64,000 nt of DNA from Cytobacillus firmus (GTDB lineage Bacteria > Bacillota > Bacilli > Bacillales > Cytobacillaceae): assembly GCF_023657595.1 (NCBI RefSeq), contig NZ_CP098323.1, forward strand, positions 4,550,001 through 4,614,000. The letters run 5' to 3'. Positions within the stretch are counted from its first letter, which is position 1, and every line of letters begins with the position of its first letter. The notes beneath the pieces are model-generated. The model was not told the DNA's origin, did no database searches, and worked only from the letters and a program-made list of their open reading frames with translations. The translations under genes were made by a program, and so were the position numbers. Positions 1 through 64,000 of the stretch are shown here, in pieces.

Positions 1-557
1 ACTTTCCAGCTCTTCTTTTAATGAAAAGTCTGGTTTAATAACAAAAACTTTACTTTTATCTATTTTTAACATATGTGTAACTCTGGTTTTCAGCCAATTA
101 GCTTGTACTACAATTTTGCACTTTTCATTCCAAAAGAGCTTAATAAAGAAAGGATAAATATTTTTATAAAACCATAATTTTCTCTCAGTTCTTTTAAAAA
201 TATTCCATTGGTAATTTACAAAAGGCAAAGGTGTATGAAGATATATTATTTGATCAATTTTTTTATAATTGACAGGTGTATTTTGTAGTGAAACGATTTG
301 ATCAGGTTTAATGTTATTCTTTATTGCCCAATGTTTCATACCAGAAAAATCCCAAACTATTCTTTTAATCCATTTCTTTGAATTCACTTTTATTAATTTT
401 ATTGTTTCGTTACTGTAAGTATCAAACTGATCATTACTAACAAAAACATAATATACATTCCCATAACCATTTTGGCTAATATGTGCCAAGAAATGTTCAA
501 CTATACTTTTGAGACCTCCAACATCAGCTGCAGTTGCATTTACGAATATTTTCATTC
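1..557 (-). CDS. Glycosyltransferase, GT4-like, 3'-truncated by the window edge
   Basis: The frame opens with ATG at 557 behind AAGGAAG and runs 185 codons to the left edge, so the C-terminal half is missing. The N-terminus (MKIFVNATAADVGGLKSIV) has the look of a GT4 Rossmann fold: a beta strand followed by a Gly-rich loop. Residues around VQANWLKTRV recall the strand where family members begin the donor-binding half. Only 3 bp separate it from the upstream glycosyltransferase, so it is in the same operon and should add a sugar to the repeat unit on the cytoplasmic face. The sugar and linkage cannot be read from this fragment. Confidence 0.75.
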
Positions 558-560
558 TTT

Positions 561-1490
561 TTACTTCCTTAATTTTTTATATAAAAATTTAACCCTTCTA
601 TATATCCCCAAAGTCTTCAAAATTCTTCCAATATAGTTTATAAAATTCATATTATAAAACTTTGCAAATTCCTTTATAACTTTATCATCTTGAACAACTT
701 CTTTAAATTTTATATTATATACTTTACTTACTTTCGTATTGAATTTTTTTGAAATTGAACCATGGGTACTTTCGCCTGTAAAACCTATATTATTTACAAA
801 AGAATAACGTGGATATATTGTTAATGATCTATCAATAAATTGATTATAGCACCATCTTATAGCCCAAGAATCTATTAGGTTATTCTTTTGATCCTTTAAC
901 ATATATGTCATATCATTACCTGGTTTATCAAAAAGCTTTCTGGTTTGCATATTTTTTATAACTTCATCTATATTTTTAAGTTCCCAATCATTTTTTTCCC
1001 ACTTATCCCTCCAGGTACCCCATCCCCATGAGCAAGCCCTTGGCACACCATATAGATCACTATCATATTCATTTGGTAATTTAATATTTGGTGAATATCC
1101 AGATATTGACCAAATAGATTTATCATTTTGATAATAATCTAGTGCTTCATTCATATATGTCAAAAAATACTTAGATGTCTCTAAGTCATCCTCTAATACA
1201 ATTACCTTTCCATACTTTTGTATAACAGATGTTACCCCAGTTATTACGGAATTAGCCAATCCTTTATTAGATTCAGATTTAACTATAGAAATTTTTCTAA
1301 ATCCTTTAATATTACCAATAACCTTTCTAACTTGGTTAACGTTTTCTATTTGATCTTGGGTTTTAGGACCATCAGAAAATATAAATAAGTGACTTTCACA
1401 AGCTAGAGAATTTTGTTCCAATAACTTCAAGGTATTATAAGTTTCTTTGGGTCTGTTATAAACAAACAAAACTATAGGAGCTAAATTCAA
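561..1490 (-). CDS. Glycosyltransferase, GT-A fold (GT2-like), 309 aa
   Basis: A nucleotide-diphospho-sugar transferase of the GT-A fold. It opens with a strand plus APIVLFVYNRPKET, as many GT2 and GNT-I-like enzymes do. An acidic metal-binding motif VLEDDLE sits at residues 98-104. The middle is rich in Trp (SWGWGTWRDKW), a feature of some LPS and capsule side-branch transferases. There is no signal peptide or membrane segment, so it is probably cytosolic. The start overlaps the preceding glycosyltransferase stop by 4 bp (translational coupling). The donor sugar is unknown. Like its neighbours to the left of the IS element it is strikingly AT-rich, as usual for the strain-variable part of capsule loci. 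Confidence 0.8.
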   Translation of the reverse strand: MNLAPIVLFVYNRPKETYNTLKLLEQNSLACESHLFIFSDGPKTQDQIENVNQVRKVIGNIKGFRKISIVKSESNKGLANSVITGVTSVIQKYGKVIVLEDDLETSKYFLTYMNEALDYYQNDKSIWSISGYSPNIKLPNEYDSDLYGVPRACSWGWGTWRDKWEKNDWELKNIDEVIKNMQTRKLFDKPGNDMTYMLKDQKNNLIDSWAIRWCYNQFIDRSLTIYPRYSFVNNIGFTGESTHGSISKKFNTKVSKVYNIKFKEVVQDDKVIKEFAKFYNMNFINYIGRILKTLGIYRRVKFLYKKLRK

Positions 1491-2620
1491 TATTTACCCT
1501 CCGTATCAATTTGATCTATTTCCTTATATATTGACTTGTAAGAGTCAATAAAACAATCTTTAGATAGTAATTTTATATACTCTTCTTGGTAAGGTAGAAT
1601 GGATGTTTTTATTTTTTTATATTCTTTAATTAGGATATTCATTTTTTCAGCTAAATCATGTATGTTCTCAGGTTCAAATGTTCTTCCGATATTATAATGA
1701 CTTAAAGTAAACCCTATTTCTCCAGTTTTTGGCCCAATTATAAGTTTTTTTCTTGCAACGCCTTCTGTAAGAGGACCACTCTGTCCTAAAAAGTGTCTCC
1801 TATAAGGTAGTACAACAATGTCTGATTTATTAAAGTAGTTATCTAGCTCTTCGTCAGTAATAAACTTCAAGTCGAGCATTACCTTATTTTCAATGCCGCT
1901 CTCTTTAATTAATTCTTCTATATCACCCTTAGAAAAATAATCCTCTTTACCAGCGATTAATAATTCATAATCATACTTTACATATTTTAATGATCTTATA
2001 AGTATATCAATGCCTTTGTCAAACCTAAGTCCGCCGAATGCTAGTAATTTTACTCTCTTCTTTTTAGAATCATTTATTTCTTGTATAGAAGGTTTATGGA
2101 AATTCGGATAAGTTATTGAATGCAGGTTGACTGAATCTATAGAACCTGCAACAAATTTATTCTTTGTATATTCTCCATGTACAATTAAAGATCTTACTAT
2201 TTTTCGGTTTATAAGGGTATTTAACATATATCTTTTTTTAGCATTCCAAGGAAACCAATGTAGTGTACCAATAATATTTTTATGTCTTAAAAAATTTTTT
2301 AATAAATAGATATTAAGGATTTCACTATCTAGGTAAAGAAAGTGTATGGAATGATACTTTTCTTTTCTTGACAATCTCAATAATCGAATAAACCTAATTA
2401 AACTATTAACCTTTTTCGATGAACCATCAAAATACTTTTTATCGTTTATTAACTTTATATTTAAGCCTAAGATTCTATCAATTTGTTCCTGCTCAGTTAC
2501 TGGGGAGATAAGAGTTATATCAAAATTTTTGTTAGATTGCTTTATAGCTTGTAAGACAGTATAGTTATATAAAAAATGATGCCCACTGTTAGACGCATCA
2601 AAAAGCAAGATTTTTTGCAT
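1487..2620 (-). CDS. Glycosyltransferase family 4, 377 aa
   Basis: Two-domain GT-B enzyme. The N-terminal half starts MQKILLFDASNSGHHFLYNY. The C-terminal donor-binding half starts near residue 193 with KLLAFGGLRFDKGIDIL. A later stretch, GQSGPLTEGVARKKLIIGP, corresponds to the Glu-bearing nucleotide-sugar loop of GT4 enzymes. The start ATG at 2620 is preceded by GGAAGG with an 8-base gap. It overlaps the end of the polymerase gene by 23 bp and the next glycosyltransferase by 4 bp, so all are cotranslated. It probably transfers one sugar of the repeat unit; which one is not visible. Confidence 0.85.
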   Translation of the reverse strand: MQKILLFDASNSGHHFLYNYTVLQAIKQSNKNFDITLISPVTEQEQIDRILGLNIKLINDKKYFDGSSKKVNSLIRFIRLLRLSRKEKYHSIHFLYLDSEILNIYLLKNFLRHKNIIGTLHWFPWNAKKRYMLNTLINRKIVRSLIVHGEYTKNKFVAGSIDSVNLHSITYPNFHKPSIQEINDSKKKRVKLLAFGGLRFDKGIDILIRSLKYVKYDYELLIAGKEDYFSKGDIEELIKESGIENKVMLDLKFITDEELDNYFNKSDIVVLPYRRHFLGQSGPLTEGVARKKLIIGPKTGEIGFTLSHYNIGRTFEPENIHDLAEKMNILIKEYKKIKTSILPYQEEYIKLLSKDCFIDSYKSIYKEIDQIDTEGKY

Positions 2621-3812
2621 ATTTAGTACCTTCCATAGAAAATTTCTCTTTAATATTAATACTAGAAAGGAGTATGATACCCATCATTGCATCACCAGCA
2701 ATAGGTTGAGCTAATAATGCAGTTAAAAAGATTGGTAATATGGAAAATAAATAATTTCCTTTTTCCATTGTAAATATCATAGGCCCGAAAAAGGTCAATA
2801 GTAATAATATCAAACCAATTAAACCAATTTTACTTGTTAATGCTAGTATGCTAATACCTTCATTATCACTATCACTTACTTTAAAACCTTGACCAAACGG
2901 GTTTAGAATTAATTCCTTCACACCACCTATATTATTTTCAAGTCGATCTTCAATAGAAGCAGAATGTGTTATTAGTTTATCTTGTATTCCTATAAACGGA
3001 ATATTCATAACCCCATAATAAGCTCCACATAGAATAATCATACTTACTAGTAATTGTTTTAAGTTTAATTTACCGCTCAATATAAAAAAGGAGGCTAGCG
3101 TTATAAAATAAATTGCAATTGCTGTAGTTGAAAAGGTTCCTATTAGACCTATGTGAAGAATGATATAAATCCTTTTTTTGTTTAATTTATACTTTTTCAG
3201 ATTAAATATGCTCCATATTATAAATGCCTGAGCAATTCCAGATTCCCTGAAAAAAAGTTGGAATTTTGGAAGAGCTAATTCACCACTATGCATAATTCCA
3301 TATATTGCTGTAAAAGGAAAATAAATACTTCCCCCTGTGTGATAGTTACCTATGTTAACTTGGTAATATAATAATTTCTCAATGCTTATTACCTCAGATA
3401 ATAATATTGTTATAGTAAACGATAAACATAATATATAAATTAATCTAATTAAATTTCTAAAATAAATATAATTTAAATTTTTATCATTAAGTAAAATGCA
3501 AAAAACGATTAACAATATTAAATTTATTATTGAAGTTTGAAGCAAGTACTTTGATTCTGTGTCTGGAATTAGTAAAGTCTGCAATAATATAAAAAACCAA
3601 TATAAAGAGTTGAAAATAATAATACTCAAAGCCAATCGAGATACTTCAATTTTCCCCCTTAAAAAAATAATAAAAACAAAAACACCTATTAAACCCATCA
3701 TTATTCCTATATAACTATATGATAGACTTAGTAATGACGGACTAATAAATAGTGTACTAACAAGTAATATATAGGCTATTATTTTTTTATTTTCTATCAT
3801 GTTTACCATCAT
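2598..3812 (-). CDS. wzy: Wzy-type O-antigen/exopolysaccharide polymerase, 404 aa
   Basis: A very hydrophobic protein with roughly ten or more predicted membrane segments and one larger extracytoplasmic loop in the second half, which is the layout of Wzy polymerases. Sequence conservation in this family is poor, so the call rests on topology and context: it lies between the Wzx-like flippase and the glycosyltransferases. A Wzy protein joins undecaprenyl-linked repeat units on the outer face of the membrane. It overlaps the flippase gene by 26 bp. AT content is high, as in its neighbours. It could be another O-antigen ligase-type protein, but in a Gram-positive locus the polymerase is the likelier role. 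Confidence 0.75.
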   Translation of the reverse strand: MMVNMIENKKIIAYILLVSTLFISPSLLSLSYSYIGIMMGLIGVFVFIIFLRGKIEVSRLALSIIIFNSLYWFFILLQTLLIPDTESKYLLQTSIINLILLIVFCILLNDKNLNYIYFRNLIRLIYILCLSFTITILLSEVISIEKLLYYQVNIGNYHTGGSIYFPFTAIYGIMHSGELALPKFQLFFRESGIAQAFIIWSIFNLKKYKLNKKRIYIILHIGLIGTFSTTAIAIYFITLASFFILSGKLNLKQLLVSMIILCGAYYGVMNIPFIGIQDKLITHSASIEDRLENNIGGVKELILNPFGQGFKVSDSDNEGISILALTSKIGLIGLILLLLTFFGPMIFTMEKGNYLFSILPIFLTALLAQPIAGDAMMGIILLSSINIKEKFSMEGTKYAKNLAF

Positions 3813-5292
3813 AAAAAAACCTCTTCTTTACAAATTTGAAGACAGGTATACTATATAGAGCATGGAACACCACTATCAATATAAACATTAAAATAGTGAA
3901 AAAAGTAGAGGAGCTGCTTATAAAATTATATAGAATTAGGGTTGGCACTAAAAATATTACCTCTAAAAAAGATACTTTTAAAAAAATTCTAGGGTAAATG
4001 CTAATTTTTAATAATTTATATTCCACTACATAGAAGATTATATAAATTATTATCGGTAATCCTAGTAACCTACCATACGCTGCCCCTAGTAAATCAAAAG
4101 AAGGAATTAAAACTAAAGTACTTAATACACTAACTAGTGACAAAAGACCATTTACAAGAGTATTTAATTTAACATACCCCAACCCATTTAAAAGATAAAA
4201 AGGTACTACAAATAAGGTTCCACAGGATATAGAGACTATTAATACTTTTAATAAATGACCATATTTTTTTGAAAACCCTTCATCAATCCAAATTTTTAAA
4301 ATATCACTAGAGAAGGTAAAGAGCGAAAAGCCTATTAAAAAAATAAATAATAACAAAATAATAGAAGCATTTATATAGAGCTTCGTATAAGAATTTCTCC
4401 CTTCCTCACTACTCTCACTAAATTTAGGAAACAAAAATGCCCCAGCTGCAGTCGGAATTTCATGTATTTTCAAGGCAATTTGTAAACAAGCTGTATATAC
4501 ACCTAACATTTGTGGGCCTAACAATATGCTAACTATTATCTTATCTATCTGATTATAAATTATACTAATTATAGTTTGTAACCAAGAGAAGGCGCCAAAA
4601 TGTATTATATCTTTAAATGCATCTTTCTTAAATTTTATACTAATAGAAGTTCTGTTCAAAATTTGTTTAGCTTTTCTGAAAAAGAAGATAGATGAAATTG
4701 CAGTAGTAATTAATAGGACTATTACTAGATCTTCAATTTTTGACGTAAGCACTGCCATACACGTTGAAAATAATATAAGGACTAAATTAAAAAAAATATT
4801 AATTTTGTTAGTAATATCATATCGTTGATATGCCATTATAATCGATGAAAATATACCTGATACTATCTTCAAACTAACAATAAGTGTAACTATAGTGAAG
4901 GGAATATTTAATTTTATAATAGTACTAATTAAATTATAAAAAAATAAATCTAAAACTATAGATAATAAAATTAAAGCTAAAGAAATCACTAAGGATAGGA
5001 ATAAGGTCGTTGAAATGATATCTTTAAAAATATCGTCTTGATTTACTTTTATATACTTAGAACCAAATTTTATAATAGAATTTCCTAATCCAAAGTTGGA
5101 AACTCCCATAATTGCAATAATGGAATTTATAAGAATCCAATAACCATAATTTTCTAGACCAAGATATTTAATTAATATAGGAGTTGAAATGATTGTTCCC
5201 AAAGGAATAATTAAATAAGCTAATAAGCTGTATAAAATATTACTTATATCCCTATTTTTTTTAAATTTATTTATCTTTATTAATAATTGCAT
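3787..5292 (-). CDS. wzx: Wzx-type polysaccharide flippase (MATE/MOP superfamily)
   Basis: About 500 residues with 12-14 hydrophobic segments. The opening segment LLAYLIIPLGTIISTPILIKYLGLENYGYW is split here by topology: a short cytoplasmic N-terminus, a helix, then the conserved LGxxxYG turn of Wzx/RfbX proteins. It should flip undecaprenyl-linked repeat units across the membrane. I place the start at the ATG at 5292 rather than the in-frame ATG at 5304, because AGGA at about 5305 gives a workable spacing only to the former. The gene begins only about 30 bp after a terminator hairpin with a U-tract and has no promoter of its own in between, so it must be expressed by readthrough. Confidence 0.85.
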   Translation of the reverse strand: MQLLIKINKFKKNRDISNILYSLLAYLIIPLGTIISTPILIKYLGLENYGYWILINSIIAIMGVSNFGLGNSIIKFGSKYIKVNQDDIFKDIISTTLFLSLVISLALILLSIVLDLFFYNLISTIIKLNIPFTIVTLIVSLKIVSGIFSSIIMAYQRYDITNKINIFFNLVLILFSTCMAVLTSKIEDLVIVLLITTAISSIFFFRKAKQILNRTSISIKFKKDAFKDIIHFGAFSWLQTIISIIYNQIDKIIVSILLGPQMLGVYTACLQIALKIHEIPTAAGAFLFPKFSESSEEGRNSYTKLYINASIILLLFIFLIGFSLFTFSSDILKIWIDEGFSKKYGHLLKVLIVSISCGTLFVVPFYLLNGLGYVKLNTLVNGLLSLVSVLSTLVLIPSFDLLGAAYGRLLGLPIIIYIIFYVVEYKLLKISIYPRIFLKVSFLEVIFLVPTLILYNFISSSSTFFTILMFILIVVFHALYSIPVFKFVKKRFFYDGKHDRK

Positions 5293-5321
5293 TATAACTG
5301 CCATCCTAATTTAAAATAAAA

Positions 5322-5347
5322 AAAGGACTAGAAAAATCTAGTCCTTT
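5322..5347. repeat. Target-site duplication, left copy (intrinsic terminator hairpin)
   Basis: The 26-bp palindrome AAAGGACTAG-AAAAAT-CTAGTCCTTT. Read on the minus strand it is a 10-bp stem followed by a run of T, i.e. a rho-independent terminator. An identical 26-bp copy lies on the other side of the IS element, so it is the duplicated insertion target. The original single hairpin stood between the acetyltransferase and wzx. Confidence 0.9.
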
Positions 5348-5360
5348 CAGTTTGTAGACA

Positions 5361-5398
5361 AAAAGGGTTCGGATTAGTCTCATTCCGAACCCTTTTTT
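5361..5398. terminator. Bidirectional intrinsic terminator inside the IS
   Basis: Stem AAAAGGGTTCGGA / TCCGAACCCTTTT with a 10-base loop and T-runs on both sides. It lies 50 bp past the transposase stop and would also block transcription entering from the left. Confidence 0.8.
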
Positions 5399-5447
5399 GA
5401 TTTTTTATGGTTTTTTAAGCAATTACAGACCTCTCCGAGGTTATCAT

Positions 5448-6806
5448 TTAGGCCATTTCTGGACCTTGCCAAGTCCAGTTGGCCATTTTCTTCAAATTCA
5501 TGGCAGCGAAAGTAAGCATCGCCTGCATCGACAATTTTTTAAGTCCCCTGAGGGTTGTCCAACGCATGCCATGCTTTTCTTTTGCATCTGCGAATACTCG
5601 TTCAATTGTTTCTTTGCGTTTTTCATAGATCGATTTGACGTCTCGATGATGGCGAAGATGATCTGCTTCTTCCACATGCTCCTCCCACACATGACGTTGA
5701 ATCAGTTTTTGATGTGCTTGACTCTGTGTGCATTGAGACAAGAAAGAGCATCCAGCACAAATTCGAGGATCTGATTTATATTGGCGATACCCTTCCTTTG
5801 TAGTTGTTGTATATTTTAATATCTCACCATCCGGGCAAATGTAACAGTCAAAATGCTCATCATAAACATACTCATGTTTTCTGAAGAAACCCTCTTTTGT
5901 GCGAGGTCGTGTGTAAGGTAAGGCAGGAGTGATGTCGTTTTTCAATAAGTAGCTCGTGATGGCAGGTGTTTTATAGGCTGCATCTGCCGCAACAGCTTTT
6001 GGTTTACTAACTTTATCAATGACCTGTTCTACTAATGGCTCTAGAATATGACTATCATGCGTGTTACCAGGAGTTACAATTGTCCCAAGAACAAAGCCGT
6101 TGCGGTCTGCGGCCGCATGGAAAGAATAGGCGAACTGTTTGGTACGCTCATCTTTTACATAGTAACCACTCTCTGGGTCCGTTGTACTTTCCTTGATTTC
6201 TTTGTATTCTTCCTTATCAAACTTATCTGGTGGAAACGGCTTTTTTCCATGATCCTCACGGTCTTGGTTAATCTCCTCTTGAAGGCGTTCTTGATAGGCA
6301 CGGGTTTCTTTTCGAACCACTTTCTTTTCAAATTTGCGTTTATTTGCACTCGCTTTTACATGCGTAGAATCTACAAAAACGTGTTCGACACTAATTAAAT
6401 TCTTTTCAGCTGCGGTTTTTAAGATTCGATAAAATATTTGTTCAAAGAGATCGGTGTCTTTAAATCGACGCTCATAATTTTTACCGAAAGTTGAGAAGTG
6501 AGGAACTTTATCGTGAAAGCCATAACCTAAAAACCATCGATAAGCCATATTCGTTTTCAATTCTTCAATGGTTTGACGCATGGAGCGAATACCGAAGGTA
6601 TACTGAATGAATGTGAGTTTAATTAATATTACAGGGTCAATACTTGGGCGCCCTTTTTCTGAATACTTATCTTTTACCAAGTCATAGATGAATGAGAAAT
6701 TAATCGCTGCTTCAATTTTGCGAACCAAATGGTCCGCTGGTACAAGTTCGTCTAAAGCAACCATTTCAATTTGATCCCGTTGAATTGGATTATGTTTTGA
6801 AAGCAT
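5448..6806 (-). CDS. IS1182-family transposase, 452 aa
   Basis: DDE-type transposase of full family length. The N-terminus has the DUF772-type domain seen in IS1182/IS5-like enzymes (YSEKGRPSIDPVILIKL, then RSMRQTIEEL). The acidic residues sit in VFVDSTHVKASA, AVAADAAYKT and IERVFADAKEKHGMRW; the last is the Glu of the DDE triad. A Cys cluster (CYICPDG, CAGCSFLSQC) precedes it, as is usual here. There is no frameshift or internal stop, so the enzyme should be active. It reads in the same direction as the host operon and ends before the internal terminator. Confidence 0.92.
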   Translation of the reverse strand: MLSKHNPIQRDQIEMVALDELVPADHLVRKIEAAINFSFIYDLVKDKYSEKGRPSIDPVILIKLTFIQYTFGIRSMRQTIEELKTNMAYRWFLGYGFHDKVPHFSTFGKNYERRFKDTDLFEQIFYRILKTAAEKNLISVEHVFVDSTHVKASANKRKFEKKVVRKETRAYQERLQEEINQDREDHGKKPFPPDKFDKEEYKEIKESTTDPESGYYVKDERTKQFAYSFHAAADRNGFVLGTIVTPGNTHDSHILEPLVEQVIDKVSKPKAVAADAAYKTPAITSYLLKNDITPALPYTRPRTKEGFFRKHEYVYDEHFDCYICPDGEILKYTTTTKEGYRQYKSDPRICAGCSFLSQCTQSQAHQKLIQRHVWEEHVEEADHLRHHRDVKSIYEKRKETIERVFADAKEKHGMRWTTLRGLKKLSMQAMLTFAAMNLKKMANWTWQGPEMA

Positions 6807-6896
6807 TTAAATCACCTCAAGCATTGTATTACTTCTATTTTAAAACAAAAAAGACTGCAGACAAGCACGATTTTCACCGAGTTTGTCGACAGTCTG

Positions 6897-6922
6897 AAAG
6901 GACTAGAAAAATCTAGTCCTTT
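6897..6922. repeat. Target-site duplication, right copy (intrinsic terminator hairpin)
   Basis: Identical to the 26-bp palindrome on the left of the IS. The acetyltransferase stop codon (TAG at 6913-6915) lies within its stem. At this end the hairpin is followed, on the minus strand, by IS sequence instead of its original T-run. Confidence 0.9.
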
Positions 6923-7440
6923 TTTTCTATTGTTTTTGCTGGTATTCCAACTGCTATTGTATTTGCTTTAATATCATTAATTACTACTGCATTAGCGCCT
7001 ATTGTAACATCATTTCCGATTGTAATACCACCTAAAATTTTTACCCCACAGCTAATTACTACACGATTACCGATATTAGGATAAAGATGCTTGCTATCTT
7101 TCCCATCTCCATATTTTTCTCCTAAAGTGATTTGATGTAATAGTGTACAATCTTCTCCAATTTCGACTCCATTACCAATAACTATCCCATTTGAGTGACG
7201 GATTACTAACCCCTTCCCTATTCTCACAGGAAGTCCAATTTCTGCACCTGTTAGAAATTGATTTAGGTATTTTAACAAACTAGGGAGAATTGGTATATTT
7301 TTTTGAAACAAGGCCTCTTGTAATCTAAATAATAATAAACATTGAAGATTAGAGTGAGTAAAAGCCATTTTTACTATATTAATTTTACTATATTTCCCAT
7401 CATACATTCTTATTATATCTGCTTTAATTTTTTTAATCAT
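6913..7440 (-). CDS. Serine acetyltransferase-like hexapeptide-repeat acetyltransferase
   Basis: A short (175 aa) left-handed beta-helix acyltransferase. Hexapeptide repeats run from about residue 70 to the end (IGNGVEIGEDCTLLHQITLGEK, then a coil and GGITIGNDVTIGANAVV), with the catalytic-type His in LLHQITLGEK. Proteins of this size in capsule loci (WcaB, EpsH-like) O-acetylate a sugar from acetyl-CoA; a true CysE would be longer and lie near cysteine genes. I use the ATG at 7440; a GTG three codons earlier is possible. It is followed at once by the terminator hairpin into which the IS inserted. Confidence 0.75.
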   Translation of the reverse strand: MIKKIKADIIRMYDGKYSKINIVKMAFTHSNLQCLLLFRLQEALFQKNIPILPSLLKYLNQFLTGAEIGLPVRIGKGLVIRHSNGIVIGNGVEIGEDCTLLHQITLGEKYGDGKDSKHLYPNIGNRVVISCGVKILGGITIGNDVTIGANAVVINDIKANTIAVGIPAKTIEKKD

Positions 7441-7461
7441 ATAGGTCACTCTTCAATGGAA

Positions 7462-8541
7462 TTAATCAAACATTCTTTTAGCAATATTTTCAGTTCTTAC
7501 TTTTTCCATATCAGATTTCACCATTTTGTTAATTAACTCACTAAACGATGTTTTAGTCGGGTTCCAATTTAGTAAAGTTCTTGCTTTTGTAGGATCTCCT
7601 AATAATTGATCAACTTCTGCTGGGCGGAAGAATTTAGGATCAACTTCAACAATTATTTCACCCGTTTCCTTGTTAATACCCTTTTCTTCAATACCTTTTC
7701 CAGTCCATTCAATTTCAATGCCCACGTGATTAAAAGCTAATTCAACAAATTCACGCACAGAGTGCATTTCACCAGTTGCAATAACAAAATCCTCTGCTTT
7801 GTCATGTTGTAAAATTAGCCACATACATTCAACATAGTCTTTAGCATATCCCCAATCACGTAAGGAATCTAAGTTGCCTAATGCTAGCTTTTTTTGCTTC
7901 TTTTGTGCAATACGCGCAGCAGCAAGTGTAATTTTACGAGTAACAAAAGTTTCCCCGCGACGTTCTGACTCATGATTAAAAAGAATACCATTTACAGCAA
8001 ACATATTATAGGATTCACGGTAGTTCTTCGTAATCCAAAATCCATAGATCTTTGCAACTCCATATGGGGATCGCGGATAAAACGGAGTTGTTTCCTTTTG
8101 TGGAACTTCTTGTACTTTCCCAAAAAGTTCAGATGTAGATGCTTGGTATACTCTAGTCTTCTCTGTTAATCCTAAGATACGTACTGCTTCAAGAATATTT
8201 AAAGTTCCTTTTGCATCAACATCAAGTGTATATCCTGGCATATCAAATGAAACACGAACATGAGACTGAGCTGCTAGGTTATATATTTCATCGGGCTGAA
8301 TTTCCCCAATAACTCGAGTTACGTTCAATGCATCAGTTACATCCCCATAGTGAAGATGAAAGTTTTCATTATTATAGAGTGCATTTGCTTCTTCTTCTGA
8401 TAAAACATCCTCTAAACGTTCCTGGTTATAGGAAGAGCTTCTGCGGATCATGCCATGTACTTCATAACCCTTTTCTAGTAAGAATTCTGCTAAATAGGAT
8501 CCATCTTGGCCTGTGACGCCTGTAATTAGTGCTTTTTTCAT
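7462..8541 (-). CDS. gmd: GDP-mannose 4,6-dehydratase
   Basis: Extended SDR of the usual Gmd length (359 aa). The NAD(P) loop is [13 protein letters not shown] at residues 8-20, followed by the Gmd signature [11 protein letters not shown]. The catalytic set is in [16 protein letters not shown] and YGVAK (YxxxK). The enzyme converts GDP-D-mannose to GDP-4-keto-6-deoxy-mannose, the substrate for the adjacent fcl product. It lies 15 bp downstream of fcl in the same operon. The pair implies that the polysaccharide contains L-fucose or a derivative; no GDP-mannose-forming gene is visible here, so that precursor must come from elsewhere. Confidence 0.95.
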
Positions 8542-8556
8542 TTTATCCTCCAGAAA

Positions 8557-9501
8557 TTAATTTACTTTTGTTAGTTGGTTTTCTAAAAACCATTGATATG
8601 CCTTCTTTAGACCTTCATCTAAAGTCGTGGTTGCTTTCCAACCTAAAGAATTCAATTTTGTAACATCTACTAGTTTTCTAGGCGTTCCATCCGGCTTCGT
8701 TATGTCAAACTGAATCTCACCTTTGTAGCCCACCACACTCTTAATATTCTCCGCAAGTTCTTTAATAGAAATGTCTTCCCCAACACCGATATTGACAATT
8801 TCATTTCCTTCATAATTATTCATTAAGAACAGGCATGCATCTGCTAAGTCTTCTGAATAAAGGAATTCACGTTTAGGTGTACCTGTACCCCATACTTCAA
8901 CATAAGGATTGTTATTTTCCTTCGCTTCATGAAACTTCCGAATTAATGCAGGCAATACATGTGAAGTATGCAAGTCAAAGTTATCATTAGGTCCATACAA
9001 ATTGGTCGGCATTACGGAGATGTATTTAGTACCATATTGGCGGTTATAAGACTGGCACATTTTAATGCCTGCAATTTTAGCAATAGCGTAAGGCTCATTA
9101 GTAGGCTCAAGTTCGCCAGTTAGAAGATATTCTTCTTTTAATGGTTGATCAGCCATTTTTGGATATATACACGTACTTCCTAAAAACAGAAGTTTTTCTG
9201 CATTATTTCGATATGCTGCATCAATGACGTTTGTTTGAATTAACAGGTTGTCCCGAATAAAGTCAGCAGGATATTCGTTGTTAGCAACAATACCTCCTAC
9301 TTTTGCAGCTGCAAGAAAGACATACTCAGGTTTTTCTTCTAAAAAAAACTTGTCCACTTGCGCCTTATCTGTCAAATCAAGTTCACTGCTAGTACGATAC
9401 ACTAAATTTGTGAACCCTTTTTCCTGAAGGGCTTTTAAGATTGATGATCCGACAAGGCCACGGTGACCTGCCACATATACTTTAGAGTCTTTATTCATCA
9501 T
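8557..9501 (-). CDS. fcl: GDP-L-fucose synthase
   Basis: Extended SDR, 314 aa, the standard length. NADP loop [12 protein letters not shown] at the N-terminus, family motifs [12 protein letters not shown] and [14 protein letters not shown], and the active-site YAIAK. It epimerises and reduces GDP-4-keto-6-deoxymannose to GDP-L-fucose. It precedes gmd, which makes its substrate. It starts at an ATG-ATG pair behind GAGG; either codon is possible. Confidence 0.95.
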
Positions 9502-9520
9502 AGTTTATTAACCTCTTTTC

Positions 9521-10195
9521 CTAAAAAGCATCTTTAGAACCGAATAAGACAAGCACGGTTTTTAGTATAATTTTGATATCGAATAATAGCGACCTTTTTC
9601 TAATGTACATCAAATCAAGATCTACCATTTCTTTAAATCCTATATTGCTTCTTCCGCTCACTTGCCAGAGACCTGTACAACCAGGAGCTACCAATAGCCT
9701 TTGTTTGTCATAATCGGAATATTCCTCTACCTCCCTTGGAAGTGGAGGTCTTGGACCCACCAGGCTCATATCGCCTTTTAAGACATTAAATAACTGAGGA
9801 AGCTCGTCGATACTTGTCTTGCGAATAAACTTCCCTATTTTCGTGATTCTTGGATCATCCTTCATTTTGAACATTGCTCCACTCACTTCATTATATTGAA
9901 GAAGCTCCTGAAGCTTTTCTTCAGCATTGGAGACCATTGAGCGGAATTTATACATGTTAAATTGCCTGCCGTTTTTTCCGACTCTTTTCTGCGAGAAAAA
10001 AATGCTTCCTTTTGGATCATCCAATTTGATCAAAGCAGCCACAATTAAAAATAATAAACTCAATAAAATAATTCCAGCTAAAGAGCCCACGATATCAACG
10101 AATCTCTTAGCAGCCAAATATGATAGCCGATTATTAACAGGAACCTTTTGGTTTTGTTGAACGTATAAATATTCTTCCTTTGCTATGTTTGACAT
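9521..10195 (-). CDS. Undecaprenyl-phosphate sugar phosphotransferase (initiating transferase)
   Basis: Bacterial sugar transferase domain (PF02397 type), 224 aa, the short form with one N-terminal membrane anchor at about residues 33-55 (IVGSLAGIILLSLLFLIVAAL). Signature blocks are FFSQKRVGKNGRQFNMYKF, KTSIDELPQLFNVLKGDMS and LVGPRPPLP, and near the end APGCTGLWQVSGRS. It places the first sugar-1-phosphate on undecaprenyl phosphate at the inner membrane face, starting repeat-unit synthesis. Similar to EpsL and CapM/WbaP-type enzymes. Sugar specificity (glucose, galactose or GlcNAc) cannot be told; galU next door makes UDP-glucose a natural donor or precursor. Confidence 0.9.
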   Translation of the reverse strand: MSNIAKEEYLYVQQNQKVPVNNRLSYLAAKRFVDIVGSLAGIILLSLLFLIVAALIKLDDPKGSIFFSQKRVGKNGRQFNMYKFRSMVSNAEEKLQELLQYNEVSGAMFKMKDDPRITKIGKFIRKTSIDELPQLFNVLKGDMSLVGPRPPLPREVEEYSDYDKQRLLVAPGCTGLWQVSGRSNIGFKEMVDLDLMYIRKRSLLFDIKIILKTVLVLFGSKDAF

Positions 10196-10213
10196 ACTGA
10201 CCCTTCCTTCGCT

Positions 10214-11107
10214 TTACAACTTAATAAGATTAGCATCATTTGCTGCGACAACTTCTCTTAAGTAATCCAGCATTTCTATTTTTAAATCCTCATGCTGTAA
10301 AGCGAACTCAATCGTTGTTTTCACAAAGCCGAATTTTTCACCTACGTCATATCGCTTTCCTTCAAAATCATATGCGAACACACGCTGAATCTGGTTTAAA
10401 TGTTGAATAGCATCCGTTAGCTGAACCTCTCCACCAGCTCCTTTTTCCTGCTTATCAAGAAACATAAAGATTTCAGGGGTTAGGACATACCTACCCATAA
10501 TGGCTAAATTGGATGGAGCTGTACCTGATTTTGGCTTTTCTACAAAGTTATTAACCTGATAACGGCGTCCGTTCTGGCTCTCAGGATCGATGACCCCATA
10601 TCTGTGTGTATCTTCATCAGAAACAGTTTGTACACCAATAACAGAAGAATGGGTTTCTTCATATTGATCAATTAACTGTCTTAAGCATGGCGTGTCACTC
10701 TCCACAATATCATCGCCCAGCAGCACAGCAAATGGCTCATCACCAATAAAGTTACGGGCACACCATACTGCATGACCTAATCCCTTAGGTTCTTTTTGTC
10801 TAATGTAATGGATATCTGCCAAATTCGTAGAGTAGCGAACCTTTTCTAATAAGTCGAGCTTCCCCTTTTCAGCCAGATTCTGCTCAAGCTCTGGTGCAAA
10901 ATCAAAATGGTCCTCAATCGCACGCTTCCCTTTACCAGTAACAATAATAATATCCTCAATTCCTGAAGCAACCGCTTCTTCCACTATGTACTGAATTGTT
11001 GGTTTATCCACAATCGGTAGCATTTCCTTTGGCATTGCTTTTGTTGCTGGCAAAAATCTTGTACCGAGACCTGCAGCAGGAATAATAGCCTTACGTACCT
11101 TTTTCAT
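10214..11107 (-). CDS. galU: UTP-glucose-1-phosphate uridylyltransferase
   Basis: Full-length GalU/GtaB family protein (297 aa). The nucleotide-binding signature [20 protein letters not shown] lies at residues 13-32, and VEKPKSG and [10 protein letters not shown] are further family blocks. It makes UDP-glucose from glucose-1-phosphate and UTP. It is the first gene after the structured leader. The start ATG is behind AAAGGGGAAAAG. It is likely a capsule-dedicated copy; the housekeeping gtaB would be elsewhere, which cannot be checked here. Confidence 0.93.
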
Positions 11108-11156
11108 TAATTCTTTTCCCCTTTCTATTATTAAAGCAAAAAACCCAAAATAAATA

Positions 11157-11196
11157 TCTAATGGTAAAACAGGAGGTTTCCTGCGCTAGCATTAGA
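11157..11196 (-). promoter_or_regulatory. Stem-loop in the galU leader
   Basis: TCTAATG at one end pairs with CATTAGA at the other, enclosing an inner CAGGA/TCCTG hairpin, and a T-rich stretch (GGGTTTTTTGC) follows on the minus strand. It could be a weak terminator acted on by the upstream RNA element, or only part of the leader fold. Confidence 0.35.
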
Positions 11197-11244
11197 CATT
11201 TACAAGTTTATATTCTGATATTTCTGTAAGCGAAATAAATTCGT

Positions 11245-11369
11245 GTGGCAGTGTGCCACGGGGCATCTAACCCCCCCTCACACCATACTATCGACGACAC
11301 TGCGTCTAAGGTAAGCCGATCTACCCACAGCATGGCCGAGTGTCTCCATTGGTATCGGATTAGGAGACA
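11245..11369 (-). ncRNA. Structured leader RNA, probable EAR (eps-associated RNA) element
   Basis: The 240-odd bases between the tyrosine phosphatase and galU contain a compact fold read leftwards. Its parts are a 7-bp hairpin TGTCTCC/GGAGACA (11341-11369), a CCATGCT/AGTATGG stem (seven pairs, one G-U) enclosing a GGTA/TACC hairpin (11310-11325), a GGGG/CCCC hairpin and a 6-bp hairpin GTGGCA/TGCCAC (11245-11259). The loop of the first hairpin carries CCGAT, complementary to ATCGG in the loop at 11310-11325, so a pseudoknot can form. EAR elements are about 120 nt, pseudoknotted, and sit early in Bacillales eps/capsule operons (between epsB and epsC in B. subtilis), where they promote readthrough of distal terminators. 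Size, place and pseudoknot all match; I did not compare it with the Rfam model. Confidence 0.7.
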
Positions 11370-11417
11370 TTACCGGTCATTTCTCTGATATTATGATTAT
11401 TCCACTAGTTGAAATAA

Positions 11418-12179
11418 TTAAAAGATTCCAAGAATTTTCTTGCGTTTAATTTTCTCAGGTATTTCTTTGTAGATATTTTGGTTTTGCACTAAGAGCTCCG
11501 CATTCTCAGTAAACATGTAAACCATGTCTACTCCATACTGATTTTCTATTTCATCAAAAGCTTCTGACATTTTAAATGTCCTGTTGTTTATGTTATGTGC
11601 ATCAGATGCAATAAAGTGAGTTAAGTTTGCCTCTATTAATTGATGCGAGAATTTCTTAATGTTTTTCCCAAAATAGCCACATAAGCTGGATGCTGTTACT
11701 TGAGTCAGTGCTCCTTTTTCCACAAATTGATATAGGAGGTCTGACTGCTCCAGTAATTGTTTGTTTCGTTCCGGGTGTACAATAACCGGAATTAAACCTT
11801 GCAGCTGAATATCAAATAGCAGTCTTTCAGCATATCTTGGTACATGATTGGATGGGAATTCAATAAATAGATATTGAGATTCACATAATGGAAGAATCGT
11901 TCCTTTTTCCAGATCCTCTAAAATCTCGCCATAAATTCTTACTTCCTGTCCTGCAAGAATAGTTAAAGGTATGTCCTTCTCTTTTAATCTCGTGTTTAAT
12001 TCGTTCACTGCTGTAACAATCTCTTTTTTTTCATTCTGATAAGAAGAGTTATGGTGAGGGGTAGCGATGATAGAGTTAACGCCCTCTTTGACTGCTTCCT
12101 TTGCCATTTCCAGGCTATCTTCCATCGTTTGTGCCCCGTCATCCACTCCAGGCAAAATATGACAATGGATATCTATCAT
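11418..12179 (-). CDS. Tyrosine-protein phosphatase, PHP family (CpsB/CapC/YwqE type)
   Basis: Manganese-dependent PHP phosphatase, 253 aa. The metal ligands start at once (MIDIHCHILPGVDDGA, His5 and His7), with ATPHH near residue 40, IVHPERN about residue 138 and ASDAHN about residue 194. It removes phosphate from the Tyr cluster of the cognate kinase and so controls polymer synthesis. The Wzz-kinase-phosphatase trio is the normal Firmicute module. It precedes the EAR-like leader. Confidence 0.93.
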   Translation of the reverse strand: MIDIHCHILPGVDDGAQTMEDSLEMAKEAVKEGVNSIIATPHHNSSYQNEKKEIVTAVNELNTRLKEKDIPLTILAGQEVRIYGEILEDLEKGTILPLCESQYLFIEFPSNHVPRYAERLLFDIQLQGLIPVIVHPERNKQLLEQSDLLYQFVEKGALTQVTASSLCGYFGKNIKKFSHQLIEANLTHFIASDAHNINNRTFKMSEAFDEIENQYGVDMVYMFTENAELLVQNQNIYKEIPEKIKRKKILGIF

Positions 12180-12264
12180 ACCTCTATCCCTCCCGTTTTT
12201 TAGTTCTTTTGTAATGGTAACATGTTGCTTTAATACCGTAAAGAGTAAAAAAAGTCGAAATTTG

Positions 12265-12978
12265 TCAGTTCGCTCCGTAATAATAATAATGTTGATTTTC
12301 CTTCATTTTCTTATTATTTAAAACGACTCCTAATAGTTTTCCTTGAGCACCGGTTAATAACTCTTTCGTTTTGATTAACTGATCTTTTTCTGCTTTTCCA
12401 CTGCCTGCAACAATGATTGTTCCCTGGCATTTGTTTGATAATATTTGTGCATCTGTTACAGCTAATACAGGCGGTGTATCGAATAGGATAATATCAAACT
12501 CTTCCAAAGCAGCCTTCATAAAATAATCCATCGCTCTTGATCCCAATAATTCTGATGGATTAGGAGGAATGGGACCGCTTGGAAGTATGAATAAATTCTT
12601 CACATCAATCGCTTTAACAGATTCCATAAGCGGAAGCTGGCTTGTTAGTACACTGGTTAATCCTGATGTATTCAATATATTAAAGGTATAGTGAACGGTA
12701 GGCTTTCTTAAATCCGCATCAACAAGCAGCACTTTTTTTCCTTGCTGCGCAAATACCACAGCCAGGTTAGCGGTTGTTGTGGATTTTCCTTCTCCAGGGC
12801 CTGAAGAAGTCACCATAATAGTTCGAATTTCTTCATCTATAGAGGAGAATTGTATATTTGTTCTGATTGTTCGGTATTGCTCTGATACAGGTGATTTTGG
12901 ATCGTTCTTTGTGATGAGCTTGCGTTTATGTTCCATCGCCATCTTTTTCACTGCTTTTTTAAGAGCCAATCGTCTCAC
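12265..12978 (-). CDS. Bacterial tyrosine kinase (CpsD/CapB/YwqD/EpsB type)
   Basis: BY-kinase, 237 aa. Walker A GPGEGKST at residues 60-67, Walker A' VLLVDADLRKP from about residue 84 and Walker B IILFDTPP. The C-terminal tail has four consecutive tyrosines at 231-234, the autophosphorylation cluster. It is cytoplasmic and needs the separate membrane modulator upstream for activation. It overlaps that modulator gene by 20 bp. Confidence 0.93.
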   Translation of the reverse strand: MRRLALKKAVKKMAMEHKRKLITKNDPKSPVSEQYRTIRTNIQFSSIDEEIRTIMVTSSGPGEGKSTTTANLAVVFAQQGKKVLLVDADLRKPTVHYTFNILNTSGLTSVLTSQLPLMESVKAIDVKNLFILPSGPIPPNPSELLGSRAMDYFMKAALEEFDIILFDTPPVLAVTDAQILSNKCQGTIIVAGSGKAEKDQLIKTKELLTGAQGKLLGVVLNNKKMKENQHYYYYGAN

Positions 12979-13699
12979 CCCTTAATCTTGAGCTTCTTTC
13001 GGAACGGCTTGGGCTTTCATTTGTTTCTTCAATCGTTGCAATAACGCCAAGCACAGGAAGACCTACTGCTTTTTCGATATCCTGTTCATCCTTAATGGTG
13101 TTATCTAAGTATTCTAATAGAAAGGCAATTCCGACACCTGCCATTAAACCTACCACCATTGCGATTGCAATATTAAGAAGAGGCTGTGGCTTAACTGGTG
13201 ATGGGTTCTCTCCTAATTCTGCTTTAGCAAGAATTGTTACATTGTTTACGTTCATAATATTAACGATTTCTTTTTGGAAAACTTCCGCTGTTTTATTGGC
13301 TATATCCGCAGCCACCTGCGGGTCTTCATCCTGCACTGAGATTGTGACAACCTGTGAATTTTGCTCACTTTGAACGGTTATTTTTTCATTCAGTGCACCT
13401 GTAGTGATATCAAGGTTCAGTTCCTTTTTCACTAATTCAAGAATCGCTGCACTTTTAATAATGACGTTATAGGTGTTAATTAGCTGCAGGTTGGTTTGGA
13501 CTTCACCGGCCGTATATACCCCTTGCTCATCCTTCGCCTGGTTTACAAGAATTTGGGTTGAAGATTGATATATCGGTGTTAATACGAAATAACTGACTAT
13601 CCCGCTGATCATGACTGCGACAATGGTTATAGCTATAATAAGAGAGAATCTCTTTTTCAATGTCTGGAATAGTTCTTTAAGACTAATTGTTTCCTCCAT
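12959..13699 (-). CDS. Wzz/YveK-type chain-length and kinase modulator
   Basis: Membrane modulator of the tyrosine kinase, 246 aa. It has a cytoplasmic N-terminus (LKELFQTLKKRFSLI), a first membrane helix at about residues 18-40, an extracytoplasmic Wzz domain, a PxxP-type stretch (NPSPVKPQPLLNIAIA), a second helix near 172-195 and a short cytoplasmic tail that should contact the kinase. It helps set polymer length and export. First gene of the operon, with AGGAGGATATC before the ATG. Confidence 0.9.
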   Translation of the reverse strand: MEETISLKELFQTLKKRFSLIIAITIVAVMISGIVSYFVLTPIYQSSTQILVNQAKDEQGVYTAGEVQTNLQLINTYNVIIKSAAILELVKKELNLDITTGALNEKITVQSEQNSQVVTISVQDEDPQVAADIANKTAEVFQKEIVNIMNVNNVTILAKAELGENPSPVKPQPLLNIAIAMVVGLMAGVGIAFLLEYLDNTIKDEQDIEKAVGLPVLGVIATIEETNESPSRSERSSRLRGETIGS

Positions 13700-13734
13700 G
13701 ATATCCTCCTAGTAAAATGTTTAAAACAAAAGGT

Positions 13735-13745
13735 ATTATATCATA
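13735..13745 (-). promoter_or_regulatory. Extended -10 promoter of the polysaccharide operon
   Basis: On the minus strand the sequence reads TATGATATAAT, i.e. TRTG-N-TATAAT, an extended -10 for sigma-A. No convincing -35 lies 17 bp upstream, as extended -10 promoters allow. It is about 36 bp from the first start codon. Confidence 0.6.
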
Positions 13746-13897
13746 TAATATTGCTAAATTTGTGTTTTTTTGTCATAATTTTAATGAAAATGTAATGAAC
13801 CAGTAATCCTCTTCCTATTTAACTATAAAATGTAAGAATTTGATAGATACTATTTTCATTTGGTAATTATTACATACATTATTTATTGGAGGCTGTT

Positions 13898-14710
13898 ATG
13901 AAGCATTTATTGATTATTATTCTTGCAATCTGCTGTGGAGTAGTTCTTTTTTTAGGAAATGCCCATTGGAATGAAAGAACCGGGCTTTCCAAACAGGAGC
14001 CCGCACAGGAAAGTAAAGATCTAGACCCTGTTACAAAGACACCTGAAGCTGAAGCTCCGTCGAGTACTACAAAAATCACTTTAGAAGAGTTCGAGATTCT
14101 ATCCAAAAATTGGCCTGAAGCAGCAAAAAAGCAACTTGAATTGTCTCTGCCAAAAGAAGAGCCTTTCAAAATTGTCCTTGCTGGTTCGGAGGCCCTTGGA
14201 AATGAAACGAATGGCTGGGCCCAATTAACAAAGGCAGAGCTTGAGAAAGCATATGGCGCTGATTCTTTAGAGATAGTGATCCAAACTTATAATGGAACCT
14301 CCATGGATTTCTCTGCTGAGAATAAAGCTAAGGAACTGGCAGCTTTAAAGCCCGATCTGATTCTTTTAGAGCCATTGACTCTAAATGATAATGGCGAGGT
14401 CCGTATTGAGGATTCTCATACCCATATAACTAATTGGATTGAAACAGTTAAAACTGAAAACCCGGAAGCGGTATTTATTATTCAGCCTCCACATCCCATC
14501 TATCAGGCAAGTTATTATCCTGTTCAGGTGGAAGAGTTAAAAAAGTATGCAGAAACAAACGAAATTCCTTATCTTGATCACTGGGCAGCATGGCCTGATC
14601 CCCAGGGTGAAGAAATTCTGGATTACTTATCCCAGGAAGGTGATGTGCCTAACGAACAGGGCCACCTTCTTTGGAGCCAGTTTGTAAACGAGTATTTTAT
14701 CAGCAAGTAA
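13898..14710 (+). CDS. SGNH/GDSL-type hydrolase, membrane-anchored or secreted
   Basis: About 270 aa. A hydrophobic N-terminus (residues 2-21) is followed by a Pro/Glu/Lys-rich linker. The SGNH-like core starts at FKIVLAGSEALGNETNGW, where the Ser of GSEAL would be the nucleophile. TYNGTSM, ILLEPLTLND and a C-terminal NEQGHLLW, which gives the His, follow. Such proteins beside capsule genes are thought to act as acyl-esterases or acyltransferases on exopolysaccharide; the substrate is unknown here. I use the ATG at 13898 behind GGAGG, not the in-frame TTG four codons earlier. It is transcribed divergently from the capsule operon and ends in a terminator. Confidence 0.7.
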   Translation: MKHLLIIILAICCGVVLFLGNAHWNERTGLSKQEPAQESKDLDPVTKTPEAEAPSSTTKITLEEFEILSKNWPEAAKKQLELSLPKEEPFKIVLAGSEALGNETNGWAQLTKAELEKAYGADSLEIVIQTYNGTSMDFSAENKAKELAALKPDLILLEPLTLNDNGEVRIEDSHTHITNWIETVKTENPEAVFIIQPPHPIYQASYYPVQVEELKKYAETNEIPYLDHWAAWPDPQGEEILDYLSQEGDVPNEQGHLLWSQFVNEYFISK

Positions 14711-14715
14711 ATTAA

Positions 14716-14745
14716 ACCACCATTGAATCTTCAATGGTGGTTTTT
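14716..14745. terminator. Bidirectional terminator
   Basis: ACCACCATTGAA / TTCAATGGTGGT, a perfect 12-bp stem with a 2-base spacer followed by TTTTT; A-rich on the other side. It separates the hydrolase from the convergent CWB2-M23 gene. Confidence 0.9.
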
Positions 14746-14749
14746 CATT

Positions 14750-16171
14750 TTATGGAAAGCACGAAGCAGGCGTTGATGAATTCGGCAGCAGCTTAATCGG
14801 ATCAACTGCATTGGATTTCGACCCATTCCACAACCCCAAATGTGTTTCAAAATGAAGATGCTGGCCGGTTACCTGGCCGGTACTGCCCATCCAGCCGATC
14901 TGCTGGCCGGTTTTGACAATCTGGCCCTTCTTAACTGATATGCTCCTTAAGTGAGCATAAAGCGTCTCCTGTGTGTCTCCTCTGTGTCTGATCATGATGG
15001 TATTGCCATACCCGCTCATTGTCCCTGCATAGCTTACGGTTCCATCGTATGCTGCTTTTACAGGCACATCTCCTTTTTTGGCAATATCGATTCCATAATG
15101 AAAGCTTCCCCAGCGGGATCCAAATCCTGATGTTAGAGTTCCGTCTGCCGGCCAGTTAAAAGGCGGGCATGAATTACCGGCTAATAGTCCATAGCCCGTT
15201 AACACCTTATCTGTTACAGCACCTGTTCCTCCAAGTACGTATACCTTTGGATCGATTTGATTTACATAATCAAAGACCGGGTCCTGGACACTTGTTGGAT
15301 GGACGAGCACAATATTTGTATTTAATTTCTTTGCCAATCCGGAAGAAGCCACTGCATCTGGATATTCAGGGTAAGTTTGATTGGTGGACGTGCCTCTGAC
15401 AAAGATGACATTGTTAGTATTATTATTTAAGCTTGCTGCCTCCACGCTTGTACTGTAGCGGTTTTCACCTGACACCCTTTGTACTTTAATGCCTTTTGCT
15501 GCAAGTGATTTTTTTAAGTTCTCACTGACCACCCCTGTTCCGCCAAAAATGATTACTTCTTTGACCGCAGGAGGGAGGGCTTTTGGCAGTGAGTCTCTTT
15601 TTACAAGATAGATAGGAATTTTGTTAATAGCTGAATAGCTGGACGCAGGCAATGCATCGACAATGGTATCCCCGTTTACGAGAATGGCTTTCGCTGATGA
15701 AGACCCTGTTATGGAATTGATGGCAGCTGCCGTATCATAGCGGGTGCTTCCTTTTACCCTTTGAGTGGCAATTCCTTTGTTTCTGATTGCATTTTCCACC
15801 CCTGCGCTAATTGCACCTGTTCCTCCGAGTATGTAAACTTTTGCAGCTTTTAAGCGTGCCAGTTCATTCATAGTGGCAGCGTCGATTGTGTTCGGATAGG
15901 TTAATAGAATCGGAGCATCCTTTACTCCTACTAGGCTTGCGGCCGCGAGTGCATCAGCCGGATTATCAGCCCTTGCCAGGATAACCGCTCTTTCCTGTGA
16001 AACCAGCCCCTTCGGCCATCCTCTTTGTGATATTTTAATAGCTGTATGTATTCGGTTATCTCCCGAAATTCTTTCCAGGTTTGAGTTTGCCTTTGCCTCC
16101 GGCATATCTATATTCCATATAATTACAAGCACCGACAACAACAGGATTAAACATTGATTGATCCTTTTCAT
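14750..16171 (-). CDS. CWB2-anchored M23 (LytM-type) peptidase
   Basis: 473 aa. A signal peptide at about 1-28 is followed by three CWB2 repeats (about 33-135, 136-230 and 231-330), each with an R-SG-RY/NR start, an ILLT-like strand and a GGTGAxS turn. Residues 340-455 form an M23 metallopeptidase: His358 and Asp362 of HxxxD, His407 in YAHL, and HLH at 438-440. It should cut peptidoglycan cross-bridges while held non-covalently on wall polymers by the CWB2 repeats. Cysteines at 335 and 471 flank the catalytic domain and could form a disulphide. Known CWB2 amidases and peptidases (for example B. subtilis LytB/LytC) have the same modular logic. A 14-base motif shared with other CWB2 genes lies upstream at 16238. 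Confidence 0.9.
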   Translation of the reverse strand: MKRINQCLILLLSVLVIIWNIDMPEAKANSNLERISGDNRIHTAIKISQRGWPKGLVSQERAVILARADNPADALAAASLVGVKDAPILLTYPNTIDAATMNELARLKAAKVYILGGTGAISAGVENAIRNKGIATQRVKGSTRYDTAAAINSITGSSSAKAILVNGDTIVDALPASSYSAINKIPIYLVKRDSLPKALPPAVKEVIIFGGTGVVSENLKKSLAAKGIKVQRVSGENRYSTSVEAASLNNNTNNVIFVRGTSTNQTYPEYPDAVASSGLAKKLNTNIVLVHPTSVQDPVFDYVNQIDPKVYVLGGTGAVTDKVLTGYGLLAGNSCPPFNWPADGTLTSGFGSRWGSFHYGIDIAKKGDVPVKAAYDGTVSYAGTMSGYGNTIMIRHRGDTQETLYAHLRSISVKKGQIVKTGQQIGWMGSTGQVTGQHLHFETHLGLWNGSKSNAVDPIKLLPNSSTPASCFP

Positions 16172-16237
16172 TCTTTCCCCCTATGTGACATTTATCTGTA
16201 TTTTTAGACATATTAATCATAGCATTTCTTCTTATAT

Positions 16238-16251
16238 CTAAAAATAGTAAA
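16238..16251 (-). promoter_or_regulatory. Shared upstream motif, copy 1
   Basis: TTTACTATTTTTAG on the gene strand, about 67 bp before the start codon and directly followed by ATATAAG, a possible -10. It is identical to the copy upstream of the YfkN-like gene. Confidence 0.45.
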
Positions 16252-16285
16252 TTCTTGAAAAAGGGGAAACAAAGGATTCAATACA

Positions 16286-16507
16286 TTAATTTTTGCTGTC
16301 GTCGGATCTCTCCTTTATGATTGTTTTCAGTTTCTTCTCCAACTTTGTATTTTCCATTTTCAGTTTTGTGTTTTCTATTCTTAGCCCGCTCACTTCTTTT
16401 TGAAGCTTGGCTAATTCCTTTTCATGCTTTTCAGCCTCTTCCTTACTGCTGCAGCCGCTTGCTAATAGGATCAATAATATGAATGAGAGCTTCATAACTT
16501 TTTTCAT
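16286..16507 (-). CDS. Small coiled-coil lipoprotein, 73 aa
   Basis: A basic start and hydrophobic stretch end in a lipobox LASGC (Cys19), so the mature protein should be lipid-anchored outside the membrane. The remaining 54 residues are charged, with heptad-like LxxxN/ExxLxxE spacing (LRIENTKLKMENTKLEKKL), i.e. a short coiled coil. Function unknown; it resembles in form the small lipoproteins that act as spacers or oligomerisation partners. It follows the LRR protein gene after a terminator. Confidence 0.7.
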   Translation of the reverse strand: MKKVMKLSFILLILLASGCSSKEEAEKHEKELAKLQKEVSGLRIENTKLKMENTKLEKKLKTIIKERSDDSKN

Positions 16508-16541
16508 GATAAGTTATTTCCTTTCTATTATACTGACATAA

Positions 16542-16568
16542 CAAAATCCCCCCATATAAGGAGGGATC
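16542..16568 (-). terminator. Terminator of the LRR surface-protein gene
   Basis: On the minus strand ATCCCTCC / GGGGGGAT (8 pairs, one G-U) is followed by TTTTGTT, just after the stop at 16578. Confidence 0.75.
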
Positions 16569-16577
16569 CTGTTACTT

Positions 16578-19500
16578 TTATACAAGCTTCTTTCTTCTGC
16601 TGTGCCATAGCATGAGCATGGACCCAGCGAATAACAAAGTCAATCCCAGCGCCAGCATGTTGTACATATTCGTCGCTGTATTTGGAAGCTTCTTGCCTGA
16701 TTTAGTGTTTTTTACAGCCTGCTTGGCTGGCTTGTTATCTTTCACATTTTGATCTTTTGCCGGTAAACCCGGTTTTCCTTTATCTTTATCCGGTGTTCCG
16801 CCTTTGCCTGGATTTTTACCAGGAACAGTGCCGCCATCATCTTTCCCGGCTTCTTCCGTGCTAATTAGCAGCGAATCAGACGCAACAACTTCTCCTTCCA
16901 AAATAGCTTCAATGCTAATTTCGTATTCAGTGGCTTCTTCTAAGCCGGTGAATTCATGGAAAGATTCTTCAGGACCCAGGGTTGCCGCCAATTCTCCATC
17001 CAGATAGAGGGAATATTCATCAATCTCTGCGCCTGCATATTCCCAATAAGCTTCAATCGTGTTTTCTGCTGCTGTGACATCCACGAACTTTACAGCACTG
17101 TCACTTTCTGTCTGAACGTCGGTGGAGGTATAAGAAACAACAGATTCTTCTGTATTGACCGCTTCCAGGGCTAAGGTATAGGATGTTCTCGGCATTAATT
17201 CTTCGAAGGTATAATCGTTTGTTTCTGCGTCAATAAACTCCAGGTACTCGCCATCCAAATAGACATTATAGCCGCTTAACTCTTCGTCCCCTGTATATTC
17301 CCAAGAGGCTTCAATTGAGCTATCTGTTGTACTGACATCTATGAAATTTAAATCTTCGCTCAGGGTCCATACAAAAGCAAAGCCGTAATCTATAATTTCT
17401 TCTCCAGACCATGCTTCTACCATGATTTCATATTCTTTTCCAGGTTCCAATCCTTCAAAGGTATAGAAAGGGTCAGATGGATCTGCGCTTCCTATTAGCT
17501 CACCATTCAGATACAGCTGATATTCCTCAATCTCCTCTTCCCCTTCATAAATCCAGGAAACATCAATGGTGCTGCTTGTTGAGTTAATTGAGTCAAAGTA
17601 AAGCATTCCTTCCTCAATGTTTTCGTATTCAACAAAGACTCCCTTTGCCAGCAGCTGCTCAATGATCTTCATTGCTTCGGAGCCATCAGCCAGATCCAGT
17701 CCCTCATTGTTAAATAAAGTTACATATTCCAGCCTTTCAAGCTCAAGAAGAACTCCAATATCACTTATTTGATTATCGTTTGCCATAAGCATGGATAAGT
17801 TTTTCAAGTTCTTCAGCGGTGAGATATCGCTGAGATTGTTTCCAGCAACTGCAAGGCCCTCTAATTGGGTCAGATCTGCCGCCCACTTAAGGTTTTGCAT
17901 ATCTGTATAAGAAGCATCCAAAAATAACAGCTTCATTTTGGACAGTGCTGAAAAGTCGGAAACCGGATTGCTTTCAATGGTCAGCATCATCAGGTTTGAC
18001 AGTCCTTCAAGACCCTTCAGAGATGTTATGTTATTGCTGCTCAGTTCCAATATTTCAAGGTTTTTTAGCCCGGACAGGTCCGGAATGGTTCCGATGCCGT
18101 TATTCGAGAGTGTCAAATACATTAAACCGGATAGGTTATTTAAGCTGGAAAAGTCTTTAATCCCTGTATTAGAAAGAAACAATGCAAACAGATTAGATAA
18201 TCCTTTAAGCGGTTTAAGGTCTGTAATCGGATTTCCATCCAAATCCAGACTCATTAAATGTGTTAACCCGCCTAATGGGGATAGGTCTTTGATGTTATTA
18301 TCCCAAAGAGACAGGTCCTCCAGGTTGACCGCTTTTTCCAAGCCGGATAGGTCTGTGATTCCAGCTGATGATAAGTCAATCGATACCAGCGAGAGCATGT
18401 CACTTTCCTGAATATCCCGATCGAGTCCAAGCCTTTCCTTCAATGCCTTTTCCATTTTCTTATCCGGAAAATGAATAATTTCTCCAGTTGGCAGTGAAGC
18501 TGTACTTACCGTTAACGCTGCCTTTCCGATTAATTTTCCTTCCTGATAAGCTTTTACTTTAAAGCTATATTCTGTCTCCGGCTTCAGGCCAGTGAAAATC
18601 TCTGAATTTGTTTCACTTGAGATTTCTTTTTCAACCCCATCAACAGAAAGCACGTATTGATCCGGGTAGGAGTAATCATCCTCTTCCTCTGTCCAATAGT
18701 CCCAGGAGATTCCGATTTTTGATTCATTCACAAAATCAGTATAGATCTCCATATTCACATTCTCGTCAAAGTCGTAGTTTACTTCTACACCTTTTGATTG
18801 AAGATATTCAAGTGCCTCTATAGATGGCGCATGGTCCTCAATCTGAAGATTTCCATAAAGATAAACCGTTTGAAGGCTTGGAAGTTCTTTTAAGAAAATG
18901 AAATCTTCAAATTCTGTGTAGGATACATCCAGATTGGCTAAGTTCTTCAGATTCACAATAGCGGAAGAATCTGAAAAAGGGTTATCGCCAATATCCAGGA
19001 TGACAAGCTTTGTTAGATTCTTAAGAGGAGTTAAATCCTCTACTCTGTTATCATAAATAACCAGATGGTCCAAATTCATGGCATGCTCCAAACCATCAAG
19101 TGTTTCAATTTCCATGCCCGGAGCAAAGAGAGCCGTTAATCTTTCCATGTCACTCGTGTAAAGTTCTCGATCAAGGCCAAGCTCTTCCTTGATGGCTGCT
19201 TCGAGATTAGGATCTGTTATTGAAACCTTTTCTCCTAGTGGCGCCGCTAAAGTATTAAAGGTATATTCTTTTTCTGCCAATACACTTCCAGTGCTTAAGG
19301 CGCTTACTTTAATATTGTAGGAGGTTGATGGCTTCAGGCCTGTTAAATGGTATTCATATATGTCACCATTCAGTGTGGCATTGATTTCTCCGTTAACAGT
19401 TAAAGTATATTTGTCGATCTTGCCTTTCCCATACATACCCCACGAAACTTGGGCAGAGGACTCGGTAATCCGATAAACATCTAAAAGAAACGATTTACTG

Positions 19501-20456
19501 TCATCTAACATTTCAATGTGAATGCCTCTATGAGATAAATCCCTTAGCACTTCTGATTGACTTAGGTCCATCTCCAGATTCCCGATTTGAACTTTTTCCA
19601 GAAGGGGAAGCATTAAAAGACTATTAATATTCTCTAAAGGCAATGAATTTAGTTTTAATTCAGTAAGATTTGTTACGTTCCCAAGGACGCTGATATCTGA
19701 TATCGATACATCTTCAATGATTAGATGCTTTAAATTAACCGCAAGCTCTAATCCTTTCAAACTATTAATATCTCCAAATCGGTCATTTACATTCAGGAAA
19801 GTTAACTTTTCCAGGTCTTCTTTTACAACAGCGCCTTCCGGTTTAGGCAGCTGCTCGCGGATGATTTTCTCAAGATTAGGGTTATCCAGGATAACCTCTT
19901 CAGCATCAGGATTAGCTGGTTCTTCGGCTGGAACGGAATCCTGTTCAGACGCCGGCTGTTCCTGGCTGCCTTCTGAAGGCTCGGCAGTTTCAGCGCTTTT
20001 TTCTGCGGCCTGTTGCACAGGTTCCTTACTTTCTTCTTGTGAGGATTGGTTATCCTCTATGTATACCGATACCGTTTTTGCAGTACTTGTTAACTCCACA
20101 TCACCCTGTTGGCCCTTAATAGAGTAAACATATACCTGCTCTTCTGCGGCAGCCTGGTCCATATACTCGTATGTTTTAACGACATCTTCCCCCAGGATTT
20201 CATTGGATAGCAAAGTTGGCTCGACATCCAGGACTTCATCGTTTTTAATGATCTTATAGGTTTCCGGGCCTTGATCCTGGACAGATAATATGGTTTTCCA
20301 GGTTAACGTTACCTTTCCATCCTCCACCACAGGGTCCGCCAAATCAATCATGGCAGCTGCAGTTGTCAGTCCTTGTGTCTGTGAAATTGGACTAATAAGG
20401 GAGAAAATAATAGCCATAATCATTGCAATGTTTAACCAGCTTTTTCTTTTCTTCAT
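16578..20456 (-). CDS. Internalin-like LRR / Fn3-like surface protein with LPNTA sortase signal
   Basis: 1292 aa. A signal peptide is followed by an Fn3-like module and an acidic, Pro/Glu/Gln-rich linker (about 130-190). Three blocks of SDS22/internalin-type leucine-rich repeats follow; the longest (about 660-960) has regular 21-22-residue repeats such as LTHLMSLDLDGNPITDLKPL. Fn3-like modules alternate with the LRR blocks, and three more (each starting near a SSIEASWEYTG-type strand) lead to a Gly/Lys/Pro-rich wall-spanning stretch. The C-terminus is a sorting signal: LPNTA at 1257, a hydrophobic segment and RRKKLV. LPNTA is the preferred signal of class D sortases, and such a sortase is encoded 140 bp away on the other strand. 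Probably an adhesion or matrix protein; the ligand is unknown. Confidence 0.92.
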   Translation of the reverse strand: MKKRKSWLNIAMIMAIIFSLISPISQTQGLTTAAAMIDLADPVVEDGKVTLTWKTILSVQDQGPETYKIIKNDEVLDVEPTLLSNEILGEDVVKTYEYMDQAAAEEQVYVYSIKGQQGDVELTSTAKTVSVYIEDNQSSQEESKEPVQQAAEKSAETAEPSEGSQEQPASEQDSVPAEEPANPDAEEVILDNPNLEKIIREQLPKPEGAVVKEDLEKLTFLNVNDRFGDINSLKGLELAVNLKHLIIEDVSISDISVLGNVTNLTELKLNSLPLENINSLLMLPLLEKVQIGNLEMDLSQSEVLRDLSHRGIHIEMLDDSKSFLLDVYRITESSAQVSWGMYGKGKIDKYTLTVNGEINATLNGDIYEYHLTGLKPSTSYNIKVSALSTGSVLAEKEYTFNTLAAPLGEKVSITDPNLEAAIKEELGLDRELYTSDMERLTALFAPGMEIETLDGLEHAMNLDHLVIYDNRVEDLTPLKNLTKLVILDIGDNPFSDSSAIVNLKNLANLDVSYTEFEDFIFLKELPSLQTVYLYGNLQIEDHAPSIEALEYLQSKGVEVNYDFDENVNMEIYTDFVNESKIGISWDYWTEEEDDYSYPDQYVLSVDGVEKEISSETNSEIFTGLKPETEYSFKVKAYQEGKLIGKAALTVSTASLPTGEIIHFPDKKMEKALKERLGLDRDIQESDMLSLVSIDLSSAGITDLSGLEKAVNLEDLSLWDNNIKDLSPLGGLTHLMSLDLDGNPITDLKPLKGLSNLFALFLSNTGIKDFSSLNNLSGLMYLTLSNNGIGTIPDLSGLKNLEILELSSNNITSLKGLEGLSNLMMLTIESNPVSDFSALSKMKLLFLDASYTDMQNLKWAADLTQLEGLAVAGNNLSDISPLKNLKNLSMLMANDNQISDIGVLLELERLEYVTLFNNEGLDLADGSEAMKIIEQLLAKGVFVEYENIEEGMLYFDSINSTSSTIDVSWIYEGEEEIEEYQLYLNGELIGSADPSDPFYTFEGLEPGKEYEIMVEAWSGEEIIDYGFAFVWTLSEDLNFIDVSTTDSSIEASWEYTGDEELSGYNVYLDGEYLEFIDAETNDYTFEELMPRTSYTLALEAVNTEESVVSYTSTDVQTESDSAVKFVDVTAAENTIEAYWEYAGAEIDEYSLYLDGELAATLGPEESFHEFTGLEEATEYEISIEAILEGEVVASDSLLISTEEAGKDDGGTVPGKNPGKGGTPDKDKGKPGLPAKDQNVKDNKPAKQAVKNTKSGKKLPNTATNMYNMLALGLTLLFAGSMLMLWHSRRKKLV

Positions 20457-20595
20457 TCGCTTGCTCCTTCTTGGATATTAATAGTTAATATTTACTATAA
20501 TTTACTAGAATTATACAATTAAGATAATTATAATGGTTAATAAATAAAAGTAAATCTTTATTTTTAGCCGTTTTTCGACAATAAAGGGGGAAGGC

Positions 20596-21147
20596 ATGAA
20601 AGCGCTCATTTATTTGCTTCTATTGCTTGGAGCAGCCATTACGGCTTATTCTTTGTTTGAGATAAGAGATTCCCAGATTCAGGTTGAGGAAAGAAAAGAG
20701 GCCGCCGTTAAAATGCTGAATGAAGATACAGAAAAGAAGCTTTCGTTTGAACAAAATGAAACGATCGGACTTCTTTCAGTTTCTAAAATTAATAAGGATA
20801 TCCCCATCATCGAAGGTACAGATAATGATCAGCTTGAGGCTGGGGTGGGGCATTATACCGGGACGGCATTTCCCGGCCAGAAAGACCAAATTGTGCTTTC
20901 AGGTCACAGGGACACAGTCTTTCGGAAATTTGACCAACTTAAGGTTGGGGACATCTTTACCGTGAAATTGTCGTATGGGGACTTTTCTTATGAAATTTAT
21001 GATACGAAGATTATTGATGCGGACGATCTTAGTATTATTAAAAGCACGTCTCCAGAAGAGGTACTGACTGTCACTACCTGCTACCCTTTTAACTTTATTG
21101 GGGATGCTCCAGAGCGGTTTATCTTTTATGCCAAGCCAATAAATTAA
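20596..21147 (+). CDS. Class D sortase
   Basis: 183 aa with an N-terminal membrane anchor (residues 3-20) and a sortase domain. The active-site triad is visible: His104 in LSGHRDTVF, Cys162 in TVTTCYPF and Arg174 in PERFIFYA. The compact length and the TTCYPF block fit class D (B. subtilis YhcS, B. anthracis SrtC). It cleaves a C-terminal LPxTx signal between Thr and the next residue and links the protein to peptidoglycan. The only visible substrate is the divergent LRR protein with LPNTA. Start ATG behind GGGGGAA. Confidence 0.92.
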   Translation: MKALIYLLLLLGAAITAYSLFEIRDSQIQVEERKEAAVKMLNEDTEKKLSFEQNETIGLLSVSKINKDIPIIEGTDNDQLEAGVGHYTGTAFPGQKDQIVLSGHRDTVFRKFDQLKVGDIFTVKLSYGDFSYEIYDTKIIDADDLSIIKSTSPEEVLTVTTCYPFNFIGDAPERFIFYAKPIN

Positions 21148-21285
21148 ATCATCTTCTGTTAATAGATGAAGAACAAGGAAAAGATGGAGGGAAACACAAT
21201 CAAGAACCATCCATTTACATAACAAAATGAGGATGTGGAAGAGAAATAATCAGCTGCTTGCAATGATCGTTTAGGGGGATTAGGA

Positions 21286-21552
21286 GTGAAAGCTATACTG
21301 CTAAACTTATTCATTATTTTTGGTTCTATTACCTTAATAGAAGCACTGAAACACACTTTAAGATTAAAAAATACTAAAACTGTAAACTTTCTTTCCTATT
21401 TATTAATGGGAGTTTTATCATTTGTGGCAGGAAAGGTTTTATTACCTGATTCCTCTACCTTTTCTTCCACATTGGCTATTGCATTTTTTATAGTTGCTTT
21501 AATATCTCTGTTTTTAAAGGACAGCAGTTCGGAAAAGCATGATTTTCAGTGA
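21286..21552 (+). CDS. Small membrane protein, unknown function, 88 aa
   Basis: GTG start 6 bases after GGGGGA. Three hydrophobic stretches (about 2-18, 33-50 and 56-75) and a charged tail (KDSSSEKHDFQ) suggest a small integral membrane protein. I do not recognise a family. It lies 138 bp after the sortase and may share its transcript; a bidirectional terminator follows. Confidence 0.6.
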   Translation: MKAILLNLFIIFGSITLIEALKHTLRLKNTKTVNFLSYLLMGVLSFVAGKVLLPDSSTFSSTLAIAFFIVALISLFLKDSSSEKHDFQ

Positions 21553-21612
21553 ACAGGTGTAAGAGTCTAATTCAAATAAACAAGACATTTATATAAAAAT
21601 ACTTCTACGCTA

Positions 21613-21642
21613 AAAAGAGACAGGAGCTTCCCTGTCTCTTTT
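21613..21642. terminator. Bidirectional terminator
   Basis: AAAAGAGACAGG / CCTGTCTCTTTT, a 12-bp stem with a 6-base loop, between convergent genes. Confidence 0.9.
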
Positions 21643-21647
21643 CAAAG

Positions 21648-23042
21648 TTATTGTTGAATGAGTGACCAAATTTCATCTTCAACATCAAGGCTCACTGCAC
21701 CTTTGCCGCCAATAATGGAGTACCACAGAACTTGTTCATCAACAAAGTGTTCTTTTGCAGCTGGGTGAAGTGTATTTGGTGTTGTTAACACTATAGGCTC
21801 AACATAAAGTCCTGCCAGAACAGAGCCCGTTAGTACGTCTGCAAAATTACTTCCTGTTGTCACAAATGCAGAGTCAATTCCAGCTGAGTAGAAATATTTT
21901 GATACATTCACTGATGTCTCATAGCGGTTTTTTCCGCTGACTCGAACAGGGCTAGGTAACTGTTTACGAACATTTTCTGAAACGGCACCTGTTCCGCCTA
22001 TAACAAATGTATTGTTATATTTTTTTATTTGAGCTGCAGTTGCAGACGGAAGTGTATTGGACTGAGATAATAAGATTGGCATGCCAGTTATAGCAGCATA
22101 TGGCCCAATCGATAAAGCATCCGGATAATTCTGTCCGGAAACCACAATAGCTGACTCTTGTATAGGTAATTTATTTGCAATTTTAACTGCCGTATCATAT
22201 CTTGTGCTTCCAGAAATGCGTTCAACCGTTAATCCAAGTGTATTCTTGAGATAGGTCTCAATCCCCTGGGATACGACGCCGGTACCTCCAATAATCGTTA
22301 CTTTCGATACACCCAGTTCACGAATGGCCTGAATAACCGATTCTGGAAGCGAATTTTTTTTAGTCAGTAAAATAGGGGCATCTAAATAGTAACCTAGTGG
22401 CGCAGCCGCTAAGGCATCCGGAAAGTCTGTACCAGTTGCCAGTAATATTTCATTAGCACCAGTGTATTGCCACCCTTCGTATGCCACATTTACAGCAGTT
22501 TCATAGCGATCCATACCAGAGATTCTGTATACATCTGGTTCAAATAGCATGGTGGTGAACGTATATTTTTCGCCTCTCGTTGTTTCATAGTTGTCGGTTA
22601 ACTGTAAGTAATATGTGCCAGGTTCTAGAATAGCCTCAGCATAAAACCCGCCTTCCTCATCAAAGGAGCTTCTCGCTTCCGTTATATCCTCCCTGGTTCC
22701 ATCAGCATTTTCCTTATAGATCACAACACTAATTTGACCAGTCATGCTTGTGAAAGCTTCTAACACTTCCCCTGCAAGGAGAAACCCGCCTTTTTTCGGG
22801 ATGGTAATCTTGTACATGTCCCTATCTGCCGGACTCATCGTACCCGTAACGTTATCTCCCAAAGAAATTGAATTTGCTTCTGTAAAATAATCATTGGGTT
22901 CTTGCTCATTAATATCTGGATACTCATCTTCAACTTGAAGCTTGGACTTCATCTCTTCAAAACCATTGTTTGCTGAAGCTGGAATAGAGAATAGAGAAGA
23001 TAGCAGAACGAAAGCAGCTAAAAACACAATACCTTTTTTCAC
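21648..23042 (-). CDS. PPC-domain / triple CWB2 surface protein
   Basis: 464 aa. Signal peptide about 1-24; a PPC-like beta-sandwich (about 45-165) with EPNDYFTEANSIS at its start and EPGTYYLQLTDN near its end, as in bacterial pre-peptidase C-terminal domains. Three CWB2 repeats fill 170-462 (ISGMDRYETAV, ISGSTRYDTAV and VSGKNRYETSV open them). No enzymatic domain is present, so it may be an adhesin, a carbohydrate-binding protein or a structural wall protein. Same module types as the 784-aa protein at 30370, in the opposite order. Confidence 0.85.
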   Translation of the reverse strand: MKKGIVFLAAFVLLSSLFSIPASANNGFEEMKSKLQVEDEYPDINEQEPNDYFTEANSISLGDNVTGTMSPADRDMYKITIPKKGGFLLAGEVLEAFTSMTGQISVVIYKENADGTREDITEARSSFDEEGGFYAEAILEPGTYYLQLTDNYETTRGEKYTFTTMLFEPDVYRISGMDRYETAVNVAYEGWQYTGANEILLATGTDFPDALAAAPLGYYLDAPILLTKKNSLPESVIQAIRELGVSKVTIIGGTGVVSQGIETYLKNTLGLTVERISGSTRYDTAVKIANKLPIQESAIVVSGQNYPDALSIGPYAAITGMPILLSQSNTLPSATAAQIKKYNNTFVIGGTGAVSENVRKQLPSPVRVSGKNRYETSVNVSKYFYSAGIDSAFVTTGSNFADVLTGSVLAGLYVEPIVLTTPNTLHPAAKEHFVDEQVLWYSIIGGKGAVSLDVEDEIWSLIQQ

Positions 23043-23060
23043 AAGTTTGCCTCCATTTTA

Positions 23061-23093
23061 CTGAAACTGTATATATAAAAGCGCCAGTTTCAG
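23061..23093 (-). promoter_or_regulatory. Inverted repeat in the leader of the PPC-CWB2 gene
   Basis: CTGAAACTG / CAGTTTCAG, a perfect 9-bp dyad with 15 bases between, 19-51 bp before the start codon. It could be an operator or an RNA hairpin near the ribosome binding site; it has no T-run. Confidence 0.4.
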
Positions 23094-23232
23094 CGGTCCA
23101 TTTAAAATTTTCAGAAAAAAATAGTTTCTTCTCACAAAGCTTTAGAAGCGTCTAGCTAACGAAAAAGAGCATACCTGCACGTTTGTACCGGTATGCTTTT
23201 CCGTTAAGAGATTTAACCAAAACTAATAATCT

Positions 23233-24195
23233 TTACTTCTGTAACAAAGTATTTACCGCTTGGTCAGTCACAACTGTATTCCCGCCCAGCACATAGTAAA
23301 GCTCGGCATAATCAGAATATGCCTGGACCGTATCAATTGTTGTTTGATGCGGTTTAGTTGGGTGGGTTAAGATTACTGGATTCCAGGTAGCGGCAGCAAA
23401 GGCTGATCCAGCCAGTGCATCCGGATAATTTTCACCTGTTGCAATCACCGGTAAATCCATATCAATCGCATCTTCAAAATACTGAATGACATTGCTGTTT
23501 GTTGCATAACGATTTACCCCGCTGATACGTTCCGGCATCGGAAATGCACTAGCCACTTGTGCACTAATGACTCCCGTACCGCCTATAACAAAAGACTCCA
23601 CCGGCTGTTCTGAATTAACAAACTGACTTACTGAAGACGGAACCGAATTTTTTTTGGTTAAGAGAATTGGCATTTCTAATTGTGCCGCTATTGGGGCAAT
23701 TGATAGAGCATCCGGAAAGCCTTCCCCGGTCGCGACCACTACACTATCTGGGTTCCCTAGCTGTTTGGCGACTTTTACGGATGTTTCATAGCGATCTGCA
23801 CCACTTAGTCTAGTTATTGATGATATCCCCAAGCTGTTAAGCTCTGTCACTATATTTTGGGAAATAACGGACTTCCCTCCAATTAAATATACAGTTGTAA
23901 CCTTAAGGCGCTTCAATTCATCCTTTACACTATCCGGCAACGAGTTAGCTGATGTTAATAGAAGTGGTGCACCATATTTATAAGCAAGAGGTGTCGCACT
24001 TAATGCATCTGGAAAGTCTTTTCCTGTAGCCAAAACAGCAACTGCGGACGTGTCCCAGCCTTCAACAGAGATATTTACCGCCGTTTCGTAACGGTCTTTG
24101 CCTGAGATGCGATGGGTTGGTGCGTCTTCTGCTTTCGCTTGTCCCAAAGGTAATGCCAGCGTCAATAAAGCGGATAGAATGATAGCCTTTTTCAT
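23233..24195 (-). CDS. Triple CWB2 protein without another domain, 320 aa
   Basis: A signal peptide (1-22) is followed only by three CWB2 repeats, opening at ISGKDRYETAV, LSGADRYETSV and ISGVNRYATNS, each with the APLLLT/MPILLT-type strand and a GG(K/T)xVIS turn. There is no catalytic or binding domain. Such stand-alone CWB2 proteins may act as wall-polymer caps or compete with other CWB2 proteins for binding sites; that is inference. It lies between two other CWB2 genes on the same strand, with its own ribosome binding site (GGAGGAAATC). Confidence 0.88.
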   Translation of the reverse strand: MKKAIILSALLTLALPLGQAKAEDAPTHRISGKDRYETAVNISVEGWDTSAVAVLATGKDFPDALSATPLAYKYGAPLLLTSANSLPDSVKDELKRLKVTTVYLIGGKSVISQNIVTELNSLGISSITRLSGADRYETSVKVAKQLGNPDSVVVATGEGFPDALSIAPIAAQLEMPILLTKKNSVPSSVSQFVNSEQPVESFVIGGTGVISAQVASAFPMPERISGVNRYATNSNVIQYFEDAIDMDLPVIATGENYPDALAGSAFAAATWNPVILTHPTKPHQTTIDTVQAYSDYAELYYVLGGNTVVTDQAVNTLLQK

Positions 24196-24374
24196 GATTT
24201 CCTCCTAATATTTCAATATCAAGAGTTATTATAGGGTGGAATAAAGGAAATTGATAGATAGATTTCCAGTGATGACAGAATATATTTTTCGACAAAATTC
24301 TTCCTTGACATTTAAAAAATATCAGCTTAAATGAAGATGAAACTTTGGCGTTAGATCACCTCACAAAATGCAAT

Positions 24375-24405
24375 AAAGACAGACTCAACTATTGAGCCTG
24401 CCTTT
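24375..24405 (-). terminator. Terminator of the YfkN-like gene
   Basis: Minus-strand stem AAAGGCAGGCTCAA / TTGAGTCTGTCTTT with G-U pairs, followed by ATTGCATTTTG. Confidence 0.7.
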
Positions 24406-24412
24406 ACTTTAA

Positions 24413-27400
24413 TTACTTATTAACTTTTATAATACGGCCTTCTATAACAGGGTCAACTTTGCCTTGGTCTTTAATGTAGGAAACTAATGCCTCTAAATCT
24501 ACTACATCGACTACGCGATTTTTGCCTTCTTTCAGAACGTGCAGTTCATCTCCGCCATCAGCCATGAAGTTGTTAACCGTTACTGAATATGTTTCTGTAT
24601 CTGCGATTGGAGTCCCATCCGCTTTTGTTACGGAAACAATACGCTTGCCAGCTTCCTTAGATGTATCATAAGAGAATTTCAAACCGGCAACTTTAAGTAT
24701 TCTTTGTTTAGAACCCCATTGCTGTTCTAATAGAGTTTTAACTTGTGCACCTGTCAAATCCATTGTCACCAGGTCATTGCCGAATGGCTGTACAGTGAAT
24801 GCTTCCTTCCAAGTGATTTCCCCTGCATCAATTTCTGCACGGATTCCGCCTGGGTTCATGAATGCAAATTCAGTTCCTGTAGCAGCAATCATAGAGTCTG
24901 CAATCAGGTTGCCCATTGGAGACTCGCCATCAGCATTTTCATCTCTGCTGATGCCGGTTGTTGTTGTACCAATTTTCTCATTTAAAATTGGAGCAACATC
25001 TTCCAGGTAAACATCAAGCATTGCTTTGATTTCCGCATCCGGCTCGATGCCATCACGGTAAGCTGTCACAATTTCTGCTTCCTTCTTAACAATATCCTTC
25101 GTTACAGGGTCTATTGTAAGATCCACATCAGAGAATGCAGTTCCATACGAGAAAGACTGGACAAGCAGTTTGCCATCAACTACTGTGTTGGCATACTGAT
25201 GATTATGGCCGCCAAACATGACATCCACTTCATCATCAACTTTATTTGCAATTTCCACTAGTTCTTCTGTAGGGTTCTTGCCGTCAGTGTCAGACTTTAT
25301 AGGGTTGTGGGATACGACAACAATTGATTTTACACCTTGGTCCTTCAATTCTTTCGTATACTTGTTGATTGCTTCCGCTTCATCCGTGAATTCAACTCCA
25401 GCTACACCGCTTGGAGTAACGATTGCAGGTGTGTCAGAGTATGCCACTCCAATAAATCCAATCTTAACGCCATTCACTTCATTGATTACATATGGATCCA
25501 AAATTGGTTCTTTTGTTTTTGAATCAACTACGTTAGAAACTACGTAAGGGAAATTTGCACCTTCGAATTCACCATACTTATCAACCGTCTTTGGATGGCT
25601 TCCGCCGTTGATCAGGCGGAGCATCTCATCAACGCCCTCGTCAAATTCGTGATTTCCAAGTGTTCCCAGATCAAAGCCAATCTCATTTAATAGCTTAATC
25701 GTTGGCTCATCCTGCAGCAATGCAGATACCGGCGAGCTGGCACCCGCCACATCACCTGCATGAAGCATGAAAGTGTTAGGATTTTCTGCTTCACGCTCTT
25801 TTAAGTAGGCTGCTAAATATTCAATTCCGCCTGCACCTTCAGCACCAAGCTTTGCATTAAAGGTATCAAGCTGGCCGTGAAGGTCATTGATTCCTAATAA
25901 TTGAACTTCAAACGGTCTTGACATGTTAACTGCATATTTGTGGAAACCGTTTGATCCTTCACCGACATATTCGATATTCTCCGTACCTGCTGCAATATCT
26001 TTTGCTGCTGGAGAGGATTCGAATACAACATTAACATCACCATAGATAGGAGACAGCTTCCAGTTCTGATCAGCAGAAGGATTGATTGTCTTATTCTTAA
26101 TAATGTAATTCATAAGAACCTGGCGATTTTCGTCAGCAGACTGATAGATGATTCGATTGCCATCAGGGTTAACTACAGCCATTGCTGCACGGTAGTTATT
26201 TGTTGCAATGACAAATTCCTGATCTTCCTTAACAGGCTTGCCATTGAATTCTAAATTCTTAATACGGCTGGCGCCTTCGTTGGCAACTTTTCCAGCTGAA
26301 TCGTATTTTGCCGGCTGAGTTACATCAATTTCGTATGTTACACCATCTAAAGTATCAAAGTTGTAAACTGCGAATTCACTGTTAATCAGATTTTGTTCAT
26401 CTGTTTTTGAAGGGTCAATCTGATTAAAGTTGCCTGCTGTCCACTCTAAATACTCCTTCACTTCTGCACCGTTCAATTTAACTGCTTGTACAGTATTAGG
26501 GTATTTATAGAGGTCAGCCACGTTTTTAATAGTGATTGTACCTTTAGGAATATTCGTATATTCGCTTGCGCCGTTTCTGCCTGCTTTAAATGGAGCAGCA
26601 GATGATAGCACAGGAAGGTTCTCGTATTCTGTTCCTTTTAGAGCATTTTCTACGAACTCTTTTTGGGCATTGCTGACAATTTGTACGGATGGATCATCCT
26701 GTACACGTGCAAAATAGCTATGGATTGGTGCTGTGGTTTCGCCAACAGGGCTGTTAATGTATTTAACCGTTTCTTCATGCGAAGATTTTAGTACATCTAC
26801 AAGCGCCTGATCATTTGACACATCTTTAGAAGTAGCACGAACCTCTGATTGGGAATCCTTTACAGTCCATTTTCCATCCACTTTTGCTAAAGTCAGGTCA
26901 ATGACACCAAGATTGCTTCCATCAACATTCGCTTGTACAGCCGCAACCCCGTTAATGGTTCCTTTAGCTGTATCTACTCCATCGACTTTAAAGGACGCAT
27001 CATTGCTTGGGAATGATTTATGGGTATGCCCCATTAAGATTGCATCAATACCCTCTACTTCACTTAGAGCAAATGCAGTATTTTCTTTGTTTGTTTTATC
27101 TCCGTCAAATCCGCTGTGAGATAATGCAACCACTACCTCAGCACCGTCTTTTTTCATTTCAGGAATCCACTTCTTGGCAGAAGCTACAACATCCTCGGTT
27201 ACCACTTTGCCTTGAAGGTTGGCCTTGTCCCACTGCATGATTTGTGGGGCAACAAATCCAATGACTCCCACTTTAACTGTCTGCTCTTTACCCTTTTCAT
27301 CCTTTACTTTCTTTTCGATGATTTGGTAAGGTTTGATGTAGTTTACATCATTAGCTGGGTCATCATCATGGTCATCTTTATATACATTGGCACTTACATA

Positions 27401-28720
27401 AGGGAACTCAGCACCTTTTATGCTTCCTTCCAAGAAGTCAAGGCCATAGTTGAATTCATGGTTTCCTAAAGTTGCAGCATCGTAGTCCAATAGATTCATT
27501 GCTTCGTAGATTGGATGTGTTTCGTTTTCGATTAACCCTTCAGAAACAACTCCTTTTCCTCCAAGAAGAACGACGGATTTGCCGTCTACAAGTGCATCAG
27601 TTCCCGCCGGCAATGAGCCTTGCTTAACCAGCAGCAATGGAGCATCTTCTTTAGCAGCCAGCACCGAGCCTGTTAAAGCATCTGCAAAACCATAGCCATT
27701 TGAAACAAATACTTTGCTCTTGATTTCGTCAAGCTCAGTCGCTACTTTTACCGCTGTTTGGAAACGGTCTTTTCCTGAATAGCGTGTTGGATTCTTTACA
27801 GCTTTTTCAACAGCTGTACTAATAACGCCTGAACCCCCAACAAGAATCGTATTTTCCTTGTTTGCAAGTGCATCGGCAGTTGCTTTAGGAAGAGAGTTCT
27901 TGCCTGTTAATAGAATTGGAATGCCATTTTTAGCCGCATATGGAGCAATGGAAAGGGCATCCGGGTAGTCACCGCCGTAAGCCAGTATAGCTGTATCTGC
28001 GCTTCCGCCTAATTCACCTGCAATCTCGGCAGCTGTTTCGAAGCGATCAGCGCCTGAAATCCTTTTAACCCAAACTTTCAAATCTTTTGAAATTTCTTGT
28101 TGTACTGCTGTAGAAACAGCTCCTGTACCGCCAACAATCAGGACTTTCTTAGCTCCTAATCGTTTAATTTCATTTTTTGTATCAGCATTTAGCTCTTTTG
28201 TCTTTGTTAATAGAATTGGGGCATCATATTTATAAGCCAGAGGTGTAGCCGCAAGCGCATCCGCAAAGTCATCTGCTCTGGCAATCACAACTACATCGGA
28301 CGAATCCCAGCCCTTTTTCGAAACTTCTACAGCTGTTTTAAAACGGTCTTTCCCTGATAATCGGTCCGCAAATGTCAGCGGATCGACTTTTGCTATGTAA
28401 TCCGTATAAGGATTTCCCTGGAGAAGGTCCCCATTATCGAACAGTAAATTATTTTCGTTCTCGGCACGTTCTTCCTTTATTAAAGTCGATACTTTTACAA
28501 GTCCCTTATCGACCGGTGCATCTGAATAATAGTCATGGTTCATAATGCTTCCATGGACATCAGTCGTTTCCATGATCTTAAGTTTTACATATGCCTCATT
28601 GGATAAGACATTTTTCGGCAAAGAATCGGCTGAGACGCCGGCTCCTAATGGAGAAAGCATACCTACAGCAAGTGTAGAAACTAGCAATCCGCTAAACTTC
28701 TTTTTTAAACCCATTTTCAC
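24413..28720 (-). CDS. YfkN-like bifunctional nucleotidase with a CWB2 cassette inside the first catalytic domain
   Basis: 1435 aa with a signal peptide (1-31). The first metallophosphoesterase domain begins with DVHG (54-57) and GD (97-98). It is then interrupted at about residue 117 by three complete CWB2 repeats (LSGKDRFKTAV, ISGADRFETAA, YSGKDRFQTAV) that end near 397, and resumes with THPIYEAMNLLDYDAATLGNHE (GNHE at 419-422) and GHTH. A 5'-nucleotidase C-terminal domain, a second metallophosphoesterase (NDLHG, GDV, GNHE, GHNH) and a second 5'-nucleotidase C-terminal domain follow. The family hydrolyses 2',3'-cyclic nucleotides, 3'- and 5'-nucleotides outside the cell for phosphate and nucleoside supply. 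B. subtilis YfkN is wall-linked by sortase; this protein ends at GRIIKVNK with no LPxTG signal, so the inserted CWB2 set presumably replaces the anchor. Confidence 0.92.
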   Translation of the reverse strand: MKMGLKKKFSGLLVSTLAVGMLSPLGAGVSADSLPKNVLSNEAYVKLKIMETTDVHGSIMNHDYYSDAPVDKGLVKVSTLIKEERAENENNLLFDNGDLLQGNPYTDYIAKVDPLTFADRLSGKDRFKTAVEVSKKGWDSSDVVVIARADDFADALAATPLAYKYDAPILLTKTKELNADTKNEIKRLGAKKVLIVGGTGAVSTAVQQEISKDLKVWVKRISGADRFETAAEIAGELGGSADTAILAYGGDYPDALSIAPYAAKNGIPILLTGKNSLPKATADALANKENTILVGGSGVISTAVEKAVKNPTRYSGKDRFQTAVKVATELDEIKSKVFVSNGYGFADALTGSVLAAKEDAPLLLVKQGSLPAGTDALVDGKSVVLLGGKGVVSEGLIENETHPIYEAMNLLDYDAATLGNHEFNYGLDFLEGSIKGAEFPYVSANVYKDDHDDDPANDVNYIKPYQIIEKKVKDEKGKEQTVKVGVIGFVAPQIMQWDKANLQGKVVTEDVVASAKKWIPEMKKDGAEVVVALSHSGFDGDKTNKENTAFALSEVEGIDAILMGHTHKSFPSNDASFKVDGVDTAKGTINGVAAVQANVDGSNLGVIDLTLAKVDGKWTVKDSQSEVRATSKDVSNDQALVDVLKSSHEETVKYINSPVGETTAPIHSYFARVQDDPSVQIVSNAQKEFVENALKGTEYENLPVLSSAAPFKAGRNGASEYTNIPKGTITIKNVADLYKYPNTVQAVKLNGAEVKEYLEWTAGNFNQIDPSKTDEQNLINSEFAVYNFDTLDGVTYEIDVTQPAKYDSAGKVANEGASRIKNLEFNGKPVKEDQEFVIATNNYRAAMAVVNPDGNRIIYQSADENRQVLMNYIIKNKTINPSADQNWKLSPIYGDVNVVFESSPAAKDIAAGTENIEYVGEGSNGFHKYAVNMSRPFEVQLLGINDLHGQLDTFNAKLGAEGAGGIEYLAAYLKEREAENPNTFMLHAGDVAGASSPVSALLQDEPTIKLLNEIGFDLGTLGNHEFDEGVDEMLRLINGGSHPKTVDKYGEFEGANFPYVVSNVVDSKTKEPILDPYVINEVNGVKIGFIGVAYSDTPAIVTPSGVAGVEFTDEAEAINKYTKELKDQGVKSIVVVSHNPIKSDTDGKNPTEELVEIANKVDDEVDVMFGGHNHQYANTVVDGKLLVQSFSYGTAFSDVDLTIDPVTKDIVKKEAEIVTAYRDGIEPDAEIKAMLDVYLEDVAPILNEKIGTTTTGISRDENADGESPMGNLIADSMIAATGTEFAFMNPGGIRAEIDAGEITWKEAFTVQPFGNDLVTMDLTGAQVKTLLEQQWGSKQRILKVAGLKFSYDTSKEAGKRIVSVTKADGTPIADTETYSVTVNNFMADGGDELHVLKEGKNRVVDVVDLEALVSYIKDQGKVDPVIEGRIIKVNK

Positions 28721-28764
28721 CTTTTTTCCACCTCTCGTCTAATGTCTGACAAGACGATTATATA

Positions 28765-28778
28765 CTAAAAATAGTAAA
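28765..28778 (-). promoter_or_regulatory. Shared upstream motif, copy 2, with a TATAAT -10
   Basis: TTTACTATTTTTAG on the gene strand, immediately before TATATAATCG. TATAAT is a perfect -10 about 37 bp from the start codon. The motif overlaps a small dyad ATAGTA-TTT-TACTAT. Confidence 0.5.
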
Positions 28779-28779
28779 A

Positions 28780-29119
28780 TACTATCATTTTTTGTTAAAA
28801 AAGTGTTAAAATTTTGACGATTTTTGTATAGACTTTGAAAACGCTAACATTTTTTTCATTTCCTAATCATTGGTGGTATCCGAATGGACAGGAGAACAGA
28901 AATAAAACTGAATGCTCTTAAGGAGTCTAGGATTATCGGTGGATCCCATTATGCAGGGGATTTCCTGAATTATGGGCATCCCTCTTATAACTATGAGTAT
29001 GATCCTTTTGTTATCTGCCAGTTTTAACCTGCATTCCCTCCGAGGTTTGGACCGGATTATATGATATTAAAACTTTTTCCCCGGGACACACCTGTGCCAA
29101 CCTTTATGGCCTTATAAAT
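28780..29119. other. Intergenic stretch with only a doubtful 47-codon ORF
   Basis: An ATG at 28884 (plus strand) opens 47 codons (MDRRTEIKLNALKESRIIGG...) ending at 29027. There is no good ribosome binding site and I see no relatives, so I do not call a gene. The rest is without features I can name; with the gene remnant next to it, this may be a decayed locus. Confidence 0.4.
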
Positions 29120-29150
29120 AAAAAAGCCCATCACCTGTTAGGCAATGAGC
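29120..29150 (-). terminator. Terminator overlapping the end of the aldehyde dehydrogenase remnant
   Basis: Minus-strand stem GCTCATTGCC / GGTGATGGGC (10 pairs with G-U) followed by TTTTTTATTTAT. It begins inside the last codons of the remnant, so it was that gene's own terminator. Confidence 0.75.
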
Positions 29151-29272
29151 TCTTTTAAAATAACCAGCTTTAACTCTATCATTTCATTAATTGCATATTT
29201 AATGCCTTCCCTGCCGACTTCACTTTCTATAATGCCACCGTACGGCATGTGGTCAACGCGGAAGCTTGTCGC
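29138..29272 (-). pseudogene. Aldehyde dehydrogenase, C-terminal remnant only
   Basis: Read leftwards, about 40 codons give [10 protein letters not shown], then [20 protein letters not shown] and a stop at 29138. This is the highly conserved end of NAD(P)-dependent aldehyde dehydrogenases (compare [32 protein letters not shown]). The reading frame carries on upstream only weakly (WLATS) and the rest of a 480-residue enzyme is absent. The first part was evidently lost by deletion; the terminator has survived. The substitution of the usual KxSG by IESE fits drift after loss of function. Confidence 0.8.
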
Positions 29273-29325
29273 TAACCAGATATAATGGTCCTAGAACAGC
29301 TTAGCTATAGCCAAGCCGTTTGATT

Positions 29326-30054
29326 TCATACAGGTTTTCTTAGCTTCTTAACAGCTGTATAGATGAATAAAATTCCCAATATGGTGGTCAAAAAGGGATA
29401 TAAATAAGGAAAATAGAAAACAGGATAGCTATTCCAGTCATCTGTGTAATAGCCGGCTCCTCCAAAATACATCGGCGGGATGAGCTTTGTCTGTAATTTA
29501 TCTTTATTTTTATACGTAAAAGGTTCTTTCGTCAATGTGCCATCTTCCTCAATCGTAATGGCCATATACTTGAGCTCTTCGATTGGTATAAAATCTTCCA
29601 TTCTATCTTTTGCCCCGTTCATTTGGAGGACAATGACGAAAGATTCCTGATCTGTTTTTTTATCCAATACTCTCCAATAAGAAATATAATGAGTATACTG
29701 GTTCAAGCCTTCTTGTCCGATCTCAACCGGGTAGTCTTTAAGGACTTCCTGCGTTAAGCTATCAACCGTAATATAAATAGCTGCCGGAACAACCACACGG
29801 TCCCAAGGGTCCTTGTATGACTCGTTTTCCTTCAGGATTCGGTAAATATCGATCTTCGAACCGCCAAACTCATACTCAGTTGGTACCCCTTTATACATCT
29901 CATTTAATTCTGTTATTCTATATTTATTTTTCATTTCAAAGTCATAGACCTTTTCCATGACCAGCTCACTGGTGACCGGGATGGATACCGCAAATAAAAA
30001 GATTCCCAATAATAATATAAAAGCCAATCCCACTATTCTGAACTTCTTCATCAT
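29326..30054 (-). CDS. Membrane-anchored protein with an extracytoplasmic domain, unknown function
   Basis: 242 aa from the first ATG of an ATG-ATG pair behind AAAGGA. One membrane segment near the N-terminus (about 6-25), a soluble middle of about 180 residues (acidic, rich in Tyr and Lys, with WRVLDKKTDQESFVIVLQMNG), and a second segment near the C-terminus (PYLYPFLTTILGILFIYTAV) followed by KKLRKPV. The middle domain should face outside. I recognise no family. It is separated from the large CWB2 gene upstream by a terminator. Confidence 0.6.
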   Translation of the reverse strand: MMKKFRIVGLAFILLLGIFLFAVSIPVTSELVMEKVYDFEMKNKYRITELNEMYKGVPTEYEFGGSKIDIYRILKENESYKDPWDRVVVPAAIYITVDSLTQEVLKDYPVEIGQEGLNQYTHYISYWRVLDKKTDQESFVIVLQMNGAKDRMEDFIPIEELKYMAITIEEDGTLTKEPFTYKNKDKLQTKLIPPMYFGGAGYYTDDWNSYPVFYFPYLYPFLTTILGILFIYTAVKKLRKPV

Positions 30055-30111
30055 AATTCCTTTCGCCAATCAGGATACTTTATATATTTTACCAAGATCA
30101 TCTAGTAAAAT

Positions 30112-30146
30112 ATATAAAAAATCCCAGCTGCATGTTTAGCTGGGAT
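30112..30146 (-). terminator. Intrinsic terminator
   Basis: Minus-strand stem ATCCCAGCT / AGCTGGGAT with an 8-base loop, followed by TTTTTTATATATTTT. It lies about 220 bp downstream of the 784-aa surface-protein gene, whose 3' untranslated region would therefore be long. Confidence 0.85.
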
Positions 30147-30369
30147 AAGCTGTTCTTTCAGAAGTCTTCTTATCATAAAATGCAGATCCACCATTAATTG
30201 ATTGACCATAATTTCTTTCCTTTATGAACTTGCACTTCTAAAGAAAATTATTGATTTTAAAGTTTTACACGCTTCGATTATTTCTATTATTTTTCGGGAA
30301 ATAATATGCTTTAAATGTCGTTATATGAGTTTCCAGCACTTGGTGAACTGAAAACAGTCTTTTTATTTT
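30147..30369. other. Probable 3' untranslated region, no gene seen
   Basis: AT-rich sequence between the stop codon at 30370 and the terminator stem. I find no ORF with a ribosome binding site and no clear structure beyond a weak ACTG/CAGT hairpin at about 30348. Confidence 0.4.
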
Positions 30370-32724
30370 TTATTTCTTAACAGAGAAGGAGTACTCCTCG
30401 AATATGGAATTAGAATAGTTATCAATCTTTATATAATATTTTCCGGCCGGTAAAGATACCGTTTCTGTTACTTGTTCTGCTGTAACATTATTATAAGGTG
30501 TATACAGATAATTAAGAGTTGTGCCGGATCCATCTACGATTTCATAATACCAGCTGCTGTCTTCTTTTGTTAGTGCTGTTAAAGAAATAGTACTTGGCTT
30601 ATCTAACTGGAAGGAGTAGAAATCATTGTCGCTTCCACTCTGAATAGATCCTGTTATTTCTGCACCTATGCTGATTGGGTTCGAAGATTGAACACTGTTA
30701 TTGAACTCTTTCTCGTAGTTGCTCACTTTGCTGAAGTTAACCTTAATTTCATATTCAGCATCTTTACTGGACGAGTAATTTTCAATCACAAGGTAATATT
30801 CACCTGCCGGCAAACCAATCGGAACATTAGAGTAGCCGCTTGCATAATCATCGTATTTTGTGTTGAAGTACGCATATGGCTCACCATTCCGGTTTATAAC
30901 CTGCACTTCCCAGCTTTTACCCGGGGTGTTTTTCACGTTTACATTTATTTTGCCTGCAGAATCTAAAGTGAATTTATAAAAATCTACTGTTTCGGATTTA
31001 CTTAATAAGCCTTTATAGCTTTTATTCAGTTCCAGAATGTTTGCCGTTTCGATGGTGTTATTAAATTCCTTTTCAAAGTAATTGCCTTGAATATACTGTA
31101 CATTAAACTTGTACTCTTCGTCCTGTGCATCACTATAATGATCAATCAGGAAGTAATAGGTTCCAGCTGGCAAACCAGTCCGATAGCTTGCAGCTCCATT
31201 TGCATACGTTCCATAATCAGTAGAAAAGTATGTAAATATTTCTCCTTTCTCATTCATCAACTTGCCTTCCCACGCAACTCCAGGCTTCTGGTCCATTTTC
31301 AATTCCACTTGCCCTGGGGCTGCCAAAGTGAATTTGTAATAATCCAGGTCCCCGCTATCTTGCAGAGCCCCTTTGTAGTCCGCATTAACATTTATTTGAT
31401 TTGCTGCTGCAATCGTATTGTTCATTTCTTTTTCATAATTGTTGCTCTTTGTATATTTAATAGTAAATGAATATGGAACTTTATATCCATCTGAATAGTT
31501 TTCAATATTAATATAGTATGTCCCCTTCGGAAGCCCCACCGAATTATTCGTTACTCCTGAAGCCCCGGAGCTGTAGTTAGTGGAGAAATCCTCAAGTGAA
31601 TCCCCATTAGCCGTTAATATAGTGGCATACCAGCTTGCACCACTTGTTTGTTTAAGCTGGAGGGTGATATTTCCAGGTTCAGTGATGGTAAACTGATAAT
31701 AATCTTCATCCCCGTAATCCGCCAGCTTGGCACTATAAGTCTTGTTTACATCAATTTTGGCTGACTTCTCAAATGTATTATTCGCCTGTAAATCATTCAT
31801 TTGAGTTAATACATTATTAGAAACAGCTCCATTGCCGCCTAATGCAGTCAAACTTGAGTAAACATTCGAGTTTAGATGGCTCTTAATAGCGTCTGGAAGC
31901 TTAGTTGGCTGAACCAAAAGCATGGCTCCATTATTCTTTGCTGCTAAAACGGATCCTGTTAACGCATCCGCAAAGCTGGTGCCAGTGGCAGCATATGCCG
32001 CTGGAGCTTTGGACTGGAACTGGTTAATAATTGCAACAGCTGTCTGATAGCGATCCTTCCCTGAAACGCGTTTGGCATTGGGTGCTTGAGTCAGCAGGCT
32101 ATCAGCTAAGATCCCCTTTCCTCCAACAAAAATTGTTTCTGACTTGCCTTTAAGCTTTTCCTTTGTTACTTCCGGCAATGTTTTCGTTTCACTCAACAGA
32201 ATTGGGTATCCCATTCTGGCTGCATATGGTGCAATGGATAAAGCATCCGGAAAGTTTCTTCCATATGCAATAATAGCTTTATTGCTGTTTCCCAGCTTGT
32301 CAGCTATTAGCGCGGCTGTTATGTATCGGTCTTTTCCGCCTATACGTTCAATAGAAAGTCCCATAGAGCGAAGTTCCGCTTCGACATTTTCCGTAATAAT
32401 TCCTTTACCGCCCAGGATGACTGCTTTTTTTGCTTTTAAACTTGAAATCTGTTTCCTGGTTACTTCACCAAGGGTATTTTTTTTAGTCAGCAGAATTGGT
32501 GCATTTAGTTTGTAAGCTAACGGACCACCCGCTAAAGCGTCAGGAAAATTATCTCCAATCGCCAGTACAACCGTATCAGCTGCAGTCCAGCCCTTTTTCG
32601 AAATGTTAACTGCTGTCTCATAGCGGTCTTTTCCTGATAATCTGGTACTTTCTGCGTAGGTTACTTCCTGAGTAAAGAATATAAGTATAACCAGACTCAG
32701 GAAAACGTATAATGATTTTTTCAT
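30370..32724 (-). CDS. Triple CWB2 surface protein with four PPC-type repeats, 784 aa
   Basis: Signal peptide about 1-24; three CWB2 repeats at about 27-310 (LSGKDRYETAV, IGGKDRYITAA and VSGKDRYQTAV). Four PPC-like beta-sandwich repeats of about 115 residues follow. Each starts with an N-E(K/M)-NNT-type stretch and a DxDYYxFT strand and ends with a GLPxGxYYxxIxNYSD strand (LPKGTYYINIENYSD, LPAGTYYFLIDHYSD and so on). The protein ends in the last PPC strand, with no sortase signal. PPC domains often bind carbohydrate or accompany secreted proteases; here they make the whole effector part, so a binding or adhesive role is likely. Copy 3 of the shared motif lies upstream. Confidence 0.88.
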   Translation of the reverse strand: MKKSLYVFLSLVILIFFTQEVTYAESTRLSGKDRYETAVNISKKGWTAADTVVLAIGDNFPDALAGGPLAYKLNAPILLTKKNTLGEVTRKQISSLKAKKAVILGGKGIITENVEAELRSMGLSIERIGGKDRYITAALIADKLGNSNKAIIAYGRNFPDALSIAPYAARMGYPILLSETKTLPEVTKEKLKGKSETIFVGGKGILADSLLTQAPNAKRVSGKDRYQTAVAIINQFQSKAPAAYAATGTSFADALTGSVLAAKNNGAMLLVQPTKLPDAIKSHLNSNVYSSLTALGGNGAVSNNVLTQMNDLQANNTFEKSAKIDVNKTYSAKLADYGDEDYYQFTITEPGNITLQLKQTSGASWYATILTANGDSLEDFSTNYSSGASGVTNNSVGLPKGTYYINIENYSDGYKVPYSFTIKYTKSNNYEKEMNNTIAAANQINVNADYKGALQDSGDLDYYKFTLAAPGQVELKMDQKPGVAWEGKLMNEKGEIFTYFSTDYGTYANGAASYRTGLPAGTYYFLIDHYSDAQDEEYKFNVQYIQGNYFEKEFNNTIETANILELNKSYKGLLSKSETVDFYKFTLDSAGKINVNVKNTPGKSWEVQVINRNGEPYAYFNTKYDDYASGYSNVPIGLPAGEYYLVIENYSSSKDAEYEIKVNFSKVSNYEKEFNNSVQSSNPISIGAEITGSIQSGSDNDFYSFQLDKPSTISLTALTKEDSSWYYEIVDGSGTTLNYLYTPYNNVTAEQVTETVSLPAGKYYIKIDNYSNSIFEEYSFSVKK

Positions 32725-32806
32725 TTTTTCCTCCTATTGTAAAATTTTCCTTTTAATTATATTACTATACACGACTATAAGTCTAGGATAAAAGAACTAA
32801 AATAAA

Positions 32807-32820
32807 CTAAAAATTGTAAA
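32807..32820 (-). promoter_or_regulatory. Shared upstream motif, copy 3 (13 of 14)
   Basis: TTTACAATTTTTAG on the gene strand, 83 bp before the start codon, followed by TTTATTTT. It differs from the other two copies at one base. Confidence 0.4.
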
Positions 32821-32833
32821 CTCAGGATAAAAT

Positions 32834-32860
32834 TAAAGAGAGTCCCCTATAGAGACTCTC
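32834..32860 (-). terminator. Probable terminator
   Basis: GAGAGTC / GACTCTC stem with a 9-base loop; the minus strand continues TTTAATTTT. It lies between the small protein at 33032 and the promoter of the surface-protein gene. Confidence 0.6.
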
Positions 32861-32938
32861 CAGTTTTCCTATTCGGCTTTTGTTTTAATTATGATAACTC
32901 TCATTTTCCTATCAGTTTGAAGCTTAAATAATAGGTAG

Positions 32939-33017
32939 AATAGTATTTTCTTCAAGTCTTTTATCCTTTAGATCATAAAACTAAAAGGTACAGGAAGATT
33001 TCAAGAAAATACTATTT
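32939..33017. repeat. Long imperfect inverted repeat
   Basis: AATAGTATTTTCTTCAA at 32939-32955 is repeated inverted at 33001-33017 (16 of 17). The interior also pairs (CCTTTAG against CTAAAAGG). The whole can form a stem-loop of about 79 nt just after the stop of the 68-aa gene. It may be a processed terminator or a small mobile repeat. Confidence 0.5.
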
Positions 33018-33031
33018 TCATCCAGCATCCT

Positions 33032-33238
33032 TTACTTTTCTGCCATGACACGATCGCAAACTTCAAATAAATTTTCCAGGCACTCATTTCTTACTCTTTC
33101 ATGACAGATGAAGTCATTCCTGATTTCATGCTCCAGCCGGGCAGCAATTATAGACAGTTTTTTTTCGTCTCCCTCTTTTGAAAGGAAACTTGAAACCTTT
33201 TGCTCAAAATACTCTTCTGTTCCATAGAATTCTTTCAT
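33032..33238 (-). CDS. Small acidic cytosolic protein, unknown, 68 aa
   Basis: The ATG is preceded by AAGGAGGAG with good spacing, so the gene is credible. The protein is probably mostly helical, with no signal or membrane segment and two Cys (in DFICHERVRNECLENLFEVC there are three, at HExxxxEC-type spacing). The Cys/His cluster could bind a metal. I do not recognise a family. It stands alone on its strand. Confidence 0.6.
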   Translation of the reverse strand: MKEFYGTEEYFEQKVSSFLSKEGDEKKLSIIAARLEHEIRNDFICHERVRNECLENLFEVCDRVMAEK

Positions 33239-33406
33239 GTTACTCCTCCTTTATTAATCCCCCTATAATATCCATTTCCCCAAAAATTATTAAGCAAACC
33301 AATAGAATATACCTCTCCCAATCCTTTGTAACCCATCTTATCCAATTTCAGGATGTTTTATTAATGGCGCGCTAAAGTTATATTAAAATTGTTTTACATC
33401 TGGGTT

Positions 33407-33435
33407 TTGGAAGTCTCTTTCCTTTAGTATATAAA
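33407..33435 (+). promoter_or_regulatory. Sigma-A-type promoter for the acyltransferase gene
   Basis: TTGGAA, 17 bp, TATAAA; 33 bp before the start codon. Confidence 0.55.
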
Positions 33436-33468
33436 AGGTATTTAATCCTCCCCAAGGAAGTGAGATTA

Positions 33469-34578
33469 ATGAGTACTTCTCGCGGACATGTTTCCGAGAT
33501 TCATATATTAAGGGCTATAGGCTGCCTATTTGTCGTTGCTGTTCATGTTTCTGGTTCTTTTTATTATGAACATGGCGAAAAATATAACGAATTTACATTA
33601 TTTATCAATCAAATAAGCCGCTTTGGAACACCATTGTTTGCCCTAATCAGCGGTTTTCTGCTATTTTACCAGGCGCGATTTAAGGGCTTTGATCTTCATA
33701 GATTCGCTGTTAGCCGATTTACAAAGATTGGCTTTCCATTCTTGTTTTGGAGTGTATTCTATTTACTATTTACGTATTTAGTACTTGGCGTAAATCCATT
33801 GGTGCCCGGCGAAAAGCAATTCCTGGTGAACTTCATATTCGGCAATGCTTATTATCATTTATATTTTATGTCTATTGTCTTTCAGTTTTACTTGGTATTT
33901 CCGCTGCTGCAGGCAGTTAAATCAAAAATGATTTGGCCAGTGCTGCTTATCGGAGCAATATGTATAAACTATTACTTTGTAAAGTCATTCAACCCTGGGG
34001 AATTCGAAGGAATTCTTGGGAGTATCCTGAGTCAGCGGGCATTTTTGCCAAGCTGGATTTTCTATTTTATTTTTGGCGGGTTCCTCGCTTATTTCTGGGA
34101 ACCATTACGTGCATTTTCAAAGAAATATAAAGTTTTATTGGGGATTGCGGTTCTAATTGTCACAGCTGCCGCTGTATGGGAATACAAAACAATGGGGTCT
34201 ACACCGTCTAATAGAGTGACGAATATGATCAACATTCCAATCATTACTCTTTTTGTCATTGGGATCGGAGAACAAATCCAAAAAATCAGGTGGCTGAACA
34301 GCTTTATTACCCAGATAGGAACATTATCTATGGCCATCTATCTGGTACATCCATTTGTTCTATATAGCTTTATTCAAATTGCACCGGATATTGTCTGGAA
34401 AACGGCACTCTTTCCTTTCGTTTATGCCCTTATTTTATTAGGTTCCATTGCAATGGTGAAGGCGATACAATTGATACCGCTTAATCAATACATCCTTACA
34501 GTGCCAGGCACTAAGAACCAGAAGAGAAATACCACGGTAAAAACATCCGCTCTGCAGGTAAAATCAAATTTACAATAA
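33469..34578 (+). CDS. Acyltransferase 3 family membrane protein
   Basis: About 369 aa with ten hydrophobic segments. It opens with the family signature: EIHILRAIGCLFVVAVHVSG, in which the His of VAVHVSG would be the conserved catalytic-type residue. FGTPLFALISGFLLF is the second family block. Acyltransferase-3 proteins O-acetylate polysaccharides, teichoic acids or peptidoglycan, passing acetyl groups outward. I use the ATG at 33469 behind AAGGAA rather than a GTG three codons earlier. It is monocistronic with promoter and terminator; a target among the wall polymers is likely but not shown. Confidence 0.85.
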   Translation: MSTSRGHVSEIHILRAIGCLFVVAVHVSGSFYYEHGEKYNEFTLFINQISRFGTPLFALISGFLLFYQARFKGFDLHRFAVSRFTKIGFPFLFWSVFYLLFTYLVLGVNPLVPGEKQFLVNFIFGNAYYHLYFMSIVFQFYLVFPLLQAVKSKMIWPVLLIGAICINYYFVKSFNPGEFEGILGSILSQRAFLPSWIFYFIFGGFLAYFWEPLRAFSKKYKVLLGIAVLIVTAAAVWEYKTMGSTPSNRVTNMINIPIITLFVIGIGEQIQKIRWLNSFITQIGTLSMAIYLVHPFVLYSFIQIAPDIVWKTALFPFVYALILLGSIAMVKAIQLIPLNQYILTVPGTKNQKRNTTVKTSALQVKSNLQ

Positions 34579-34583
34579 AAGTT

Positions 34584-34624
34584 AAAGCCCGAGCTGCTAT
34601 TATACAGAGCTCGGGCTTTTTTTT
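34584..34624 (+). terminator. Terminator of the acyltransferase gene
   Basis: AAAGCCCGAGCT / AGCTCGGGCTTT, 12-bp stem with T8. Confidence 0.92.
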
Positions 34625-34638
34625 CAGTTGAGACCAAA

Positions 34639-34664
34639 AGAAAAAAGCGGAAAGCACCGCTTTT
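34639..34664 (-). terminator. Terminator of the peptide/regulator operon
   Basis: Minus-strand AAAAGCGG / CCGCTTTT stem, 6-base loop, followed by a T-run; 18 bp after the peptide stop codon. Confidence 0.85.
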
Positions 34665-34681
34665 ACTAAATGATTATTATA

Positions 34682-34897
34682 TTAATGTTCTGAAGGAATT
34701 CCTAAGCTGTGTTCAGATGGAATACCAGCTAACTCAACTGGCTTGCCAATACTATGTTCAGATGGTATGCCAGCTAAATCTGCAGGTTTGCCAATACCAT
34801 GCTCCGATGGTATGCCAGCCTCCAGGGTTCCCGTTAATGATGCTCCAGCGCCGATTAATCCTAAAGCCAACGCCCCAGTTAAGATTAACTTTTTCAT
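34682..34897 (-). CDS. Secreted peptide-pheromone precursor with four GIPSEH copies
   Basis: 71 aa. N-terminal signal sequence MKKLILTGALALGLIGAGAS. The rest is a repeat: AGIPSEHGIGKPADL, AGIPSEHSIGKPVEL and AGIPSEHSLGIPSEH, i.e. a 15-residue period with GIPSEH four times, the last at the extreme C-terminus. At DNA level the 45-base units are recognisable but diverged at third positions, so the peptide is under selection. The start is the ATG at 34897 behind GAGAGGAG; a further upstream in-frame ATG lies in that Shine-Dalgarno. It follows an RRNPP-type regulator by 44 bp in the same direction. By analogy with PapR, NprX and Phr peptides, it would be exported, trimmed and re-imported to bind that regulator. 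The mature form is unknown; an octapeptide ending in GIPSEH is my guess. Confidence 0.75.
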   Translation of the reverse strand: MKKLILTGALALGLIGAGASLTGTLEAGIPSEHGIGKPADLAGIPSEHSIGKPVELAGIPSEHSLGIPSEH

Positions 34898-34941
34898 GAC
34901 ATAAGCTCCTCTCATTCATAATTTATCGAATTATTTATATA

Positions 34942-35829
34942 TTAACATTTATTGAGCAATTTTTCCATTTCGGTTTCAATAATTTGGATGAATTTATCAT
35001 TCTTTTGCAGCTGCAGGATATAAATGGCTTTCTGGAGGAACTCTTTACCCTTTTCTTTATTGCCGAGTTTGATATAATTTTCCCCACTTTGATAATGCAA
35101 ATTAGCAAACAAATATTGTATTTCTTCATGTATGCAAATATCAATTCCCTTTTGGCAATATACCAGGGATTCCTGGTATTCTCCTATTTCTGTTAAAGCT
35201 TGGGATAAACCAAACAAAATCCTGACTTTCCCTCTGCTCTCAAGGATATGAGGGAGTTTATCCAAATCATTTAGCCCTTTTTTGAACATAGAAATGGCTT
35301 CTGTATAATGGTTCATGTCTTTATATAAAATAGCGATACTTGTTAATATTTCGACTTCTCTTTCCGATAAATTTACCCTTTTTTCATTTGTAAGGTCTAA
35401 AGCGCCGTGCAGCAGCTGGATGGCTTTATCAAAATTATTCTCAAGATAAAACACACAGATTCCCTGATGCCAGACTAAAAATTGCTTCAGCATGACAGGC
35501 TGGAAGATCGGATTTTCCAATTCCTTTTGGACAATTTCGTAAATCGCCTGATAATTCCAATTCCGCTTGTGCTTATTTATAATTTGCATAACTGCTGTAG
35601 AATAATTTATGGTAGATTTCGAGGCAATATTAAAGAAGTACGTAAGATCAATGTTCATTTTATTAGCTAATTGATTCAGCGTTTCCAAACTTGGATATGA
35701 CTTCTCTCTTTCAAAGGAAATTAGTTCCTCTTCCGTACATATGCCTTCTGCCAGTTCCTTAACACTTAATCCTTTATACTGACGAAAAGATTGTAAGCTG
35801 TCGCCAATTAAATACTCACTTAAATTCAT
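34942..35829 (-). CDS. RRNPP-type HTH-TPR regulator (NprR/PlcR-like)
   Basis: 295 aa. N-terminal XRE-type helix-turn-helix (about 8-63: LQSFRQYKGLSVKELAEGIC, then LISFEREKSYPSLETLNQLA). The remainder is built of TPR-type helical hairpins (about 100-285), with IYEIVQKELENP, YTEAISMFKKGLNDL, YQESLVYCQKGIDI and GKEFLQKAIYILQL marking the repeats. This is the architecture of PlcR, NprR and Rgg-related peptide-sensing regulators. It is followed by the secreted repeat peptide, which is the normal gene order for such a cassette. DNA binding and peptide binding are inferred from architecture. Confidence 0.88.
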   Translation of the reverse strand: MNLSEYLIGDSLQSFRQYKGLSVKELAEGICTEEELISFEREKSYPSLETLNQLANKMNIDLTYFFNIASKSTINYSTAVMQIINKHKRNWNYQAIYEIVQKELENPIFQPVMLKQFLVWHQGICVFYLENNFDKAIQLLHGALDLTNEKRVNLSEREVEILTSIAILYKDMNHYTEAISMFKKGLNDLDKLPHILESRGKVRILFGLSQALTEIGEYQESLVYCQKGIDICIHEEIQYLFANLHYQSGENYIKLGNKEKGKEFLQKAIYILQLQKNDKFIQIIETEMEKLLNKC

Positions 35830-35851
35830 CAGCTTTCCCTCACTTAGTATA

Positions 35852-36140
35852 ATTAATAGTATTATCTTACCACAAACAGTATAGTATCGTTAAAGATTCA
35901 GGAGTGTGCAGGAACTGCATCAGTCTATATACAGTGCGGAAGTAAAAAGTTTCAAGAGCATACTGTAAAACGATTCTTAACAGGGAAAACATCTTGGCAG
36001 TTAAATTAATCTTAACCCCAATATATATTATTCGCTAGTACCGGCAAATATCCTTTTAATATTTAAAAATTTAAGTCTCTTTTCTTGGAATGCGGCCAAC
36101 TTTATAAATCTTTTAGATTCTGCGATTCCTCGGCGCAAAA
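35852..36140. other. Intergenic region upstream of the HTH-TPR regulator
   Basis: Nothing coding is visible. AT-rich throughout; it should hold the promoter of the regulator-peptide operon, but I find no hexamers with convincing spacing relative to the start codon. Confidence 0.4.
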
Positions 36141-36165
36141 TAAAAACCCTGCTTTAAAGAGGGTT
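36141..36165 (-). terminator. Terminator of the 48-codon gene
   Basis: Minus-strand AACCCT / AGGGTT stem followed by TTTATTTT. Confidence 0.7.
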
Positions 36166-36201
36166 AAATTTTCATTCATATTCTATCTGCCAGTTCGTTT
36201 A

Positions 36202-36348
36202 TTAATTTCCTATTATTTTTCTTAAGTCATTTTCAATCTCTGAGAGAAGCATGTTAACGCTCATCTCTTTTTCCCCAATACCCTTTTCATATGCTTTCGT
36301 TAGCATATTCAAAAAAAGCTGACTTAGTTTTTCATGATTCCTCAACAA
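36202..36348 (-). CDS. Small protein of unknown function, 48 aa
   Basis: A TTG start at 36348, 9 bases after AGGAGGG, gives MLRNHEKLSQLFLNMLTKAY and on to SEIENDLRKIIGN. A longer reading from a TTG at 36384 lacks a ribosome binding site. The protein is charged and helical with no signal peptide or membrane segment. It stands between the two HTH-TPR regulators and ends in a terminator, so it is a real unit. Family not recognised. Confidence 0.5.
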   Translation of the reverse strand: MLRNHEKLSQLFLNMLTKAYEKGIGEKEMSVNMLLSEIENDLRKIIGN

Positions 36349-36501
36349 CTTTTTTAACCCTCCTATTTTCCTATTCTTAGACAATATTCTATTTTATTTT
36401 CTATTATTTGACAACATATTTCCAGTTAATTAAAAAAAGAACCACCTCCGATAGGGAAGCGGCTGAAATTGGAGATTTAAAAGGATGTAAACATCAATTG
36501 C

Positions 36502-36522
36502 ATTTAGGGTTCCTTCCTAAAT
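36502..36522. promoter_or_regulatory. Operator-like dyad between divergent genes
   Basis: ATTTAGG-N7-CCTAAAT, a perfect 7-bp dyad about 150 bp upstream of the second HTH-TPR regulator and of the divergent small gene. Size and symmetry fit a homodimeric HTH protein. There is no T-run, so it is not a terminator. Confidence 0.4.
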
Positions 36523-36674
36523 ACATTTCACATTACTCATTAAAACATTAATAAAATGTTTATGTATTAGAGAATATTGCTCTTTATCAACGGATTTCAG
36601 TTTTAAATCTCTTGTTTATACCGGTTTTTAATAGTAAATATAACTATAAGAATATTTTTTCAGGAGGTAATCTT

Positions 36675-37556
36675 TTGGATTTTTCTGCAATCGGGAAAAA
36701 AATCAAAGAGTTAAGAAAATCAGCAGGTTTTTCCCAAAAAGATCTGGCAAGAGATATATGTACGCAAGCGCAAATTAGCAAAATTGAAAAAGGTGATGTC
36801 CTTCCTTTGGCTTCCACTCTATATTTCATTTCACAGAGGCTGGGGGTAGATATAAATTACTTTTTTGATCACGGAACGACCCCAAGGCTTGATTATGTTC
36901 AGGAAGTTAAAAATCAGCTAAAAATGGCCAGACGCAGGCTTGATTATCCCCTTATAAAAGAGATTGTGGAAGTTGAAGAAAAAAATCCGCTTTTTTCATC
37001 CAACAAGAAAAATTCCCAGATTCTTCTCTGGCATAAAGGTATTTACAAATATCATGTCGATCACCAGCTTGAAGAAGCACTTCTATTTATGGATAGAGCC
37101 ATCGATTTGACATTCGAGAAAGTGTGGAGTGAAAGGGAAATCGAGATTCTGAACAGTAAAGGAATCTTATTATATGAAGTAGGAAGATATAAGGAGGCCC
37201 TTGATGTATTCCGTCGTGCCATAAATCATTTAGGAGAAATCATTTATTTAAATGATGAAACAGTCCGAAGCAGGCTTCTTTATAATACGGCCAAAACCTA
37301 TACAGGTATTGAGGACTACGATCACTCTACAAATCTCTGTCATGAGGCTATTAAATACTGCATAGAGAAGGATCAGTTATTTCTATTAGGGCATCTTCAT
37401 TATCATATTGGATTTAATTATGAGCTCAAAGAACAGTTTGTTTTGGCGAAAAAGTATATGGAACAAGCTCTTGATATATTCCGCCTTCAAAAAGATGAAA
37501 GATATATTGACTTTATAAGTGAAAAAGTAGCAATTTTCGACAGAAACATCCAATAG
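36675..37556 (+). CDS. RRNPP-type HTH-TPR regulator, second copy
   Basis: 293 aa from a TTG at 36675, 7 bases after AGGAGG. Same build as the regulator at 34942: XRE-type HTH (IGKKIKELRKSAGFSQKDLA, then ISKIEKGDVLPLASTLYFIS) and TPR hairpins to the end (YKEALDVFRRAINHL, YDHSTNLCHEAIKYC). The two share the layout DINYFFD/DLTYFFN, WHKGIYKYHVDHQLEEAL/WHQGICVFYLENNFDKAI, and so are clear paralogues. No secreted peptide gene follows it. It may read the peptide of the neighbour or one made elsewhere. Confidence 0.87.
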   Translation: MDFSAIGKKIKELRKSAGFSQKDLARDICTQAQISKIEKGDVLPLASTLYFISQRLGVDINYFFDHGTTPRLDYVQEVKNQLKMARRRLDYPLIKEIVEVEEKNPLFSSNKKNSQILLWHKGIYKYHVDHQLEEALLFMDRAIDLTFEKVWSEREIEILNSKGILLYEVGRYKEALDVFRRAINHLGEIIYLNDETVRSRLLYNTAKTYTGIEDYDHSTNLCHEAIKYCIEKDQLFLLGHLHYHIGFNYELKEQFVLAKKYMEQALDIFRLQKDERYIDFISEKVAIFDRNIQ

Positions 37557-37697
37557 TCACCACGACATAAGTCGACAGTCCTTCATTATTGTAAAATAAT
37601 AGTTAGTTTTTTGTATAATGATGTAAAAATATGATCTTTTTGGACGATATATGTGGTAAAATAGTACAAAAATATGTCCAAGGAGTGATTCGGAAAA

Positions 37698-38768
37698 GTG
37701 AAAAAACAGATTGTCACAATTGCTGCTGCAGCAATGCTCTCTTCAGCCTTTGCCTCTCAGGCTTCCGCCGATACATATACAGTTAAAAAAGGGGATACCC
37801 TGTTTCACCTGGCTATTAAATATAAAACGACTGTTACAGATATTAAAAAAGCCAATAATTTAAGTTCCGATTTTCTATCAATCAATCAAAAACTTGAAAT
37901 ACCAGGGGCAGCAGCAGCAGAGAAGCCTGAATCCAATCAGCCATCAGGCGGAACCACAGCACCTGCACCAGCTAATCCGGCTAAAACTTATACCGTTAAA
38001 AGCGGGGATACTCTATCTAAAATTGCCTTAAGTCATAATATTAGTTTAAAAGATTTAATGAGCTGGAATGGTCTTAGCACACACTTGATCTACCCTGGAC
38101 AAGTCTTTAAAGTTTCAAAGTCTGCTGGTAATACCTCAGGCGATTCTCAAGGGCAGACAGGTTCAGCACCTGCACCGTCAGCACCTTCTAATGGCAGCAG
38201 CTCAGAGATATATGTTGTTAAAAAAGGGGATACACTAAGCGGCATTGCTGCTAAGTATAAGACTACTGTTCAGCAGATTAAAGCGTGGAATACGCTAAGT
38301 TCTGATTTAATTCTGATTGGACAAAAGCTAAACTTAAGTGCAAGCAAGGGCTCCAATGAATCTGTTTCCAGTGGAAAGCCTGGCAATAATGATCAAACAG
38401 ACAATGGAACAGCATCATCGGTTTTAGCTGAAGCCCAAAAGCATGTTGGTGTCCCTTATCAATGGGGCGGCCAAACTCCTTCAGGCTTTGACTGCAGCGG
38501 GTTCATTTATTATGTTCTAAAGCAGACAGGCTCCAAAATGGGACGCTACTCTTCTGAAGGATACTACAGCCGTTCTTTTTACGTGAATACGCCGCAGCCT
38601 GGCGATTTAGTATTTTTTGAGAATACATATAAAAAAGGCATTTCTCACTTAGGCTTCTATGTTGGAAATAATAAATTTATCCATGCCGGCTCCTCGGGCG
38701 TTGAAGTTTCCAGTCTGGATAATTCGTATTGGAAGAAACATTTTGATGGATTTAAACGATTATACTAG
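37698..38768 (+). CDS. LysM / NlpC-P60 peptidoglycan endopeptidase
   Basis: 356 aa. Signal peptide 1-24; three LysM domains (about 26-69, 97-140 and 171-213, each opening YTVKKGDTL or similar) separated by Ser/Pro/Ala/Gly-rich linkers; NlpC/P60 domain 240-356. The catalytic Cys266 is in [12 protein letters not shown], with His317 (ISHLGF) and His329 (FIHAGS). Domain order matches B. subtilis LytE/LytF/CwlS, D,L-endopeptidases that cut stem peptides during growth and cell separation. GTG start, with AAGGAG 12 bases upstream (rather long spacing). Terminator follows. Confidence 0.92.
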
Positions 38769-38792
38769 GACACCTTTTGCAGGTGTCTTTTT
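38769..38792 (+). terminator. Terminator of the endopeptidase gene
   Basis: GACACC / GGTGTC with a 7-base loop and TTTTTC. Confidence 0.8.
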
Positions 38793-38862
38793 CATATTAT
38801 GGAAGGATAATACATATATTTGAAGAATGATATAGTGAGCTGAATCTAAAGGAGGAGATTAT

Positions 38863-39162
38863 ATGAACATCGTAGGCATTATTACATTTTTGTCTTTATC
38901 TTTATTATTAATGAGTCTTCTTTTAATTTATTCCAAGCTCCAGTATCAGACACTCGGCAGGCTGGCTGCACTTATTACTTTTTTCCTTTTGAATGCAGTC
39001 CCCCTTGTGTATATTGTTTATACCGAAAAAGGCACGGATTATGCGAGCGACTCCTTTAAACTTGGATCAGCCTTTATGATTGTTTGGCTGGTAACAGGTG
39101 TGTTTCTGCTTATCGGCATCTTGTTCAGGGTTCAACCGGGTAAGGATGACTTTTATTTTTAG
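38863..39162 (+). CDS. Small three-helix membrane protein, unknown, 99 aa
   Basis: ATG behind AAAGGAGGAG with 6-base spacing, so translation is credible. Three hydrophobic segments (about 3-22, 32-52 and 70-88) and a charged end (RVQPGKDDFYF). No motif known to me. It ends at a bidirectional terminator. Confidence 0.65.
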   Translation: MNIVGIITFLSLSLLLMSLLLIYSKLQYQTLGRLAALITFFLLNAVPLVYIVYTEKGTDYASDSFKLGSAFMIVWLVTGVFLLIGILFRVQPGKDDFYF

Positions 39163-39173
39163 CCATAAAGAAA

Positions 39174-39200
39174 CCAGCAGCACTTTCGGCTGCTGGCTTT
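39174..39200. terminator. Bidirectional terminator
   Basis: CCAGCAGC / GCTGCTGG with a 7-base loop between convergent genes; T-rich on the right, TTTC on the left in the other direction. Confidence 0.8.
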
Positions 39201-39201
39201 A

Positions 39202-40431
39202 CTATCTTGAAAGAAATCCTCTAGCAGTATACTTCAGAATTTCCTTCTTTCTTAACTCCTCAAAGTCTTTCTTTTTTAATTTGCCCGGTTCAACTGATGT
39301 AATAAATGGAAATCCTGATTTCAAAAATGGGGGCCTTTCCAAGAGAACAAGCTCTCCTTTCTCAACCCCTTCCTTCACTTCCTGGGTCTGATGGATTTTG
39401 AGGCCTAACTCGATTTTTTTTCTATCCACCCGGCCATTTGTCTGGATCGCATATGTATAATGGCCTTTCTTCGCCTTTTTAACCGCTTCCGTCGGAACAG
39501 TCAGGGTATCCAGCACTTCATTCGTTACGATTCGGACATCTACATGCTCACCGTGAAAGCTTTCGAGCTCGTTTGATTCATCTAAAACGATGGAAAATTC
39601 ATAACGGCTCTCAGTTTCTGCATGCGGTTCTGAAGTAGGATGGTTTAAAATCTTTTCAACCGTTCCATTTATCTTTTTATTGCTGCCCTCCGGTGTGATA
39701 AACACCTTCATCCCTTCTGTAGCTATTTTAATTTCCTGCTCCGAAAGAATCCCTGTAACTTTCTGCTCATTTGAAATGACCGTTACTACAGGATTAGTGA
39801 GATCATGCTTTATGCTTTTTACTGTCCCGTCAATTTCACTTTCTACAGTTAACTGCAAAAGGCTTTCATCAGCAGCCTCAATCAAATCCTCGTACTTTTC
39901 AATTTCACTATCGATTCTGCTAATCTGCAGCTCCTTTTCATAAATGTCCCGTTCAAGTGTTTGGATCATATAAACATTCGGATTTGGCTGGTCCTCTTCC
40001 ACGGGTGCACTAGTAAGGGTTCTTTGCATACTTTCCAAATCATCTATATGGCTCTCAAGATTATCTTGTTCGTTTTCCAGCTTTTCCTTTTCAATTTGGA
40101 ATTCTTCCTTTGCGAGTGTAAGGTCATCCGGGGAATATTCAAATAACCCTGTACCCTGCTGAACTTCATCGCCTTTTTCGACCAAAAACCCTTTGAATGT
40201 ACCAGCCGAATTTTCATAGTAAAAATGCTGTTCTTCTTTGGGAGCCAATACGCCTTTTGCTGGCATAGTTTCAAGAAGATCCTGTTTTTTTACTGCAGTC
40301 CATTCGTCAGCATGGTAAGTCCTGTTTATTTTATCATCTTTAAGAAATAGCAGGATGATATTACATGCCAAAAAAAGAACCACGGCACCTACTAATAACC
40401 TTATTTTCCAAGTCATTGAAGAATCCCTCAC
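39202..40431 (-). CDS. HlyD/YknX-type membrane-fusion (efflux adaptor) protein
   Basis: 409 aa with an N-terminal membrane anchor (about 9-28). A lipoyl-like half-domain (FLVEKGDEVQQGTGLFEYS), a long coiled coil (about 110-200: EEFQIEKEKLENEQDNLESH and similar) and the returning lipoyl half (ESEIDGTVKSIKHDLTNPVV) follow, then a beta-barrel and a membrane-proximal domain. This is the adaptor of ABC or MFS-type export pumps, bridging membrane and wall. It begins directly at the stop of the Yip1-like gene. No ATPase or permease gene follows. Confidence 0.8.
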   Translation of the reverse strand: MRDSSMTWKIRLLVGAVVLFLACNIILLFLKDDKINRTYHADEWTAVKKQDLLETMPAKGVLAPKEEQHFYYENSAGTFKGFLVEKGDEVQQGTGLFEYSPDDLTLAKEEFQIEKEKLENEQDNLESHIDDLESMQRTLTSAPVEEDQPNPNVYMIQTLERDIYEKELQISRIDSEIEKYEDLIEAADESLLQLTVESEIDGTVKSIKHDLTNPVVTVISNEQKVTGILSEQEIKIATEGMKVFITPEGSNKKINGTVEKILNHPTSEPHAETESRYEFSIVLDESNELESFHGEHVDVRIVTNEVLDTLTVPTEAVKKAKKGHYTYAIQTNGRVDRKKIELGLKIHQTQEVKEGVEKGELVLLERPPFLKSGFPFITSVEPGKLKKKDFEELRKKEILKYTARGFLSR

Positions 40432-41094
40432 TTATATAAGCTTTTCCAGGTGGATGGATGAGAGTAAAGCTGAAACAATCACAAAAAACAAATGCGTTCC
40501 GAGTAACACAAATATAAGAAAGCGAGGGCTTCTTTCGGAAACGACTTTTAAGAACTTGTATTGCAGGACAACTGTCCAGATTTTAAATAATGTTATGGCA
40601 GAAAACGTATAGATTAGCAACTCAGGAAAAGCTGCTGCTTGAGCAATAATACCGAATGAAAATATAGAGGATTCGGTATTTATTCCAAGAAATAGAAACA
40701 CTGGAATGTTTATTGCTTTTTCAGTTAGAAGAATCAGCAAAACTATTAGTTGAATGCTTATCAGTTTTTTGTACTCGACATCGACAAGGGTCCAAAAGAA
40801 CAGGGAAGGCAAAAAAATGACCAAAATGGCATAAACAATCCCCCAAATAACCTGTCCTGCCCCAAAGAAAAGCTTATACAGTTCATACTCGCTTTTCGAA
40901 AGTTCTGTAAGGGTTCTCGACACCTGCTCACTTCCGATGCCGAAAAAAGCACTAACCCCGAAAACAAGCGCACTTAAAAGGATTAAAAGCAACACCTGTT
41001 TCCACAAACCAGACAAACTCTCCTCTTTCCTCAACTGATGCGAAATTGTATATGGCTCCTTCAATCCTCTCAGAAGCGGTACCCGATAGCCCAT
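40432..41094 (-). CDS. Yip1-like membrane protein
   Basis: 220 aa with five hydrophobic segments after a cytoplasmic N-terminus. The segment pattern and the pairing with an adaptor protein resemble B. subtilis YknW, a Yip1-family protein needed to assemble the YknXYZ exporter. The sequence match is not decisive; the family call is tentative. The adaptor gene follows with no spacer. Confidence 0.5.
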   Translation of the reverse strand: MGYRVPLLRGLKEPYTISHQLRKEESLSGLWKQVLLLILLSALVFGVSAFFGIGSEQVSRTLTELSKSEYELYKLFFGAGQVIWGIVYAILVIFLPSLFFWTLVDVEYKKLISIQLIVLLILLTEKAINIPVFLFLGINTESSIFSFGIIAQAAAFPELLIYTFSAITLFKIWTVVLQYKFLKVVSERSPRFLIFVLLGTHLFFVIVSALLSSIHLEKLI

Positions 41095-41100
41095 AAAGAA

Positions 41101-41384
41101 TCCTCCAACACTGTAATCTACTATTCTTTTATCTTACCTCAAAATCAAAATTTTGGGAAATAGGTAGATATGTGCAGAATCATGGCCCGCACTTCCTGAA
41201 TGATTGTCGAAAAGGCTTAAAGATACTTATTTTCTTTATTTTTCTCTTTTTTTCGTGATAGAGCGTGTCGTAATTTGCAAAAACTTTTGTTGTTTCAAGC
41301 TTCCTGAAAGGCGGTATAGTTAAGTAAGAATTTTACAACTATGTCCTTATCACGAGAAAATTAAAAATCGAGGAGGGCTTATAA
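41101..41384. other. Intergenic region upstream of a 34-codon ORF
   Basis: Contains GTTTCA at 41291 and CGGTAT at 41311 with 14 bases between, close to the sigma-B consensus (GTTTaa, GGGtAT). An inverted repeat of TCGTGATA lies at about 41252 and 41349. No gene seen apart from the start of the small ORF. Confidence 0.35.
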
Positions 41385-41489
41385 ATGAAAATAAAAGCTG
41401 GAAACTGGAGAATGCTGAGTGAGCAGGAGAAGTTATTTATTTTGGAAGCTGTGAGTTTTTTTCAGTCGAGAACGAAGAAGCGGCACTAA
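41385..41489 (+). CDS. Possible 34-aa small protein
   Basis: MKIKAGNWRMLSEQEKLFIL and 14 further residues ending SRTKKRH. The start is 7 bases after AGGAGGG, a very strong site, and a sigma-B-like promoter lies about 70 bp upstream. The peptide is basic and could form one amphipathic helix. No homologue known to me. The ribosome binding site is the main support. Confidence 0.5.
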   Translation: MKIKAGNWRMLSEQEKLFILEAVSFFQSRTKKRH

Positions 41490-41600
41490 TGCCACATGAT
41501 CATCTTTATGTACTTCCATTTATCAGTTCAACATAGAAGGCACCTTGCCTGGCTGTATAGGTAAAGGTGCCAATAATTCGTACTATATCTCAACTCTCCT

Positions 41601-41635
41601 AAAAAAGTGCCTGCACCTAATAGATGCAAACACTT
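41601..41635 (-). terminator. Terminator of pbpC
   Basis: Minus-strand stem AAGTGTTTGCA / TGCAGGCACTT (11 pairs, two G-U) followed by TTTTAG, 15 bp after the stop. Confidence 0.8.
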
Positions 41636-41649
41636 GATTAATTACAGCA

Positions 41650-43656
41650 TTAAAACCGCCCTTTATGTTCCTCAAATACCTTCTTTACTTTCTCCACGAC
41701 CACTTTTGACCCGCCGCTTTTTTCAACTCCCTCTATCATCATCGCGATGAGCAGCTTAGGAGATTGCGGATTGTAGGCAACGAACAGGCCATTTTCCTGT
41801 CCTTTTTCATCCGCACTTTTCTTCAGTTCTGCTGTTCCGGTTTTCCCGGCCAGCGGGTAGTCTTTCATAAGCGCTGCACGTCCTGTTCCGCTTGGATCCT
41901 GGATTACTTTGGCCATTGCGGCTGCGACCGTGCTGGCTGTTTCTTCACTCATGATAGATTCTTTCAGCACCTGCCCCTTTTCCTCTTCTTCCAGGAGTAC
42001 AGGCTTGATCATGGAGCCTTTATTGATAAAAGGTGTGTATGACGCTGCGAGATGGACAATGCTCATTTCGACCTGGCCCTGGCCGTAGCCCGAATCAGCG
42101 AGCAGGATTTCAGTATCCAAACCGCCAATCTTGGATTGTTCCAATGGGAATGCGTATGGAATTTCCTCTTCAAACCCGAATTTCTTGAGGCCGGCTGAGA
42201 ACTTTTCTTTTCCCAGTTCAAGCGCCTGCTGGGCAAAATAGATATTATCCGAATACATCATCGCTTTTTCAAAGTTAACCGGCCCACCTGGATCTTTGAC
42301 ACGAGTGACTTTATAGCCGCCCCATGAAGTGTCTTTCTGCCATTGGAGGCCGTTCACTTTAATCGTTTCATCAAGCGTTAATGTCCCCTCTGTCAATCCG
42401 ATTGCTGCTGTCAGCGGCTTCATCACGGAACCTGGCGCATAGGTTTGCTTAAAACGTGTGAGAAGCGGCATGTCCTTATTCGCTTCAATCGCCTTCCATT
42501 CATCCGCGGTAAAACCGAGTGACGCCTGGTTCGGGTCGAAGCTCGGGCTGCTGACGAGTGCCAGTGTATTTCCGGTTACCGGATCGATCGCTGAAGCAGT
42601 TCCCGGTTTTCCTCCCAGTTCAGTGTAAAGAGATCTCTGCAGATTCATATCAATGGTAAGCTGAATCGTTTCACCGTTCTCTACCGGCTTTTCAGCGAGA
42701 ACAACTTCGGAACCGTCTTTCTTTTTAATTCCGATTTTGATTCCGTTTGTCCCTTTTAATCGTTCTTCTAGGACCTGTTCAAGTCCTCTCTTACCGATTA
42801 TATCGGTGCTTGAATAGCCTTCACGCTCTTTCATTTCATCTGCTGTGATTGTTCCAACATATCCGATAAGATGGGCTGCTGACTCACCCATTGGATAGAC
42901 TCTGCCTTTGATATCCTGCTTCAGGACGCCTTTTAGTGTGAACACCTTGCTAAGCGTTTCCTGATCATCCGGGGACACCTTTTTAATAGGCACAAAGTAT
43001 CCTGGCTGCACCCAGCTGGCGTTCAAGCTTTTATTAATCTGCTCTTCTGACATTCCCAATGCAGCAGACAAACCTTTGATGGTCTGTTCCTTCTGGTCAC
43101 CCATCTGTTCAGGAACGACACCGATTTCATAAAGGGTGCCATTTAAGGCAAGCGGGTCACCTGTCCGGTCCACAATATCCCCGCGCTGTGCCGGAACAGT
43201 GGAATAGCTGATTTTATCCTCTGGCCCCAGCTCCGGGAAAATATAAGTCGTATCCCAGGCAACAAACCAATTGTCTTCCTCTTTCGCTTCTTCCTTCACA
43301 AGCTTGGCATCATGAGTAAACTCAATTTTGCCGGCAGCACTGTCCATGCTTGCTGAAAAAGGAAAACTCGCCTTCTCTTCTTTTTTGTATTCCTTTTCCA
43401 TATCCGGCTTGTATGTTACCTTCAGATTATCTATCTCTAAATCCTTGTAGACCTTTTCATAGCGGGCTGCAAAATCCTTTTTGCTGATCGACTGCTTCGC
43501 ATCCTCTGACAGGAATTCATACATTTTCTCAAACTCCTGCTTATTCCAGTGCTCCACATACTGCGAAAAGCGATCCTGCGGCTTAATCTCCTTATTGCAC
43601 CCGCTCAAAGCGGCCAAAACCAGGGCTGCAAAAACAAAAAACAAGACCTTTTTCAT
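41650..43656 (-). CDS. pbpC: Class B penicillin-binding protein, PBP3/PbpC-like lipoprotein
   Basis: 668 aa, the same length as B. subtilis PbpC. Lipobox LSGC with Cys20; MecA_N (NTF2-like) domain about 25-140; PBP dimerisation domain about 150-310; transpeptidase about 340-665. Catalytic motifs: Ser410-Val-Met-Lys413 in APGSVMKP, Ser469-Asp-Asn471 in MYSDNIYF, and Lys605-Thr-Gly in AGKTGTAE. It cross-links peptidoglycan outside the membrane. The MecA_N domain is typical of low-affinity PBPs (MecA, PBP5fm), which tend to be relatively beta-lactam tolerant; that is family knowledge and not a measured trait of this protein. It is monocistronic. Confidence 0.93.
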   Translation of the reverse strand: MKKVLFFVFAALVLAALSGCNKEIKPQDRFSQYVEHWNKQEFEKMYEFLSEDAKQSISKKDFAARYEKVYKDLEIDNLKVTYKPDMEKEYKKEEKASFPFSASMDSAAGKIEFTHDAKLVKEEAKEEDNWFVAWDTTYIFPELGPEDKISYSTVPAQRGDIVDRTGDPLALNGTLYEIGVVPEQMGDQKEQTIKGLSAALGMSEEQINKSLNASWVQPGYFVPIKKVSPDDQETLSKVFTLKGVLKQDIKGRVYPMGESAAHLIGYVGTITADEMKEREGYSSTDIIGKRGLEQVLEERLKGTNGIKIGIKKKDGSEVVLAEKPVENGETIQLTIDMNLQRSLYTELGGKPGTASAIDPVTGNTLALVSSPSFDPNQASLGFTADEWKAIEANKDMPLLTRFKQTYAPGSVMKPLTAAIGLTEGTLTLDETIKVNGLQWQKDTSWGGYKVTRVKDPGGPVNFEKAMMYSDNIYFAQQALELGKEKFSAGLKKFGFEEEIPYAFPLEQSKIGGLDTEILLADSGYGQGQVEMSIVHLAASYTPFINKGSMIKPVLLEEEEKGQVLKESIMSEETASTVAAAMAKVIQDPSGTGRAALMKDYPLAGKTGTAELKKSADEKGQENGLFVAYNPQSPKLLIAMMIEGVEKSGGSKVVVEKVKKVFEEHKGRF

Positions 43657-43680
43657 ACATCACCCTCCCTATTACTATAT

Positions 43681-43743
43681 TATCATTTAATTGGAGAAAT
43701 TTCCTAGTGACAGCCTCTCGCAAAATTTGTCGAATGTGAACTT
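43681..43743. repeat. 63-bp direct repeat, copy 1
   Basis: Starts TATCATTTAATTGGAGAAAT; its first 34 bases are identical to copy 2, the rest differs at a few places and ends GAATGTGAACTT in both. It lies just upstream of pbpC and may overlap its promoter region. Confidence 0.8.
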
Positions 43744-43831
43744 TGCAAATTGAGTGGGGAAGGTTGCAAAAAGATGGGTGATTCTGCAAATAGAAAGGGA
43801 CTTTGTGCAAATAGAACAGAAAAATTGCAAA
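43743..43831. repeat. Phased array of five TGCAAA elements
   Basis: TTGCAAA-like heptamers start at 43743, 43764, 43784, 43805 and 43825: spacings of 21, 20, 21 and 20 bp, i.e. two helical turns each. The sequence between them is only loosely conserved (TGCAAATAGAA in two). Confidence 0.65.
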
Positions 43832-43844
43832 TCAGCTGCCTGCT

Positions 43845-43908
43845 TATCATTTAATTGGAGAAATTTCCTAGTGACAGCTGCCACCAAAAGTTTGCCGAAT
43901 GTGAACTT
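43845..43908. repeat. 63-bp direct repeat, copy 2
   Basis: First 34 bases identical to copy 1 (43681), then an imperfect match through GAATGTGAACTT. The two copies bracket the phased TGCAAA array. Confidence 0.8.
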
Positions 43909-43937
43909 GTCACTTAAGAGTTATACATCGTCTATCA

Positions 43938-43974
43938 AATAAAAAGGGATGCAAACGATATAAGTTCGCATCCT
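43938..43974 (-). terminator. Terminator of the catabolic operon
   Basis: Minus-strand stem GGATGCGAAC / GTTTGCATCC with a 7-base loop followed by CTTTTTATTTG, 25 bp past the last stop codon. Confidence 0.88.
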
Positions 43975-43997
43975 TCTAGTATTTAATGGAATTTTCT

Positions 43998-45344
43998 TCA
44001 AAACCAATTCAGTATATAAACATACAAAAAGGCCATCCCCGTAACAGAGAGAAAGTATGCCCCATTCCATCTGAAGGCAACGGTCAGCCCGTTTTTTTGA
44101 ACACATTGGCTGATGATGATATTCATGGCGTTTAGAGGTGAAATGGAAGAAGAAAGCATCCAGGTGAATATGCACATAAATGCCACACTGACTACCGTAA
44201 TGTCAGGCATTTCCGTAAAGTTCAGCGAGGTTAGGATCAGCGGAATGACTATGATTTGATGGACTCCAAGAAAGGCCATGAACGTTACAAAAAGGATGAT
44301 AAACAAAAATAAAATACCTATAGACTGCTGTGCTGACCAATGCATGGACCGTTCCAGCAGCTGTTTTACAGGTGTATGTGATACAGCGTTGCCAAAAAGG
44401 CCAGCGCTTAAAAAGAGGCAAATCTCCATCTTCTGTGCCAGTATTTTACTCTTATATAGTGAAATCTCTTCCTTTACAGCCTTTTTTTGATTCCGAAGGA
44501 TCATCCAGCCTCCAGGCACAATGCAACAGACCATACTTACCAGCAATAGCATCGATTTTTGGGTAACCTGCTCCATGACTATCAGCAGGAGCACCAGACC
44601 AAAAACAAAGCCCGCCAGAGCATACAGATCCCTTTTTCTGCGTTTGTCAGGCGCTGAGCTTTCCGCTTCTCTCTCAAGTGCAGCCGCCTCCGCCAAAGCT
44701 CGAGCCGGACGGAATAGAATAATTCCCACAGCCATCTGCAAAATGGCAAAAAAGACACCAAATGCTACATATGAAAGATAAGTTATATTTAGATAAAACA
44801 AAACAATACCTACTGAAGCAAAGAAGGGCGACCAAATAACAGCCGGTGTAAATCCTACATAGTAAGACCTTGATAATAACTTGGATGGAATTTTGATGTT
44901 TTCGACAAAGCCGTGTACAATCCTTAAGGCCCCCATGTTCAAAATGGGAGCCAGAGTCAGCATAAATGAACTTATGCCATAGAAAGTATGGGCGGGGCTG
45001 TTTTTCAGCTCATTTAAATACGTCATTACTGTGTCAATGATCCCTTCTCTTCTTAGAGGGATGGACAGAAGCGGAGCCAGAATGAGAATGGCCAGCAGGG
45101 CCATATTCTGAGTGATGCCCTCGATCAGCAGCATGCCCCTGTCTCCGACTGCATAATGAATGATAATCCCCGCTGAGAATAGTCCCAGTGTAAATATCCT
45201 GCCCTTCCTATCCAACAAAGGCATCATGGTGAAAAATACAGCTGCAGCCGCCATTTTAAAAATTATGCTAATGTACAAATTGGGCACAAATGCCTCAAGT
45301 ATATAAAGAAAACACATACTTAATACGAGAGAAAACCGTATCAT
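43998..45344 (-). CDS. Multi-pass permease, ion-transporter-superfamily-like
   Basis: 448 aa with about 11-12 hydrophobic segments and a central charged loop (about 225-240). Two similar halves and the C-terminal SSSISPLNAMNIIIS stretch recall the SNT-type motifs of SLC13/ArsB-like anion carriers. It would import a carboxylate for the operon, alongside the TRAP system, or export a product. The family match is by form only. Last gene of the operon, 17 bp after the dehydrogenase. Confidence 0.5.
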   Translation of the reverse strand: MIRFSLVLSMCFLYILEAFVPNLYISIIFKMAAAAVFFTMMPLLDRKGRIFTLGLFSAGIIIHYAVGDRGMLLIEGITQNMALLAILILAPLLSIPLRREGIIDTVMTYLNELKNSPAHTFYGISSFMLTLAPILNMGALRIVHGFVENIKIPSKLLSRSYYVGFTPAVIWSPFFASVGIVLFYLNITYLSYVAFGVFFAILQMAVGIILFRPARALAEAAALEREAESSAPDKRRKRDLYALAGFVFGLVLLLIVMEQVTQKSMLLLVSMVCCIVPGGWMILRNQKKAVKEEISLYKSKILAQKMEICLFLSAGLFGNAVSHTPVKQLLERSMHWSAQQSIGILFLFIILFVTFMAFLGVHQIIVIPLILTSLNFTEMPDITVVSVAFMCIFTWMLSSSISPLNAMNIIISQCVQKNGLTVAFRWNGAYFLSVTGMAFLYVYILNWF

Positions 45345-45361
45345 AGAAACCCTTCTCTCTA

Positions 45362-46468
45362 TTATTTAACTCCACTGGAAGGACTTTTAACCGTAACCGG
45401 AGCATGACTGCTTAAAAGATTCATAAATTCATTGCCAAGCTGATCTGTTGAAGCTTTCCCGCCAAGATCCGGAGTTAGTGCACTCTTGTGATGGAGCAGT
45501 TCTTTCATCGTTTTCAGGATGGCGGTTCCCCAGGCCGGTTCACCAAAATGATCCATCATCTGGCTGACGGACCAGATGGCAGCCAGAGGGTTGGCAAGAC
45601 CTTTACCGGCAATGTCTGGTGCGGATCCGTGAATAGGCTCGAACATGGACGGAAACTCCCTTTCAGGATTGATATTCGCTCCCGCAGCCAGCCCGAGTCC
45701 ACCTGTAATCGCAGCACCCAGATCGGTTAGAATGTCTCCGAATAAATTGGAGGTAACGACAATCTCAAATCTTTCCGGCTGCTGAACAAAGTAGAGGCTT
45801 GCTGCATCCACCAAATAGGAGTAAGTTTTGACATCCGGATATTCTTTCCCTACTTCAATAAATACCTCATCCCAGAACACCATGGAATAATTCAGTGCAT
45901 TGGCTTTACTGATGCTTGTTAAGGTCTTTTTCTGTTTGCGGGCTTCTTCATATGCATAGCGAATAATGCGTTCTGTTCCTTTCCTTGAAAACACACCGGT
46001 CTGCAGGACTACCTCCTCAGGCTTTCCTTTGAATAGCCAATCTCCTGCTCCGGCGTATTCCCCTTCGCTATTCTCCCGTATCACCAGAAAGTCGATCTCT
46101 TTTTCCCCTTTGTTTTTAAGCGGTGTCAGCTCCGGGTGCAGAAGTTTAATAGGACGAATGTTTACATACTGATCAAATTCCTTCCGGATCTTCAGAAGCA
46201 GGTCCCACAGTGAAATATGGTCCGGTACACCAGGGTAGCCTACTGCCCCTAAATAGATCGCATCAAATTCTTTTAGTTGGTGAATCCCATCATCAGCCAT
46301 CATCTTTCCATTATCCAAATAATACTCGCAGCCCCACGGGAACTCCGTAAACGAAAAAGATAGACCGGGATCCAGCTCCTCCATTTTTTTTAACACTTTC
46401 ACTCCTTCTGCCACAACCTCCGGGCCGATTCCATCCCCAGGGATCAGCGCAATTTTCCAATGCTTCAT
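45362..46468 (-). CDS. Tartrate dehydrogenase / D-malate dehydrogenase-type enzyme
   Basis: Isocitrate/isopropylmalate dehydrogenase family, 368 aa. IPGDGIGPEVV at the N-terminus; LWDLLLKIRKEFDQYVNIRP is the substrate-helix region typical of tartrate/D-malate enzymes (TtuC, DmlA, YcsA) rather than LeuB; metal ligands in TSNLFGDILTDLGAAITGGL; the adenine site HGSAPDIAGKGLANP. The family oxidises and decarboxylates D-malate, tartrate or 3-alkylmalates with NAD and Mn2+. Here it would process a hydroxy-dicarboxylate linked to the pathway of this operon. Spacing to both neighbours is small. Confidence 0.85.
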   Translation of the reverse strand: MKHWKIALIPGDGIGPEVVAEGVKVLKKMEELDPGLSFSFTEFPWGCEYYLDNGKMMADDGIHQLKEFDAIYLGAVGYPGVPDHISLWDLLLKIRKEFDQYVNIRPIKLLHPELTPLKNKGEKEIDFLVIRENSEGEYAGAGDWLFKGKPEEVVLQTGVFSRKGTERIIRYAYEEARKQKKTLTSISKANALNYSMVFWDEVFIEVGKEYPDVKTYSYLVDAASLYFVQQPERFEIVVTSNLFGDILTDLGAAITGGLGLAAGANINPEREFPSMFEPIHGSAPDIAGKGLANPLAAIWSVSQMMDHFGEPAWGTAILKTMKELLHHKSALTPDLGGKASTDQLGNEFMNLLSSHAPVTVKSPSSGVK

Positions 46469-46479
46469 CTCATAACCTC

Positions 46480-47241
46480 CTATGCTTTTGGGCCACCGGC
46501 AACATACAGGACCTGACCGCTAATAAAAGAGGATGCCGGACTTGCAAAAAAGCTTGCGGCCTGTGCGATATCTTCTGGTGTACCAGCCCTATTAACCGGA
46601 ATTTGCTTTACTTTGGATTCAATTAATTCCTGAAAGGAAATGCCAAGCCGTTCTGCGACTGCCTTTGTCATATCTGTCATAATAAACCCGGGGGCAATGG
46701 CATTCACGGTAATATTGTATTGTCCCAGTTCAATAGCCAGTGTTTTCGTAAAACCCTGAATCCCGGCCTTTGCCGCTGCGTAATTGGCCTGCCCCCTGCT
46801 TCCCAGGGCTGATACGGAAGATAGATTGATGATTCTTCCATATTTGTTTTGAACCATTAATTTCTGGGCATATTTACTGCAAAGGAAAGTACCCTTCAAG
46901 TGAACATTCATAACGCTGTCCCAATCATCGGCATTCATTTTAAATATCAGGTTATCCCGGATGATTCCGGCATTATTGACTAAAATGTCCGCCCTTCCAT
47001 GCCTTTCCTCTATATGAGAAAAAAACCGTTCCACTTCCTGTTCATTGGTGATATCCGCCTTGAACACTTCTGCAGCCAAGCCTTTTTCCTGCAATTCATG
47101 TCTGGTCTCATTTAATGCTTCCTCATTAATGTCCACTAAATAGACATAGGCACCTTCCGAGGCCAGTCTTCCGGCTATTTCCCTGCCAATCCCCCTGCTT
47201 GCGCCAGTGACAACAGCTACCTGGTTTTCTTGACTAAACAA
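46480..47241 (-). CDS. Short-chain dehydrogenase, FabG-like
   Basis: Classical SDR, 253 aa. NAD(P) motif TGASRGIGREIA; NNAG at about 90; Ser-Tyr-Lys triad in NLSSVSAL and YAAAK; substrate loop PGFIMTDMTKA. The Asp-rich VDINEE after beta-2 suggests NAD preference over NADP. Likely a 3-hydroxyacyl or hydroxy-acid oxidoreductase in the pathway. It overlaps the monooxygenase gene by 25 bp. Confidence 0.88.
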   Translation of the reverse strand: MFSQENQVAVVTGASRGIGREIAGRLASEGAYVYLVDINEEALNETRHELQEKGLAAEVFKADITNEQEVERFFSHIEERHGRADILVNNAGIIRDNLIFKMNADDWDSVMNVHLKGTFLCSKYAQKLMVQNKYGRIINLSSVSALGSRGQANYAAAKAGIQGFTKTLAIELGQYNITVNAIAPGFIMTDMTKAVAERLGISFQELIESKVKQIPVNRAGTPEDIAQAASFFASPASSFISGQVLYVAGGPKA

Positions 47242-48215
47242 TAGCTTCGCTCCTGTCTATTAAAATTCCTGTACAAATATTCAATCTGCTGTTCGTATTC
47301 CTGCACTATATCCTTGATAATGTCTTCTGTCTTTTTAATTTCATTTATTAATCCGATGGTCTGTCCTAATGAGATGACACCGGAATGTTCATTGCCATTT
47401 TTAATTAATTCCATATAGGATTCACCGCTTATATATGGAAAGATCTCCTCTAAAGCTGCTCCGCCTTCTTCCTTTTTCAGCAGCTCCAGCGCACGCTCTG
47501 TTTTCATTACTCTCATGGCTTTCCCGATTGATTTTTTCACAAGCAGGGTATCTGTTTCCTGAAGCTTTATCAATTTGTCTTTGATTGACTCATGGAGTGC
47601 TGTTTCCCTGGAAGCCAAAAACCTTGTACCCATCTGCACTCCTTGTGCCCCTAAAGCAAAAGCAGCAAGAGCAGATTTTCCCGTTGAAAACCCTCCTGCT
47701 GCAATGACAGGTATCGAAAGCTCCTGAACAGCCTTTTGAATCAAGGTAAGACTGGTTACATCCTCTTTGCCCGGATGGCCCCCGCACTCATATCCAACCA
47801 CGACCACTGCATCGCAGCCAATTGATTCCGCTTTTCTGGCAAATCTTACAGAAGGCACGACATGAACGACTTTTATTCCGTTTGCTTTAAGGCTCTCCAT
47901 ATATTTCTCGGGGTTATTTCCAGAGGTGAACACAATGGGCACACGGGCTTCGATTGCCCCTTCCACATATTCATCCATCGGCTTGCGGATTCCAAGAGCG
48001 ATATTTACGCCAAAGGGTTTGGATGTGAGCTTTCTTGCCGACTCAATATCCTCGAGCATTTCTTCCTTGGAGGAAAAGCTTCCAGCTGTTATAAGGCCGA
48101 GTCCGCCTGCATTCGATACCGCGGAAACAAGCGGTGATGTTCCAAGCCCTTGAAGCCCCCCTTGGATAATGGGATAGCGGATGTCAAACATCTCTGTGAC
48201 AGCTGTTTGCATCAT
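47217..48215 (-). CDS. Nitronate monooxygenase / 2-nitropropane dioxygenase family protein
   Basis: FMN TIM-barrel enzyme, 332 aa. RYPIIQGGLQGLGTSPLVSA at the start, GGLGLI, VVVGYECGGHPG and PVIAAGGFSTG for the phosphate-binding loop, and GAQGVQMGTRFLAS. Family members are nitronate monooxygenases, FabK-type enoyl reductases or enzymes of unknown substrate; in beta-oxidation-like clusters the role is usually unassigned. The His that marks class I enzymes would be in GGHPG. It overlaps the thioesterase gene by 4 bp. Confidence 0.8.
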   Translation of the reverse strand: MMQTAVTEMFDIRYPIIQGGLQGLGTSPLVSAVSNAGGLGLITAGSFSSKEEMLEDIESARKLTSKPFGVNIALGIRKPMDEYVEGAIEARVPIVFTSGNNPEKYMESLKANGIKVVHVVPSVRFARKAESIGCDAVVVVGYECGGHPGKEDVTSLTLIQKAVQELSIPVIAAGGFSTGKSALAAFALGAQGVQMGTRFLASRETALHESIKDKLIKLQETDTLLVKKSIGKAMRVMKTERALELLKKEEGGAALEEIFPYISGESYMELIKNGNEHSGVISLGQTIGLINEIKKTEDIIKDIVQEYEQQIEYLYRNFNRQERSYCLVKKTR

Positions 48216-48625
48216 CCCTTTTCACCTATCGACAGCTTAAAGGTTCCGGTGCAATGTCCAATCAGTTCACCGTCTTCATTCATTAGCCTGCCTTCGATTA
48301 ATACCGTGCTGCGGTTCTGATGAATAATCTCTGCTTCGGAGTATACCGTTCCTTCCATCACAGATTTAAGATATTGAATGTTTAGATGGATTGTCGCAAC
48401 CTCATCATATCCCAGCGACCTGCCTGCCATGCCCATTGCTGTATCCATTACGGATGCATAGATGCCGCCGTGGACAGAATTTCTTACATTTATGAACTCT
48501 TTCTGTATGGGCAGCGCCAGCAGAACATAGCCTTTTTTTAATTCTTTTAGCTCCAGCCCAATAAAGGTCCAAAACGGGCTGTTTTCAAAATCTGTTTTCA
48601 CTTTCTGCAGATGTTCTGCTGTCAT
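48212..48625 (-). CDS. PaaI-type hotdog thioesterase
   Basis: 137 aa hotdog-fold thioesterase. The central helix block NVRNSVHGGIYASVMDTAMG has the HGG and Asp typical of PaaI/YdiI proteins. It would hydrolyse an acyl- or aryl-CoA intermediate to free CoA. It is coupled by 4-bp overlaps on both sides. Confidence 0.85.
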   Translation of the reverse strand: MTAEHLQKVKTDFENSPFWTFIGLELKELKKGYVLLALPIQKEFINVRNSVHGGIYASVMDTAMGMAGRSLGYDEVATIHLNIQYLKSVMEGTVYSEAEIIHQNRSTVLIEGRLMNEDGELIGHCTGTFKLSIGEKG

Positions 48626-49632
48626 GAAAATAACCCCTTCCCTGCTTCAGTCAGTTCAGTTCGATTGGCTATTACAGAAAGCTTTTGACCTTGAATGGCA
48701 AGTATTAGGTTCTCTGCAATCAGCATGGAGGTTTTCCTTGCCGCCTCAAGACTGATCCCGCCAATGTGCGGACTCATGGTTACTTGCTTAAGCTGAAAAA
48801 ACGGGTGATCAGGAGGCGGGGGCTCATCTGCAAAAACATCGATCCCTGCACCCAGAATACGATTCTGTTTCAATGCCTCTGCCAAATCTTCCTCGTTGAT
48901 CACGCCGCCCCGGGCAGTGTTTATCAGTACCGCTGTTTCTTTCATAAGCGAAAGCAAATTATAATCTACCAGTTTATCTGTTTCTATGGTTAATGGGATA
49001 TGTAAGCTTACAGCATCACTTTTAGAAAAAACATTTTCTAAAGAAGTGGTTAGTTCCACTCCTATACGGTCAGCCGCTTGCTGTTTATCTGCATTGATTG
49101 TTCTGACATAAGCCATAGCTTTCATTCCGAAGCCATGGACTAAGATCCTGGCAGCTTTTTGCGCTATACTCCCAAAGCCAATAAGCCCCAGCTGCTTTCC
49201 TTCCAATTCAAGAGTAAATTCCCCGTCCCTCGACTGAAAGTTTCCACTCCTGGTTTCCCTGTCAAAATAGGCCGTTTTCTTCATTACCGCTAAGAGCAGG
49301 CTCACTGCATGTTCTGCTGTTGCCGTACTATTGAGCTTTGGAGCATGTAAAATGGGTATCCCCATCTTTGTTGCATATTCTACATCTATATTGTCAAGGC
49401 CCACTCCAGCTCCAGAAATAGCCTTTACTTGATGGCAGCTGTCCAAAATGGCAGGTGTAATCCTTGCCGGGGCCCGGAGGATGATTCCATCAACCTTATT
49501 ATTCTGAAGGTAGCTGCAAATCTCTGATTCGTTATATTCGGTGAATTTCTTCACTTCAGCATGTTTGTTCAGTACATCCTCCCCATCTGCATGATACATG
49601 GGGAGAATCTGAACAATATGAGGTCTGTTCAT
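48622..49632 (-). CDS. D-isomer-specific 2-hydroxyacid dehydrogenase (SerA/HPR-like)
   Basis: 336 aa. Rossmann loop GLIGFGSIAQKAA; active-site residues in NTARGGVINEEDL (Arg), DVFADEPPPPDHP (Glu) and SPHIGG (His). Related to phosphoglycerate and hydroxypyruvate reductases but without the C-terminal ACT domain of SerA. It should interconvert a 2-hydroxy acid and a 2-oxo acid in this pathway. The gene starts 21 bp after the thiolase. Confidence 0.87.
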   Translation of the reverse strand: MNRPHIVQILPMYHADGEDVLNKHAEVKKFTEYNESEICSYLQNNKVDGIILRAPARITPAILDSCHQVKAISGAGVGLDNIDVEYATKMGIPILHAPKLNSTATAEHAVSLLLAVMKKTAYFDRETRSGNFQSRDGEFTLELEGKQLGLIGFGSIAQKAARILVHGFGMKAMAYVRTINADKQQAADRIGVELTTSLENVFSKSDAVSLHIPLTIETDKLVDYNLLSLMKETAVLINTARGGVINEEDLAEALKQNRILGAGIDVFADEPPPPDHPFFQLKQVTMSPHIGGISLEAARKTSMLIAENLILAIQGQKLSVIANRTELTEAGKGLFS

Positions 49633-49653
49633 CTCAACACTCCTTCATGGATA

Positions 49654-50847
49654 TTATGAAACTTGAAGGTTTTCGACTATGGTGGTAATTCCCTGGCCGC
49701 CTCCAATACAAAGAGTGACCAGACCATATTTTTCGCCTCTCCGTTCCATTTCGTGAAGAAGCTTTGTCATCAGAATGGCTCCTGTGGCTCCAATAGGATG
49801 GCCTAAAGCAATGGCTCCGCCGTTTACATTCACCTTATTAATATCCATTCCGGATTCACGGATGACAGAAAGTGCCTGAGCTGCAAATGCTTCATTCAAC
49901 TCTATCAGTCCAATGTCATCCATCGATAAACCACATTGCTTTAACGCTTTAAATGTAGAGATGACAGGACCAATCCCCATAATCTCAGGTGATACTCCAC
50001 TCACAGCCTGGGCAATGATTTTTGCTTTTGGCTTTAAGCCATATTCATTTACTTTCGCTTCATTCATCATCAAAATGACGGAAGCACCGTCATTGCGGCC
50101 GCTGGCATTGCCTGCTGTCACGGTTCCATTTTCCTTAAAAACCGCCTTAAGCTTCGAGAGCTTCCCGATATTTGTACTGCGCGGATGCTCATCCACACTA
50201 AAAAGCTGTGTTTCTCTTTTTTGCTTATATTCAACCGGGATGATTTCCTTTTCAAAACGTCCAGATTCAATGGCTGCATGCGCAAGCTCCTGGCTGCGAA
50301 GCGCAAATTCATCCTGTTCTTCCCTTGAAATAGCATACTTCTCAGCCAGGTTTTCAGCGGTTAATCCCATTGTCAGATTCCCGTATTTTTCGATTGGCTG
50401 GGAACAAGGCTGGCTTTCGGTATTCGGGTCCAGAATTTGTGCATTTCCGGCCTGGAATCCATAACGGGCGTTCCGGATATAGTAAGGTGCTGTGCTCATG
50501 CTTTCAGCTCCTCCGGCCACGACTACATCAGAGTAGCCAAGCCTGATTTGCATATCCGCATTATTGATGGCCTGAAGCCCGGATCCGCATTGGCGGTGAA
50601 CCGTGTAGCCTGTAACCTCAATAGGCAGCTCCGCCCTTAAGGCGGCCAGACGCGCAAGATTGGAAGTATCCGCACTTTGCTTGGCTTGGCCAAGGATCAC
50701 TTCATCCACTTGTACACCCGTATGAGAACGATTCAATACTTCCCGAATGACTTTCTCTGCAAGATGATCAACCGGGACGTCTTTTATCGTTCCGCCCATT
50801 CTGCCAATTGCTGTCCGGACAGATTCGACAATATATGCTTGGTTCAT
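49654..50847 (-). CDS. Acetyl-CoA C-acyltransferase (thiolase)
   Basis: 397 aa, full length. Nucleophile Cys87 in HRQCGSGLQAI, His in GHPIGATGA and second Cys in TLCIGGGQG. It cleaves a 3-ketoacyl-CoA with CoA to give acetyl-CoA or the reverse. Last step of the beta-oxidation set. It begins 3 bp after the acyl-CoA dehydrogenase. Confidence 0.93.
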   Translation of the reverse strand: MNQAYIVESVRTAIGRMGGTIKDVPVDHLAEKVIREVLNRSHTGVQVDEVILGQAKQSADTSNLARLAALRAELPIEVTGYTVHRQCGSGLQAINNADMQIRLGYSDVVVAGGAESMSTAPYYIRNARYGFQAGNAQILDPNTESQPCSQPIEKYGNLTMGLTAENLAEKYAISREEQDEFALRSQELAHAAIESGRFEKEIIPVEYKQKRETQLFSVDEHPRSTNIGKLSKLKAVFKENGTVTAGNASGRNDGASVILMMNEAKVNEYGLKPKAKIIAQAVSGVSPEIMGIGPVISTFKALKQCGLSMDDIGLIELNEAFAAQALSVIRESGMDINKVNVNGGAIALGHPIGATGAILMTKLLHEMERRGEKYGLVTLCIGGGQGITTIVENLQVS

Positions 50848-50850
50848 GCC

Positions 50851-52011
50851 TTACACCCCCACATAGGAGGATTCCCGCTTAAGCTCATTCGCAATGATAT
50901 TGCGCTGAATCTCAGAGGTTCCTTCGTAGATTTTTGTAATTCTTGCATCCCTGTAGTAGCGTTCAATCGGATAGTCTCTCATATAGCCGATTCCGCCATG
51001 GATTTGCACGGCTAAGTCTGCCACTTTGTTATATACTTCTGACGCAAATAGCTTTGCAATAGCAGCCTCTTTCACAACCCTCATTTTTTGATCGGTCATC
51101 CAGGCAACCCGGTACGTCATGGATCTAAGCACTTCGATTTGCATGCTGATGTCGGCCAGCATATGCTGAACAGCCTGCACCTCGATGATCGGCTTGCCAA
51201 ATTGCTCCCGTTCCTGGGTATATTGCAGGCAGTGCTCAAGAAGCTTTTCACAGGAGCCAAGGTTTCTGGCAGCCAGGCCAGCGCGGCCATTGGCCAGGAT
51301 TTTCAGTGCATTGATATATCCCTGTCCTTCTGTACCAAGAATGTTCTCGGCGGGAACCTCCATATTCTCAAAGAAAAGCTCAGCCGAATGGGAGCCTCTT
51401 AACCCCATTTTTTGTTCGACACTTCCAAGGACAAAGCCGGGGAAGTCTTTTTCAACTATAAAGGAGGTAATTCCTTTCGCTCCTTTTGCCCGGTCCGTTA
51501 CTGCCATCACGGTAAAAACGTGCCCGTCAACTGCATTCGTAATATAATGCTTGGATCCATTTAATATATATTTGTCACCTTTTCTGACAGCAGTCGTTTT
51601 CAGTGCCGCTGCGTTCGAGCCAGCGCTCGGTTCCGTTAAAGCAAAAGCGCCGACCCATTCCCCGGTTGCCATTTTCGGCAGGTATTTTTGCTTTTGCTCT
51701 TCTGTTCCAAGCTCCACTATTCCGACAGAGCCGATTCCCGTATGTGCCCCTATTAAAGTGGTATAGCCATTATGTGTTTTGCCAAGCTCTTCATAAATGG
51801 CGCACTTTCCGACCATGTCTAGCCCGAGCCCGCCATATTCTTCCGGAATGCTTAATCCGAATAAGCCCATTTCCTTGGACATCTCCACCAGCTTTTCCGG
51901 TATCATATCTTTCTCTTCAATTTCCATCGCCAATGGTTCTGCTTCTTCTTTTACAAATTTACGCACATTTTCTCTTAAAAAATTTATATCTTCAGAAAAA
52001 TTAAAGTCCAT
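50851..52011 (-). CDS. Acyl-CoA dehydrogenase
   Basis: 386 aa from the ATG at 52011 ([13 protein letters not shown]), behind AAGGGAG; a longer reading from 52098 overlaps the hydratase and is not supported. FAD and substrate blocks: [56 protein letters not shown]-type [15 protein letters not shown] and the C-terminal [10 protein letters not shown], where Glu is the catalytic base. It oxidises a short-chain acyl-CoA to enoyl-CoA, passing electrons to ETF. The substrate size is not readable. Confidence 0.93.
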
Positions 52012-52024
52012 TTCTGTCTCTCCC

Positions 52025-52804
52025 TTATTGGTTAGTAAACTCTGCCGTTCTTTTTTCCAGGAATGCTGCCGTACCTTCTCTTTTGTCCTCTGTCCCAAAA
52101 GCTACAGCCTGTGAAAGCTTCTCAATCAGCATGGCTGTCTCCAGGTCAATATCATAGCCTTTGTGGACTGCAAGCTTTGCCAGCTTGATTGCAACCGGGC
52201 CTTTTTTAAGAATCTGAGAGGCAACCTCCTCTGCTTTCGCATCCAATTCATCATCGGCTGCAAGGTATGTGACCAGACCGATTCTTTCGGCTTCTTCTCC
52301 ATCTATGATTTTGCCTGTCAGGATCATATCAAGTGCCCTTCCCTTGCCAACCACCCTGGACAGGCGCTGTGTTCCGCCTGCTCCAGGAATGATGCCCAGG
52401 TTAAGCTCCGGCAAGCCGAATTTTGCTCCCTTCGCTGCGATCCGAATGTCACAGGCAAGGGCCAGCTCGCACCCTCCACCCAGTGCATACCCCTTTACAG
52501 CTGCAATCGTTACTTTGCCCGATTGTTCGATTTTTTTGTAGAGCCCCTGCATGCCCGGAATCAATGCCTCAAGCATTTTTCTTTCATGAAGCTGTTTTAT
52601 ATCCGCTCCTGCTGCAAAGGACTTTTCCCCTGCTCCCTGGATGATGATGCATTTCACCTCATCATTTGCTTCTGCCCAGCTAAAGGCATCTCCGAGCTCC
52701 TGGAGAGTCTCCTGATTTAATGCATTACGCTGTTCAGGACGGTTAATGGTCAGCCACATAACCCCCTTTTCGATTTGAATAAGCAGATTTTCGTATTGAT
52801 GCAC
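52025..52804 (-). CDS. Enoyl-CoA hydratase
   Basis: 259 aa from a GTG at 52804, seven bases after AAGGGG; the longer in-frame reading from 52894 overlaps the HBD stop and would not be usual. Crotonase-fold motifs: [11 protein letters not shown] for the oxyanion hole, [11 protein letters not shown], and [20 protein letters not shown] with the two Glu. It adds water to enoyl-CoA. Lies between HBD and the acyl-CoA dehydrogenase. Confidence 0.92.
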
Positions 52805-52815
52805 GTTCTCACCCC

Positions 52816-53661
52816 TTAAGAATATTGATAGAATCCACTGCCGCTCTTTTTCCCCAGCCGTCCGGCTTTTACATATTTGATAAGCAGCGGACAAGGGCGG
52901 TACTTTTCCCCAAGTGTCTGGTATAAATACTCCATATTGCGCAGCCGGGTATCCAGGCCTACTAAATCCGCCAGTGCAAGCGGGCCCATCGGGTGATTAA
53001 GCCCCAGCTTCAGAGCTTTATCGATATCTTCAGCAGAGGCTACTCCTTCCATCAGCATGTTCATCGCTTCATTGCCGATCAGGCAATTCATCCGGGAAGT
53101 CACAAATCCCGGAAATTCATTCACTTCAACGGTTTCCTTCTTAAGCTTTTCACCGACTTCTTTCACTATGCGGACCGTGTCATCAGATGTTTCCAGTCCA
53201 CGGATAATTTCAATCAGCTTCATTTTGTGGACCGGATTAAAGAAGTGCATGGCCACGACTTTATCTGGCCGTGATGTTTGTGCCCCAATTTCCGTCGGGC
53301 TCATTGTTGAAGTATTTGTGGCCAGAATGGTTTCCGGAGAACAGATGATGTCCAGCTTTTTAAAGATATCAATCTTCAATTCTATCTTTTCCAGGACTGC
53401 TTCAATGACAAGTTCCGCATTTTCCGCAGCAGCCTCTAAATCTGTTTCAAAATGAAGCCGGTCTTTTGCATTCCCATATTGTTCTTCAGAAATAAACCCT
53501 TTTTGAAGGCTGCCTTCCAATAAGCTATAAATATCGTTTTTGGCTTTATCTACTATTTCCTGATTAATGTCATTCAAGTAAACTTCAAATCCCGAAACGG
53601 CACAGGTATAAGCAATCCCTTTTCCCATTACACCTGAACCTACTACTGTGATGGTGTTCAT
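52816..53661 (-). CDS. 3-hydroxybutyryl-CoA dehydrogenase
   Basis: 281 aa, the standard HBD length. NAD fold VVGSGVMGKGIAYTCAVSG; ATNTSTMSPTEIGAQTS; MHFFNPVHKMKLIEII with the catalytic His; C-terminal helical domain with NHPMGPLALADLVGLD. It oxidises 3-hydroxyacyl-CoA to 3-ketoacyl-CoA. It follows the TRAP permease by 11 bp. Confidence 0.94.
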   Translation of the reverse strand: MNTITVVGSGVMGKGIAYTCAVSGFEVYLNDINQEIVDKAKNDIYSLLEGSLQKGFISEEQYGNAKDRLHFETDLEAAAENAELVIEAVLEKIELKIDIFKKLDIICSPETILATNTSTMSPTEIGAQTSRPDKVVAMHFFNPVHKMKLIEIIRGLETSDDTVRIVKEVGEKLKKETVEVNEFPGFVTSRMNCLIGNEAMNMLMEGVASAEDIDKALKLGLNHPMGPLALADLVGLDTRLRNMEYLYQTLGEKYRPCPLLIKYVKAGRLGKKSGSGFYQYS

Positions 53662-53672
53662 TCTGTTCCCCC

Positions 53673-55640
53673 TTAGTTTGATAATGTATTGGCCACTGTA
53701 TTTCTAGGTACGAACTTTTGATATAAGAACATTGCTGCCAGAATCGCAAAGCCAATGATGTCTGACAAAAATCCCGGGTTGACCATCAGAAGAGCCCCGA
53801 TAAAAAGAACGGCTCTTTCATACCAATATGAATGGCGGAACAGCCATCCTTCCGCAGCCCAGGCAATCCCAATAATTCCGATGATGGAGGTCGCAACTGA
53901 TAGAATAATATCCGGAACGTCTCCAACAAGCAGCAAGGTTTCCCTATATACAAACATATAAGGGACAATAAATGCGGCAAGTCCAAGCTTTACTGCCGTT
54001 AAGCCTGTTTTCATCGGCTCTGAACCGGCAAGCCCAGCCGCTGCAAACGCAGCCAGTGCTACTGGCGGTGTAATAGCAGATAGTGCTGCAAAATAGAAAA
54101 CAAACATATGGGCTGCAAGCGGGGATACACCCAGTTCGATTAATGCAGGAATGGTAAGCGGAACCTGTACAATGTATGCCGCAACAGTTGGGAGCCCCAT
54201 TCCAAGAATGATGCTCGTAATCATCGTGAATACAAGCGTAATAATTAAAATGCCGCCTGATAAATCAATGATCAAGCTGCTGAATTTAAGGCCAATCCCG
54301 GTAAGCCCAATAATTCCGATGATAAAACCGGATGCCGCACAGGCAATAGCTGTCTCAATGGCAGCTCTGGCTCCTAAATCCAATGCCTTGAAGATCTTAG
54401 AAAAAGATAATCTGGTTGCCCCTTTTAAAGAGGCAACCAATATCGTCACCCCGATAGAGTAGAGACCAGCCTTCATTGGTGAAGAGCCGGATGCAAGCAT
54501 GACCACAATCACTACTAAGGGGATAAAGAACATGAATCCGGTTTTCAAAACACTCGAAACCTTTGGAAGTTCTTCTTTCTTCAGACCAACGAGCCCCAAA
54601 CGCCTTGCCCTCATATCGACCTGGAAATACAGGCAGCAGTAATAAAGGACTGCAGGAATTAACGCAGCTATGGCTATATCCATATAAGGCACACCTAAAT
54701 AGGAAGCAATGATGAAAGCCGAAGCCCCCATGATCGGAGGCATGATCTGGCCGCCCGTAGAGGAAACCGCTTCAACCGCAGCTGCAAAGTGACTCTTATA
54801 GCCGGTTTTCTTCATTAATGGAATGGTAAAGGCACCCGTTGTGACCGTGTTTGCAACGGCACTCCCTGAAATTGTTCCCAAAATGGAGCTGGCCACGATC
54901 GCCGTTTTGGCAGGACCCCCGCGATATTTCCCCATCCCGGCCACTGATAAATCGATAAAAAATTGACCTGCTCCCGAAACCTCTAAAAACTTTCCGAAGA
55001 GAATAAATAGAAAAATAAAGGTGGCTGATACCCCAAGAGGAGTACTGAAAATACCAGTCACTGTATAAAAGAGGTGATCAATAATCCACATCGTGGTAAA
55101 TTCACGGTGGGAAAGCGACCCCGTAATCAAATGACCCCAAACTCCGTAAACGATGCAAATGAAGATAATAATCACCAGTGTATTTCCAATCACGCGGCGA
55201 GTTGCTTCAATCAGCAGCAAGCCGGATATGATTCCTATTGCAATTTCCAGTGCTGTCAGCGGCTCAATATAACTCATCCGCGATGAAATGACCTGGGAAT
55301 TCATCACATAATAGGAATAACAAGCAATGGACAACATCATAAACAGCCAATCATACCAGGGGATACTTTCATTTTTTACCGCCTTCTTGGAAGGCTTATA
55401 AATGGCAAATGTTAAAGCCAGCGCAAATGCAAGGTGTGCCGACCGCTGCAGGATGGATTCGAATACTCCAAAGAAAGCTGTATACAAATGAAAAAGAGAC
55501 ATTAAGACGGCAATAATGGAAATGATTTTGGCAGCCGCGCCCTTTAATAGGCGCAGCTTGCTGTTCAGATTTCCATCTTCGTCATATTCCGCAATCACTT
55601 TTGAAGCTTCTGCTTCCGTTACGTCATGTTTAGACATCAT
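53673..55640 (-). CDS. TRAP transporter fused DctQM permease (TAXI type)
   Basis: 655 aa with about 16-17 membrane segments. The N-terminal DctQ-like four-helix part (about 30-200) is fused to DctM (GIFSTPLGVSATFIFLFILF, VEAVSSTGGQIMPPIMGASA, ITPPVALAAFAAAG). This is the usual partner of TAXI solute-binding proteins and carries substrate by Na+ or H+ symport. With the adjacent binding protein it makes the two-component system of the operon. Confidence 0.93.
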   Translation of the reverse strand: MMSKHDVTEAEASKVIAEYDEDGNLNSKLRLLKGAAAKIISIIAVLMSLFHLYTAFFGVFESILQRSAHLAFALALTFAIYKPSKKAVKNESIPWYDWLFMMLSIACYSYYVMNSQVISSRMSYIEPLTALEIAIGIISGLLLIEATRRVIGNTLVIIIFICIVYGVWGHLITGSLSHREFTTMWIIDHLFYTVTGIFSTPLGVSATFIFLFILFGKFLEVSGAGQFFIDLSVAGMGKYRGGPAKTAIVASSILGTISGSAVANTVTTGAFTIPLMKKTGYKSHFAAAVEAVSSTGGQIMPPIMGASAFIIASYLGVPYMDIAIAALIPAVLYYCCLYFQVDMRARRLGLVGLKKEELPKVSSVLKTGFMFFIPLVVIVVMLASGSSPMKAGLYSIGVTILVASLKGATRLSFSKIFKALDLGARAAIETAIACAASGFIIGIIGLTGIGLKFSSLIIDLSGGILIITLVFTMITSIILGMGLPTVAAYIVQVPLTIPALIELGVSPLAAHMFVFYFAALSAITPPVALAAFAAAGLAGSEPMKTGLTAVKLGLAAFIVPYMFVYRETLLLVGDVPDIILSVATSIIGIIGIAWAAEGWLFRHSYWYERAVLFIGALLMVNPGFLSDIIGFAILAAMFLYQKFVPRNTVANTLSN

Positions 55641-55671
55641 TCCACCTTCTTTTTAAAAGGATTATTTTGGT

Positions 55672-56676
55672 TTATTTAAGTGCCCCGACTTCCTTGTAAT
55701 ATTTTTCTGCACCCGGGTGAAGCTTGCCCACGTTGTTTTGCACTGAATACTCTGCATTAAAGTCTTTCATAATCGGGGATAATGTCGTCCATGTATCTTT
55801 TTCTTCTACCATCATTTTTGTCAGCTTATAAACCGACTCTTCGTCCATTAGATCATCATTAACCAGCAGAACCGTATAGCCGGCAACCGTTTTAACATCT
55901 TCTTTCACATTCGAATAAGTTCCGCCTTCAATGTCATATTCCAAATATCCTTCATTTAACTCATGCAGGCCTTTTACTGTTTCATCATCCAAAGGAATCA
56001 GGCGGATTCCGAGGGTTGTATCCAGCTCCTGGAAAGTGGAAACCGGTGCAGAAACCATCCCTACAATGGCATCGATATGCCCGTCACGCAGAAGGTCGGC
56101 TCCATCAGCCGTTCCGATATATTCAATGCCGCCAAGATCGTCATAGCTCATGTCATTCAGCTTTAAAATATCCAGGAATGCCAGCTCTCCGCTGTATCCT
56201 TTAATTCCCGGGCTTACCTTCTTTCCCTTTAAATCTTTCACGGACTTTATATCAGAATCTGCCCGAACAACGATCTGGAATACATTTGGATACAGGGTTG
56301 CAACCGTGCTGACATTATCCACTTTTTCTTTAAAAGCATTGATTCCGTTCAATGCCTCAGGCACTGTTTGGCCATTACTGAATCCAAGAGCAAATGTCCC
56401 CTGACTTAAGCCCAACAAATTGGAAACAGATCCGCCCTCTACTACCGTAACGGAGGATTCCGGGTAGACTTCCTTCATTTTCTCTCCCATTGCCCCTGAC
56501 AATGTGTACCAGAAACCGCCTACTGTTGCAGAACCGAAAGCCATATCCCGCGGGGCTCCCTCTGCTCCTCCGCCTCCGCCTCCGCTTCCTTTACCGCTGC
56601 TTCCCGCCTCATCCGAAGAACAGGCTGCCAATACGACTAACATAAAAGCCATTAAAACTGCCAATAATTTTTTCAA
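55672..56676 (-). CDS. TAXI-family TRAP solute-binding lipoprotein
   Basis: 334 aa from a TTG at 56676, 8 bases after GGGGG; a longer reading from 56736 overlaps the CoA transferase. Lipoprotein signal MKKLLAVLMAFMLVVLAACS with the Cys at 19, then a Ser/Gly-rich linker. TAXI blocks: FGSATVGGFWYTLSGAMGE, AKLSQG-like LLGLSQGTFALGFSN, VSPGIKGYSGELAF. It captures substrate outside the membrane for the TRAP permease. TAXI proteins bind organic acids or amino acids; the ligand is not predictable. Confidence 0.92.
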   Translation of the reverse strand: MKKLLAVLMAFMLVVLAACSSDEAGSSGKGSGGGGGGAEGAPRDMAFGSATVGGFWYTLSGAMGEKMKEVYPESSVTVVEGGSVSNLLGLSQGTFALGFSNGQTVPEALNGINAFKEKVDNVSTVATLYPNVFQIVVRADSDIKSVKDLKGKKVSPGIKGYSGELAFLDILKLNDMSYDDLGGIEYIGTADGADLLRDGHIDAIVGMVSAPVSTFQELDTTLGIRLIPLDDETVKGLHELNEGYLEYDIEGGTYSNVKEDVKTVAGYTVLLVNDDLMDEESVYKLTKMMVEEKDTWTTLSPIMKDFNAEYSVQNNVGKLHPGAEKYYKEVGALK

Positions 56677-56689
56677 CTTATTTTCCCCC

Positions 56690-57346
56690 TTAATTTGTTT
56701 CCATTTTGGTTTTTTCCAGCACATGAAATTCCGCATCTGTCATCTCCCGCAACGCTTCGATGGAAACATCGGAAAGCGTTTCTATGAGGTACATTTTTCC
56801 TTCAAGAAACTTAAATACAGCATGTTCGGTGACAATCATATCTGCTTTTCTTGTACCGCTGCTTGGAAACGATAATTTTTCCACAATTTTCGGACTTCCA
56901 TCTTTAGACAAGTGCATGGAAGCAATAATCATCCGCCTTGCTCCCGCAACTAAATCCATGGCCCCTCCCACTCCAAGAATGGTTTCTCCGGGTACTGCCC
57001 AATTTGCGACTTCACCGGTTTCATCGACCTGCAAAGCCCCCAGTACAGCGGTATCGATATGTCCTCCGCGAATCATCAGGAACGAATCCGAACTATCAAA
57101 GAGGGATGCCCCTGCGTCCATGGAAACGGGCTTCTTACTGGCGCTGATCAAATCCATATCAATGTCGTCATCAGAAGGAGTCGGACCCATCCCGAGAAGA
57201 CCGTTTTCTGATTGAAGGTAAACCTTTTTGTCATCGAGGTAATCTGGAATAATGGTTGGAATGCCGACTCCTAAATTGACAATTTCTCCTTCCTTCAATT
57301 CCTGTGCAACCCTTTTGGCGATTTTAATTCTGTCAGATAGACTCAA
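56690..57346 (-). CDS. 3-oxoacid CoA-transferase subunit B
   Basis: 218 aa. VNLGVGIPTIIPDYL and the active-site Glu in LQSENGLLGMGP; GGHIDTAVLGALQVDETGE and WAVPGE as in ScoB. Works with subunit A to move CoA from acyl-CoA to an incoming acid. It overlaps subunit A by 14 bp. Confidence 0.93.
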   Translation of the reverse strand: MSLSDRIKIAKRVAQELKEGEIVNLGVGIPTIIPDYLDDKKVYLQSENGLLGMGPTPSDDDIDMDLISASKKPVSMDAGASLFDSSDSFLMIRGGHIDTAVLGALQVDETGEVANWAVPGETILGVGGAMDLVAGARRMIIASMHLSKDGSPKIVEKLSFPSSGTRKADMIVTEHAVFKFLEGKMYLIETLSDVSIEALREMTDAEFHVLEKTKMETN

Positions 57347-58019
57347 CGTATCTCCCTCCTTTTTTTACATATTGATTGATTAAGACATAATCTACGTATA
57401 AGTGAGGGGTTACCACTTCTTCCGGTGCAAATGCACCAGCTTCCACAATCTCATCCACTTCAGCTATAACCACCTTCGCAGCCGTTGCCATAACCGGATT
57501 GAAATTCCTCGCTGTTTTGTCATAAATCAGATTTCCCAGTGTATCAGCCTTAAGGGCTTTAATAATGGCCACATCCCCTTTGATTGCTTTTTCAAAAATG
57601 TAGGATTCGCCATCGATCACTTTCTCTTCTTTCCCTTCAGCAAGTTTGGTCCCGGCGCCTGTCTTCGTATAGAACCCTCCGATGCCTGCCCCGCCGCACC
57701 TGATGGCTTCTGCCAAAGTGCCCTGAGGAATTAATTCAATCTCCAGTTCACCTTTTGACCAGGCCTTAACCGCATCACGATTAGTGGTAAAGTAAGAGCC
57801 TTTCGCTTTTTTCAGCTTACCTGCCACCAGCAGTTTTCCGAGCCCCTTCCCTTCCTCGCCTAAATTGTTGCTGATGACTGTGAGATTATCTTTATCGGAT
57901 TTCACCAGCTCATCAATTAAGGTAAGCGGTGTTCCCGAAAGGCCGAACCCCCCGACAAGCAATGTGTCGCCGCTTTTAATAAACTGCAGTGCATCAGCAG
58001 GATTTAATCGTTTTTTCAT
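57333..58019 (-). CDS. 3-oxoacid CoA-transferase subunit A
   Basis: 228 aa. LLVGGFGLSGTPLTLIDELV, NNLGEEGKGLGKLL, IRCGGAGIGGFYTKTGAGT and YIFEKAIKGDVAIIKALKAD are the ScoA/AtoD signatures. It activates a carboxylic acid, most likely the one brought in by the TRAP system. The gene starts 26 bp inside the end of the CoA-binding protein. Confidence 0.93.
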   Translation of the reverse strand: MKKRLNPADALQFIKSGDTLLVGGFGLSGTPLTLIDELVKSDKDNLTVISNNLGEEGKGLGKLLVAGKLKKAKGSYFTTNRDAVKAWSKGELEIELIPQGTLAEAIRCGGAGIGGFYTKTGAGTKLAEGKEEKVIDGESYIFEKAIKGDVAIIKALKADTLGNLIYDKTARNFNPVMATAAKVVIAEVDEIVEAGAFAPEEVVTPHLYVDYVLINQYVKKGGRYVESI

Positions 58020-59412
58020 TATGTTCCTCCTCTTGTCTCTGGGTTTCCGAGTAATTTATATAAGCAGACAATGATTTGATGGCTGTATTTTCATGAAAGA
58101 AGTAAGGTTTCTTTGTTTCCTTTAATATGTCAATGGCCAGCTCCCCCTGGTATCCCTGGGACATGAAAATCGGAATAAAAATACTATCTCTTTCCTCCAT
58201 CAGCTTTTTCATTTGTTCCGAGAGAATTTCATTTTGATAGTCTACCTGGAATGGGAAAGGAACAATGATATTATCGAAATCACCCGATTTATGAAGCACT
58301 TCCAGACAGGTTGTTAATTTTGACAAGTCATCGTATACGATGGTGGTCAAATCTAAAGGATTCATGAATGACTTCTCTATACCTGTAATCGTTTTCATTT
58401 TCTGCTGAAGTTTTGATGACAAAGGCTGAAGCTGAATCCCATACTTATCGCATAAATCCGCCAGATAAATGGAAGTAGCCCCTGCCCAGGAAAAGATAGC
58501 CGTCCGTTTTCCTGCTGCCTTTTTGTATGTATCAAACAGCCATGAAAGGGCAACAACTTCATCAATGCTTTCAGCTTTTACCAGTCCGGGGTGATTGACC
58601 ATATCCCATGGAATAGAGTAATCATTGTTTCTTCCAAGGTGATATTTAACGGCAATTCTTGAAATCTTCGAATGGCCGATTGGCAGCAGGATCACCGGCT
58701 TCTGTTTGATATAGGCCTGGTGCAGCAGCCGGAAAAAACGCTCTTCCTCGGAAATGGATTCAATGATTAATAGAATGGTTTCTGTTGATGGATCACTAAT
58801 TAAAAATTCAAAGCAGTCATTAATCGTGATATCCATCTCATTTCCAGGTGACAGCCAATAGGAAAATCCTAGCCCTTTTTCATTCGCATCAAGGACAGCG
58901 CGGCCTAAACTTCCTCCATGACTGATCAATCCAACAGATCCCTTATGAAAATTCTTAGGTTCGAAACGGGGTGAAAAAGAGATTCCCCAGTTTCCTATAA
59001 AATGATAGAATCCGGGAGAGTTTGGTCCATAAACCGCTGTTTCTGTACCTTTAACAATTTCCTTTAGCTCTTCTTCCCGGGTTATCCCATCCGGACCGCT
59101 TTCAGAAAAACCCGAGCTGATGATGATGACACTCTTCACTTGTTTTTTTACACATTCTCTTAAGATGTCAGGGGCATGTTTGAAAGGAACAATTACACAT
59201 GCCAAATCGACTTCTTCTCTGATCTCGAGTACACTCGAATAGCAGTGAATTCCCGAAATGGTGTCATAATTTGGGTTTACGAGATAAATCTCCCCGGAAA
59301 ATTTTGATTTTTGAAGATTGACCATGACACGTCCCGCATTTTGATGGAACCTTTCCGAAGCTCCTATTATGGCAATGCTATTAGGGGAAACAAGCGTCTG
59401 CAATGATCTCAT
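57994..59412 (-). CDS. CoA-binding / ADP-forming acyl-CoA synthetase alpha-like protein
   Basis: 472 aa. CoA-binding Rossmann domain first (PNSIAIIGASERFHQNAGRV), then two succinyl-CoA-ligase-like domains: SHGGSLGRAVLDANEKGLGF and LSPGNEMDITINDCFEFL are typical, and SWAGATSIYLADLCDKYGI marks the third. It matches the alpha part of NDP-forming acetyl-CoA ligases; the ATP-grasp beta part is absent from the chain and from this window. It may work with a beta subunit elsewhere or as a regulator of acyl-CoA. The family phosphohistidine would have to be located by alignment. The start overlaps the regulator stop (ATGA). Confidence 0.8.
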   Translation of the reverse strand: MRSLQTLVSPNSIAIIGASERFHQNAGRVMVNLQKSKFSGEIYLVNPNYDTISGIHCYSSVLEIREEVDLACVIVPFKHAPDILRECVKKQVKSVIIISSGFSESGPDGITREEELKEIVKGTETAVYGPNSPGFYHFIGNWGISFSPRFEPKNFHKGSVGLISHGGSLGRAVLDANEKGLGFSYWLSPGNEMDITINDCFEFLISDPSTETILLIIESISEEERFFRLLHQAYIKQKPVILLPIGHSKISRIAVKYHLGRNNDYSIPWDMVNHPGLVKAESIDEVVALSWLFDTYKKAAGKRTAIFSWAGATSIYLADLCDKYGIQLQPLSSKLQQKMKTITGIEKSFMNPLDLTTIVYDDLSKLTTCLEVLHKSGDFDNIIVPFPFQVDYQNEILSEQMKKLMEERDSIFIPIFMSQGYQGELAIDILKETKKPYFFHENTAIKSLSAYINYSETQRQEEEHNEKTIKSC

Positions 59413-61448
59413 GATTTTAATAATCCCCCTTCTAATTTTTTCACCTTTCGAACAATGGTAGAAGGATTCACTTCCAGCACACGGGCAATGCCCCGATAGG
59501 ATTTTTCTGACTGTGACGCTTTATAGATCAGCTCTCTTTCAAGCAGGTCTACAGCCTCTTTTAGCGGTAATAACTGATTTACGACAATGGCTTGATCATG
59601 ACTCATTCCCTGGTTATCGCTTTTGCTGAATAAAGAAAGAACCTCCTGCTCCCCCACTTCCAGATTCGAAGCTGTTACATATATTCTTTCAATCATATTG
59701 ACGAGTTCCCTTACATTCCCTGGCCACTGATAATTAGTAAGGACCTGAATGGCTTTTTTGGTGAATTTGAGATGTTTGTGATATTTTGCTGCGAACATTC
59801 TTGCATACGCATCAATCAGGATTGGAATATCTTCGACTCTTCTTCTTAAAGGCGGAATTGATATGGGAATAACATTCAGCCTATAAAATAAGTCCTCCCG
59901 AAAACTGCCTTCCAGGACTAATTCTTTAAGATCCCTGTTTGTAGCGGCAATTACACGCACATCAATCTTTGTCGTTTTGGCTGAACCTACCCGGGTAATC
60001 TCCATTTCCTGCAATACCCGAAGCAGCTTGACTTGCAGGTGGTTTGGGATTTCCCCAATCTCGTCCAGAAAAATAGTTCCATTATTCGCTTGTTCAAATA
60101 AACCGGCTTTTCCCTTTTTCAGGGCACCTGTAAAGGCACCGCCTTCGTATCCAAAAAGCTCAGATTCCATTAATGATTCAGGAATAGCCCCACAATTCAC
60201 TTTAATAAATGGCTCTTCTGATCTTGGACTCGACTGTTGAATCAGCTTGGCAATCTCCTCTTTCCCCACTCCCGACTCACCTGATAATAGAACCGTAACA
60301 TCCACCTTTGCCACTTGCTGAACGGTCTCAAGCAGTCTTTCCATTTCGGGTGATTTGGCTATGAACGTCTCCGATCTTTCGGAAAGGTGCATATTTTCAA
60401 GGATTGACTTTGTTTTTGCCAGCTCACTTCTAAGTGCATCGAATTCAGTCATGTCCTTCACATTGATAACAACTCTTTCAATTTGATTGCTGCTGTTCTT
60501 AATGGGATTTGCCGTTATAATCAAGGAATTTTTATTGTCTTTGCCTGTTTCCATGATGTTATGCGATCTGCCCTTAGCTTCTACCTGCCGGGCTATATCT
60601 TTTATGTAGTCAGGAGTATCTTTCCTTACATCAAATAGCTGCCGAAAACTCTGGTTGCATTTGATAATTGTTCCTGACCCATCTGTGATACAGATGCCGT
60701 CTGTTGAGTTATCGAGGATCGTTTCCTGTTCTTTTACTAGCTGCTTGACTGATTCAAGTTCATTGGATACAAATTCTATTTCTGAAATGTCCTGAAAGAC
60801 GCCAACCGCTCCTACAAGAGTCTCGCCATCATAAAGCGGTGTTCGATGAGTTAAATATTTTCTTTTTCCTACCCGGTATTTTTCTGTATGTCCCCTGCCT
60901 GTGCGGATAACATTCAATAATCCGCTTGGAGTGACAACATCAGTTAAAAACTTTCCAATGGCTTTCTCCTTAGTTGTCATAGCCATTTCTTCTGCTGGAG
61001 GATTCATTGATGTAATCCTTCCCTCCAAATCGATGGAAAGAATCCCATTATGTGCCGAATTAAAAATAGCATCCATGCGGCTGAGCTCCACCTGAGAAGT
61101 TCTGGCATAGGCAGCCAGATACTGTTCTTTTGTCAGGAAGCCGGTGATTTCCCCATTTTTATTTAGAATTGGCCAGATTTCCTGTTCAACGGACTTTATA
61201 TTCTTTAATTCATCCGTTTCATTAAGGAAACAAAAGTCAGTCTGGTAAATTTCTGATATTGCCTTATTTAGATTTAACAAACCTTCTAATAGATTATGCT
61301 CTGTAAAGCATCCCGCCAGCTCATCTCTTACGTTATAGACCAGCCCGCCTTTCATATGGGATTCCAGCAGGGTCTTTGCTGCCTCTTTGATGTAATCGTT
61401 TTCAAAAAATTTAATAGAAGTACGAGTCATCGCGTCTTTTACTAACAA
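59409..61448 (-). CDS. Sigma-54-dependent transcriptional activator (CBS-PAS-PAS-AAA+-HTH)
   Basis: 679 aa from a TTG at 61448; an in-frame GTG at 61475 is too close to the transcription start implied by the sigma-54 promoter. An N-terminal CBS-like pair (about 1-115) may sense an adenine or CoA ligand. Two PAS domains follow (about 120-225 and 240-335), then a sigma-54 AAA+ domain with Walker A GESGVGKE (390-397) and the sigma-54 contact loop GAFTGA (437-442), and a Fis-type HTH (YRGIARVLEVNPSTIVRKVKKL is the recognition region). First gene of the operon that it should control together with the TGTTGC dyads upstream. Confidence 0.93.
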   Translation of the reverse strand: MLVKDAMTRTSIKFFENDYIKEAAKTLLESHMKGGLVYNVRDELAGCFTEHNLLEGLLNLNKAISEIYQTDFCFLNETDELKNIKSVEQEIWPILNKNGEITGFLTKEQYLAAYARTSQVELSRMDAIFNSAHNGILSIDLEGRITSMNPPAEEMAMTTKEKAIGKFLTDVVTPSGLLNVIRTGRGHTEKYRVGKRKYLTHRTPLYDGETLVGAVGVFQDISEIEFVSNELESVKQLVKEQETILDNSTDGICITDGSGTIIKCNQSFRQLFDVRKDTPDYIKDIARQVEAKGRSHNIMETGKDNKNSLIITANPIKNSSNQIERVVINVKDMTEFDALRSELAKTKSILENMHLSERSETFIAKSPEMERLLETVQQVAKVDVTVLLSGESGVGKEEIAKLIQQSSPRSEEPFIKVNCGAIPESLMESELFGYEGGAFTGALKKGKAGLFEQANNGTIFLDEIGEIPNHLQVKLLRVLQEMEITRVGSAKTTKIDVRVIAATNRDLKELVLEGSFREDLFYRLNVIPISIPPLRRRVEDIPILIDAYARMFAAKYHKHLKFTKKAIQVLTNYQWPGNVRELVNMIERIYVTASNLEVGEQEVLSLFSKSDNQGMSHDQAIVVNQLLPLKEAVDLLERELIYKASQSEKSYRGIARVLEVNPSTIVRKVKKLEGGLLKS

Positions 61449-61488
61449 ATTTCCCGCTCCCTCTGAGTGATTCACTCATAAATTATTA

Positions 61489-61506
61489 ATGCAAGAAGTG
61501 TGCCAA
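61489..61506 (-). promoter_or_regulatory. Sigma-54 (-24/-12) promoter
   Basis: Minus strand TTGGCACACTTCTTGCAT: TGGCAC, five bases, TTGCA, matching the sigma-54 consensus with GG and GC exactly 10 bp apart. Transcription would start about 61478, some 30 bases before the TTG start codon. Confidence 0.9.
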
Positions 61507-61578
61507 CATTTAAAAATTCGAAAAATGCTGATATTTCCCGCTTTTTGTAATATTTTAACTATATATTTAGTAGAAAAA

Positions 61579-61596
61579 TGTTGCAATACCGCAACA
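61579..61596. promoter_or_regulatory. Upstream activator site 1
   Basis: TGTTGC-AATACC-GCAACA, a perfect 6-bp dyad with 6-base spacer, about 75 bp upstream of the -24 element. Confidence 0.75.
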
Positions 61597-61598
61597 GG

Positions 61599-61616
61599 TG
61601 TTGCGACAGCGCATTA
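61599..61616. promoter_or_regulatory. Upstream activator site 2 (half-degenerate)
   Basis: TGTTGC-GACAGC-GCATTA; the left half matches, the right half 4 of 6. It directly follows site 1 (2-bp gap), about one helical phase away (20 bp centre to centre). Confidence 0.5.
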
Positions 61617-61683
61617 AAGGGTGAAAAAAACAGTTCTCCACGAGGCAGGAGGACCTATGATTCATTCTTTTCCTTTTTAGCGG

Positions 61684-61701
61684 TGTTGCGTTTTTGCAAC
61701 A
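61684..61701. promoter_or_regulatory. Upstream activator site 3
   Basis: TGTTGC-GTTTTT-GCAACA, a second perfect dyad with the same spacing as site 1, about 180 bp upstream of the promoter. Confidence 0.75.
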
Positions 61702-61774
61702 TATCTCGAATTTTATAAATAGATTACTATGACTATCTACAGTTGCCGATAGGCTAACCCAAATTTTTTCTGAA

Positions 61775-61809
61775 AAACAAATAGGGACTCCACATCAAAG
61801 TGAAGTCCC
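61775..61809 (-). terminator. Terminator of the PTS operon
   Basis: Minus-strand stem GGGACTTCAC / GTGGAGTCCC with a 6-base loop followed by TATTTGTTTTT. Confidence 0.88.
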
Positions 61810-61822
61810 AATAATAACTAGA

Positions 61823-63085
61823 TTAAGAAAATAGTTTAATAAGGAAGCTCAATAAAATCCCCACAACCCCAAAGTCCGAGTCTCCAAAGGTAGTTCCCTC
61901 AAATCCTAGTGAGCCAAGAACCGGCAGCAATAAGGCCGGAAGGAATGAGATTAATAGACCGTTGGCAAAAGAACCGATCATCGCTCCCCGTCTGCCTCCA
62001 GTCGCATTTCCGAATACCCCTGCCGCCGCACCTGTGAAGAAGTGTGGAATCAGACCTGGCACGATAATTTTCAATCCGAATAATGGAAGAAGGAACATGG
62101 AAAGCAAGCCAGCTACGAAGCTGAATAGGAATCCGATAATAACTGCATTTGGCGCAAAAGGGAACACTGCCGGACAATCAAGGGCAGGCTTCGCATCTTT
62201 TACCACTTTATCAGCGATTCCTTTAAAAGCTGGAACAATTTCCGCAATCAGCATCCGCACACCGGCAAGGACGACATATACACCTGCTGCAAACGTAATG
62301 GCCTGCATGAGCGAGAACACAAGGAAGTTCACTCCGCCGCTCAATTCAGATTCCACATAGCCTTTTCCGGCAATCGGCGCCACAACCAGGAAGAGAATCG
62401 TCATTGTCAGAGACATCGCAACAGAGGTATCACGCAGGAATCCAAGTGATTTTGGCACTTTGATATCCTCCGTCGATTTGGATTTATCCCCTACACGCTT
62501 TCCGATAAAGCCGGAAACAAAGTAGCCGAAAGATCCGAAGTGGCCGACAGCGATGCTGTCATTGCCCGTAATTTCTCGTACATATGGCTGGACAAGCGCA
62601 GGCATGAATACCATTAATAATCCCAGAATAATAGACCCGATAATGATCAGCGGAAGCCCTGTCACTCCGCCGGTTGCAAATACTGCTGAGATCAGGCAGG
62701 CCATGAATAAAGTATGATGTCCGGTAAGGAAAATATATTTAAACGGTGTGAAACGGGCAATTATAATGTTCATGACCATCCCGAATAGCATGATCATCGC
62801 GGTTTCTTTCCCAAATGTCTGCTGGGCAATCGCAACGATGGCCTCGTTGTTCGGAATAACACCCTGGATATGGAAGGCCTTTTCAAACATTTTTCCGAAA
62901 ATATCAAGTGAGCCTATTAAGATGCTTGCTCCTCCATTCAGGATGAGAAAGCCCATGATCGTTTTAAGCGTGCCTGATATGACATCGGCAATACCTTTCT
63001 TCTGCAGAAGCAAGCCAAACAAGGCGAATAAGCCAACCAGGATGGCGGGTGTGCCCAATATATCATTCATGATGAAATCAAACAT
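61823..63085 (-). CDS. ulaA: PTS ascorbate-type transporter, membrane component IIC
   Basis: 420 aa with about 11 membrane segments. UlaA/SgaT blocks: GIADVISGTLKTIMGFLILN, FTPFKYIFLTGHHTLFMACL and HFFTGAAAGVFGNATGGRRG. It translocates and, with IIB, phosphorylates L-ascorbate or a similar acidic sugar. It is last in the operon and the downstream ula catabolic genes are not present here; the neighbouring stretch is the sigma-54 operon. The gene name is by family; the real substrate may differ. Confidence 0.9.
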   Translation of the reverse strand: MFDFIMNDILGTPAILVGLFALFGLLLQKKGIADVISGTLKTIMGFLILNGGASILIGSLDIFGKMFEKAFHIQGVIPNNEAIVAIAQQTFGKETAMIMLFGMVMNIIIARFTPFKYIFLTGHHTLFMACLISAVFATGGVTGLPLIIIGSIILGLLMVFMPALVQPYVREITGNDSIAVGHFGSFGYFVSGFIGKRVGDKSKSTEDIKVPKSLGFLRDTSVAMSLTMTILFLVVAPIAGKGYVESELSGGVNFLVFSLMQAITFAAGVYVVLAGVRMLIAEIVPAFKGIADKVVKDAKPALDCPAVFPFAPNAVIIGFLFSFVAGLLSMFLLPLFGLKIIVPGLIPHFFTGAAAGVFGNATGGRRGAMIGSFANGLLISFLPALLLPVLGSLGFEGTTFGDSDFGVVGILLSFLIKLFS

Positions 63086-63171
63086 GTTAACCCCTCCTTT
63101 TTAAATCCTCTGTATCTCTCTTTCATCTGACCAGTTTTTTAGTTATACTGTACTTGTTCTTTATATTTTTC

Positions 63172-63195
63172 AGCGGGCGGATTTTTCCGCCTGCT
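63172..63195. terminator. Hairpin between IIB and IIC genes
   Basis: AGCGGGCGGA / TCCGCCTGCT with a 4-base loop. T-rich on the plus strand; on the operon strand only GAAAAATAT follows, so it is more likely an attenuating or mRNA-stabilising hairpin than a full terminator. Confidence 0.5.
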
Positions 63196-63208
63196 CTTTT
63201 TTTCTCTA

Positions 63209-63478
63209 TTAGGATAAATGTGATTCCAATGCCGCTTTTAGCTCATTTTGATCAAGGATGTTTGTCAAACCAATGATCGTTCTTGTTCCGTCATCCAAAT
63301 TGGAAATCAGGTCTTTAGATCCCAGGTAGATGTCCGCTTTTTCGGATTTAGCCGTTGTTAAATCTGTATGTGAAACATCTGCTTCCACACCCAATTGACT
63401 TAAAACTGTTTTCACGTTCATTTCCACGATAAAGCTGCTTCCAAGTCCATTTCCGCATACTACTAGAATTTTTTTCAT
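63209..63478 (-). CDS. ulaB: PTS ascorbate-type IIB component
   Basis: 89 aa from the ATG at 63478, behind AGGAGG with 8-base spacing; longer readings overlap the IIA gene. Phosphocysteine Cys8 in VVCGNGLGSS. It takes phosphate from IIA and gives it to the sugar. 13 bp after IIA. Confidence 0.9.
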   Translation of the reverse strand: MKKILVVCGNGLGSSFIVEMNVKTVLSQLGVEADVSHTDLTTAKSEKADIYLGSKDLISNLDDGTRTIIGLTNILDQNELKAALESHLS

Positions 63479-63491
63479 TTTTATTTCCTCC

Positions 63492-63959
63492 TTAGTCTTG
63501 TGAATATTGATTAATAATTTCCAATACGCCAGCTGCTGTATCAGCTTTCTGGAGCTTTTCAAGGTTATCGCTGTCAGACAGCATTTTGGACAGCTGGGAT
63601 AATGCTTTTAAATGGGTTTCATTATCGATGGCTGCCAGCACAAAGAATAATCTAACCTGATGTTCCGGCTTTTCCGAAAAAGCACAGCTCTCCTTTAATT
63701 GCAGAAAGCTCATTCCCAGCTTGTTCACACCAGCTTCAGGGCGGGCATGAGGAAGGGCAATTCCAGGTGCGATGACGATATATGGCCCCATTTCTTTCAC
63801 ATTTTCAATCATGGCATCAATGTAATTCTGGCTGATGGATTGATCAGCCAATAGCGGCTGTGACGCCATTTGCAGTGCTTCCTGCCAGCTTGCAGCAGAA
63901 TCTGCAAATTGAATTTTATCGGCGGTTAGAACTTCATTTAACATTGGCTTTTGATCCAC
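63492..63959 (-). CDS. PTS ascorbate-type IIA component, possibly the end of a longer protein
   Basis: PTS_EIIA_2 (fructose/mannitol/ascorbate) domain. Phospho-His71 in PGIALPHARPEAG; the other conserved blocks are LKESCAFSEKPEHQVRL and VLAAIDNETHLKALSQL. A GTG at 63959 could start a 155-aa protein, but the reading frame remains open to the right edge (YYQSNKEAKSEVDQKP), so this could instead be the C-terminus of a BglG-type PRD regulator with a fused IIA. The window does not decide it. Confidence 0.8.
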   Translation of the reverse strand: MDQKPMLNEVLTADKIQFADSAASWQEALQMASQPLLADQSISQNYIDAMIENVKEMGPYIVIAPGIALPHARPEAGVNKLGMSFLQLKESCAFSEKPEHQVRLFFVLAAIDNETHLKALSQLSKMLSDSDNLEKLQKADTAAGVLEIINQYSQD

Positions 63960-64000
63960 CTCACTTTTTGCTTCTTTATTTGATTGATAGTAAACTTTCA

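Follow-up and report, generated by a model that had tools for sequence, protein, structure and literature searches.

A PlcR-like regulator gene and an adjoining four-copy candidate pheromone precursor gene in Cytobacillus firmus

The locus described here raises the question of why a small protein should carry the same hexapeptide, GIPSEH, four times, and whether its gene forms a signaling unit with the regulator gene that it follows. The host is a soil bacterium, and the window (the whole stretch of DNA that was analysed) comprises 64,000 nucleotides. We consider the locus to be, very probably, a quorum-sensing cassette of the PlcR/PapR type in which the precursor carries an array of signal cores. 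The features relevant to this proposal are the following.

30370..32724, minus strand: 784-residue protein with CWB2 cell-wall binding and PPC domains (Pfam)
34643..34664, minus strand: intrinsic-terminator-like hairpin 3' of the precursor gene (hairpin scan)
34682..34897, minus strand: candidate multi-copy pheromone precursor of 71 residues, or 77 residues from 34915 (ORF, codon-level copies, relatives)
34685..34702, minus strand: GIPSEH copy 4, C-terminal, 8 residues past copy 3 (degenerate DNA pattern)
34709..34726, minus strand: GIPSEH copy 3 (degenerate DNA pattern, whole genome)
34754..34771, minus strand: GIPSEH copy 2 (degenerate DNA pattern, whole genome)
34799..34816, minus strand: GIPSEH copy 1 (degenerate DNA pattern, whole genome)
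34906..34913, minus strand: Shine-Dalgarno-like sequence GAGAGGAG, 8 nucleotides 5' of the ATG at 34897 (read by eye)
34942..35829, minus strand: PlcR-like receptor and transcription regulator with HTH and TPR regions, 295 residues (Pfam, PDB, AlphaFold2, Foldseek)
36612..37556, plus strand: second, divergent PlcR-like regulator from another clade, with no recognised ..P..H peptide gene
37698..38768, plus strand: cell-wall hydrolase gene with LysM and NlpC/P60 domains, located after the second regulator (Pfam)

The regulator gene and the precursor gene

The first-pass annotation described the protein encoded at 34942..35829 as an HTH-TPR regulator of the RRNPP build, and this description is borne out by matches to the Pfam families RNPP_C (E = 1.5e-16) and HTH_3 (E = 3.2e-06), together with TPR families above the cut-off. 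RRNPP (RRNPPA) receptors have 250-500 residues and peptide-binding TPRs, and the 295-residue regulator corresponds to this description. A comparison with PDB sequences returns PlcR (2qfc, E = 1e-16), and the AlphaFold2 model (mean pLDDT 90.9) has as its top Foldseek match the PlcR-PapR7-DNA complex (3u3w, E = 1e-11). The regulator is a homolog of PlcR and groups with it in sequence and predicted fold, at an identity of only 24%. The original proposal, in which an RRNPP receptor is paired with a precursor of tandem pheromones, is therefore supported, and can be narrowed to a PlcR/PapR-like system. Only two RNPP_C receptors are encoded in the host genome, namely this regulator and the one at 36612..37556.

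The PlcR box (TATGNAN4TNCATA, with up to 2 mismatches) does not occur in 35542..36560 on the upstream side of the regulator gene, which is a difference from PlcR-PapR, and we thus file the system as a PlcR-like RRNPP system rather than as PlcR itself. The box has 18 occurrences in the whole genome versus 5 for the reversed control. Upstream of the 62 related receptors introduced below, no palindrome or 9-mer is shared across clades beyond the AT-rich background.

The precursor gene lies directly downstream of the regulator gene. Its longest ORF (34682..34915) encodes 77 residues, but we prefer the 71-residue reading from the ATG at 34897 because GAGAGGAG is positioned 8 nucleotides upstream and the chain then begins with MKK. 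This start leaves 44 bp to the regulator stop codon, in agreement with the length and distance originally given, and a small propeptide gene adjoining the receptor gene is a characteristic of RRNPP systems. The MKK start and a hydrophobic stretch (best 12-residue mean 2.5) suggest that the precursor is probably secreted.

Translation of the ORF yields four identical GIPSEH cores, the last of which forms the C-terminus, as had been noted. The accompanying claim of a 15-residue period applies to the first three copies, whereas the fourth departs from it (spacings of 15, 15 and 8). When the whole 4.98 Mb genome is searched with a degenerate DNA pattern, one that accepts all codon spellings of GIPSEH as well as a few alternatives to the serine, four matches appear, always within the precursor gene, and the reversed control gives 0 matches. 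Codon choice differs among the four copies, which therefore are not the product of a recent exact DNA duplication. The scan used to locate the hairpin identified 4 terminator-like sites in 2.1 kb, compared to a mean of 1.2 (sd 1.2) for shuffled sequences.

Cores, copy numbers and receptors among relatives

A family search of 193 genomes gave matches at E <= 1e-30 in 97 of them, and 65 receptor places reach a score of 240 bits or more. We analysed 62 distinct receptors jointly, and the 3 remaining places (the near-duplicates L011 and L068 and a place in G076) were checked apart. A secreted-looking ..P..H precursor adjoins 60 of the 62 receptors, and at these 60 places its longest ORF starts between 6 nucleotides before and 63 nucleotides after the end of the receptor gene. 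L024 and L028 were considered as peptide-less exceptions and rejected as such, given that their arrays reach contig ends with 7 and 2 copies visible. An adjoining ..P..H peptide gene is thus present at all 65 places. The first-pass annotation would have been contradicted by homologues in which the repeat peptide is never beside an HTH-TPR gene, and the opposite is observed.

At least two copies of the core are present in 63 of the 65 places, with a maximum of 16 in L059. L073 carries one core copy, and in L040 a run of N interrupts the second. Copy numbers from draft genomes may be undercounts, because some arrays end at contig ends (L024, L028, L145) or at such a run (L040). The suggested check, whether the number of copies changes against a constant core, accordingly has a clear outcome, with 1 to 16 copies of a nearly constant core in relatives. 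Named records that bear arrays include Cytobacillus oceanisediminis, C. firmus and C. citreus, along with records titled Sporosarcina globispora and Bacillus infantis; on a C. oceanisediminis plasmid, GYPTQH occurs in two copies in a gene whose product is annotated as a hypothetical protein. Among phage records, the only matches were three weak ones from Enterococcus.

Sampling across the order (348 genomes) yields matches at E <= 1e-40 in 127 genomes. Of the 21 loci newly retrieved in this step, 8 have multiple copies, 9 have a single copy and 4 have no recognised peptide; the single-copy relatives carry GLPSQH, GLPNQH and ILPAQH, among others, at the extreme C-terminus. Four distant PlcR-like receptors (L102, L105, L108, L109) have a single-copy peptide on the opposite strand, downstream, ending in DLPNQH or ELPFEH. 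Five other places (L074, L075, L077, L078, L080) carry paired tandem PlcR-like receptor genes with no recognised ..P..H peptide gene adjoining, and it is possible that these pairs are listeners that lack a signal of their own.

Core type is congruent with the receptor tree, and copy number is labile. The 22 core types require 21 changes on the tree of 62 receptors, the minimum possible, and a recount on 59 rows again gives 21, indicating that core and receptor are inherited jointly. Copy number, with 13 states, changes 32 times on the same 59 rows. On a 93-receptor tree with 85 peptide-bearing rows, built by a quick search with no bootstrap and with a program warning on long branches, single versus multiple copies requires one change, so that by parsimony the array arose once.

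Cores were defined by likeness to the consensus of their gene, with up to 2 mismatches, a rule by which very degenerate copies would be missed. Pairwise comparison within genes covered 310 core copies from 60 precursors, excluding the gene with the N run, and its pairs are not independent. The cores give pS 0.552, pN 0.0123 and pN/pS 0.022, and 11 of the 310 copies deviate from the consensus of their own gene. The core is strongly constrained, and every copy appears to be under selection: the silent sites have diverged and the hexapeptide has not, such that the internal copies look as if they have been kept by selection rather than duplicated recently. In arrays with regular units, core pN is 0.010 and pS 0.482, whereas the spacers have pN 0.134 and pS 0.330 (ratio 0.41). 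The IGKP segments had been proposed to be either spacers or second signals. They behave as spacers, and the second role is disfavoured because their protein sequence changes faster than that of the cores. Stretches resembling S-[VI]-x-K-P return, by eye, in the spacers of distant members, and they may represent a cleavage signature.

PapR7 is ADLPFEF, of which Pro4, Glu6 and Phe7 are described as essential in passages of PMC6568020, and passages of PMC5007282 give LPFEH as the ending of PapR IV and K87, K89 and Y275 as the PlcR residues contacted by the PapR Glu. AGIPSEH has Pro4, Glu6 and His7 and so follows the PapR pattern; in relatives, position 6 (PapR numbering) is Glu, Gln or, rarely, another residue. 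The regulator residues aligned to PlcR are R89 (K87), W91 (K89) and K201 (K197), with Y275 falling outside the PlcR stretch compared. One PlcR gatekeeper is therefore still basic here (R89) and the other is replaced (W91), and both positions are R in 43 of the 62 receptors. Residue 91 changes once among the 62 receptors, which is statistically uninformative.

A co-change scan for core position 5 ranks R89 first (mean log10 p of -4.9 before correction), followed by I271 and by G207 (PlcR N201). R89 is replaced in 4 of the 62 receptors, all of which go with cores whose position 5 is unusual or reverted. However, a fifth lineage of this kind (L054) retains R89, and outside the discovery set the rule fails in L129 (EMPTRH) and L076 (DLPDRH), both of which keep R. 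The link between R89 and position 5 thus gives partial support only. The corresponding top column for core position 1 is residue 214: acidic cores occur with a basic residue and G cores with an acidic one in 68 of 81 cases, with 11 neutral and 2 opposite, and 21 of 23 cases outside the discovery set fit, some of them near-identical receptors. The top columns for positions 2 and 4, F280 and L212, are not among the contacts given in the PlcR literature passages. Phylogenetically independent pairs number 3 to 6, with none opposite in direction, and are too few for significance. The co-variation gives moderate support to cognate binding of the core by its receptor, and by extension the GIPSEH peptide would bind the regulator encoded at 34942..35829.

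Proposed signal route and alternative readings

By analogy with PlcR/PapR, the 71-residue precursor would be exported by Sec, and extracellular proteases would cut before and after each core to free up to four GIPSEH or AGIPSEH peptides per chain. An oligopeptide permease would re-import them, and binding to the TPR domain of the regulator would alter its DNA binding. In that case the signal yield of each translation would be set by copy number. The host genome encodes 8 oligopeptide-binding proteins and 3 M4 metalloproteases, some of which might serve in import and processing. In gene-weighted counts, the residue preceding the core is A in 65%, with L, V or I one residue earlier in 64%, and the residue following an internal core is S in 71% and G in 16%. 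In L059 and L061 the cores abut without a spacer (GLPTQHGLPTQH); release of every copy would there require cleavage after H, with the hexapeptide as the unit.

We consider it improbable that the C-terminal copy is the sole signal, as in classical PapR, and that the internal copies are inert remnants of duplication. The core histidine is the exact end of 31 of 59 precursors (31 of 60 in another count), and there a single N-terminal cut would free the last copy. However, the other 28 of 59 have only a trailing tail in place of a C-terminal copy, and internal copies are retained at the protein level despite many silent differences, as the low core pN/pS attests. Tails such as SIGGSKLA and SFELA resemble, by eye, a last spacer halted where the next core would start. 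Almost no weight can be given to the idea that the repeat protein serves not as a pheromone but as a ribosomal peptide antibiotic, a metal-binding protein or a surface protein. One His per repeat unit and a secretion-like N-terminus would suit such a role, but the gene directly follows that of a PlcR-like receptor in 65 of 65 places, and the core is PapR-like and tracks the receptor tree. Moreover, the 11 window proteins scanned in the vicinity of the precursor gene include no recognised modification enzyme and are assigned to acyltransferase, CWB2/PPC, LysM/NlpC-P60 or HTH-TPR-RNPP families or to no Pfam family.

A further alternative, which we regard as rather unlikely, is that the peptide also, or instead, signals to the second regulator (36612..37556). 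This regulator is one of just two RNPP_C receptors in the genome, its surroundings contain no recognised ..P..[EQ][HFYW] secreted peptide gene, and in several relatives a second-type regulator adjoins a first-type gene. However, several members of the second clade (e.g. G037, G009, G010, G165) are the sole match in their genome at E <= 1e-30, and at the pocket-aligned positions they carry residues other than those seen in the first type.

We tentatively propose an evolutionary extension that is possible rather than probable. Array precursors might have arisen once and become the rule in the clade, with copy number acting as a fast-evolving dial for signal dose, perhaps for the quorum threshold, and with the hexapeptide code locked to the receptor. 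Extreme members, such as those with abutting cores or 16 copies, would then be pheromone polyproteins whose units are the whole signal. The family is a natural copy-number series, from 1 to 16, for a near-constant signal whose receptors are homologous, and it supplies 22 defined peptide codes along with the 62 receptors that accompany them. Within this one family it can be tested whether copy number tunes the quorum threshold and how repeated bacterial pheromones are excised.

Known systems and neighbouring genes

The PapR precursor contains one heptapeptide, in contrast to the four copies found here and the up to 16 in relatives. Shared with PlcR-PapR of the Bacillus cereus group are an HTH and TPR receptor, its fold as predicted here, an adjoining gene for a small peptide that here is probably secreted, and a core in which Pro and Glu are joined by a C-terminal His or aromatic residue; PapR IV ends in LPFEH (passages of PMC5007282). 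PlcRa-PapRa, as described in passages of PMC3519770, likewise has a PlcR-like receptor, a PlcR paralogue at whose targets no palindrome was found, and its signal CSIPYEY lies inside the precursor rather than at the end. Its precursor has one heptapeptide, and papRa is located upstream of plcRa.

Multi-copy RRNPP precursors, including those of PlcR systems, are in print, and thus the kind is already known. In Felipe-Ruiz 2022 (PMC9765709), 3 of 15 atypically large PlcR propeptides are reported to contain repeated mature peptides, and copy numbers reach six among AimR, NprR, PlcR and Rap systems. Our precursors likewise repeat the mature peptide within one propeptide, but here repeats are the rule (63 of 65), copies reach 16, and L059 and L061 are spacerless. 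Felipe-Ruiz 2024 (PMC11343458) demonstrates the excision and activity of tandem Phr pheromones and mentions reports of up to 8 copies. The Rap-Phr systems of phages phi3T and phi105 share the tandem pheromones in one propeptide (two identical ones in phi105) and differ in having two copies and a Rap rather than a PlcR-like receptor. The addition made here is a PlcR-like clade whose precursors are arrays as a rule, and the 3 published PlcR cases may belong to it.

Among the main texts covered, few of them subscription papers or preprints, neither the clade with its near-universal arrays nor 16-copy or spacerless arrays or codon-level evidence was found, and the core strings GIPSEH, DLPSQH, GLPTQH, DYPSQH, GIPTQH and GLPSQH do not occur as text; such absences are weak evidence. 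The RRNPP_detector paper cites intragenic duplications and limits propeptides to 10-100 residues (passages of PMC10075063). Array genes are easily overlooked because 22 of 60 precursors exceed 100 residues by longest ORF, and because the annotated example is called a hypothetical protein.

Among the neighbouring genes, two code for proteins with cell-wall domains (30370..32724 and 37698..38768), the latter following the second regulator. LysM/NlpC-type ORFs are located near second-type regulators, within flanks of roughly 1.5 kb, in 16 of 49 rows, a count that takes in partial rows, and one of the 16 lies upstream. A second-type regulator and a LysM/NlpC gene may constitute a conserved regulator-target pair.
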